In this document: piece after piece, positions 1 to 33,338 of the stretch
How the letters are laid out: every line of letters begins with the position of its first letter
Position numbering within the stretch: the first letter of the stretch is position 1
IMG/VR virus record: IMGVR_UViG_3300036944_000762
Location: 1-33,338 of that record
Strand: one strand, 5' to 3'
Source: a virus
DNA: 33,338 bases
The notes under the pieces: model-generated
The model's input: only the letters and a program-made list of their open reading frames with translations
Databases searched by the model: none
What the model was told of the DNA's origin: nothing
Made by a program: the position numbers and the translations under genes

Positions 1-2
1 AG

Positions 3-374
3 TGCCAGAGCGAATTCTCTCTGGCTGATTTTGAGCTTGCATGGTCTAGTCAAAACAAAGCGTGCCGCCGAATAAATTTTCCGCGTGCCTTGGCTTTAAA
101 GGATGGCAAGCAGCATCCAACCCAAAAACCACTTGCCGTAATGCGCTGGTGCATTGAGCAGGTTGGAAGTCCACAAACCATCCTAGACCCATTCATGGGC
201 TCTGGCACAACAGGCGTGGCAGCCATCCAGCTTGGCCGCAAGTTCATCGGCATTGAGCGTGAACCCAAATACTTTGACATCGCCTGCAAGCGCATTGAGC
301 AAGCCGTTGCGCAAGGCCAGCTTTTTGCGCCCGAAAAGCCAACACCAGAAAACCAAGAGGCGCTTTTCGCATGA
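3..374 (+). CDS. DNA methyltransferase, C-terminal part (5' cut by window edge)
   Basis: The frame is open from the left edge, so only the last 123 residues are seen. It holds HPTQKP (motif X-like) followed by [10 protein letters not shown], the SAM-binding motif I, then an acidic segment ([16 protein letters not shown]). With motif I near the C-terminus, the catalytic DPPY box should lie upstream, which is the beta-class order of N6-adenine/N4-cytosine methyltransferases; that box is off-window. It would methylate phage or host DNA, possibly to evade restriction. The stop overlaps the portal start by 4 nt (ATGA), so it is translationally coupled to the head operon. This slot next to the portal is usually held by terminase or a gpW-like gene. 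The family is clear; the target base and site cannot be read. Confidence 0.9.
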
Positions 375-2281
375 CACAAAAACCATCCATGTGGCAACGC
401 GCCAAACAAATCTTTGCCAAGCCCACCCAAGGCTTGGTGCGCCAATTTGCCGCCGCCCGCCTTGACCGCCTGAGTGGCGATTGGTTTGCCACAGCCAGCT
501 CGATCAACCAAGAGCTGATGGGCGACCTTGACCGCCTGCGCCAACGTGGCCGACAGCTGGTCAACAACAACGACTACGCCCGCAAGTTTGTGGGCATGGT
601 GCAAAACAACATCGTAGGCCCGAGCGGCATTCGCCTGCAAAGCCGCCCCGAAGACGGCCCCGGCAAGCCAGACAAGGGCGCTGGCGATGCCATCGAAAAA
701 GCATGGGCCGAATGGTCGCAAGCGTGCGATGTGACCGGCCAACTCACCCTGCGCGACCTGTGCGAAAACATCGTTGGCAGCCTGCCCAGCGATGGCGAGT
801 TTTTGGTGAAGATGGTGCGCGGCGCTGACGCTGGCAACCGCTTTAACTTTGCCCTGCAAGTCATCGACGTTGACCGAATTGACACCACATTCAACGGCTC
901 ATACGAAGGCAACACCGTCATCATGGGCGTGGAGGTCAACGCCTACCGCAAGCCCGTGGCCTTGCACCTGTTTGAAGCCCACCCGAACGATGGCACGCGC
1001 AGCAGTCGCCGCCGCGTGCGCGTGAGCACCGAAGACACCATTCACCGTTTCAAGCTAGAGCGTGCAGAGCAAGTGCGCGGCATCCCGTGGATGGCCCCAT
1101 CCATGCTCAGCCTGCACCACTTAGGCGCGTTCAAACTGTCTGCCTTGCTGGCCGCAGAGCATGGCGCAAACCATTACGGCTTTTTCACCACGCCCGATGG
1201 CGCTGCGCCCATGTTGGGACAGACTGAACACGGCCAACAAATCACCACCTCGCAGCCGGGCACATACGACACATTGCCCACAGGCGTGACGTTCCAGCCA
1301 CACGAAAGCCGCTACCCCAACGAAACATTTGGCCCCTTCGTCAAAACCACCTTGCAGCGCATCGCCACAGGTTGGCGCGTGGCCTACCACTCACTGGCCA
1401 ACGACCTTGAGGGTGTGAGCTTTAGCAGCATTCGCAGCGGCACGCTGGAAGAGCGCGACCGCTGGGCCGCAGACCAAGAATGGTTTATCGCCGTATTCAT
1501 GGAGCCCGTGTTCCAAGCATGGCTGCAAACCTCGCTGCTGTCGGGGGCCATCACCCTCAACAACGGCTCAGCCCTGCCAGCCAGCAAGATCGCCAAATTC
1601 AAAAAGCACGAATGGCAAGCCCGCCGCTGGGATTGGGTAGACCCCAAAGGCGACATGGAAGCCAAAATTCTGAGCGTCAAAGCTGGCCTTATCAGCCCGC
1701 AAGACCTGTGCAGCAGCATGGGATACGACTTTGAAGACACGCTCAAAGCCATCGCCGCCGCGCAAGCACTGGCCAAGGAATACAACGTCAACCTCAATGC
1801 GTATGACGGCACACCTGGCGCAGCCCCGTCCAATGGCAACGGTGCGGCAACCGGAACCACACCCGCACCCGCTGACACCACACAAAAAGCCCTCATCGAC
1901 ATGGTGCGTGCCATGGCTGAGCGCGGCCAAGCCCCTATCACCATCCAGCAGCCTGCCACACAGGTCAACTTCAACACCAAGAGCATCGAAGAAAGCGCCG
2001 AGCGAATGCTCAACGACTTGCGCGATGCGTGGGTCAAACAGGTGGAAGAAATGCCCATCCAAATCATCGTGCCAGACCAACCCGCGCCCATCGTCAACGT
2101 GGCCGCGCCCATTGTGCGCATGACCAACGCAGCCCCTGTGGTGAACGTCACCAACGAAGTGCCCGCCGCGCAAGTCGTGGTGCAACACCCCGTCAAAGCC
2201 CGCCAAACCGTGGAGCGCGACAAAGACGGTGAGATCAAAGCCACCGTCACCGAATACACCACCGAAGACCGGAGCGCATAA
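371..2281 (+). CDS. Phage portal protein, lambda gpB family
   Basis: This 636-residue protein matches the lambda-type portal family (Phage_portal_2): an N-terminal WQRAKQIF region, [25 protein letters not shown] near residue 75, and the typical RGIPWMAP and SFSSIRSG segments in the middle. Portals form the dodecameric ring at the capsid vertex through which terminase packs DNA and to which the head-tail connector attaches. The last 150 residues are an extension rich in Pro, Val and Ala (repeated PxVNV-like units) that looks disordered or beta-rich and exceeds the usual length of about 500 residues. It starts on ATG inside the methyltransferase stop codon and is followed 2 nt later by a holin-like gene. 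Confidence 0.95.
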
Positions 2282-2283
2282 AC

Positions 2284-2790
2284 ATGGACTGGCTCAAACA
2301 ACTTGCCCCCACCATCGCCACCGCGCTTGGTGGACCATTGGCTGGCATGGCCATCGACAGCCTGTGCAAAGCCACTGGCATGAGCGCCACCGATGTCAAG
2401 CAAGCCATCGCAGGCAACACACTCAGCGCCGAACAAATGGCCGCTTTCAAGCAAGCCGAGGCAGAGTTACAACAGCAAGCCGATCAGCTTGGCCTCGACT
2501 TTGCCAAGCTGGCAGTGGCTGACCGCCAAGGTGCGCGTGACGCAGCCGTGGCTGGTGGCACATCGGGCAAAGTGTTTGTCATGTCGTGCTTGCTGCTGGT
2601 CGTCACCTTGGGTGCAGAGCTGTGGGTGCTGTTCAATGGCTACCCATCCGCCGTGCCCGAAATTGTGGCTGGCCGCATCTTGGGCTTGCTCGACGCCATC
2701 GCCACCATGGTGCTGGCCTACCACTACGGCAGCAGCTCGGGCAGCAAAGAAAAAACAGACGCGCTACACGGCGCACTGGCGGCCAAATGA
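2284..2790 (+). CDS. Holin-like membrane protein (GTA_holin_3TM-like)
   Basis: This 168-residue protein begins with a hydrophobic segment (APTIATALGGPLAGMAI), then has a polar helical stretch containing DRQGARDAA, and ends with two clear membrane segments at about residues 98-117 and 123-146 and a short polar tail. That plan resembles the three-TM holin family first described with gene transfer agents; family membership is from pattern only. A holin would permeabilise the inner membrane and release or activate the endolysin. The adjacent endolysin overlaps by ATGA and supports a lysis role. Placement immediately after the portal is unusual. Confidence 0.7.
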   Translation: MDWLKQLAPTIATALGGPLAGMAIDSLCKATGMSATDVKQAIAGNTLSAEQMAAFKQAEAELQQQADQLGLDFAKLAVADRQGARDAAVAGGTSGKVFVMSCLLLVVTLGAELWVLFNGYPSAVPEIVAGRILGLLDAIATMVLAYHYGSSSGSKEKTDALHGALAAK

Positions 2791-3245
2791 CCCAGCTCAC
2801 CGACCACTTCACCTTGGCCGAACTCACGCACAGCGACAACGCTGCACGCCTTGGCCTTGACAACACCCCCAACCAAAACGAGCTGGCCAACCTGTTGCGC
2901 TTGGCCTACCTGTTGGAGTTGGTCAAAGTGGCGGTCGGTGGTAAAGATGTGATGGTCAGCAGCGGCTACCGCAGCAAGGCCGTCAACGACAGCGTGGGCA
3001 GCAAAGACACCAGCCAGCACCGCATCGGCTGCGCCGCTGACTTCAAAGTGCCGGGCATGACGCCCAACGAAGTGGTGCAAGCCTGCATCAAAGCCAAAGT
3101 GCCGTTTGACCAAATCATCCGAGAGTTTTCAGACCCACTGCTGGGCGGCGGCTGGACGCACATCAGCGTGCCCAACGGCGCTAAAGACAAGCCACGTGGC
3201 CAAAAACTCATCATCGACAAAACCGGCACACGCCCCTACATCTGA
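2787..3245 (+). CDS. Endolysin, peptidase M15 (D-Ala-D-Ala carboxypeptidase-like)
   Basis: This 152-residue protein has the M15_3/VanY-like layout: SSGYRS at 58-63, SQHRIGCAADF with probable zinc ligands H78 and D85, and WTH with H125 as the third ligand. Such enzymes cut peptide bonds of peptidoglycan stem peptides. There is no signal peptide, so it should depend on the holin for access to the wall. The start ATG at 2787 overlaps the holin stop by 4 nt; a longer in-frame extension upstream lies wholly inside the holin gene and is rejected. The protein is complete and typical in length for single-domain M15 endolysins. Confidence 0.9.
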   Translation: MTQLTDHFTLAELTHSDNAARLGLDNTPNQNELANLLRLAYLLELVKVAVGGKDVMVSSGYRSKAVNDSVGSKDTSQHRIGCAADFKVPGMTPNEVVQACIKAKVPFDQIIREFSDPLLGGGWTHISVPNGAKDKPRGQKLIIDKTGTRPYI

Positions 3246-3315
3246 GCCAACCGTGACAAAAAGCAAAACCAACCAAACAGACCTGCTGCTGCAACAGCTT
3301 TTGGAGGCCCAAAAA

Positions 3316-3669
3316 ATGAATGCAAACACACAGCCGCAAGGCGCTATCACCTTCGGTGGCATCAACAAATACTGGCCGCAGCTGGTGGGTGTGGTGGGCC
3401 TCGTTTGGTTCTTGATGGGCCAAGCGCGTGAGCAAGAAAAGCTCGTCAATCGCGTGGCCACTGTCGAGACGGCGGTGCAGTCTATCAACCAAGTCAAAGC
3501 TGACCAAACCAAACAAACCAGCGACATGCAAGTGCTGCAAATTGATGTCACAGCGGTCAAGCAAGCCCAAAAAGACCAAGCCGCAAAGCTCGACAACATC
3601 GCTGCATCGGTGGCCACCATTGGCCAGCAAGTGCAGTCCATCAGCCAAGCCATACGCACGAGCCGCTAA
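3316..3669 (+). CDS. Membrane-anchored coiled-coil protein, possible i-spanin-like lysis protein
   Basis: From ATG 3316 this is 117 residues: a short N-terminus, one TM segment (KYWPQLVGVVGLVWFLMG, about 16-34), then roughly 80 residues of Gln/Lys/Ala-rich sequence with heptad character. A GGAGG box 8 nt upstream of 3316 favours this start; an in-frame GTG at 3253 would add 21 residues but has no ribosome site. Its place after holin and endolysin and its TM-plus-coiled-coil plan suggest a spanin-like role, but no overlapping lipoprotein partner is visible, so the role is uncertain. It could also be a holin antagonist or a structural membrane protein. Confidence 0.75.
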   Translation: MNANTQPQGAITFGGINKYWPQLVGVVGLVWFLMGQAREQEKLVNRVATVETAVQSINQVKADQTKQTSDMQVLQIDVTAVKQAQKDQAAKLDNIAASVATIGQQVQSISQAIRTSR

Positions 3670-3672
3670 ACA

Positions 3673-4140
3673 ATGAAGCACCTCATTGCCATCATCGCCC
3701 TTGGCTTTGCTTGCTTGCAGGCGCACGCCGTTGAGTGGATTTGCAGCACCTCGCACAGCATTCGCGTGGCCGTGGCCAAGGCAGAGCAGGGCGCAGACTT
3801 TTCACTGGCCCGCGCACCTGGCAAAAAGCCAAGCAGCTACACCATCGACCGGCTCGACCTCATTCAAGCCTTCGGTGGCCAGCCCGTGCTCATTGGTCGC
3901 CAATGGCTGCTGGTCGTCATGTTGCCCGCCAACCACCCTGACACCCGCGCTGCATTTGCAGAGCTGGGCGTGAGCCCCGAAGCCGCCGAGCGCATGGCCA
4001 GCGATACGGGCCTTGTTGACCGTGGCATCCGCGTGGTGCAAACCCAAGCGCAGCTCATTGACAAAGTTGCCGCCAACCCACCCGCTGTGGGCTACACATC
4101 ATTCTTCATTGGGGGCCGCGATGTTGCGCCGTGTTTCTAA
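3673..4140 (+). CDS. Exported protein, weakly periplasmic-binding-protein-like
   Basis: This 155-residue protein starts with a clear Sec signal peptide (hydrophobic core IAIIALGFACL, likely cleavage after LQAHA at residue 19) and no good lipobox, so it should be periplasmic. The C-terminal VAANPPAVGYTSFFIGG resembles the NPxAxGY turn of phosphate-type ABC substrate-binding proteins, but the protein is much shorter than those, so the similarity may be only a fragment of fold. It overlaps the next gene, an outer-membrane-like protein, by 20 nt, suggesting linked expression. It could be a lysogenic-conversion or lysis-accessory factor. I do not recognise a specific family. Confidence 0.75.
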   Translation: MKHLIAIIALGFACLQAHAVEWICSTSHSIRVAVAKAEQGADFSLARAPGKKPSSYTIDRLDLIQAFGGQPVLIGRQWLLVVMLPANHPDTRAAFAELGVSPEAAERMASDTGLVDRGIRVVQTQAQLIDKVAANPPAVGYTSFFIGGRDVAPCF

Positions 4141-5266
4141 ATTTCGCATCTCCAAGTTTTGGGTAGGCACTGCGCTGTGGCTGCTTGCTATGTGGTGCGT
4201 CATGTCAAGCCAACCCGCCCAAGCCTTCACAGCCACCGCCACCGTGGGCCTAGACGCATGGAGCGTGCCCACCACCTCTGTGCGCTATTTGCCCAACTAC
4301 AGCCTGCCCGATGGCAAAGAGTGGGCCCCATTCAGCCAGTGGGCCAAGGCAACCGCCAAGCATGAAGTCGAGACAGACTTCGGCCCCGTCACCTTCACCG
4401 CCCAAGGCCAGCACCACACACTCATTGGTAGCCGCGTGGACCGCTTAGACGCATCCGTGCGCATCACCGACAGCACAGGCGTGCGCGTGGGCGTGTTGCC
4501 CTACAAAACGAGCTGGTGTCGTACGTACGATGCCAACAGCCCGTGGATGGCAGAGCCCGACGCATTTTGTCGCTTTCATGGGTTAAACGAGCTGGCCCAA
4601 GGCGCATTTGGCGCACAGGCTTTTCATTCAGCCATTGCCGGTGGCTGGCTGGTGGACAGCATGGTGGGCATCTACCGCCCCGAAGTCGATGGCCAAAGCG
4701 ACAAGCTAGGCCCCTACGTCAAAGTGGGCCCCAACACCTTGCATAAAAAGGTTGGCGCAAGCATCAACGCCATGCACCTGCCCACCGGTGTGCAGCTTCG
4801 TGTTGCTTTGCTCAAGACCCTGCAAAACCAAAAAAGCGACACCGGCAGCTACGAGCGCCGCCTCGACTACGACACCCGATACATCGCCATCGAGGGCAAC
4901 CCGCTGCAAAACCTCACCCTGCGTGGCTCCGTGGCTTCATATGTGGGTAACCAAACCAACCCCGCGTTGCCCTACGCGTGGGACGGTCAAAGCCAAACCA
5001 TTGAGGCCATCTACAAACCCGCGCAAAGCCACAGCATTGCATTGGGCCTGAGCCAGTACACCAACGTCACTACCTACGCCAAGGCGCCAAATTTTCAGCG
5101 CGTCGAAGTGCCCACCACCAACGTGGCATGGCGCACCGATTGGTCCGATGGCCTGCACACCGTTGTGCAAGCCACACGCAGCAACGACAACGCCACCACC
5201 CGCGCCGGTGTGGCCACCGCCAAGGCAGGCAACGCCATTGGCTTACGCATTGCAAAAACTTTCTGA
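4121..5266 (+). CDS. Putative phage-encoded outer-membrane beta-barrel protein
   Basis: Starting at ATG 4121, the protein has 381 residues: a signal peptide with a basic N-terminus and a long hydrophobic core, likely cleaved after AQA at 35, then about 345 residues of short alternating beta-like stretches broken by turn-rich loops. It ends in Phe (RIAKTF), the C-terminal aromatic residue recognised by the BAM machinery. Two cysteines in SWC...FCRF could form a loop disulfide. Together this suggests a porin-like barrel. Known precedents are phage-borne Lom-like and porin genes that alter the host surface or block superinfection; that role here is inference. A longer frame upstream of 4121 overlaps the previous gene and would bury the signal peptide. 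Confidence 0.8.
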   Translation: MLRRVSKFRISKFWVGTALWLLAMWCVMSSQPAQAFTATATVGLDAWSVPTTSVRYLPNYSLPDGKEWAPFSQWAKATAKHEVETDFGPVTFTAQGQHHTLIGSRVDRLDASVRITDSTGVRVGVLPYKTSWCRTYDANSPWMAEPDAFCRFHGLNELAQGAFGAQAFHSAIAGGWLVDSMVGIYRPEVDGQSDKLGPYVKVGPNTLHKKVGASINAMHLPTGVQLRVALLKTLQNQKSDTGSYERRLDYDTRYIAIEGNPLQNLTLRGSVASYVGNQTNPALPYAWDGQSQTIEAIYKPAQSHSIALGLSQYTNVTTYAKAPNFQRVEVPTTNVAWRTDWSDGLHTVVQATRSNDNATTRAGVATAKAGNAIGLRIAKTF

Positions 5267-5273
5267 GGTGTCT

Positions 5274-5639
5274 ATGAGCAGCTTCACCAAGCCACCGCGA
5301 CTCGATTTCTTGGGCAACTACCAGTTCCGGCTGGCTGCGCCCTTCGACTATCACGTGGGCGAGCTACCCAGCACCGATGTGATTGAGGTGCCCGTTGGTT
5401 TTGTGACCGACTTTGCCAGCGTGCCACGCCTGTTGTGGGGTGTGTTCCCCCCTCATGGCCCATGGGCTTATGCGGCCATCGTGCACGACTACCTCTATGG
5501 CGAAGGCCGCAAGCCGCGCAAAGAGTGTGACCGTATTTTTTTGGAAGCCATGAAGGTGCTTGGCGTGAGCCGCGCCACACGTGTGCTCATGTATTTGGCG
5601 GTGCGCTTGTTTGGTCGCTCGCATTATTTCAAGGGTTAA
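5274..5639 (+). CDS. DUF1353 family protein
   Basis: This 121-residue protein carries the DUF1353 hallmarks: VPVGFVTDFASVPR near 41-54, and HDYLYG with surrounding acidic and basic residues near 74-79. The family is common in phage lysis and tail regions and its exact function is not established. The conserved His/Asp residues have led to suggestions of hydrolase-like activity, but none can be assigned here. The start ATG 5274 has a GAGGTG ribosome site 3 nt upstream of the TCT spacer. It lies 7 nt after the outer-membrane-like gene and 3 nt before the spike gene. Confidence 0.88.
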   Translation: MSSFTKPPRLDFLGNYQFRLAAPFDYHVGELPSTDVIEVPVGFVTDFASVPRLLWGVFPPHGPWAYAAIVHDYLYGEGRKPRKECDRIFLEAMKVLGVSRATRVLMYLAVRLFGRSHYFKG

Positions 5640-5642
5640 GGC

Positions 5643-8600
5643 ATGACAGTCACCATCACTGGCGGTAAATACGCCATCCAACCGCTCACAGCCGCTGGCA
5701 CGACAAGCGTGACCATTGGCGCGGCCACATTTGTGTCGGGCGACTTTGGTGCAACTCAGCGCATGGTGGCGCTTTACACAAGTGCCAACGTGTTTAAAGG
5801 TATTGCATGGGTCCGACGATTCACAAGCACCACTGCGCTGGAACTAGAAAACAGATTTGTAGACCCCATCACAGGCCTTTACGCCACGCAGGTGGTTGGC
5901 GATCAGGTGCTGGTGTCAAAGAACTCAAACGAATCGGCAGTCACCGGCTTTGCGGTCAGCATCCCAAACAACACCGTCACCGTCACTGACAACATCTTGA
6001 TGGGTACGGCTGGCAGCGAAACATCGCTGTGCTTCTACGAGGAAAACTTGCAATTCACTACGGCTCAAGGCTTCCAGTTCAATGGCGGCGTGTCGGTGTT
6101 TGGTAAGTTGATGACCTATGACGGCGTGAGCAAAGAGTCGTTTGTGTGGTCACGAGAATGCACGATTCGCCCAAATGAGACTTACCCCGCAGGTGGTGGT
6201 TCACCCGCTTACAACATTTGGGGCACAGGCGGCACTTCGGCGCATATGTTCTTTTTTGGTGGTGCATTGGGCACTCCCATGCGCCGGTCATTCTTTATTG
6301 GCGCTCAAGGCACAAACGCCACCAATAAGTCTTATGCCTGCTACGGCACACGCATCTACCACTCAGCTGCATCGCCAAGCACAGGCGGCAATTGGGCGTC
6401 CAACCCTACGCGACACCTGCTTTACAAGACCATCCACGAGGCCGATTATTCAAACGCCAACCTGATCGTCTGGGGCAATGGCGACTTCCAAGGTCAGTTT
6501 TTGTCGTTCCCACAATACGGCGCGGGTTCGCCTTTGGGTGTTTTCCGCGCATCTGGTGTGGCGTCATTTGGTGCTTCTGCCAATAACCGAACCATCGTGG
6601 CCGACTTGGGCACAGGCGCATTCATTGATGATCTGAACAACGGCACTTACACATTCACCAACACCATCACGCCCGCTGTCAACGTCGTGCGTCACCCTGG
6701 TGGTGCAACGCCGATCACGATGCAGTTTTCGGACGACTACACCAACTTGCAGCCCAACACCACCGTGGTGCTGCGTCGTTCGGTGGACAGCGTGGTTGCA
6801 TCGTCTGTTGTCAACACACAAGAATCAACCTTCACAGCCACAGCTGTGCAGGCCACATACAGCGCCACCGGCAATGGCGTGGCCACACCTACTGCGTTTT
6901 ACACATCGTTTGACTATGCGATCAAGTGCTACGGCTACAAGCCGATCAGCGGCAACCACTCGACTTACACCTACTCACTTGGCACAGCAGGCAATGGCAC
7001 GAACTTGAAACTCGGCGGCCTGACCAACCAAGTGGCAGAGCCGACAAACACAAAAGCAACACTGGCAGAGGCATTGGCCTTGTCGTCAAAAATCACAGGC
7101 AACTCAGCGACTGACACCGCCACCATCACTGCCAGCGCTACGCTCGACGAAAAATATGACTACTTAGTGGCTTGGGGTTGCTCAAGCGCTGCGCTTGCTC
7201 AATTCCCAAGCCTTAGCAGCTACCCCGTTGATGCCAGTGGCACAACCTCTGTCGAATTGATGAAGTTGGTGGTTTCAGCCGGCGCAACCCTGAGCGCGGG
7301 CACAAAACTCAAAGACATGAGCGGCACGAAAAACGTGCTAATCAATGGCACTGCCACATTCAACCGCGCGACGATCACTTGGACGCCTTCGGCTTACGCT
7401 GACCAGTGGCAAGTGGGCAATGGCGGTGTGCTGAACCTGACCGGCGGCACATTATTCACAGTCAACCCAACAACGGGCCTTGGTTATGGCTCTGCCGCCA
7501 CGGCTATGTTTCGCAGTGGCTCGACGCTCAACCTTGCAGACTCCACTGTTGTTTACAACATCGTGTCCAGTGGCTCTGGCACTTTCTTTGCAAACACAGA
7601 GGCCGGTTCGACTTGGAACATCAGTAACTCAACGCTGACGCTGAACTGTCCTAACGGCGCTCAAGTGGCTGTTCATGCTTACTTCTTGCCAGCATCCGTG
7701 ATTAACAACTTCACGGTCAACGGCACGGCCACCAACGTGGTTTGGCAGATGGGCTACACCAGCAACAACAGCAAGATGGTGGGCTTCAAGTACGGCGGCG
7801 CAATCTTCGGCAACGGTACGTCCAATATTTTGATGGACACGTATACCTACACGGGTTCGCTGACCTCAATCCCAAACACCTTCGGCTCGTCAAACAAGTG
7901 GTATTGGGTTGACCCTGCCATGAATGCTGGTGGTCTATTTCGTTGGGCTGCTGGCACTACCGTCTCCGGTAACGATAGTTTTTTTGGCGTCATTGGTTTC
8001 CGTCCGGTCATCACGATGGACAAGGTTGGCTATGCGCCAAAGGCGCGTTTTACGCCATCGGCTATGGCGACACGCTACCCAAGTTTTCAAGTGCAGTCCA
8101 CTGAATTTGCATCATTGGCACTGTCTAACTTTTTCCGTGACCCGACGTTTATGCCAAGCACGGATGGCTTCTTGCCATTTGTGGACAGCTTGGATGCCAA
8201 GAACGTCATCAACACCATCAACTGGACAGCCGATTTCCGTCAAAAGGGTTGGCTTGCCAACTCCGTGACGTTTACAGCCGCCACGGCCAAGAAGGGTTTG
8301 GTCACTTACACCGCAAGCGGTGCAGTTGACGCTAACTACATCAACGACACCACGGGTGCAACGGACGCCGCGCTCATTACGGTCAACGAAACAACCAAGG
8401 TCATTGCCGCTGCCAGCGGTACGCTCGCATGGAGTGCGCAGCGCATGTATAACGCGCTCGTCAACAAGTGGGCATCGTTTGCCATTGAGCAAAACATCGT
8501 GGCCGCGTCTACTGGTGGCACATTGAGCTTGGCAGACTACACCGTGGACGAGTCGATTCGCTTTGTGCGCGGCCTGACCACCGACTTGGTTTCTCAAGTG

Positions 8601-9455
8601 CGCACCACAGGCATCATCGAATCGCAGGCTAACGAAATCCCTGTGGCCGATGTGAACGGCAGCCGCGCAAGCGTCACCGGCCTCGACCCTCAAGGCTTTG
8701 GTGTCACATGGTTCCTGCGTAGCCGACCACACACGGTGCTTGGCGATGGCGTTTGGACTGAAATCAGCGGCACTGGCAACGTCAGCACCATATTGGTCAG
8801 CTCTGGCACTTACGACGTACAAGTGCGTGCCTCTGGCTATGAGTGGGAAGACTCGCTAACGCTCAACACCGATGTGAGCTTGACGCTCAACGCTGGCCTG
8901 CGCTACCACGTAAGTGCAAATAACACGCCGCAATGGCAAATGTCCTACAACTCAGCGTTGGCTGATGCCTTCCAGTTTGATGACACCAGCAACAAGGTGG
9001 CTGTCACCAACACCACGGGCGGAATCATCACGCCTGGCTTCGCTGAGCTGTACCAAGCCACCCAGCGCATCCAGCATTTGCCTGATCTGGTGTGGACATG
9101 GACATCACCAGTCACAGCCAACGCCACCAGCCAAAAGATTCTTATCCCAACGGGCAACCCGATCTCAATGTTCCTCACGGACGCATCGACCAACACGGTG
9201 AAGATCACATGCCCCGTCATTCACGCAGACAACGGCTCAAGCGCCGATGACCGTGTGCGTGGCAACCCTACCGGCTACTCCATCATCTTGGGATCACCAG
9301 CTACCGCTGAGTCAGCAGGATTGCAAGCCGCCATCGTGGCTGACATTCTGGCCGCAACGCTCAAAGCCAACATCAAGTACGTCAACGACGTGCCCGTGGA
9401 TGGCACAGGCGCAGAGGGTGACGAATGGGGCCCTGCCACAGAGGTGGCTCCATGA
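5643..9455 (+). CDS. Large beta-rich tail spike/fibre-like protein
   Basis: The 1270 residues are rich in Thr, Ser, Asn, Gly and Val with few charged residues, typical of beta-helical or beta-prism receptor-binding proteins. The middle (about 560-760) shows repeating short rungs such as NGTATFNRATITW, NLTGGTLF and TWNISNSTLTLN, like a right-handed beta-helix. The end (about 950-1250) looks like smaller beta domains. No catalytic motif is recognised. It most likely binds or degrades a surface polysaccharide, or forms a decorating fibre. An AAGG site precedes ATG 5643. Its location upstream of the capsid gene, far from the J-like tip gene, is unusual, so a capsid fibre is an alternative. Confidence 0.8.
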   Translation: MTVTITGGKYAIQPLTAAGTTSVTIGAATFVSGDFGATQRMVALYTSANVFKGIAWVRRFTSTTALELENRFVDPITGLYATQVVGDQVLVSKNSNESAVTGFAVSIPNNTVTVTDNILMGTAGSETSLCFYEENLQFTTAQGFQFNGGVSVFGKLMTYDGVSKESFVWSRECTIRPNETYPAGGGSPAYNIWGTGGTSAHMFFFGGALGTPMRRSFFIGAQGTNATNKSYACYGTRIYHSAASPSTGGNWASNPTRHLLYKTIHEADYSNANLIVWGNGDFQGQFLSFPQYGAGSPLGVFRASGVASFGASANNRTIVADLGTGAFIDDLNNGTYTFTNTITPAVNVVRHPGGATPITMQFSDDYTNLQPNTTVVLRRSVDSVVASSVVNTQESTFTATAVQATYSATGNGVATPTAFYTSFDYAIKCYGYKPISGNHSTYTYSLGTAGNGTNLKLGGLTNQVAEPTNTKATLAEALALSSKITGNSATDTATITASATLDEKYDYLVAWGCSSAALAQFPSLSSYPVDASGTTSVELMKLVVSAGATLSAGTKLKDMSGTKNVLINGTATFNRATITWTPSAYADQWQVGNGGVLNLTGGTLFTVNPTTGLGYGSAATAMFRSGSTLNLADSTVVYNIVSSGSGTFFANTEAGSTWNISNSTLTLNCPNGAQVAVHAYFLPASVINNFTVNGTATNVVWQMGYTSNNSKMVGFKYGGAIFGNGTSNILMDTYTYTGSLTSIPNTFGSSNKWYWVDPAMNAGGLFRWAAGTTVSGNDSFFGVIGFRPVITMDKVGYAPKARFTPSAMATRYPSFQVQSTEFASLALSNFFRDPTFMPSTDGFLPFVDSLDAKNVINTINWTADFRQKGWLANSVTFTAATAKKGLVTYTASGAVDANYINDTTGATDAALITVNETTKVIAAASGTLAWSAQRMYNALVNKWASFAIEQNIVAASTGGTLSLADYTVDESIRFVRGLTTDLVSQVRTTGIIESQANEIPVADVNGSRASVTGLDPQGFGVTWFLRSRPHTVLGDGVWTEISGTGNVSTILVSSGTYDVQVRASGYEWEDSLTLNTDVSLTLNAGLRYHVSANNTPQWQMSYNSALADAFQFDDTSNKVAVTNTTGGIITPGFAELYQATQRIQHLPDLVWTWTSPVTANATSQKILIPTGNPISMFLTDASTNTVKITCPVIHADNGSSADDRVRGNPTGYSIILGSPATAESAGLQAAIVADILAATLKANIKYVNDVPVDGTGAEGDEWGPATEVAP

Positions 9456-9661
9456 GTATGCGCAAGTCAGCATGGGCCAAGAGTTGGCTGGCCACGTGGA
9501 AAAACACATGGGGCCAAGTCACCGATGGCCAAAGCCCCGCTGGCAAAACCAAGGGCAAGCGCCGTGGCCGCCCCGCGTGGCACTTCGTCCCATTCCACCC
9601 TGTGCCAGCACAGCGCACGCGCAAAAAGCGCGACACCGATCTGCTGTTCTTGGGTGTGTAA
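9452..9661 (+). CDS. Small basic protein of unknown function
   Basis: A 69-residue, strongly basic and Trp-rich protein whose ATG overlaps the spike stop by 4 nt, so it is translationally coupled. It has a Lys/Arg cluster (GKTKGKRRGRP) in the middle and RTRKKRD near the end. No family is recognised. Charge and position just before the protease-capsid gene would fit a nucleic-acid-binding or assembly accessory role, but this is a guess. Confidence 0.6.
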   Translation: MSMRKSAWAKSWLATWKNTWGQVTDGQSPAGKTKGKRRGRPAWHFVPFHPVPAQRTRKKRDTDLLFLGV

Positions 9662-9715
9662 AAAACTGAAATCCTCGCTGAACATTTCCAAGCCATTTTG
9701 CGAAAGTAACCACCT

Positions 9716-11674
9716 ATGACCCAAACACACACCAAACAACTTGTGCCAGACACCTTGCGCGGCCACCTCGCCAAGACGGGTGGCAAGCTCGAGCGTGCGC
9801 TGTTGGTTGACCGTGCCGCCGTCGATGAATCGGCACGCACCGCCACGTTGGCCTTTGCCAGCGAAACGCCATATGAGCGCTGGTGGGGCATTGAAGTATT
9901 GAACATCGCACCACAAAGTATGCGCCAAGGTCGCCTGCGCAGTGGTGCAAACCTGCTGTGTGACCACGATGTGCGTGACGTAGTGGGTGTCGTCGAATCT
10001 GTTGAGATAGGTGCGGACAGGGTTGCCCGTGCCACGGTGCGTTTTGGGAAAAGCGCCCGCGCAGAGGAAGTGTGGCAAGACGTGCTGGGCGGCATCCGCC
10101 GCAACGTGTCGTTCGGCTACATGATTCATGAGGCAGTCTTAGAAAGCACGAAAGATGGTGTGGAAACCTACCGCGTGACTGACTTTGAACCTTACGAGGT
10201 TTCGCTGGTGAGCGTGCCTGCTGACGCAAGCGTTGGCGTGGGCCGCAGCCTTGAAACCCAAAGCACCGAGCAAAAGGGTGTGTGCGTGACGGTAGAAATC
10301 GAGGTCGAAACCGAAGCCGGTGAAGAACCCGAAGACGACCCAGCCGCCGAGCCCGTGGCCGTGCTTCCGTCAACCGACGAAAGCCGCCAACAAATCAACA
10401 AACCAAAACCGAAGGAAACCATCATGACTGAGCCAGTCCAAGTCGTAGAGCAGCGTAACCACGCCGCCGAAATCACCAAAATCGCAGCCACCATCCCTGG
10501 CGGTGCAGACCTCGCCATGAAGTCAATTCAGGCTGGCCACACCACGGAAGAATTCCAAAAGGAAGCCATCCGCCACATGTCCAGCTTGCCAGTGCCAAAT
10601 GCTGACATCGGCATGAACACCAAAGAGACAAAGCAATACAGCGTGCTTCGCGCCCTGAATGCTTTGACAAACCCAACAGACACCGCCGCACAACGCGCCG
10701 CCGCGTTTGAGCGCGAGTGCTCTGACGAATACGCCAAGAAGTCTGGCAAAGCCGCTCAAGGCCTTTTTGTGCCGCCAGAAGTGCAGCGCCGCGATTTGAA
10801 CGTGGGCACGCCCACAGCAGGCGGCAACACAGTGGCCACTAACTTGCTGGCTGGCAGCTTCATTGAGTTGTTGCGCAACGCCATGGTCATCGACAAAATG
10901 GGCGCGATCTATTTGCCTGGCTTGGTTGGCAACATCGCCATTCCTAAGCAAACAGGTTCGGCCACCGCTTATTGGGTGATCGAAGGCGCTGCGCCCACAG
11001 AGTCGCAACAAACCATTGGCCAAGTGAGCATGTCTCCAAAGACCATCGGCGCTTACACCGATTTCACTCGCCGCATGTTCTTGCAGTCAAGCATCGAAGT
11101 TGAGCAGTTCGTCATGAACGACTTGGCCAAGACCGTTGGCTTGGGCATCCAGCAAGACGTTTTCACCGGCCCCAACACCACAGGCCGCTTGAATGGCTTG
11201 CTGAACCAAGTCACACCATCTGTGGTTGGCGGCACTAACGGCTTGGCTCCAACTTGGGACCACATCGTTGACCTCGAAACCAACGTCTCTGTGGCCAACG
11301 CGGACATCGGCACATTGGGCTACCTGACCAACGCCAAAGTGCGCGGCAAGCTCAAGAAGTCGTTTGTCAACGGCACAGGCGGCACTGAGCGCGTGTGGCA
11401 AAACGGCGCTGAGCCGCTCAACGGCTACCGCACAGCAGTGACCAACGCAATGCCTTCAAACTTGACAAAGGGCACTGGCGCCAACTTGTCTGCAATCGCC
11501 TTCGGCAACTTTGCAGACCTCGTGATCGGTTTGTGGTCTGGCCTTGATTTGATGGTTGACCCATACGCTGGTTCTACATCTGGCACAGTGCGCGTGATCG
11601 CATTGCAAGACGTTGACATGGCCCTGCGCAATGTCGAGTCCTTTGCCACGATGGTTGACGCCATCACGGGCTAA
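9716..11674 (+). CDS. Prohead protease-major capsid protein fusion (HK97-type)
   Basis: A single 652-residue frame combines two proteins. Residues 1-175 are an HK97-family prohead protease (U35/S78): LLCDHD with catalytic His84, RNVSFGY with Ser132, and the EVSLVSVPAD core strand. Residues 185-260 are an acidic then helical linker acting like a scaffold (delta) region. Residues 300-652 are the HK97-fold major capsid protein with TGSATAYWVIEGA, QDVFTG and the C-terminal VRVIALQDVDMALRNVESFATM region. An in-frame ATG at 10424 (residue 237) has a GAAGGAA site 7 nt upstream and probably makes a separate 416-residue scaffold-capsid product. Self-cleavage would mature the capsid in the assembling prohead. 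Confidence 0.93.
   Translation: MTQTHTKQLVPDTLRGHLAKTGGKLERALLVDRAAVDESARTATLAFASETPYERWWGIEVLNIAPQSMRQGRLRSGANLLCDHDVRDVVGVVESVEIGADRVARATVRFGKSARAEEVWQDVLGGIRRNVSFGYMIHEAVLESTKDGVETYRVTDFEPYEVSLVSVPADASVGVGRSLETQSTEQKGVCVTVEIEVETEAGEEPEDDPAAEPVAVLPSTDESRQQINKPKPKETIMTEPVQVVEQRNHAAEITKIAATIPGGADLAMKSIQAGHTTEEFQKEAIRHMSSLPVPNADIGMNTKETKQYSVLRALNALTNPTDTAAQRAAAFERECSDEYAKKSGKAAQGLFVPPEVQRRDLNVGTPTAGGNTVATNLLAGSFIELLRNAMVIDKMGAIYLPGLVGNIAIPKQTGSATAYWVIEGAAPTESQQTIGQVSMSPKTIGAYTDFTRRMFLQSSIEVEQFVMNDLAKTVGLGIQQDVFTGPNTTGRLNGLLNQVTPSVVGGTNGLAPTWDHIVDLETNVSVANADIGTLGYLTNAKVRGKLKKSFVNGTGGTERVWQNGAEPLNGYRTAVTNAMPSNLTKGTGANLSAIAFGNFADLVIGLWSGLDLMVDPYAGSTSGTVRVIALQDVDMALRNVESFATMVDAITG
10412..10426 (+). 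promoter_or_regulatory. Internal ribosome site and start within the protease-capsid gene
   Basis: AAGGA followed 7 nt later by an in-frame ATG (10424) whose product begins MTEPVQ and contains the whole capsid domain. The surrounding codons lie in the flexible linker, where an internal start would do no harm. It offers a simple way to make hundreds of capsid subunits per few protease copies, as lambda C/Nu3 does for scaffold. Confidence 0.6.
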
Positions 11675-11702
11675 GCACCAAACACCAACAGACCCAGCTC
11701 CC

Positions 11703-11993
11703 ATGGCGTTTCCCGAAGACCTCACCCCGTTTTTCAACGTGGACGACTTTGCAGTTGCCACCACGTTGGATGGTGCGCCCGTGAAGGCCATCTTCGACAA
11801 CAACTACGAGCTGGGCTCTGTTGGCCCCTTTGGTATGTCTGGCACTCAGCCCATGCTCACCCTGAGCACGGCTGATGTGCCAGCCAACCCCATTGGCAAA
11901 AGCGCAGTGGTGAACGGCAACACCTACAGGGTCGCCGTACACCAGCCCGATGGCACTGGCGTCAGCCAGCTACTGTTGGAGGTGGCAGCATGA
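11703..11993 (+). CDS. Head-tail joining protein, lambda gpFII-like (Phage_attach)
   Basis: This 96-residue protein starts MAFPEDLTPFFNVDDFAVAT, contains a central AIFDNNYELG segment and ends VHQPDGTGVSQLLLEV, matching the short beta-barrel head-tail connector family of lambda FII. It would sit below the portal and form the surface for tail attachment. It lies 28 nt after the capsid gene and overlaps the next gene by ATGA. The longer frame starting upstream runs through the capsid end and is rejected. Confidence 0.82.
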   Translation: MAFPEDLTPFFNVDDFAVATTLDGAPVKAIFDNNYELGSVGPFGMSGTQPMLTLSTADVPANPIGKSAVVNGNTYRVAVHQPDGTGVSQLLLEVAA

Positions 11994-12421
11994 CCACCGC
12001 TTTTGCCAATGTGGTTTCGGCCATGGTCAGCGCCTTGAGCGCTGACACACCCGTATCAACCCAAATTCACCGCGCCCGTATGCGGCCCACAGCCCAAGAG
12101 TGGCCCGATGCCGTGGTGGTGCGCCTGCAAGACTCGCAGCTTGACCGCCTCGCCATCATGGGCGCCCCCGTCAATGCTGACACCACTGTGGTGGTCGAGT
12201 GCTACGCACGCAGCGCCACACTGGCCCCCGATTTGGCGGTGGACGCCATCATGCAATCCACCTACGCACGCTTGGCCGCTGACCCAACGCTGGGCGCATT
12301 GGTAGCCGACTGCCAATTCATTTCTGTCAATTTTGACTATGACGTAGACGGTGACCGCATGGGCTGCGCCCAGCTCACCTACATCGTCAAGCACCGCACA
12401 CAACACCTCACTTTGGAGTAA
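11990..12421 (+). CDS. Tail terminator/completion protein, lambda gpU-like
   Basis: A 143-residue protein between the head-tail joining gene and the tail tube gene, the normal slot of the tail terminator. Its pattern of helix (FANVVSAMVSALSADTPV), strands (DAVVVRLQDSQ, TTVVVECYARS), helix (AVDAIMQSTYARLAAD) and final strand (AQLTYIVKHRT) fits the gpU fold. Such proteins form the hexameric ring that stops tail tube growth and binds the head. A GGAGG site lies in the end of the previous gene and the starts overlap by 4 nt. Assignment rests on fold pattern and synteny. Confidence 0.78.
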   Translation: MTTAFANVVSAMVSALSADTPVSTQIHRARMRPTAQEWPDAVVVRLQDSQLDRLAIMGAPVNADTTVVVECYARSATLAPDLAVDAIMQSTYARLAADPTLGALVADCQFISVNFDYDVDGDRMGCAQLTYIVKHRTQHLTLE

Positions 12422-12424
12422 CTC

Positions 12425-13384
12425 ATGGCCCGCTATACCCGTAACTCTGCCTTACTGGCAAAAATCGAAACCACCGAAGGCACTGATGCAGTGCCCACAG
12501 GCGCGGCCAATGCTGTGCTGATTAGCAATGTCACCATCAATGCGCTCAATGCGCAAAACGTGGACCGCGATGTGATTCGCAACTACTATGGTTCGGGTGA
12601 GCAACTGGTGGGCACGGCCTACGTCACGCTCGACTTCACCGTTGAACTGGCAGGCAGCGGCACGGCTGGCACAGCAGCGCCTTGGGGCGAATTGCTCCGC
12701 GCGTGTGGCTTTGCAGAAACAGGTGCAGCCGCCTACAAGCAATACGCACCCGATACCCCAAGCAACCAAAAATCAGCCACCATCTACTACTACGACGATG
12801 GCGTGTTGCACAAGATGTTGGGCGCTAAGGGCACAGTCAAAATCGCCTTGGGCATTGGTGAGCGTCCCGCTTTGGCGTTCAGCATCACCGGCAAATACGG
12901 CGGCGTCACCTCTGCGGCCAACCCCACCACCACGCTCACCGCATGGAAGCAACCCATTGTCGTGACCGACCCCAACACAGGCGACGTAAAGTTTGGCAGC
13001 AGCTACGCCGCCGGTGTGGTCACAGGTGGCACCAGCTACACCTCGCAGGGCTTGCAGCTCGACTTGGGCAACGGCGTGCAATACACCCCATTGTTGGGTG
13101 GTGAGTACATCGACATCACATCACGCACCGTCACAGGCAGCATCGCGCTCGACCTGACTGCCGCGCAAGAAGTCACCTTCATGGGTAGCGTCTTGGCCAA
13201 CACCACCCAAAGCATGAGCCTTGAGCACGGCACAGCCGCTGGCTCCATCGTGGGTGTGTACATGGCCGCTACGCAGTTGATTAACCCCAGCAAGACAGAC
13301 GCCAACGGTCGCCGCCTGATTGGCTTCGACCTGCGCTCTGTGCCTGTGGCCGGTAACGACGACCTCATCATCTACTGCAAGTAA
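12425..13384 (+). CDS. Major tail tube protein
   Basis: This 319-residue protein begins MARYTRNSALLAKIETTEGTD, typical of siphovirus tail tube proteins, followed by beta-rich sequence with PWGELLRACGF (near 85-95) and a second half including EVTFMGSVLANTTQSMSLEHG. It polymerises as hexameric rings around the tape measure to form the tail tube. Length is above the approximately 250 residues of lambda gpV, allowing an extra surface domain. GGAG precedes the ATG. It is followed directly by the tail chaperone genes. Confidence 0.9.
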   Translation: MARYTRNSALLAKIETTEGTDAVPTGAANAVLISNVTINALNAQNVDRDVIRNYYGSGEQLVGTAYVTLDFTVELAGSGTAGTAAPWGELLRACGFAETGAAAYKQYAPDTPSNQKSATIYYYDDGVLHKMLGAKGTVKIALGIGERPALAFSITGKYGGVTSAANPTTTLTAWKQPIVVTDPNTGDVKFGSSYAAGVVTGGTSYTSQGLQLDLGNGVQYTPLLGGEYIDITSRTVTGSIALDLTAAQEVTFMGSVLANTTQSMSLEHGTAAGSIVGVYMAATQLINPSKTDANGRRLIGFDLRSVPVAGNDDLIIYCK

Positions 13385-13391
13385 TTAACCC

Positions 13392-13721
13392 ATGTTCAAA
13401 CTCAACCCAAATCCGACTTTTGAATGCGCTGTGCCACTGAGCGTGGCCGGTATTCCTGAGCCCGTCGAGCTGCGCGTCACGTTCAAACACAAAAACAAAA
13501 CAGCCATTGATGCCTGGATGAAAAATGCAGGAGCAAAAGACGACACAACCCTTTTATCTGAGGTGTTGGTTGGTTGGTCTGGTGTGCAAGATGACAACGG
13601 TGAGGATGTTCCTTTCAGCACTAGCGCTCTGCGCGACTTGCTAGAGAACTACCCAGCCTCAAATGGTGAGTTTTTCACAACGTATTTGCGCGAATTGAGA
13701 GAAGCAAAACGAAAAAACTGA
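13392..13721 (+). CDS. Tail assembly chaperone, short form (lambda gpG-like)
   Basis: A 109-residue protein whose beta-rich N-terminus (FECAVPLSVAGIPEPVELRVTFKHKN) is followed by helices (ALRDLLENYPASNGEFFTTYLREL). It sits between tail tube and tape measure, the position of the gpG family that coats the tape measure before tube growth. It ends at TGA 13719-13721 directly after the slippery heptamer A AAA AAC (13712-13718), so some ribosomes should shift -1 and make the longer G-T-type fusion. Confidence 0.88.
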   Translation: MFKLNPNPTFECAVPLSVAGIPEPVELRVTFKHKNKTAIDAWMKNAGAKDDTTLLSEVLVGWSGVQDDNGEDVPFSTSALRDLLENYPASNGEFFTTYLRELREAKRKN

Positions 13722-14050
13722 TTGAGGCTGCAAGCAGGCTTGTCAACGGCTTTGAGGACAAAGACGAAAAAGAACAAGCGCTTGCAGCCTTCGGACTCAA
13801 GCTAGAAGGCCCACAAGAGCCCGATGGCTTGGATGTGTGGCCAGAAAACGTGACACCGTTTTTGCTATTTCGCCAAATGGCCACGCAGTGGACCATGGGA
13901 ATGAATGGCCCGATAGGTTTGCGCATGGAGGCGTTGGAGCTTTTCCTGCGCGCTGAGCGTGTGCCAAGGGCGGAGTGGCAAGAAGTGATGCAAGCCGTGC
14001 AAGTGATGGAACAAGAAACATTACGCCAATGGCGTAAACAAGTGGCGTAA
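13392..14050 (+). CDS. Tail assembly chaperone, -1 frameshift product (gpGT-like)
   Basis: The fusion is join(13392..13718, 13718..14050), 219 residues: the complete G-like part continued in the -1 frame as KKLIEAASRLVNGFEDKDEKEQ and ending LRQWRKQVA. The -1 frame is open across the junction and has no good start of its own, which supports frameshifting rather than a separate gene. The added T part would contact tail tube subunits while the G part binds the tape measure. The final TAA lies 13 nt before the tape-measure start. Confidence 0.85.
13712..13718 (+). promoter_or_regulatory. -1 programmed ribosomal frameshift site (A AAA AAC)
   Basis: The zero-frame codons read cgA-AAA-AAC-TGA, a canonical -1 slippery heptamer directly before the stop. 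After slippage reading continues with CTG at 13718. Location between tail tube and tape measure is where siphoviruses conserve this event. Confidence 0.85.
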
Positions 14051-14063
14051 AAAAGGGCGAACA

Positions 14064-16292
14064 GTGGCAGAAGCAAAAATTGTCATATCGGCAAGCGACC
14101 AAACCAAGGCCGCCATAGAGTCTGCCAAAAAGAACCTGGCAGGCTTGGGCCAGTCTGCCTCCACCTTGGCTGGCTACTTCCCGACCATCAGCGCGGCCAT
14201 TGCGGCGGCGTTTTCAGCCCAAGCCCTCAAAGGTGCGGTGGACATGCTCGACCGCTTGGACGACCTGAGCGAAAAATCTGGCATCTCTGTCGAAAGCCTC
14301 AGTGCTCTGCGCTACGCAGGCGAGGCCAGTGGCACATCGTTTGAGCAACTGGCCAATGGCTTAAAGAAATTCAGCGTCAACATCAGCGAAGCCGCCGGCG
14401 GCAGCAAAGAACAAACCGAGCTTTTTGCCAAGCTGGGTGTGAGCGTGAAAGACGCCAACGGCCAAGTGCGCGACACCGACAAGATATTGGCCGATGTGGC
14501 TACCAAATTTGAAGGCTATGCAGACGGAGCCAACAAATCGGCCCTCGCGCAAAAAGTGTTTGGCAAAGCCGGTGAGGACATGATTCCGCTGCTGAACCAA
14601 GGCGCGGATGGCTTGGCACGTATGACCGAAGAAGGTCAGCGCATGGGTGTAATTTTCTCTGGCGAAGCGGCTGCGGCTGCGGCTGAGTTCAACGACAACC
14701 TCAAGAAAATTGGCCTCACCGCCGAAGCCTCAATGACTGTCATTGCAGGGCAGGTCATCCCCACCATCAACCAACTGATGGAAGAATTTTTAAGCACCAA
14801 GGACGGCTCCAACAGCTTGGCTGAGAGCGTTGGCTCTGGCCTGCGCACCGCGCTGGAAACCATCGCGGTTTTGGCGCGCAACGTGACCTATGTGTTCAAG
14901 CAAACCGGCAACGAGATTGGCGGTATTGCTGCACAGCTGGTGGCACTTGGCACTGGCGACTTTGAGGGTTTCAGCCGCATCGGCAAGATGATGAAGGAAG
15001 ACGCCATTGCAGCCCGCAAAGAGCTGGATGAAGGCGACGCCCGCATCATGAACCCGAGCAAGGCCGAAGCCAAGGGTGGCTCTGGCAGTTCATCAAAATC
15101 TAGTGCCCCAAGCATTGGCAGCGCCGCCGCCAACAACAACGGCGACTTCTCTGCCAACTTCCTGAACAACCTCCAAACGCAATACGCGGCGCTTAACGGC
15201 ACGATCACCAAGACCGATGAGGTCAAGCGTCAACTGGCCCTAAGCAGCGAGAAGTTCACGCAGTCGCAAAAGAACGAGGCGTTGTCACTGGCCGAATTGA
15301 TCGACCAAGAAAAACGCCGCGTGACCGTAGAGGAGGCGTGGAAAAGCACGGTCAAGCCCTTTGCAGACAAAGCGCGTGACATGCAGTTTGAGGTGTCGCT
15401 CATTGGCAAGACCGCCGAAGAACAAGCGCGGCTTCGCTTTGAATTTGAGCTGACCAATAAGGTGCGCGAGCAAGAAATCGAGATTCAGCGCAAGGTCAAA
15501 AAAGAAAATCTTGATGCGTTTGAGGCCGCCACCATGATGTATGAGATCGAGCGCCAAGCGCAAGAAACTCGCATCCAGTACGCCAAACAAGCCGCCAACG
15601 AATACGACAAACAATACGACGCCCTGCGCGGCCTGAGCGAAGGCATGAAAGACTATTGGCGCAGCGCCGAACGCATGGGAGAAAACACCCGCAACGCCGT
15701 GCAAAACGCTTTCCGTGGCATGGAAGATGCCATGGTGAACTTTGTCAAAACTGGCAAGCTCGATTTCAAGTCGCTGGCAGACTCCATCGTGTCTGACCTC
15801 ATTCGCATTCAAATTCAGCAAAGCATCACGGGGCCGCTGGCAAAGTCGATGAGTGCAATGTTTACAAGCAGCTCAAGCACTGGTCAGTTTGAAAGCGACA
15901 TCAACACATCTGGTTTTACAAAGTCTGCAAACGGTAACGTCATGACAGATATGGGACCGATGCAGCTCAACAAATACGCCAATGGCGGCATTGCAACCAG
16001 CCCTCAAATTTCAATATTTGGCGAAGGCCGCATGAATGAGGCCTACGTGCCACTGCCCGATGGTCGCACCATCCCCGTCACCATGAAGGGTGGCGGTGGC
16101 TCCAACATCAATGTGCAGATCATCAACAACAACTCGCAGGCCCAAGTGTCTGCACAGACTGACGGGCAGGGCGGTTTGACGGTGTTGGTCGATATGGTGA
16201 AAAACTCCATGGCCGACGATGTGTTTAACGGCGTGGGCTCAATGCCACGCGCCATGGAATCGCGCTACGGTTTGCGCACGGCGGGGGCATAA
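14064..16292 (+). CDS. Tail tape measure protein
   Basis: This 742-residue protein starts at GTG with an AAGGG site. It is largely helical, with coiled-coil stretches around 10-35 and 370-520, a small apolar region near 45-60, a long variable middle and a C-terminal segment (LADSIVSDLIRIQIQQSITGPLAKSM) typical of lambda gpH-family tape measures. It spans the tail lumen and sets tail length; at about 0.15 nm per helical residue it predicts a tail of roughly 110 nm. A Gly-rich stretch with KGGGGSNINVQIINN near the end is common in the family. It follows the frameshifted chaperone genes as expected. Confidence 0.93.
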   Translation: MAEAKIVISASDQTKAAIESAKKNLAGLGQSASTLAGYFPTISAAIAAAFSAQALKGAVDMLDRLDDLSEKSGISVESLSALRYAGEASGTSFEQLANGLKKFSVNISEAAGGSKEQTELFAKLGVSVKDANGQVRDTDKILADVATKFEGYADGANKSALAQKVFGKAGEDMIPLLNQGADGLARMTEEGQRMGVIFSGEAAAAAAEFNDNLKKIGLTAEASMTVIAGQVIPTINQLMEEFLSTKDGSNSLAESVGSGLRTALETIAVLARNVTYVFKQTGNEIGGIAAQLVALGTGDFEGFSRIGKMMKEDAIAARKELDEGDARIMNPSKAEAKGGSGSSSKSSAPSIGSAAANNNGDFSANFLNNLQTQYAALNGTITKTDEVKRQLALSSEKFTQSQKNEALSLAELIDQEKRRVTVEEAWKSTVKPFADKARDMQFEVSLIGKTAEEQARLRFEFELTNKVREQEIEIQRKVKKENLDAFEAATMMYEIERQAQETRIQYAKQAANEYDKQYDALRGLSEGMKDYWRSAERMGENTRNAVQNAFRGMEDAMVNFVKTGKLDFKSLADSIVSDLIRIQIQQSITGPLAKSMSAMFTSSSSTGQFESDINTSGFTKSANGNVMTDMGPMQLNKYANGGIATSPQISIFGEGRMNEAYVPLPDGRTIPVTMKGGGGSNINVQIINNNSQAQVSAQTDGQGGLTVLVDMVKNSMADDVFNGVGSMPRAMESRYGLRTAGA

Positions 16293-16293
16293 C

Positions 16294-16662
16294 ATGGCTA
16301 CTTTTCCAAGCTACGTGGGCATACGGTGGTCCGACACAGCAGAGCAGCCCGCCTCGGTGGTACTGCGCTCAGAGATGGAGCGCGGCGTGCCCAAGCAACG
16401 CCGCATGGCCAGCGACACCATGGTGACCGTGCCCGTTACCCTGTATTTCCGCACCAAGGCCAACGCCACCGATTTTGAAACTTGGGTCTACAGCCAAATT
16501 GGCGGCGGCACAGATTGGTTCACTTGGACCAACCCGCGCACCAGCACCGCTGTGCAGGCCCGCATCGTGGGCGGCAACCTTGGCGCACTCAAGCCTGGCA
16601 GCAATGCGTGGACGTTTGCTGAGCGCAGCTTGCAGCTCGAATACCTGCGGAGCGCCTACTGA
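16294..16662 (+). CDS. Minor tail protein, lambda gpM-like
   Basis: A 122-residue beta-rich protein (FPSYVGIRWSDTAEQ, VTVPVTLYFRTKANATDFETWV, then a Trp-rich TDWFTWTNP) directly after the tape measure, in the gpM slot. gpM-like proteins form part of the tail tip baseplate hub. The ATG at 16294 follows the tape-measure stop by 1 nt and is preferred over an in-frame start inside that gene. Its stop overlaps the next ATG (TGATG). Confidence 0.78.
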   Translation: MATFPSYVGIRWSDTAEQPASVVLRSEMERGVPKQRRMASDTMVTVPVTLYFRTKANATDFETWVYSQIGGGTDWFTWTNPRTSTAVQARIVGGNLGALKPGSNAWTFAERSLQLEYLRSAY

Positions 16663-17135
16663 TGGTCAGCGCCACCACCACCACCGCGCTGCAAAGCATC
16701 AGTGACAACCAAGGCATCCTTGAGTTGCTGCTGATCGACCATGCCATCTTTGCTAACCCACTGCATGTGGTCAACGACACCCGCGATTGGACGATTGGCG
16801 CTGACACCTATGTGGGCCTGCCGTTTCGCCTCAAGCTGCCCACACAGGCCCAAAAAGAAAACCCACGCGCCACCTTGCAGCTCGACAACGTGGGCCGCGC
16901 CCTCACTGGCCTGCTAGAAGGTTTGCCCGTGGGTGCATCGCTCACCGCCACCATCCGTGTGGTGAGCCGTGCCACGCCTTCGGTGGTGGATTTTGAGTTC
17001 ATCGGCCAGCTCACATCGATCAACGTCACACCCACGGTGGTCAGTTGCAGCTTCGGCCTAGACGACGCCATGCGCCAAAGCGCGGTGCGCCTGCGCTTTG
17101 ACCCCGCCACTGCGCCCGCCCTGTTTGCAGGTTAA
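16662..17135 (+). CDS. DUF1833 family minor tail protein (gpL-like position)
   Basis: 157 residues with the DUF1833 pattern: an N-terminal helix (LQSISDNQGILELLLIDH), then WTIGADTYVGLPFRLKLP and NPRATLQLDNVGR, with beta strands to the end. DUF1833 proteins lie between gpM and the NlpC/P60 gene in many siphoviruses and are thought to build the tail-tip hub like lambda gpL. No iron-sulfur cysteine cluster as in gpL is visible. TGATG coupling with the upstream gene. Confidence 0.85.
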   Translation: MVSATTTTALQSISDNQGILELLLIDHAIFANPLHVVNDTRDWTIGADTYVGLPFRLKLPTQAQKENPRATLQLDNVGRALTGLLEGLPVGASLTATIRVVSRATPSVVDFEFIGQLTSINVTPTVVSCSFGLDDAMRQSAVRLRFDPATAPALFAG

Positions 17136-17138
17136 ACG

Positions 17139-17579
17139 ATGACAGCCGCCCAAGCCGCCCGCAACCACGCCGCCGACTTTAAGCAGGCGCAAACCTACGT
17201 GGGCCTGCCCTATGTTGACGGAGAGTTTGACTGTGCCCACCTCTACCTCAAAGTGCAGGCAGAGGTATTTGGCCGCGACCTGCAGCTGCCCGTGCGCCAC
17301 ATGGCACACGCCCAAGGCCGCATGGGGCAGGGCGCACAAATACGCGCTGCGCGTGACGAGCTGGCCACCCAAATCAAAGAGCCCGTGCATGGCTGCGCGG
17401 TGCTGCTGGTGGGCCCCAGCGAAGCGGGCGAGCTGTGGCACATCGGCGTGGTGCTAGACCACAACGGCCAGTGGTGGGTGCTGCACAACAGCCGCCCCAT
17501 GGGTGGTGTGGCTTTGAATAACTTGCGCGACTTCGCATGGCGAGGCCAGCGCATCGAAGGTTTTTACGAATGGAAATAA
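17139..17579 (+). CDS. NlpC/P60-like tail hydrolase (lambda gpK-like)
   Basis: This 146-residue protein has an NlpC/P60 core: YVGLPYVDGEFDCAHLY with nucleophile Cys32, GELWHIGVV with His101, and a polar residue region VLHNSRP supplying the third position. Such tail-tip peptidases cut peptidoglycan peptides during DNA entry or tail assembly. It lacks the N-terminal JAB domain of lambda gpK. It sits between DUF1833 and the J-like gene, with the J start overlapping its last codons. Confidence 0.88.
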   Translation: MTAAQAARNHAADFKQAQTYVGLPYVDGEFDCAHLYLKVQAEVFGRDLQLPVRHMAHAQGRMGQGAQIRAARDELATQIKEPVHGCAVLLVGPSEAGELWHIGVVLDHNGQWWVLHNSRPMGGVALNNLRDFAWRGQRIEGFYEWK

Positions 17580-20500
17580 TGCGCCACACAGCCGCCCAGC
17601 CCATTGACCGCCTTGCGCGTTTGGTGGTCACGCCGCACCCGCTCACACTGCATGGACAAACCAGTGTGGCCGTGATGATGGCCGATGGCGAAAGCCTCGC
17701 CTCCGTGCTGTTCAGCGCGGGTGTGGATGATGGTTGGATTGTTGAGCTCGATGGCTGCCAAGTGCCTGCGCTCATGTGGGGGCGCACGCGCGTCAAGCAT
17801 GGGGTGGTGATTGAGTGTCGGCGGGCGGTGCATGACAACGACACCCTGCGTATTGCGGCGACCATTGCGTTGTTTGTTTTTGCGCCAGAGGTGGCAATAT
17901 ATTTCAACCAAACCGGTACAACAGCTGCATTGATTACGGCTGGTGTTGTTGTGGCTGGCTCAATGATTATCAACAAGGTGCTGCCGCCAAGCCTGCCATC
18001 AATGATGCAAGCGGCCAGCAATGATTCCATTCCCACCTACAGCCTAAGCGGTGGCCGCAACAGCTCACGCCTGTGGGAGCCCATGAGCTTGGTGTTGGGC
18101 CAGCCCTATGTGGTGCCAGACTTGGCTGGCCAGCCTTGGACTTATTTCAGCGGCGAAGACCAATACCTCACCCAAGTGTTCCACGGCGGCATCAACCTGC
18201 AAAAAGTGGACACCCTACGCATTGGTCAAACCCTGCTCAGCGCCTATGAGGGGGTGACCGTTCGCGCCAAGGGCCTGCCAGAAACATCGTGGCCATCCGA
18301 CTTGCCAGCTAACAGTGTGGATACCATTGCAGGTGCTTTGCTTGATACGCCCAACGGCACAGGCACATCCAGCTGGGTGGTGCGCACCACCAGCACAGAC
18401 ACCACCAAAATTGGCATTGACCTTGAGATGTCGCTGTTTGCTGTCAACTCAAGCTCAGGCGCGTATGAGTCACGCGCGGTTGACCTAGAGGTGGAGTATG
18501 CCGTGGCTGGCTCTGGTGTGTGGTTAGGTGTGCCCACAGGGGCGACTTACCAAGAGCAATACCAAAGCGGGACAACTATCGAATATAACGACGCAGGTGA
18601 AGGTTTAGTTTTGCCATACGAGGTTCCTGTTTATTCGTGGAGAACTGTTCTTTACCCAAATGGCAAGCCCATCTACAGAAATGCCAGCACAAAACCTCTG
18701 CGCATCGGCATCACCATGGATGTGGCCAAGGGCCAATATGACGTGCGCCTGCGCAAGGTTACCAAAAACGAAACATCCACCACGGCATCCAATGTGGTCA
18801 CGTGGACGCAGCTCAAGTCGTTCCAGCCTGACCTCGCCACTTACCCCGGCCAATCGTTGGTGGCACTCACCATCAAAGCCAGTGGCCAGCTGACGGGTAG
18901 CCTTGACCAGTTTAACTGGATGGCTACCGCGCGGCCCATGCCCTACTGGAACGGAAGCGCATGGACCACGGCCACCACCAAGGCCAACGGCCTGAGCAAC
19001 CCTAGCGCCCAAATATTGCAGCTGGCCCGTGGCATCTACGATGAAAACAGCAAGCTCATTGCGGGCTTGGGCTGGGCTGATTCACGCATCGACATCGATT
19101 CGCTCAAAGCGTTCATGGTGTGGTGCGCGGCCAAGGGTTTCAAGTTTGATGCGGTCATCCAGCAAACCATGAGCATTGGCGACTTGCTTGAGGCCATTGC
19201 CTACGCAGGTATGGGCTCGATCAGCTGGGCCGGTGGCAAGCTGGGTGTGCAGTGGGTGGCAGATGATGCGCCTGTCGAGGGCGTCATCAACATGGGCAAT
19301 ATCAAGGCCCGATCATTCAGCGTGGCCTATGCCGCTGGCGACCGTGCTGACGAAATCGAATATGGCTTTTTTGATGAAGATGCCAACCACCAGTGGAACA
19401 GCCTGCGCGTGCAAAGCCCAGCGGTGTCTGTGCCCACTAATACGGCACGGCTGTCCAACATGGGCATCACCAGCGAGGCGCATGCTGCCATTTTGGCGCG
19501 TCATGCCATGGCACAAAACATCTACATGGGCAAGTCGATCACGTTCGACCAAGACCTTGAATTTTTAACCTACAAGCGCGGCACGGTGCTGGCACTCAGC
19601 CACGACATGACGCAATGGGGCTACAGCGGGCGCGTGCAGAGCGCGGTCAACGCGTCTGGCACGGTCACACTTACCTTGGATGACTCCATCCCTGCACCCG
19701 CATCGGGCAGTGCCTACATCGGTCTGCGCTTGGTGGGTGAGTCGCAATACCGAATTTTTACGGTGGCCGCATTCACAGGCAGCGCACGCGCCGTGACGCT
19801 GGTGGGCACATGGCCAAGTGGTGTGCCTTTGCCCGGTGCAAACGGTCAGCCCATGGACGCGCTTTGGATTTACGACTTCAAGGCCACACCTGGCCAAAAA
19901 GTGGTGGTCACCAAAATTGAGCCGTCCGACAACCAAGGCGGGGCCAAGGTCACCGTCACGCCGCTGCCTGATGAGTTTTGGTCTTATGTGCTGAATGGTG
20001 CATACACGCCGCCGCCAAACCGAAGCCTGATTAAGCTGCCCACCGTCACCAGTGCGCTGGTGCGCGAGGTGTTGAAGCGCCAAGGTAACACCTTCTCCAC
20101 CGACCTGACTGTGCAGTTTGAGTTGGATGCCAAAGCAGACCACACGCAGGTGTGGGGCTCCATCGGTGGTGCGCCATTGGAATTGCTTGGCACGACAACG
20201 GGCGCGTCATTCACATGGCTTGGCGGATTGGATGAAACTTGGAATTTAGAGCTCATCCCATTTGGCGACTTGAACATGCGCGGCACATCGCGCCGTGTCA
20301 GCTACACCGTGACGGGCCTGCGCAGCAAGCCTGATGATGTGGTGAATTTTTCTGTGGATGGCTCGACCCTGAGCTGGTCGCCTGTTACCAACGTGGACTT
20401 GGCGGGTTACATCATCAAGTTCAACTACGGCCAAAACACTTGGTGGGGCAACGCCACGGCGCTGCACTCGGGCGTGGTGACAGAGATGCCGTATGCCTTG

Positions 20501-21331
20501 GTCAATCGACCATCTGGCTTGGTGACGCTGCTGATTAAAGCGGTAGACACCACAGGCAACGAAAGCGAAAACGCCGCCGTCATCACCATGAACTTGGGCG
20601 ACACCATTGTGGACAACCTGCTGCTGGAGTGGCCGCAGCATACCGCGTGGACGGGCACAAAAACCAATGCGTCGGTGTCGTCTGGCCAGCTGGTGGCCAG
20701 CACAAGTGATTTGTTTTATGGCCAAGACGATCAGCCGTTTTATGGCAGCGACACAGCGCTGTTTTATGACGCGTCGGCATCCAAGCCCATGGGTTATGAG
20801 TTTTCAGTCACACCGCCAAGCGAAGGGCTGCTCAAGCTCGTTTATTCGTTTGAGTGCTCTAACTATTTGATCGAATACAAGCGCAACAGCAACGACGCGT
20901 TTTATGACGCAAACGCCGATTATTTTTACATCCCAGACGGCGCTTTGTTTTATGGCAACGACACCGGCTGGCTGGTGTGGCCAGGCGAGTTGAATGTGGA
21001 CGCCGCCGTTGGCGAGATTCAATTTCGCATAACTACCAACGGCGGTGTGGGCGTGGATAAGCTCATTACCTTGTCAGCGGTGCTAGATGTGCCGGACATC
21101 ACTATTCGATTAGACGATGTGGCCATCGCCAGCACTGGCACACGCTTGACACTTGGCCAAACGGTTCACGCTGTGAAAAACGTGCAGATCACAGTGCAGT
21201 CAGAGGGGCACGGCGGCATCACAGCGCTGGTGCTCGACAAAAACGCGACGCTTGGGCCTTTGGTGCAAGTTGTCAATTCATCCGCAACACCCGTCATCGG
21301 CAAAGTTGACGTGGTCATTCAGGCTTACTAA
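17570..21331 (+). CDS. Tail tip attachment/host specificity protein, J-like
   Basis: The 1253-residue protein (ATG 17570, GAAGG 9 nt upstream) starts with an approximately 90-residue beta domain resembling a gpI-type module, followed by a hydrophobic stretch (TAALITAGVVVAGSMIINKVLPPSLP, about 115-140) usual for gpI and J proteins. Thus I- and J-like functions appear fused. The body contains phage tip-attachment domains (AVTVRAKGLPE, AYAAGDRADEIEYGFFDED, and a fibronectin-like section near 830-1010). Around 1045-1130 lie repeated FYGxD motifs. The C-terminal part probably contacts the host receptor. An in-frame start at 17537 lies inside the previous gene and has a weaker context. Confidence 0.9.
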   Translation: MEIMRHTAAQPIDRLARLVVTPHPLTLHGQTSVAVMMADGESLASVLFSAGVDDGWIVELDGCQVPALMWGRTRVKHGVVIECRRAVHDNDTLRIAATIALFVFAPEVAIYFNQTGTTAALITAGVVVAGSMIINKVLPPSLPSMMQAASNDSIPTYSLSGGRNSSRLWEPMSLVLGQPYVVPDLAGQPWTYFSGEDQYLTQVFHGGINLQKVDTLRIGQTLLSAYEGVTVRAKGLPETSWPSDLPANSVDTIAGALLDTPNGTGTSSWVVRTTSTDTTKIGIDLEMSLFAVNSSSGAYESRAVDLEVEYAVAGSGVWLGVPTGATYQEQYQSGTTIEYNDAGEGLVLPYEVPVYSWRTVLYPNGKPIYRNASTKPLRIGITMDVAKGQYDVRLRKVTKNETSTTASNVVTWTQLKSFQPDLATYPGQSLVALTIKASGQLTGSLDQFNWMATARPMPYWNGSAWTTATTKANGLSNPSAQILQLARGIYDENSKLIAGLGWADSRIDIDSLKAFMVWCAAKGFKFDAVIQQTMSIGDLLEAIAYAGMGSISWAGGKLGVQWVADDAPVEGVINMGNIKARSFSVAYAAGDRADEIEYGFFDEDANHQWNSLRVQSPAVSVPTNTARLSNMGITSEAHAAILARHAMAQNIYMGKSITFDQDLEFLTYKRGTVLALSHDMTQWGYSGRVQSAVNASGTVTLTLDDSIPAPASGSAYIGLRLVGESQYRIFTVAAFTGSARAVTLVGTWPSGVPLPGANGQPMDALWIYDFKATPGQKVVVTKIEPSDNQGGAKVTVTPLPDEFWSYVLNGAYTPPPNRSLIKLPTVTSALVREVLKRQGNTFSTDLTVQFELDAKADHTQVWGSIGGAPLELLGTTTGASFTWLGGLDETWNLELIPFGDLNMRGTSRRVSYTVTGLRSKPDDVVNFSVDGSTLSWSPVTNVDLAGYIIKFNYGQNTWWGNATALHSGVVTEMPYALVNRPSGLVTLLIKAVDTTGNESENAAVITMNLGDTIVDNLLLEWPQHTAWTGTKTNASVSSGQLVASTSDLFYGQDDQPFYGSDTALFYDASASKPMGYEFSVTPPSEGLLKLVYSFECSNYLIEYKRNSNDAFYDANADYFYIPDGALFYGNDTGWLVWPGELNVDAAVGEIQFRITTNGGVGVDKLITLSAVLDVPDITIRLDDVAIASTGTRLTLGQTVHAVKNVQITVQSEGHGGITALVLDKNATLGPLVQVVNSSATPVIGKVDVVIQAY

Positions 21332-21343
21332 GAGGAAAAGAAA

Positions 21344-21835
21344 ATGGCAACACCACCCACCAGAAATGAAATAGCTGGCACACCCACCAACGCAGAGGCC
21401 AAAGCTGGTTTTGGCAAGTTGTGGGATTATTTGACGGGGCTTTTGGGGATGACGGGCAACGTGGCAGAGGCGCAGGCTGCTTTGTTTGCTTCTGGCATGG
21501 GTTATCAAGCTGGCTCTGGTGGCACTGTTACTCAGGCAACGTCTAAGTCAACTGCTGTTACGTTGAATAAGCCTAGTGGTCAAATCACGATGAACAACGC
21601 GGCTTTGGCTTCCGGCGCTATTGTTCAATTTAACGTGACTAACTCATTAGCGAGCATTGGTGATGTACTGGTCTTAACCTTGGGATCTGGATCATTCACA
21701 AACTATGCTTATAACTTGTGGGCAAATATCCAAACGGCTGGAGGCTTCACAATATCTGTAAAGAATATTGATTCCGTGTCTCGTTCAGAGGCGGTAGTTA
21801 TAAATTACACCATCGTCAAAGGTGCATCATCATGA
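21344..21835 (+). CDS. Small tail fibre-associated protein
   Basis: 163 residues: a helical N-terminus (EAKAGFGKLWDYLTGLLG) and a beta-rich C-terminal domain (AVTLNKPSGQITMNNAALASGAIVQFNVTNS) also found at the end of phage tail fibres. It begins 12 nt after the J-like gene with a strong GAGGA site. It probably forms a short fibre or receptor-binding tip attached to the J-like protein. Base composition becomes more AT-rich from about 21,600, as is common for exchangeable adhesin genes. Confidence 0.75.
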   Translation: MATPPTRNEIAGTPTNAEAKAGFGKLWDYLTGLLGMTGNVAEAQAALFASGMGYQAGSGGTVTQATSKSTAVTLNKPSGQITMNNAALASGAIVQFNVTNSLASIGDVLVLTLGSGSFTNYAYNLWANIQTAGGFTISVKNIDSVSRSEAVVINYTIVKGASS

Positions 21836-22296
21836 TCTTGAAACAAGTAATCAAATATGACAACGCCGAAGCTATCGAGGCAACGTGGGTTGACAATGAT
21901 GGTGCTGATGTTAAATCCCATGTCTATTCGCCTTCGCAAGTTTCTGACTTCTTAACTGATGTTCCTAATGGTAAGCAGTATTTAGACAAATTTGGCTGGA
22001 CTGCTGAATTCTGCGCTGACTACACTGCCAAAGAGGTTGCTGCGTCTTATGTCAAGCCAGACCTAAAGATGGTCGGCGTTGTGTTTGATGGTGTCATGTG
22101 TTCAGCTACTCGTGATGACCAAAATGGCATCCTCGCCGTCATCGTAGCCTATCAGCTTCAAGGTGAAACGTTCAAGCCTACGGTATTTCAATTTGTAAAT
22201 GGCACACGTTTGACCATCACCAAAGAAAACATCAGGCAGTTCATGGGCAAATGGATGCCGTTCCGTCAGTCGTTCTTTGAGCCGCCAAAATCATAG
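21832..22296 (+). CDS. Uncharacterised tail-end protein, possible fibre assembly or cap protein
   Basis: A 154-residue protein coupled to the previous gene by ATGA. It is AT-richer than the tail genes upstream. A mixed alpha/beta sequence ends with VNGTRLTITKENIRQFMGKWMPFRQSFF, resembling the ends of phage fibre-associated DUF4376-type proteins; this similarity is weak. Last gene of the rightward late operon, convergent with the next minus-strand gene by a 6-nt overlap. No function assigned. Confidence 0.65.
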   Translation: MILKQVIKYDNAEAIEATWVDNDGADVKSHVYSPSQVSDFLTDVPNGKQYLDKFGWTAEFCADYTAKEVAASYVKPDLKMVGVVFDGVMCSATRDDQNGILAVIVAYQLQGETFKPTVFQFVNGTRLTITKENIRQFMGKWMPFRQSFFEPPKS

Positions 22297-22680
22297 CCGC
22301 TGAATCATCTTTGCCAGTTCATACCTCAGCTGGTGAATGATGCTTTCTGACTGCTCAATCGCGCCGCGCTGCATCTTGATTTGGTGCGCGTGGCGTTCTT
22401 GATCTTGCAGGTGTGCAATTTTCTGCGCCTTAAATTGCAATAGCTTGATGATCTTCGCGCCAATGGTCCGGCGCTGTGATTGATCGCGGCGCGTGCTTTT
22501 CCTGTTGGACGGGTACGTATAGATGTTTGCCATGTTCATGGCCTCCGTGGGTGCTTTGATACAGGCCAACACCCAACGCCAATCGGGTGGAAGCTCGGGC
22601 GCGTTGGCGTTCTGGCGCACCCTTCGGGACCAGTGGGCTTGTGGCCCCACACCCGAGCCGCCAGTTTTATTGGACGCCAT
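22291..22680 (-). CDS. Unknown basic coiled-coil protein, possible lysogenic-conversion gene
   Basis: From ATG 22680 the product has 129 residues; a GTG at 22692 would add four. The first half is Gly/Pro/Trp-rich (PELPPDWRWVLACIKAP), then a basic patch (NRKSTRRDQSQRR) and a long helix likely to form a coiled coil (KIIKLLQFKAQKIAHLQDQERHAHQ to the end). It is transcribed opposite to the tail genes, overlapping the last one tail to tail by 6 nt. A well-spaced promoter (TTTACA-17-TATATT) lies just upstream. No strong ribosome site is seen. An independent gene between tail genes and attP is the usual site of moron or superinfection-exclusion genes. Not recognised. Confidence 0.6.
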   Translation of the reverse strand: MASNKTGGSGVGPQAHWSRRVRQNANAPELPPDWRWVLACIKAPTEAMNMANIYTYPSNRKSTRRDQSQRRTIGAKIIKLLQFKAQKIAHLQDQERHAHQIKMQRGAIEQSESIIHQLRYELAKMIQRL

Positions 22681-22711
22681 CGCAGTCAGCACAAAACAAG
22701 TGCTGGTTAAA

Positions 22712-22740
22712 AATATACACCAAATGGCGTATTGTGTAAA
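22712..22740 (-). promoter_or_regulatory. Promoter for the convergent minus-strand gene
   Basis: On the minus strand TTTACA (22740-22735) and TATATT (22717-22712) are separated by exactly 17 nt and match sigma70 boxes 5 of 6 each. Transcription would begin near 22705. The leader contains a 6-bp hairpin (CAGCAC/GTGCTG) just before the coding region. Confidence 0.6.
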
Positions 22741-22752
22741 TTAAAGTATTAC

Positions 22753-22772
22753 AAATTACAAGCGTGTAATTT
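22753..22772. repeat. Perfect 8-bp inverted repeat near attP
   Basis: AAATTACA-agcg-TGTAATTT, preceded by a direct repeat of ATTACAA. It lies just outside the arm-type repeats and may be a recombination-protein site or a weak AT-rich terminator; function unknown. Confidence 0.5.
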
Positions 22773-22778
22773 TTCGAA

Positions 22779-22818
22779 ACTACTGGATATTAGACAGTGT
22801 CTAATAAAACGTCTAATA
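22779..22818. repeat. Cluster of putative integrase arm-type sites (left of core)
   Basis: The 18-mer ACTACTGGATATTAGACA (22779-22796) also occurs at 23033-23050. Its end forms a perfect inverted repeat TATTAGACA-g-TGTCTAATA (22788-22806), and a further GTCTAATA occurs at 22811-22818, 12 nt from the previous copy. Several copies of one short motif around an att core fit arm-type sites bound by the integrase N-terminal domain. Confidence 0.65.
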
Positions 22819-22828
22819 AGCAGGCAAA

Positions 22829-22858
22829 GAAAAAGGGCCTTGCATCGCTGCAAGGCCC
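22829..22858 (-). terminator. Intrinsic terminator downstream of the tRNA-like segment
   Basis: On the minus strand a perfect 10-bp stem (GGGCCTTGCA with TGCAAGGCCC) closes a GCGA loop and is followed by TTTTTC. It could end integrase-operon transcripts, and after integration it would serve as terminator of the host tRNA-Asn. Confidence 0.88.
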
Positions 22859-23050
22859 GTATTCATTGGCTCCTCGACCTGGGCTCGAACCAGGGACCTA
22901 CGGATTAACAGTCCGGCCTCTAAACAACCATCTAGGCCGCATAAACATTGAGTTTTTATACTTTGTATGTCTTTTAAAACCATACGAAACAGGACATTTT
23001 TGCCACGCATTTATGCGGTTTGTCGATCTTGGACTACTGGATATTAGACA
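22859..23050. other. attP region (core in tRNA-Asn 3' half, right-hand arm site)
   Basis: The core (tRNA-like identity from about 22915 down to 22867) is flanked by arm-type repeats on both sides, 22779-22818 and 23033-23050. Between core and integrase lie a 9-bp inverted pair CCGCATAAA (22937-22945) and TTTATGCGG (23010-23018), and an AT-rich spacer suited to bending proteins. The right-hand arm repeat encodes the final SNIQ-stop of the integrase. Phage genes continue on both sides, so the site is uncut. The roughly 340 nt from 22693 to 23033 contains no other supported gene. Confidence 0.8.
22867..22940 (-). tRNA. tRNA-Asn(GTT) 3'-half-like segment in attP, probably not functional
   Basis: Read on the minus strand it holds a tRNA-Asn anticodon loop CTGTTAA, anticodon stem half TCCGT, variable loop AGGTC, a perfect T arm (CCTGG-TTCGAGC-CCAGG) and the acceptor 3' strand TCGAGGA-G-CCA. 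The 5' half does not fit: no TCCTCGA-like acceptor strand exists, and the anticodon stem has one mismatch (C opposite T). It is therefore best read as the phage-carried 3' half that rebuilds the host tRNA on integration. Confidence 0.7.
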
Positions 23051-24146
23051 TGGCCACAGCGTTGGCGATGGCTGTCTCTTGCCAGCGTTGCTTAACGTAA
23101 ATCTCGGTTGTGCTCTTGTCTTCGTGACCACAGAGGTGTTGGATTTGCTCGATGGGTGTGCCTTCTTGCCACATGTCTGTCGCGCCCTTGCCCTTGAGGT
23201 CACGAAAGCCAAAGCTCTGAATGAGCGGCAGGCCTCTCTTTGATCGATCTGTGTTTGCCTTCTTGAACGCTCTGCGCAGCATGGCGCTCAGGCCGTCATA
23301 GGTATAGGCGCTGCCATCGCGTGTGCGAATGAGTGGCTGGTGCAGCTTGGGCACATCGCCCAAGTTGTCACGAATCATTTTGTCAAGCGCGGGAGCAATA
23401 GCGATCTTCATGCGCTTGCCTGTCTTACCTTGCTTGAATTGCAGTTTGCGTTGACCGCCTTCGGTCAGCAATATGTCTGTGGTCCAGCCGATGATGTCGC
23501 TCTCGGGGCGTTGCAGTGTTCGGTAGGTGAGCTCCATCATCATGCGCACCGACGGGTGGGCAACTGCCCAAATGTCTTGGTAGTCTTCATGCGACACGTA
23601 GCGGTCACGCTTAGTTTCAGCGTTGCGTTTGATGCCGCTGGCACGTAGGCACGGGTTCACCACTAGCCCTTGCACTTTGCCTGTGCGAATTAGCCAGCTC
23701 ATGCAGCTGCTGAGCGCGGCTTTTTCTCTGTTGGCGGGCACTGGCCTGCCTAGTTCTGCATTCACATCTAGAAAGGCTTGCACGTTCGATGGTTCGACAT
23801 CGAGCGGCGTCATGGGTGGTGCAAAGAATTGGCGTAGTGCGCCTGGCTTTTTGTCAGTGCCTTTGATGGCTGATGTGTAGTCTTCAAGCGTGCGCTGAGC
23901 AAGTGAGCCAGTATCTACCCTATGTTGGCAGTCCACAAGGAACATGTCGAGCCAGTACACCATGGTGCCAAACTGTCCGTCTGGGTCGTTGTAGAGGCGG
24001 GCGCGTTGATTCGATTCTTCTAGGTCTACACCTAGTCGCTCCCATTTACCTGTGCGGTGGACGTAATAAAACGCCGCGTGCTTGATGTAAACACGGGGCT
24101 CAAGGCCAGAGTTTGTTGATTTGCGCTTGCGTCCCACGGGCTGCAT
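23034..24146 (-). CDS. int: Tyrosine recombinase integrase
   Basis: A 370-residue integrase with an N-terminal arm-binding/core-binding region (SAM-like around 60-160) and a C-terminal catalytic domain. Probable active residues are Arg213 (LQRPESD), Lys241 (QGKTGK), His341 (LCGHED) and the nucleophile Tyr350 (TTEIYVK). The usual HxxR box reads R315-D-L-K318, so both positions are changed; similar DLKGKGATD forms seem to occur in a betaproteobacterial phage subfamily, from memory. It integrates the phage at tRNA-Asn, given the attP immediately downstream. It is the last gene of the leftward operon, starting 2 nt after the stop of the DUF4224 gene begins to clear (one base gap). Confidence 0.93.
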   Translation of the reverse strand: MQPVGRKRKSTNSGLEPRVYIKHAAFYYVHRTGKWERLGVDLEESNQRARLYNDPDGQFGTMVYWLDMFLVDCQHRVDTGSLAQRTLEDYTSAIKGTDKKPGALRQFFAPPMTPLDVEPSNVQAFLDVNAELGRPVPANREKAALSSCMSWLIRTGKVQGLVVNPCLRASGIKRNAETKRDRYVSHEDYQDIWAVAHPSVRMMMELTYRTLQRPESDIIGWTTDILLTEGGQRKLQFKQGKTGKRMKIAIAPALDKMIRDNLGDVPKLHQPLIRTRDGSAYTYDGLSAMLRRAFKKANTDRSKRGLPLIQSFGFRDLKGKGATDMWQEGTPIEQIQHLCGHEDKSTTEIYVKQRWQETAIANAVAMSNIQ

Positions 24147-24147
24147 G

Positions 24148-24411
24148 TTAGGCGGCTTTCAGTGTTTTGCCAAACGCTTGGCGAAACTGAGCAATATTTG
24201 GCACAGCCTTACTTTGGCGGGGTGCTGGTTCATTCATTTGTTGAGCGCCTGAAAGCACTGCTTCGGCGTGCGAGCGCATCACCAATGGACGTCCACTTGG
24301 CTTGCTATGCACAGTTAGGCCCATGGTGCGGAGGTAGCGAATTTTCGCGGCGTTGTTGACAAGGCCTTCGCACAGGTTGTCAATTTCAGGGTCTGTGAGC
24401 CATGGCGTCAT
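24148..24411 (-). CDS. DUF4224 family protein, integrase-linked
   Basis: 87 residues beginning TPWLTDPEIDNLCEGLVNNAAKIRYLRTMGLTVHSKPSGRPLV in short pieces that match DUF4224 (WLTDxEIxxLCxGL, then RYL and GRPLV). Members lie just upstream of phage integrases and are proposed to be DNA-binding directionality or accessory factors; not proven. The stop is one base before the integrase ATG, and the start overlaps the preceding small gene by 4 nt. Confidence 0.85.
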   Translation of the reverse strand: MTPWLTDPEIDNLCEGLVNNAAKIRYLRTMGLTVHSKPSGRPLVMRSHAEAVLSGAQQMNEPAPRQSKAVPNIAQFRQAFGKTLKAA

Positions 24412-24584
24412 GATGCATCACCTTTACTTTTGTTGGTTTTGATCGTGTCGTGTATCTGGTCAAGCTCAGTTAATACAAGAACTAGCAAAAGCCACATGGC
24501 CAATTGCGGCTCCCCGTCACGAATGGATATTGCGCTGTAAAAAATGGTTCCCACGTAAAACAGGCATTGCATTATTTTTTTCAT
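24408..24584 (-). CDS. Small membrane protein (58 residues)
   Basis: A short gene with ATG 24584, GAGGGGTGAG ribosome site, and stop overlapping the DUF4224 start by 4 nt. The product has two hydrophobic stretches (CLFYVGTIFYSAISI and LAMWLLLVLVLTEL) separated by a short charged turn, followed by a Lys-rich tail. Exact ATGA overlaps on both sides make it credible despite its size. It would sit in the inner membrane; function unknown. Confidence 0.72.
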   Translation of the reverse strand: MKKIMQCLFYVGTIFYSAISIRDGEPQLAMWLLLVLVLTELDQIHDTIKTNKSKGDAS

Positions 24585-24925
24585 TGCTCACCCCTCAATT
24601 CATAAGGCCAAGGCCCACGGATGGTTGTGTGTATTGCGCGTGGAGACATTGGCCTCACTAGGTTCACCACTGGCCGCTTGGCTTTGGTGTTGCCCACGTA
24701 TGGCTTTGGCTTGTTGCGCTGCGGTGTGTCTGACCACTTCCACAGGGCGGGGCGCGGGCCTTTGCCGTTGCTCTTTAGCCAATCGGCAATGTAGAAGCCC
24801 TTGTTTTCGTGCAGAACCCGAAACAGGTGCGCGTTGGGCTTACCGGTGCGCTCCATCATTTGCGGGATGGTGAGGCCGTCTGAATGGGCCTCAAGCAGAT
24901 ATTTGAGTTGTTCGCGCACGATCAT
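24581..24925 (-). CDS. Winged-helix-like DNA-binding protein
   Basis: 114 residues. The first 65 (EQLKYLLEAHSDGLTIPQMMERTGKPNAHLFRVLHENKG) look like a winged helix: a helix, a helix-turn-helix with PNAHLFRVL as recognition helix, and a wing ending YIADW...PALWKW. The rest is basic and proline-rich. It may regulate early genes or bind recombination intermediates. Both ends overlap neighbours by 4 nt. Fold reading is by eye only. Confidence 0.75.
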   Translation of the reverse strand: MIVREQLKYLLEAHSDGLTIPQMMERTGKPNAHLFRVLHENKGFYIADWLKSNGKGPRPALWKWSDTPQRNKPKPYVGNTKAKRPVVNLVRPMSPRAIHTTIRGPWPYELRGEQ

Positions 24926-25167
24926 TTGGCGCCTGCCTTGCTGAATGTGTAGTACTGGCGCGGCTCAAGGTTGATGCTGGCTTTCTTTGTTTTTGGAAAG
25001 CTGCTCAACGGCGCGGCTTGCTGCTGGCCAGCTGATTCGCGGGTTTTGCGTGGGCGTGCAGCGGCTTTTTTGCCTTCGGTGATGGCGTGGCTTTCGCGGC
25101 GAAAGTTGGCCATGAACTCGGGCATGTGGGTTTGCACGTATGCGGGGTCAAATGCGTTCATGGTCAT
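24922..25167 (-). CDS. Small basic protein of unknown function
   Basis: From ATG 25167, which has a GGAGGTG ribosome site, the product is 81 residues: a short N-terminal helix (DPAYVQTHMPEFMANFRRES), then a basic, disordered middle (KKAAARPRKTRES) and an INLEPRQYYTF segment. Its start lies within the previous gene (20-nt overlap), the only large overlap in the operon. Not recognised. Confidence 0.65.
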   Translation of the reverse strand: MTMNAFDPAYVQTHMPEFMANFRRESHAITEGKKAAARPRKTRESAGQQQAAPLSSFPKTKKASINLEPRQYYTFSKAGAK

Positions 25168-25414
25168 GATGCACACCTCCAAACAAATCCAACATAGTGA
25201 CTTTGTTGGCTGTTGTCTTTTTATCCTTCTCTGCTGCTTTTTTGGCTTTTAGCTCAGCAGTCAGCACATCCCGTCGAACCAGCGGCTTTTCTGGGTCTTG
25301 CATGTCAATTAAGTATGAATGGCCGTTGTATGAGCATCCGCCGTAATATCGAGCCACACTCAACTGTGTGTTAATCCATCCATAAATCTTTTCTGGTGCG
25401 TTTTTCATAGTCAT
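25148..25414 (-). CDS. Unknown early protein
   Basis: 88 residues with a compact aromatic N-terminal half (EKIYGWINTQLSVARYYGG, then YNGHSYLID) and a Lys/Ala-rich helical C-terminal half (ELKAKKAAEKDKK). ATG 25414 overlaps the upstream stop by 4 nt. No family recognised. Confidence 0.65.
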   Translation of the reverse strand: MTMKNAPEKIYGWINTQLSVARYYGGCSYNGHSYLIDMQDPEKPLVRRDVLTAELKAKKAAEKDKKTTANKVTMLDLFGGVHHDHERI

Positions 25415-25926
25415 GCCGCCACCCCCATCTCAAGCTCCCGCCGATTCACCACCAAGCCGCCATTGCTGCGCACATCACCCTCGGCTGATTCAAGCGCACG
25501 CACTAGCTCACGCTGGCTGAGTTGCTCTAGCTGGTAGCGGTGCAGGTCAAGGCCTGTGTCGATGGCTTCCAGCTCTGCGGCATACAGGCAGGTGGTGCGC
25601 CACTGGCCAGAGAGCATGGCGCGGTCGTGTACTTTTTGCAGCGCGGCGGCGGCGCTTTGCAGGTGCTCGTCCAGCCCGCGCACCACGCCCTGCGCCTCGA
25701 TGCGCAATGCTAGTGTGATGCTGCCAGCCAGCACCGACCAATCGAGCGTGGTGGCCTGTGCGCGGCGAAGTTTGACAAACGCAGCGGTGATGGGCGCGGT
25801 GATTTGCGCCACTTCGTCGATGCTGAGCTTGCTGGCCCCGCGCATGGCAATAAGCATGGTGTCGGGCGACAGTTGGTATTTAGGGCGGCGCGGTTTGCGC
25901 AGGCCGTGGGTGTTGGTTTGGTTCAT
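25411..25926 (-). CDS. Unknown helical early protein
   Basis: From ATG 25926 the product has 171 residues: a basic start (KPRRPKYQLSPDT), then nearly all helix, including VAQITAPITAAFVKLRR and LDLHRYQLEQLSQRELVRALE. An in-frame extension upstream reads through the overlapping gene and is not used. AAGGG lies about 8 nt upstream. It could be a structural helper of recombination or a regulator; not recognised. Confidence 0.72.
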   Translation of the reverse strand: MNQTNTHGLRKPRRPKYQLSPDTMLIAMRGASKLSIDEVAQITAPITAAFVKLRRAQATTLDWSVLAGSITLALRIEAQGVVRGLDEHLQSAAAALQKVHDRAMLSGQWRTTCLYAAELEAIDTGLDLHRYQLEQLSQRELVRALESAEGDVRSNGGLVVNRRELEMGVAA

Positions 25927-26189
25927 GGTTGGTTCCCTTTTAATCGTCTGAATGCGTACATGCTGGCCACAATGCCGAATGGCCCGCCCGTCAAGTAGCC
26001 CGCTATTTCTGCGCCGCTGGCTTCGGGGGCCAGCTTGAACAGCACCAAGTTGGCAGAGCCGATGGCCAGCGAGTTGATGAATGCAGACACAAAGTGCCCG
26101 CCGTTGACGAACTGGCTTTGCAAGCCAAGGCTGAACACCAGCACAAAGGTGCTGACGAACAGGTAGGCGGCGTTGAGTGTGGGTGTCAT
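25923..26189 (-). CDS. Small integral membrane protein
   Basis: 88 residues with three likely membrane segments: AAYLFVSTFVLVFSLGL (7-23), FVSAFINSLAIGSANLVLF (33-51) and IAGYLTGGPFGIVASMYAF (60-79), ending in a basic RRLKG. Similar small proteins recur in early operons of Burkholderiales phages from memory, without known function. A superinfection or host-envelope role is possible. Overlaps of 4 nt at both ends. Confidence 0.75.
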   Translation of the reverse strand: MTPTLNAAYLFVSTFVLVFSLGLQSQFVNGGHFVSAFINSLAIGSANLVLFKLAPEASGAEIAGYLTGGPFGIVASMYAFRRLKGNQP

Positions 26190-26386
26190 GCCAGCACCCC
26201 TTCGGCAATCAGCTCTGCCTCGATGGCTGGAACGAGCGCATCGGCTTTTTTGATGGCATAAAAGAACGCGCAAAACACGTTGGCGGCTTCTGTGCCAAAC
26301 GGATATGGGCAGGCTTCGTTGGCTGATTGATACCTTTGTGCCGCTTGCTGCGCTTCGCGGTGGAGTTTGTCAATTGAGACGATCAT
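26186..26386 (-). CDS. Small helical protein of unknown function
   Basis: 66 residues, probably helical throughout (SIDKLHREAQQAAQRY; NVFCAFFYAIKKADALVPAIEAELI). Start and stop each overlap a neighbour by 4 nt. No family recognised. Confidence 0.68.
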   Translation of the reverse strand: MIVSIDKLHREAQQAAQRYQSANEACPYPFGTEAANVFCAFFYAIKKADALVPAIEAELIAEGVLA

Positions 26387-26700
26387 GCGGTTGCCTCATC
26401 CAAGTAACTGCGCGGCGCAATCACCACGCTCTCAGCAATCGCCTCAATGACAGGGCGGCCATTGCCATACACGCGCATGTCTTTGGCGCTGACTGCGATG
26501 GGTTGACCTGGCACAAGCGCTGCGCCGCAGGCGTCCCACCACTCTTTGGCACGTTGGCCGATGTATCGCACCTGCCACAGCTCGGCTTGGCGGGCGCTGA
26601 TTCGGTGCAGGGCGCTGAGCACCAGCTCAAACTCGCCACCGGCATTGAGGCCGGCGGTGGGGCGTGTGCGGTTTAAAAACAAAATGCCTGTGGCTTTCAT
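26383..26700 (-). CDS. Possible OB-fold single-strand DNA-binding-like protein
   Basis: 105 residues from ATG 26700. The pattern of strands, including LWQVRYIGQRAKEW, then LVPGQPIAVSAKDMRVYGNGRPVIEAIAESVVI, follows the order of SSB proteins (W-x-V, then G-x-P/x-V-x-G-R, then a final strand). It lacks a long acidic SSB tail. If correct it would bind ssDNA during replication or recombination. Tentative; an unrelated beta protein is possible. Confidence 0.7.
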   Translation of the reverse strand: MKATGILFLNRTRPTAGLNAGGEFELVLSALHRISARQAELWQVRYIGQRAKEWWDACGAALVPGQPIAVSAKDMRVYGNGRPVIEAIAESVVIAPRSYLDEATA

Positions 26701-26939
26701 AGCTTCACCCCTTCGTCGCCTGTGGCGGTGCAGTAGTCGTTGATGCTTTTGATGCACTGGTTCACCTGCACGCATTGCGTGGCTTGGACGCATTGCGGGG
26801 TAAATGGGCGGTCGTTCATGTGGGTGAGGGCGTCAAGGGTGAGCCACACAGACAAGACAACAAACAGGCCCACGGCTGCGCCAATGGTGCGCAGGGCGAC
26901 TTTGGCGGTGGTGAGTAGGGGTTGGGGGATGCGGGTCAT
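26697..26939 (-). CDS. Single-pass membrane protein with regularly spaced cysteines
   Basis: 80 residues: a basic N-terminus, one TM segment (IGAAVGLFVVLSVWLTL, about 19-35) and a small outer domain with Cys at 50, 56, 62 and 70 in a CVQxxQ repeat. Positive-inside rule puts the Cys part in the periplasm, where disulfides could form. Unknown function, perhaps an envelope-acting early protein. ATGA overlaps on both sides. Confidence 0.7.
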   Translation of the reverse strand: MTRIPQPLLTTAKVALRTIGAAVGLFVVLSVWLTLDALTHMNDRPFTPQCVQATQCVQVNQCIKSINDYCTATGDEGVKL

Positions 26940-27277
26940 TCGGCCCCCATTGCTTTGGCAATAACAGCTTGAATTTCAGCTTCTGTTTTTGCTTCGTAAT
27001 CCATTAAGCATTCAAGCAACTCAGGCGCTGCATCAAGTAAGCAGGATTCTTTTATCCTGATGCCTATGCCTGTTGCCAGCCACCTTGCATTAACACCAAG
27101 TACATCGGCTGCAATTTGGTTGTTGTATGCACTGAGCGACTTTGATTTGCCTTGCTCCACTTTTTTGACTGCTTGATAACTTAGTCCAAGCGCCTTGCTG
27201 AGCTTCGTGGTGTCGAAATCAGCTTGAGCCATCGCCCAAACCAGTCGATCTGAATAATCGATCAGGTTATTTTTCAT
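26936..27277 (-). CDS. XRE-type HTH regulator
   Basis: 113 residues with a Cro/CI-type helix-turn-helix at about 23-60 (TTKLSKALGLSYQAVKKVEQGK, split by the turn GLSY), then ALGVNARWLATG, a common end of the domain, and an acidic helical tail. It is the second gene of the leftward operon and probably a transcription regulator of early genes; it is distinct from the CI-like repressor at 27877-28287. Overlaps both neighbours by 4 nt. Confidence 0.83.
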   Translation of the reverse strand: MKNNLIDYSDRLVWAMAQADFDTTKLSKALGLSYQAVKKVEQGKSKSLSAYNNQIAADVLGVNARWLATGIGIRIKESCLLDAAPELLECLMDYEAKTEAEIQAVIAKAMGAE

Positions 27278-27432
27278 GCCAGCACCTGCACGCTGATGCT
27301 GGCTGGCTGTTCACCGGCGATGCCCCAAGCTGCGTCCCATGCCTCGGTGGCAGAGGGGCAAATGGCGGTGATAACGGTCGTGGCCGTGGGCGTCTTGACC
27401 TTGATGCGGAATTGTTTGGCTGGTGACTTCAT
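27274..27432 (-). CDS. First gene of leftward operon, small unknown protein
   Basis: 52 residues from ATG 27432 with a GGAG site 7 nt upstream: a basic strand-rich start (KQFRIKVKTPTATTVITAI) and a short helix (SATEAWDAAWGIAG). It begins about 35 nt downstream of the pL start point. No function can be assigned. Confidence 0.68.
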   Translation of the reverse strand: MKSPAKQFRIKVKTPTATTVITAICPSATEAWDAAWGIAGEQPASISVQVLA

Positions 27433-27473
27433 GTTTGCTCCAACTACACCGAGCATTTGCGGTGTGTGGGGCA

Positions 27474-27502
27474 AGTATCACATGGAGTGTTGATTGTGTC
27501 AA
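27474..27502 (-). promoter_or_regulatory. pL, leftward early promoter
   Basis: On the minus strand a perfect TTGACA (27502-27497) is followed after 17 nt by GATACT (27479-27474; 4 of 6). The -35 box lies within the OL operator, so repressor binding would block it. Transcription would start near 27467, upstream of the first leftward gene. Confidence 0.75.
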
Positions 27503-27513
27503 CACGTTGTGTT
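27487..27513. promoter_or_regulatory. OL operator
   Basis: GTGTTGAT, six bases, then the palindrome AACAC-gtt-GTGTT (27501-27513). The same 13-bp palindrome with the same GTGTTGAT half-site before it occurs at OR. GTGTTGA (27487) and TCAACAC (27499) also form a 7-bp inverted pair. Likely bound by the CI-like repressor and/or the Cro-like protein. Confidence 0.75.
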
Positions 27514-27541
27514 TGATTTTTTAAAAAAAGCCTATCCTTAA

Positions 27542-27554
27542 AACACTATGTGTA
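27542..27554. promoter_or_regulatory. Second, weaker OL-type operator
   Basis: AACAC-tat-GTGTA differs from the operator palindrome at one half-site base. It overlaps TATAAA (27553-27558), a possible -10 box of the rightward immunity-protein gene. Confidence 0.5.
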
Positions 27555-27599
27555 TAAAATAATAAAAAATGTTCTAAATATTAAATGTTAGGAATCAAA

Positions 27600-27875
27600 A
27601 TGGATTCAGCTTTCTTGGTTTTCTTTGGAATTTTCGTGTATCTGTTCCCCACAGTCGTGGCATCAAGGCGCAATTCAAAGCGTGCAAATGGCGTGTTTGC
27701 TTTGAACCTGCTTCTAGGATGGACATTTATTGGATGGGTAGTCGCGCTGGCGTGGGCCTTTGGCTCAGATGTGAAAGATGAGGCCGACGAAAACCGTGTG
27801 GCCTGCCAATATTGCAAAGAATTAGTGATGCGCGGCGCATCAAAGTGCAAGCACTGCGGCTCTGCACTGACTTAA
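27600..27875 (+). CDS. Superinfection immunity-type membrane protein with zinc ribbon
   Basis: From ATG 27600 (TAGGA 6 nt upstream) the protein has 91 residues: TM1 at about 4-22, a basic loop RRNSKRANG, TM2 at about 33-54 with NLLLGWTFIGWVVALAWA, the signature of the Imm superinfection-immunity family, and a C-terminal zinc ribbon (C69xxC72, C83xxC86). Imm-type proteins block DNA entry of incoming phages at the inner membrane. An upstream ATG at 27585 is possible but has a poorer site. It lies between OL and the repressor, where lambda keeps rexAB, and ends 1 nt from the repressor stop. The ribbon may bind DNA or a protein partner. Confidence 0.82.
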   Translation: MDSAFLVFFGIFVYLFPTVVASRRNSKRANGVFALNLLLGWTFIGWVVALAWAFGSDVKDEADENRVACQYCKELVMRGASKCKHCGSALT

Positions 27876-27876
27876 A

Positions 27877-28287
27877 TTAAGCGACTTTGCGCGCTTCCTC
27901 GTTGGACTCGATCATTGATTTGGCAAGCCGTTCAATGATGGTCCTAGTCTCGATGGGAATGCTCTGCCATTCGTTCCTACTAATGCTCATGAATGGCCAG
28001 TTGAAGTCCGAATGGCTGGCTTCATTCACCACATTCCGTGCCTGATTGTCTGCATAGGGCTTGACCTGGCTCATGTCGTCAGTGTCTGGGCCGTCTAAAA
28101 ACCACTCAATAGAGAAATCCAAAGCCTGCGCAATCTTTGGAAGCTGAAAGCCGCCCCTGCCTGTGGCTCGGTTTTCTAGGTTTGATATGCCAGATTGAGT
28201 CTTGTAACCGGCCATTTCTGACAATTCCTCGCCGGATAGCCTTCTGTATAGGCGTGCTTGTCTTATTCGTTCGCCGACTGTTTTCAT
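27877..28287 (-). CDS. CI-like repressor (short, no S24 peptidase domain)
   Basis: 136 residues from ATG 28287. An XRE HTH occupies about 5-63 (IRQARLYRRLSGEELSEMAGYK, then SGISNLENR and LPKIAQALDFSIEWFLDG). The remaining 70 residues include IETRTIIERLAKSMIES and lack the Ala-Gly cleavage and Ser/Lys residues of the S24 domain. It is divergent from the Cro-like gene across OR, the hallmark of a prophage repressor. No ribosome site precedes the ATG, and a TAAAAA box sits 5 nt upstream, so a leaderless message like lambda cI from pRM is likely. A longer in-frame start would overlap the Cro gene and is disfavoured. Confidence 0.88.
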   Translation of the reverse strand: MKTVGERIRQARLYRRLSGEELSEMAGYKTQSGISNLENRATGRGGFQLPKIAQALDFSIEWFLDGPDTDDMSQVKPYADNQARNVVNEASHSDFNWPFMSISRNEWQSIPIETRTIIERLAKSMIESNEEARKVA

Positions 28288-28323
28288 ATATTTTTTAGTT
28301 GACCACGAAATTTGGTCTAAATG

Positions 28324-28349
28324 GTGTTGATATTTAACACGTTGTGTTA
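28324..28349. promoter_or_regulatory. OR operator and probable pR
   Basis: GTGTTGAT, four bases, then AACAC-gtt-GTGTT (28336-28348), extended here to the 15-bp perfect palindrome TAACACgttGTGTTA. A rightward -35 (TTGATA, 28327-28332) and a possible -10 (TAGAGT, 28348-28353; 15-nt spacer) overlap it. It lies between divergent repressor and Cro-like genes. Confidence 0.75.
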
Positions 28350-28359
28350 GAGTTGGCAC

Positions 28360-28620
28360 ATGCACAAAACTGAACTCTCAGAAATTGAACATCCAGTTGA
28401 TCTGGCCTGCCGCTCAATTCGCGGTGGTAGACCTTATTTGGCTCAACTTCTAAACGTGACCCCAGCGGCCATTGGCAACTGGAAGATGCGACCCGCTGTT
28501 CCTGTTGAGCATTGCTTTGCAATCGAGCTGGCCACCAATGGCGCGGTGACTCGCAAAGATTTGCGCCCTAACGATTGGCAAAAAATTTGGCCAGACCTTG
28601 CAGAGAAGGCGGTGGCATAA
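28360..28620 (+). CDS. Cro-like/YdaS-family HTH protein
   Basis: 86 residues matching the YdaS/Cro pattern: GRPYLAQLLNVTPAAIGNWK (HTH), then VPVEHCFAIELATNGAVTRKDLRPNDW. YdaS-type proteins act as Cro counterparts in many prophages. It is the first rightward early gene, divergent from the repressor. If the pR boxes are correct the transcript begins at or near the ATG, so it may be leaderless. No in-frame ATG/GTG/TTG alternative lies before the HTH. Confidence 0.9.
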   Translation: MHKTELSEIEHPVDLACRSIRGGRPYLAQLLNVTPAAIGNWKMRPAVPVEHCFAIELATNGAVTRKDLRPNDWQKIWPDLAEKAVA

Positions 28621-28642
28621 ATGAAGCTGATCGACAAGTTGC

Positions 28643-28969
28643 TCAATCGTGTTTTGGCCATGCGCCCAGACTTTGGTCGTCAAGACCGCTTTGGCGTTTC
28701 GCCTCATGCACCCAGTGACCAAGCTGGTCCAAAACCGGCTGATACAGCTGCTCCACAGCCAACAGCTCCTGCATGTGGGGGTTGTCGCCCACGGTGTTGC
28801 TGTTGTTGCTGCCATGCACGGTGCGCAGCATGTTCGTGCGGAAAGCGTCCAGCATGACACCCACATTCAGCAGCCCCTCGGCTTCGTGCTGCGCCAACAC
28901 GGCGCTGAGCATGTGCGTGAGCACATGGTTAGAGGCTTTGAGCTGCCTGATTTCGTTTTCTAAGTTCAT
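28643..28969 (-). CDS. Leftward helical protein between cro-like and cII-like genes
   Basis: 108 residues from ATG 28969 (AAAGG upstream). Mostly helix: LENEIRQLKASNHVLTHMLSAVLA, then VMLDAFRTNMLR, and EQLYQPVLDQLGHWVHEAKRQ. Codon use matches phage genes with G/C-rich third positions, whereas the overlapping rightward frame gives low-complexity Cys-rich sequence. It reads against the rightward early operon. A leftward promoter candidate lies at 29008-29035. Unrecognised; its place suggests a role in the lysis-lysogeny decision or antisense control of the Cro-like gene. Confidence 0.68.
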   Translation of the reverse strand: MNLENEIRQLKASNHVLTHMLSAVLAQHEAEGLLNVGVMLDAFRTNMLRTVHGSNNSNTVGDNPHMQELLAVEQLYQPVLDQLGHWVHEAKRQSGLDDQSLGAWPKHD

Positions 28970-29007
28970 GGCCGTGGCCTTTCGTGAGTGGTTTCTGGGG
29001 AGTTGCC

Positions 29008-29035
29008 ATTTTATGAATGCGACCACGGCCACCAA
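29008..29035 (-). promoter_or_regulatory. Candidate leftward promoter (pRE-like position)
   Basis: TTGGTG (29035-29030), 16 nt, TAAAAT (29013-29008) on the minus strand, just upstream of the cII-like gene. The poor -35 suits an activator-dependent promoter. No clear TTGC-N6-TTGC CII site is seen. Confidence 0.4.
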
Positions 29036-29061
29036 TGCTTTGGCCCACCGAGGTGCAACTC

Positions 29062-29370
29062 ATGAATGAAGTTTGCGCCTCAGTGCTTGATTTGTCCCGC
29101 AAAAACGAGCGGCAAATTTTGCACGCCCTTTCAGAGCTTGGCCAAGGTCCAGTGGCCGCGCTGGTTGGCACATCTGAAAGCACTGTGAGCCGTATGAAGG
29201 ACGGTCAGATTGAAGCCGTTTGCAGGCTCATTTCTGCCTGCGGCTTGAAGGTCGTGCCAGCCAAATACATGTGCATGGACCCTATCAAAGCTGGGGCCAT
29301 GATGACCTTATATGAGGCAGCTATGAAGCGCGTAAAAAATCCAATCGAACTTTTATGGGGTGACGAATGA
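29062..29370 (+). CDS. CII-like transcription activator
   Basis: 102 residues that fit the lambda CII family: KNERQILHALSELGQGPVAALVG, then TSESTVSRMKDG (HTH at about 29-46), LISACGLKVVP, and a helical tail for tetramer formation. CII-type activators turn on repressor and integrase promoters to favour lysogeny. ATG 29062 has a GAGGT site; an upstream in-frame start lacks support. It overlaps the next gene by ATGA. Confidence 0.87.
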   Translation: MNEVCASVLDLSRKNERQILHALSELGQGPVAALVGTSESTVSRMKDGQIEAVCRLISACGLKVVPAKYMCMDPIKAGAMMTLYEAAMKRVKNPIELLWGDE

Positions 29371-29699
29371 ACGCAGTTGTAGACACGATTGATACCCAAA
29401 GCGCAAGCCTCAAGGCTGTGGGTGTTAAAGGCATGGCCAAGTCGCTGAACGAGATTTATGAAGTGGTGCGCGTTGGCATCCAGCGCGGCGCTCAAGACAT
29501 GAGCCTGACCGAAATCCGCGACCTGTATGAGCACATCCACGACAAGCGCATCGACCTCAACCGAGTGAGCGCCCGTGTGAGCAACCTGATCGCAGCGCAA
29601 CGCCTTGAGCGTCGCCTTGATACCAGACAGTGCTCAGTCAGCAAGCGTCTGGTGCATCCGGTGTTTATTCCTTTGAAGCAGGTGCGTTTGTGCGCTTGA
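29367..29699 (+). CDS. Early protein of unknown function
   Basis: 110 residues. The middle looks helical (VKGMAKSLNEIYEVVRVGIQRG, LTEIRDLYEHIHDKRIDLNRV), ending in a basic C-terminal stretch. It is coupled to the cII-like gene (ATGA) and precedes the replication genes, the slot of lambda early accessory genes. No family recognised. Confidence 0.72.
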   Translation: MNAVVDTIDTQSASLKAVGVKGMAKSLNEIYEVVRVGIQRGAQDMSLTEIRDLYEHIHDKRIDLNRVSARVSNLIAAQRLERRLDTRQCSVSKRLVHPVFIPLKQVRLCA

Positions 29700-29812
29700 T
29701 GTTTATGGACACGGCTAATTTGGGAGTTGCTCCCCAAGTGAAAAGCGTAACTCCCGCCTGCCGCTGTTCTTTTCTTTTTGGAGTTATTGGAGATGTAAAT
29801 GCAAAAATTTAA
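29699..29812 (+). CDS. Possible 37-residue small protein
   Basis: An ATG overlapping the preceding stop (TGATG) opens 37 codons ending at 29812, past the start of the next gene at 29799. The sequence has a Cys-rich hydrophobic end (CRCSFLFGVIGDV). It covers the hairpin region at 29720-29755, so it may be only leader sequence. Confidence 0.3.
   Translation: MFMDTANLGVAPQVKSVTPACRCSFLFGVIGDVNAKI
29720..29779 (+). promoter_or_regulatory. Alternative hairpins with downstream T-rich tract
   Basis: GGGAG (29722-29726) can pair with CTCCC (29730-29734) in a tight hairpin, or the same GGGAGTT (29722-29728) with AACTCCC (29749-29755). A T-rich tract follows at 29766-29779. The two structures exclude each other, as in attenuators or antitermination sites. 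Confidence 0.4.
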
Positions 29813-29990
29813 ACTCAACAAAGAACTGGAAACAACGATTGATCGTGTTGAAAACGAGATAACGATCAATCAAGTTGAGATGGACTACGGTGAAGATGTG
29901 GGTGGCATTGTCTATTTTTCAGTTGATCGCGCCCGCAAAGTTGCAGCTGAGCTTTTGCGCCTTGCTGATGAAGTTGATGGTGCTGAATGA
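29799..29990 (+). CDS. Small acidic early protein
   Basis: 63 residues with a GGAG site 6 nt upstream and a stop overlapping the replication initiator start by ATGA. Predicted strand then helix (ETTIDRVENEITINQVEMDYG, RARKVAAELLRLADEVDG). Unknown function, probably co-made with the initiator. Confidence 0.75.
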   Translation: MQKFKLNKELETTIDRVENEITINQVEMDYGEDVGGIVYFSVDRARKVAAELLRLADEVDGAE

Positions 29991-30871
29991 AGCGCCCCGC
30001 CTTTCAGTTTTACCCAGCGGACTGGCGCAAAGATGCAGCCCTCCAGTCGTGCTCAATGGCTGCGCATGGTCTGTGGGTGAACATGATGTGCATTGCGCAT
30101 GAGTGCGAGCCCTACGGCCATTTGGTAGTGAACGCAAAGCCTATGCAGTCTCAGCAGATCGCACGCTTAGTGGGTTTGTCTGTCAAAGAGTTTGACAAGC
30201 TATGTGGCGAGCTGGCAGATGCTGGTGTCGTTTCTGTATCAGCCGAAGGGGCGTTTTTCTCACGCCGAATGGTGCGTGATGAGAATCTTCGTACTGTTCG
30301 CGCAAATGGAGGTGAGGGGGGTTCTGAGTTTGGTCACTTAGGTGCTGAACACGGTAAAAAGGGGGGTAGACCAAAGAAGGTAACGGGGGATAAAAAACCC
30401 CCCTTACCTGATGAAAAACAACCCGCCATAGAACCCCCCCCTTCTTCTTCTTCTTCTTCTTCATCTTCTACTTCGGTAATTAAAGAAGCTAACGCTTCTT
30501 CGTCAACTTCGGATGAACCGAAGATTGCCGACTGTCCGCATGAGGTCATCATCGGATTGTTTGCCAAGCACATGCCTGAGCTGCCAAAGCCACGCCTTGA
30601 GCTTTGGCGTAGCGGCAAAAACGCAAAGGCACTTGCGCAAAGGTGGCGATGGGTGTTGACGGCCAAGAAGTCGAGCGGCGAGCGTTATGCGCAAACGGCA
30701 GACGATGCGGTGGCGTGGTTTGATCGATATTTCGGATACGTGGCCGAAAGCGATTTCCTCATGGGCCGCAAAACCGAATTTGCCTGCAACATGGCGTGGC
30801 TGGTGAAGGCTGAGAATTTTGAGAAGGTGCTGTCTGGCAACTTTCACAAGGAAATGAAGGTGGCCGCATGA
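29987..30871 (+). CDS. Replication initiator, DUF1376-like/lambda O-like
   Basis: 294 residues. The N-terminal 100 (FQFYPADWRKDAALQSCSMAAHGLWVNMMC, split over helix and wing) is the DUF1376-type winged-helix domain of phage replication proteins. Then come a Gly/Lys/Pro linker and a poly-Ser tract at about 152-161. The C-terminal domain (about 185-285) is helical with LWRSGKNAKALAQRWRWV and AWFDRYFGYV, the probable helicase-loading part. It lies directly upstream of the DnaB-type helicase and overlaps it by ATGA, as expected for origin binding and loading. The linker codons coincide with iteron-like G/C runs, a candidate origin. Confidence 0.87.
   Translation: MKRPAFQFYPADWRKDAALQSCSMAAHGLWVNMMCIAHECEPYGHLVVNAKPMQSQQIARLVGLSVKEFDKLCGELADAGVVSVSAEGAFFSRRMVRDENLRTVRANGGEGGSEFGHLGAEHGKKGGRPKKVTGDKKPPLPDEKQPAIEPPPSSSSSSSSSTSVIKEANASSSTSDEPKIADCPHEVIIGLFAKHMPELPKPRLELWRSGKNAKALAQRWRWVLTAKKSSGERYAQTADDAVAWFDRYFGYVAESDFLMGRKTEFACNMAWLVKAENFEKVLSGNFHKEMKVAA
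30311..30500. other. Candidate phage replication origin inside the initiator gene
   Basis: Five iteron-like motifs of the form GGTaA..GGGGGG lie at 30311-30325, 30353-30367 and 30379-30391 on the plus strand, and at 30396-30408 and 30430-30444 on the minus strand. Copies 3 and 4 form a hairpin with an A-rich loop. A (TTC)n pyrimidine tract follows (30441 on), then a perfect 7-bp hairpin AAGAAGC/GCTTCTT at 30483-30500. Lambda's origin lies in the equivalent linker of gene O. Confidence 0.55.
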
Positions 30872-32223
30872 ACGCCACCACCTTACGCGAAGCCGATGCG
30901 CTGGCAGGCATCGATGCCGAGATGGGTTTGCTGGGCGCATTGCTGCTCGACAACCAAGCCTTTGACCGTATCAGCGACAAGCTGCGTGCTGAGCATTTTT
31001 ACGTTGACCAGCACCGCGATATTTTTGCCGAGCTGAGCAGCCAAATCTCCACCGGCCACTTGGCCGATGTGCTGACGGTTGGCATGGCGCTGACAGGCAA
31101 GGTCACGCTGGCCGAGCTGAACGAGATCGCGCAATATGTGCCAAGCGCGGCCAATATTCGCCGTTATGCCGAGCTGGTGATTGAGCGCCACAAGAGCCGT
31201 GCGCTGTTGCAGGTGAGCACCGAAATCACAGAGCTGGCCAACGACCACACACGCAGCATCGAGGACCGTGTGGAGTGCGCCCAAGGCCAACTGGTGAAGC
31301 TGATCGACGAAGCGCCACGCGACGATTGGGTTGGCGCGTTTGAGTCGATGATGACGCACATGGCTGTGCTTGAGGCGCGTGCAGAGGGCAAGACCAACGC
31401 ATGGCCCACGGGATTGACAGATTTGGACAACATCCTTGAGGGCGGGCTTCGACCTGGGCAACTGGTGATCGTGGGTGCGCGGCCATCGATGGGCAAGACG
31501 GCGCTTGGCATGACCATTGGCCTTGGCATGGCGGGCGACTACTCGGTGGCCATGCTGAGCATGGAGATGCCACACAGCGAGGTGCGCGATCGTATGACGG
31601 CCATGTTGGGCCGCGTGAGCCTGTCGTCTGTCAAGCGCCCAAGCCGTGGCAATGGCCTTGAGTGGGACAAGGTGCTTGAAGGCGCAGAGAAGTCGAAGGC
31701 GCTCAACTTTTACGTGAGCGACCAAGGCAACCTCAACATAAACCAAGTGCGTAGCAAGGCGCGTGCGATCAAGCGCCTGCACGGCCTGAACGTGCTGGCA
31801 GTGGACTACATCGGCCTGATGTCCGGCCTAGATGCACGCGCACCACGCGCCTACCAGCTTGAAGAAATCAGCCGCGGCTTGAAGACCTTGGCCAAAGAAT
31901 TGGACATTGCGGTGGTGTGCTTGGCACAGGTCAACCGCAAGGTGGAAGAACGCATAGATGCCATGCCAAACCTATCCGACCTACGTGACAGCGGCGCGAT
32001 TGAGCAAGACGCTGACGTGGTGATTTTTGTCCACCGCCCAAAGCAGGCCAAGCCCGAGCTGAGCCAAGAGTGGGACCACTACGCCAAAGCCTCAGTGGCC
32101 AAGAACCGCAATGGCCCGTGCGGTGTGTTCAACATGTTTTACCAAGGCAATCAAACCCGCTTCGACAACTGGTGCGGCCAATCGCCCACATCGATGCAGA
32201 AATTTAAAAGAGAGGCACCGTGA
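30868..32223 (+). CDS. Replicative DNA helicase, DnaB family
   Basis: 451 residues with the full DnaB plan. An N-terminal helical domain (about 10-105: EMGLLGALLLDNQAFDRI, HFYVDQHRDIF) is followed by a linker and the RecA-like motor: Walker A GARPSMGKTA (203-212), SMEM (231-234), Walker B VLAVDYIGLM (309-318), the LAQVNR segment (352-357) and the DLRDSGAIEQDADVV motif (371-385). It unwinds DNA at the phage fork as a hexamer. It follows the initiator with an ATGA overlap and ends in GTGA with the next gene. Typical length. Confidence 0.96.
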   Translation: MNATTLREADALAGIDAEMGLLGALLLDNQAFDRISDKLRAEHFYVDQHRDIFAELSSQISTGHLADVLTVGMALTGKVTLAELNEIAQYVPSAANIRRYAELVIERHKSRALLQVSTEITELANDHTRSIEDRVECAQGQLVKLIDEAPRDDWVGAFESMMTHMAVLEARAEGKTNAWPTGLTDLDNILEGGLRPGQLVIVGARPSMGKTALGMTIGLGMAGDYSVAMLSMEMPHSEVRDRMTAMLGRVSLSSVKRPSRGNGLEWDKVLEGAEKSKALNFYVSDQGNLNINQVRSKARAIKRLHGLNVLAVDYIGLMSGLDARAPRAYQLEEISRGLKTLAKELDIAVVCLAQVNRKVEERIDAMPNLSDLRDSGAIEQDADVVIFVHRPKQAKPELSQEWDHYAKASVAKNRNGPCGVFNMFYQGNQTRFDNWCGQSPTSMQKFKREAP

Positions 32224-32435
32224 AATGCGTGCAATGCGAATCATCCAAACGACTGCCACACAGTGGGGTCTACAACTTCCACTGCGTGCAATGCTGCGCA
32301 CGGCTGGTGGCCACAGCGCACCCAAACAAACGCACGGCCTCAGTGCTGCTGGCAGCGATTGGCCGATTAAAAGATGCGCCAACACGCCAAGCGGTGCTCA
32401 ACCAAGTTGCGCTCGACATGGTGGGCATGAAGTGA
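32220..32435 (+). CDS. Small zinc-ribbon protein
   Basis: 71 residues starting on GTG that overlaps the helicase stop by 4 nt. It has CVQC (3-6) and CVQCC (22-26), a probable zinc ribbon, then a helical C-terminus (ASVLLAAIGRLKDAPTRQAVLNQVALDMVG). It may bind DNA or protein near replication; no exact family. Confidence 0.75.
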   Translation: MKCVQCESSKRLPHSGVYNFHCVQCCARLVATAHPNKRTASVLLAAIGRLKDAPTRQAVLNQVALDMVGMK

Positions 32436-32445
32436 TGGTGAGTGC

Positions 32446-33258
32446 ATGAAGATCAGCATTGAAAACAACTTTCCACAAGTGGCCAGTGCTCTTGAAAAAG
32501 CAGCGCGTCAAGTACCGTTTTCCATGGCTGTGGCTTTAAACAAAACAACAGAAAAAGCCAAGACCAATGTGCAGAAAGAGATGGAGTCAAGTTTTCACAG
32601 TCCTACCCGTTTCTTCCTGAACTCATTGCGCGTGATTCGTGCGACAAAACAAAAGCTGGAAACACGGCTGTGGTTTAAAGACGGCTATGGTGGTCCATCC
32701 GATAGGTTCCCAACAGCGTCTGCGCACATTGATGGTGGCAACCGTGAATTGAAGCCAATGGAGTGGCGACTAATTAGGGCCAGCATATTGCCAGCCGGTT
32801 GGAGAACCGTGCCAGGCGAAGGTGCTGAGATCGATGCCAATGGAAACATGAACAGAGGGCAGATCACTCAAATGCTCAACGTGTTGCAAACATATCGTGA
32901 GGATGGCTACAACAAGGCAAACGACAAAACAATCAAAAGACTTAAGCGAGGCAGCGTTAAAAAAAACATTTATGGCTTTCAGTACGTCATAAACCCTGTA
33001 TTCGGAGCCGCTGGCCCAAACCTGATGATTGGTGGCGCGTTCATAAATAACAAGAAGATTCTTCCCGGCATATACAAGCGTGTCAAAACTCCATTTGGTT
33101 CAAGCCTGAAACCAATACTGATATTTGTAAAAGCGACACGATATAAAAAGCGCCTCAAGTTCTACGAAACCGTAGATAAAACAATCAACCAAGAGTTTGG
33201 CAAAGAGTTTGATGATGCGTTTAACCTCGCATTGAAGACTGCCATTGATCGCAAATGA
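32446..33258 (+). CDS. gpZ-like tail completion/minor tail protein
   Basis: 270 residues, mostly basic. The start (ASALEKAARQVPFSMAVALNKTTEKAKTNVQKEM) followed by SPTRFFLNSLRVIRATKQ resembles the opening helices of lambda gpZ-type minor tail proteins, and the end is again helical (INQEFGKEFDDAFNLALKTA). gpZ-like proteins help join the tail to the head. It is AT-richer than its neighbours and uses more ATA and AGA codons, suggesting a separate origin. Its place between replication genes and the expected terminase is unusual. GGTGAG precedes the ATG. Confidence 0.7.
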   Translation: MKISIENNFPQVASALEKAARQVPFSMAVALNKTTEKAKTNVQKEMESSFHSPTRFFLNSLRVIRATKQKLETRLWFKDGYGGPSDRFPTASAHIDGGNRELKPMEWRLIRASILPAGWRTVPGEGAEIDANGNMNRGQITQMLNVLQTYREDGYNKANDKTIKRLKRGSVKKNIYGFQYVINPVFGAAGPNLMIGGAFINNKKILPGIYKRVKTPFGSSLKPILIFVKATRYKKRLKFYETVDKTINQEFGKEFDDAFNLALKTAIDRK

Positions 33259-33338
33259 AACAGTACGCATTAATGCAGCTTGCATATCCCCCCTGTCAAG
33301 GTACTACCAAGCCGCCCACAGGCAGGGGTAATTCGAAC
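33255..33338 (+). CDS. Start of an unknown gene (3' cut by window edge)
   Basis: ATG 33255 overlaps the previous stop by 4 nt and opens 28 codons without a stop to the edge (MKQYALMQLAYPPCQGTTKP and on). The coupling makes it credible. It lies where terminase-associated genes are expected, but the visible part shows no family feature. Confidence 0.55.
   Translation, partial: MKQYALMQLAYPPCQGTTKPPTGRGNSN

Follow-up and report, generated by a model that had tools for sequence, protein, structure and literature searches.

In phage lambda, five arm-type sites are distributed over the P and P' arms of the attachment site (PMC4880445). In the attP regions of mycobacteriophage Pixie and cluster K1, the core is a tRNA-Lys or tmRNA sequence flanked by repeats that are putative arm sites, with a terminator near the core, and residues 17 and 19 have been proposed to determine arm specificity on the basis of four close relatives (PMC3203893).

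Here, we examined the region at 22779-23050 of a virus record of 33,338 bp, the whole of which is referred to as the window. We assign a probability of about 0.93 to the reading that this region is the intact attP of a temperate betaproteobacterial phage that integrates at tRNA-Asn by means of a lambda-type heterobivalent integrase and five arm sites. An earlier note, made from the sequence of the window, had proposed a lambda-like attP, and this reading is now supported by the prophage ends in relatives, the phased spacing of the arm sites, the covariation of arms and integrase, and the alignment to lambda Int, which includes the arm-binding domain.

Anatomy of the attachment region

The region sits between the tail genes and the integrase gene (int), with lambda-type portal, head and tail genes to the left and the integrase and replication genes to the right (Table 1). 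The record is a metagenomic virus contig, and the region might on that account be taken for attL or attR of an integrated prophage. This is extremely improbable, since both arms are there, only half of the tRNA is present, and the region is bordered by phage genes left and right, with no host genes past either arm in the window.

Table 1. Features of the putative attP and the adjoining genes, in window coordinates
Feature	Position	Strand	Basis
Arm site D3, outermost distal, TGTCTAATATCCAGTAGT	22779..22796	-	Position and word class shared by the 27 loci that have a distal arm
Arm site D2, TGTCTAATA, inverted relative to D3	22798..22806	+	D2 11-13 bp before D3 in relatives
Arm site D1, CGTCTAATA, 8/9 match	22810..22818	+	D1 22-25 bp before D3 in most relatives
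Intrinsic terminator, phage-borne	22832..22859	-	Hairpin fold -21.9 kcal/mol, z -4.2
attP core, tRNA-Asn 3' part from anticodon-loop base C32 to CCA, 45 nt	22867..22911	-	Identity of prophage ends
Anticodon loop CTGTTAA (plus-strand TTAACAG), probable overlap region of strand exchange	22905..22911	-	Shared identity in L202/L203 extends 5' as far as this loop
Element X, TTTATGCGG, 34 bp upstream of the core	22937..22945	-	Conserved in relatives
Arm site P2, degenerate, GTCTTTTAA, 58 bp from the core	22969..22977	+	Position 56-59 in 43/44 loci
Element X, second copy, inverted	23010..23018	+	Near -107 in a minority of relatives
Arm site P1, outermost on the int side, includes the last codons and stop of int	23033..23050	-	Exact repeat, spacing
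Lambda-type tyrosine integrase, 370 aa, N-terminal arm-binding domain	23034..24146	-	PF00589; lambda Int by profile and fold
DUF4224-type protein, 87 aa, stop one base from int start; candidate excisionase	24148..24411	-	Homologue directly upstream of int in most relatives

The 18-mer ACTACTGGATATTAGACA is exact at both P1 and D3, on either side of the tRNA-Asn 3' part, as the earlier note had described. No third copy was found in the window even when 3 mismatches were allowed, there were 0 copies in shuffled sequence, and the number of exact 18-mer pairs expected in 431 bp is about 1e-6. The word TATTAGACA occurs three times (22788-22796 (+), 22798-22806 (-) and 23042-23050 (+); 0.04 expected), and the first two occurrences form the perfect inverted pair reported previously, with one central base between them. 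The further copy that had been placed at 22811 is present as CGTCTAATA, starting at 22810 and matching at 8 of 9 positions only. The count of three motifs to the left and one to the right was too low: there are three plus two, the fifth being the degenerate site P2, which is found where relatives have one. P2 in the window is only a loose match to the consensus (TAAAAGACA versus TATTAGACA, 7/9), which counts against our reading. Measured from C32, P1, P2 and D3 are located at 138, 58 and 117 bp, the last value being the start of the D3 core word GTCTAATAT.

An inverted pair, CCGCATAAA/TTTATGCGG, at 22937-22945/23010-23018 had been overlooked in the earlier note. This element X (TTCATGCGG) was matched at 7 or more of 9 positions in 63% of the loci, nearly all at -34, compared with 7% of shuffles.

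As had been claimed, a tRNA-Asn 3' half lies between the 18-mer copies; the tRNA in the window is a half only, because ARAGORN finds no complete tRNA there. The 7-nt anticodon loop is the probable strand-exchange overlap, its role and the cut positions being putative. The terminator that was previously included in attP is a strong hairpin, and it is carried by the phage: in the G001 prophage, the terminator that follows the intact tRNA-Asn is near-identical to that of the window, and the two prophage ends carry different terminators. We therefore rejected the terminator as a part of the identity block shared by attB and attP.

The catalytic domain of the integrase scored 52 bits against PF00589 (cut-off 27), with R213, K241, H341 and Y350 conserved. 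Lambda Int was the best match by both profile and fold and was matched from residue 1, with the N-terminal domain (N-domain) included, for which strands at residues 19-22, 25-29 and 35-39 and a helix at 42-52 were predicted in a model. Box II reads RDLK rather than HxxR, R315 and K318 standing in place of His-II and Arg-II according to the sequence alignment, and this too counts against our reading. Among 116 relatives, the His-II position was R or Y in practically all, and the Arg-II position was Lys throughout, in part by way of search patterns that covered this stretch.

The right-hand 18-mer does double as the end of int, with P1 supplying the last codons and the stop (SNIQ-TAG, with TAG at 23036-23034). 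In many relatives, the stop falls within the arm word itself (GTC-TAA), and relatives with the word GTCTGA use TGA as the stop (L160, L161 and L065). In other relatives int stops slightly earlier and is followed by the site.

The DUF4224 gene is the best candidate for the excisionase; our literature search returned papers on excisionase without DUF4224 and none on DUF4224 as an excisionase. No acceptable consensus for an IHF site was found in the window, which is another point against our reading. Among 26 loci, 11 contained an exact IHF consensus between the tRNA end and the distal arms (0.08 expected), in most cases at a distance of 4 or 15 bp from the tRNA end, as did 2 of 15 host-side flanks. 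Because of these host-side occurrences and the lack of the consensus in the window, we suggest a possible role for IHF in the family only.

Prophage ends and arm spacing in relatives

Relatives were gathered by an integrase search and an alignment of ten integrases, resulting in 47 bacterial loci and some 80 viral ones. Among the bacterial loci that carry a name, almost all were from betaproteobacteria. Close relatives were not found among public phage and plasmid records, in which the integrase identity was at most about 35%.

The earlier note had suggested a search for prophages with matching attL and attR at tRNA-Asn, and these were found in six genomes, including that of the nearest relative. 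All six prophages have an intact tRNA-Asn and distal arm sites at one end and a 45-nt tRNA fragment beside int at the other. In the closest relative, a Comamonadaceae metagenome-assembled genome (MAG) with an integrase that is 88% identical, the two core copies are 41.2 kb apart. One end consists of an intact tRNA-Asn, a terminator nearly identical to that of the window and then three distal arm sites, and the other of the bare 45-nt fragment adjoining int, followed by host sequence. The same layout was observed in Pseudacidovorax NFM-22, a Gallionellales MAG, Variovorax IB41, Variovorax WS11 and a Methyloversatilis MAG, in the last of which just two distal sites are clear. The identity between the two ends covers the 45-nt block. 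In Variovorax WS11 it starts exactly at C32, and elsewhere it includes a few bases upstream as well. Integration into tRNA-Asn is evident in relatives, from which all of the prophage-end evidence comes, no prophage of the window's own phage having been found.

It was also noted that, within the 21 kb compared, DNA similarity between the window and the G001 prophage is confined to the core, int and the DUF4224 gene (22866-24428), and relatedness of the whole phages was therefore rejected over that distance. A candidate empty attB for the G001 prophage, L211, has an intact tRNA-Asn and a similar host terminator and contains no arms, but it is only suggestive because its upstream flank differs, and it was rejected as a syntenic site.

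Several genomes among G026, G028, G030 and other relatives of G001 contain more than one tRNA-Asn 3' copy, and the upstream junction in L212, L214 and L215 is a different one, GACGAGCCTGG. It is therefore probable that tRNA-Asn serves several integrase families as a hot spot of integration. Related integrases also adjoin tRNA-Lys-like or tRNA-Met-like sequences, as judged from anticodons read by eye (L116, L125, L069, L047, L049, L063 and L053), and most of these cores have the letters TTAATCCG in common.

For the spacing of the arms, we used 44 loci in which the tRNA-Asn core was located shortly beyond int or was readable at a prophage end, and in which the surrounding DNA could be read as an attachment site. 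Distances were counted from C32, and sites were placed with hand-checked word lists, which are a possible source of bias. P1 (forward) is located 126-131, 138-139 or 150 bp upstream, and P2 (reverse) at 56-59 bp in 43 of the 44 loci. Downstream follow D1 and D2 (both reverse) and D3 (forward), the latter at 114-117, 126-129 or 138-141 bp. P1 and D3 thus shift in steps of about 11 bp, equal to one helical turn; their phasing was equalled in 0 of 5000 random draws and, when only distinct values were counted, in 22 and 0 of 5000. In six loci (L047, L049, L050, L063, L090 and L102) int abuts the three-site distal array rather than P1, so that the orientation of int with respect to the attachment site differs between members of a single family.

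Furthermore, the distal arm of a locus fits the int-side arm of that locus better than it fits those of other loci under permutation (0 of 20000) in a set that includes some host-side ends; the palindrome filter of this permutation test admitted terminators as well as host-side ends, and the test was superseded by the hand-checked sites. Relatives with 50% to 70% integrase identity have sites in the same places, with letters that have changed in step. The identity of the two 18-mers over all 18 bp would be expected if a duplication or a gene conversion near the tRNA fragment had left the repeats behind without any function, but such coordinated change, with different letters in the same places, contradicts this explanation, the chance of which we consider to be next to nil.

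Arm words and the integrase N-terminal domain

The arm words differ between lineages (GTCTAA, GTCAAA, GTCCAA, GTCTGA, GTCTCA, GCCTAA, GCCAAA, ATCTAA, TTCCAA and GGCAAA), and within one attP the same letter change is found in most or all sites of both arms. In the nearest relative, for example, ATCTAA replaces GTCTAA in all five sites. An unbiased scan was made of N-domain residues 5-65 against the variable site bases; a tree of the rest of the protein and counts of changes were made separately. The top residue was 23 for base 1, 22 for bases 2 and 4, and 29 for base 5, and the association was complete for bases 1, 2 and 5, where residues 23, 22 and 29, respectively, each explain all of the variation. 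At residue 23, H/R/N/K goes with G at base 1, F/Y/A with A, and S with T; at residue 22, K/R/Q goes with T at base 2, N/S with C, and H with G; at residue 29, V/F/A/I/P goes with A at base 5, H with G, and R with C. Part of this covariation is due to shared ancestry. In the profile alignment, residues 22, 23 and 29 align with R19, N20 and C25 of lambda Int, and in the predicted sheet they occupy the ends of strands 1 and 2.

We next tested the rule on held-out loci that had not been used in deriving it and in which the sites were located by the constant half described below. Non-default predictions were correct in 13 of 14 cases, with 2/2 for base 1, 3/3 for base 2 and 8/9 for base 5, the base 5 set including the closely related loci L047, L106 and L107. 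The single miss, in L053, is a chance hit, and GTCTCATAT is found at the int end of this locus. The held-out locus L133 has a residue not seen before, D, at position 22 together with C at base 2, and it counts against the default for that reason.

The covariation of residues 22, 23 and 29 with bases 2, 1 and 5 suggests that the arms are recognized by the N-domain of the integrase. Since the repeats change in step with the DNA-reading surface of this domain, the repeated words around the core are very probably docking sites of the phage's own integrase. The palindrome of D2 and D3 and the overlap of P1 with the end of int might instead suggest that the words are operators, bound by a repressor or regulator that controls int or a neighbouring gene, and situated around attP by chance. 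We consider this very improbable, as the sites flank the core at a fixed or phased distance, vary with the N-domain residues of the integrase and are kept at the int-distal prophage end, about 40 kb from int.

The two outermost sites, P1 and D3, share a constant half, ATATCCAGTAG (22779-22789 and 23033-23043), of which there are no inner copies and which is roughly unchanged in many loci while the variable half differs across lineages. This pattern raises the possibility, to which we give less weight, that the outer arm words are composite, the GTCTAA half being read by the integrase and the ATATCCAGTAG half by a second protein or a second integrase contact. The constant half is gone in L011, L094, L150, L158 and L160, and is therefore not indispensable, and its inheritance without function is conceivable. 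Composite words would refine rather than exclude integrase docking at the arms.

The mechanism that we propose is as follows. The N-terminal three-stranded sheet would dock on five arm sites of the GTCTAATAT type, three past the tRNA end (D1, D2 and D3) and two towards int (the degenerate P2, and P1, which overlaps the stop codon of int). DNA bending would join arms and core, and the integrase would cut the shared 45-nt tRNA 3' block in its anticodon loop/stem part; the binding by integrase, the exact cut positions and the bending protein are what we infer. Upon integration, the host's own tRNA 3' half would end up beside int, and the tRNA gene would stay whole because the phage supplies a 3' half and a terminator.

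We consider it likely that this family is a natural record of changes in arm specificity in lambda-type integrases, with a code of residues 23, 22 and 29 and with sites and overlapping stop codon moving together. If the code is true, the N-domain of the window would favour its own set, GTCTAATA, and that of the 88% identical relative (L035) its own, ATCTAATA, while the H29 domain of L160 would be paired with GTCTGATA and the R29 domain of L148 with GTCTCATA.

Comparison with known attachment systems

The attP of the window is a genuine and complete compound attP of the lambda kind at tRNA-Asn, a good but ordinary example. In its relatives, arm words, integrase reading surface and stop codon appear to have evolved together several times, with distances shifting by whole helical turns. 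The family offers a code for arm recognition by the arm-binding domain that can be tested directly, for which the only precedent found is a small one (PMC3203893). It also provides a sequence rule by which attP sites, and the tRNAs used for attachment, can be located for uncultured phages of betaproteobacteria.

The system resembles that of phage lambda in that the integrases align from residue 1, including the arm-binding domain, and in having five arm-type sites on two arms. The lambda arm words contain GTCA..AT, which is close to GTCTAATAT and GTCAAATAT. Unlike in lambda, the core in the window is tRNA-Asn, two of the three distal sites are palindromic, box II of the integrase is RDLK and a good IHF consensus is lacking, and in most loci int adjoins the arm with two sites, its stop codon being within or close to P1. 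As in tRNA-integrating prophages generally, the phage carries a tRNA 3' part and the gene is restored by integration, but the family adds a terminator of its own and has arm arrays that can be compared over about 60 loci. Repeated putative arm sites, a terminator near the core and proposed specificity residues in the N-domain are shared with Pixie and cluster K1, which comprise only a handful of phages and have a different layout.
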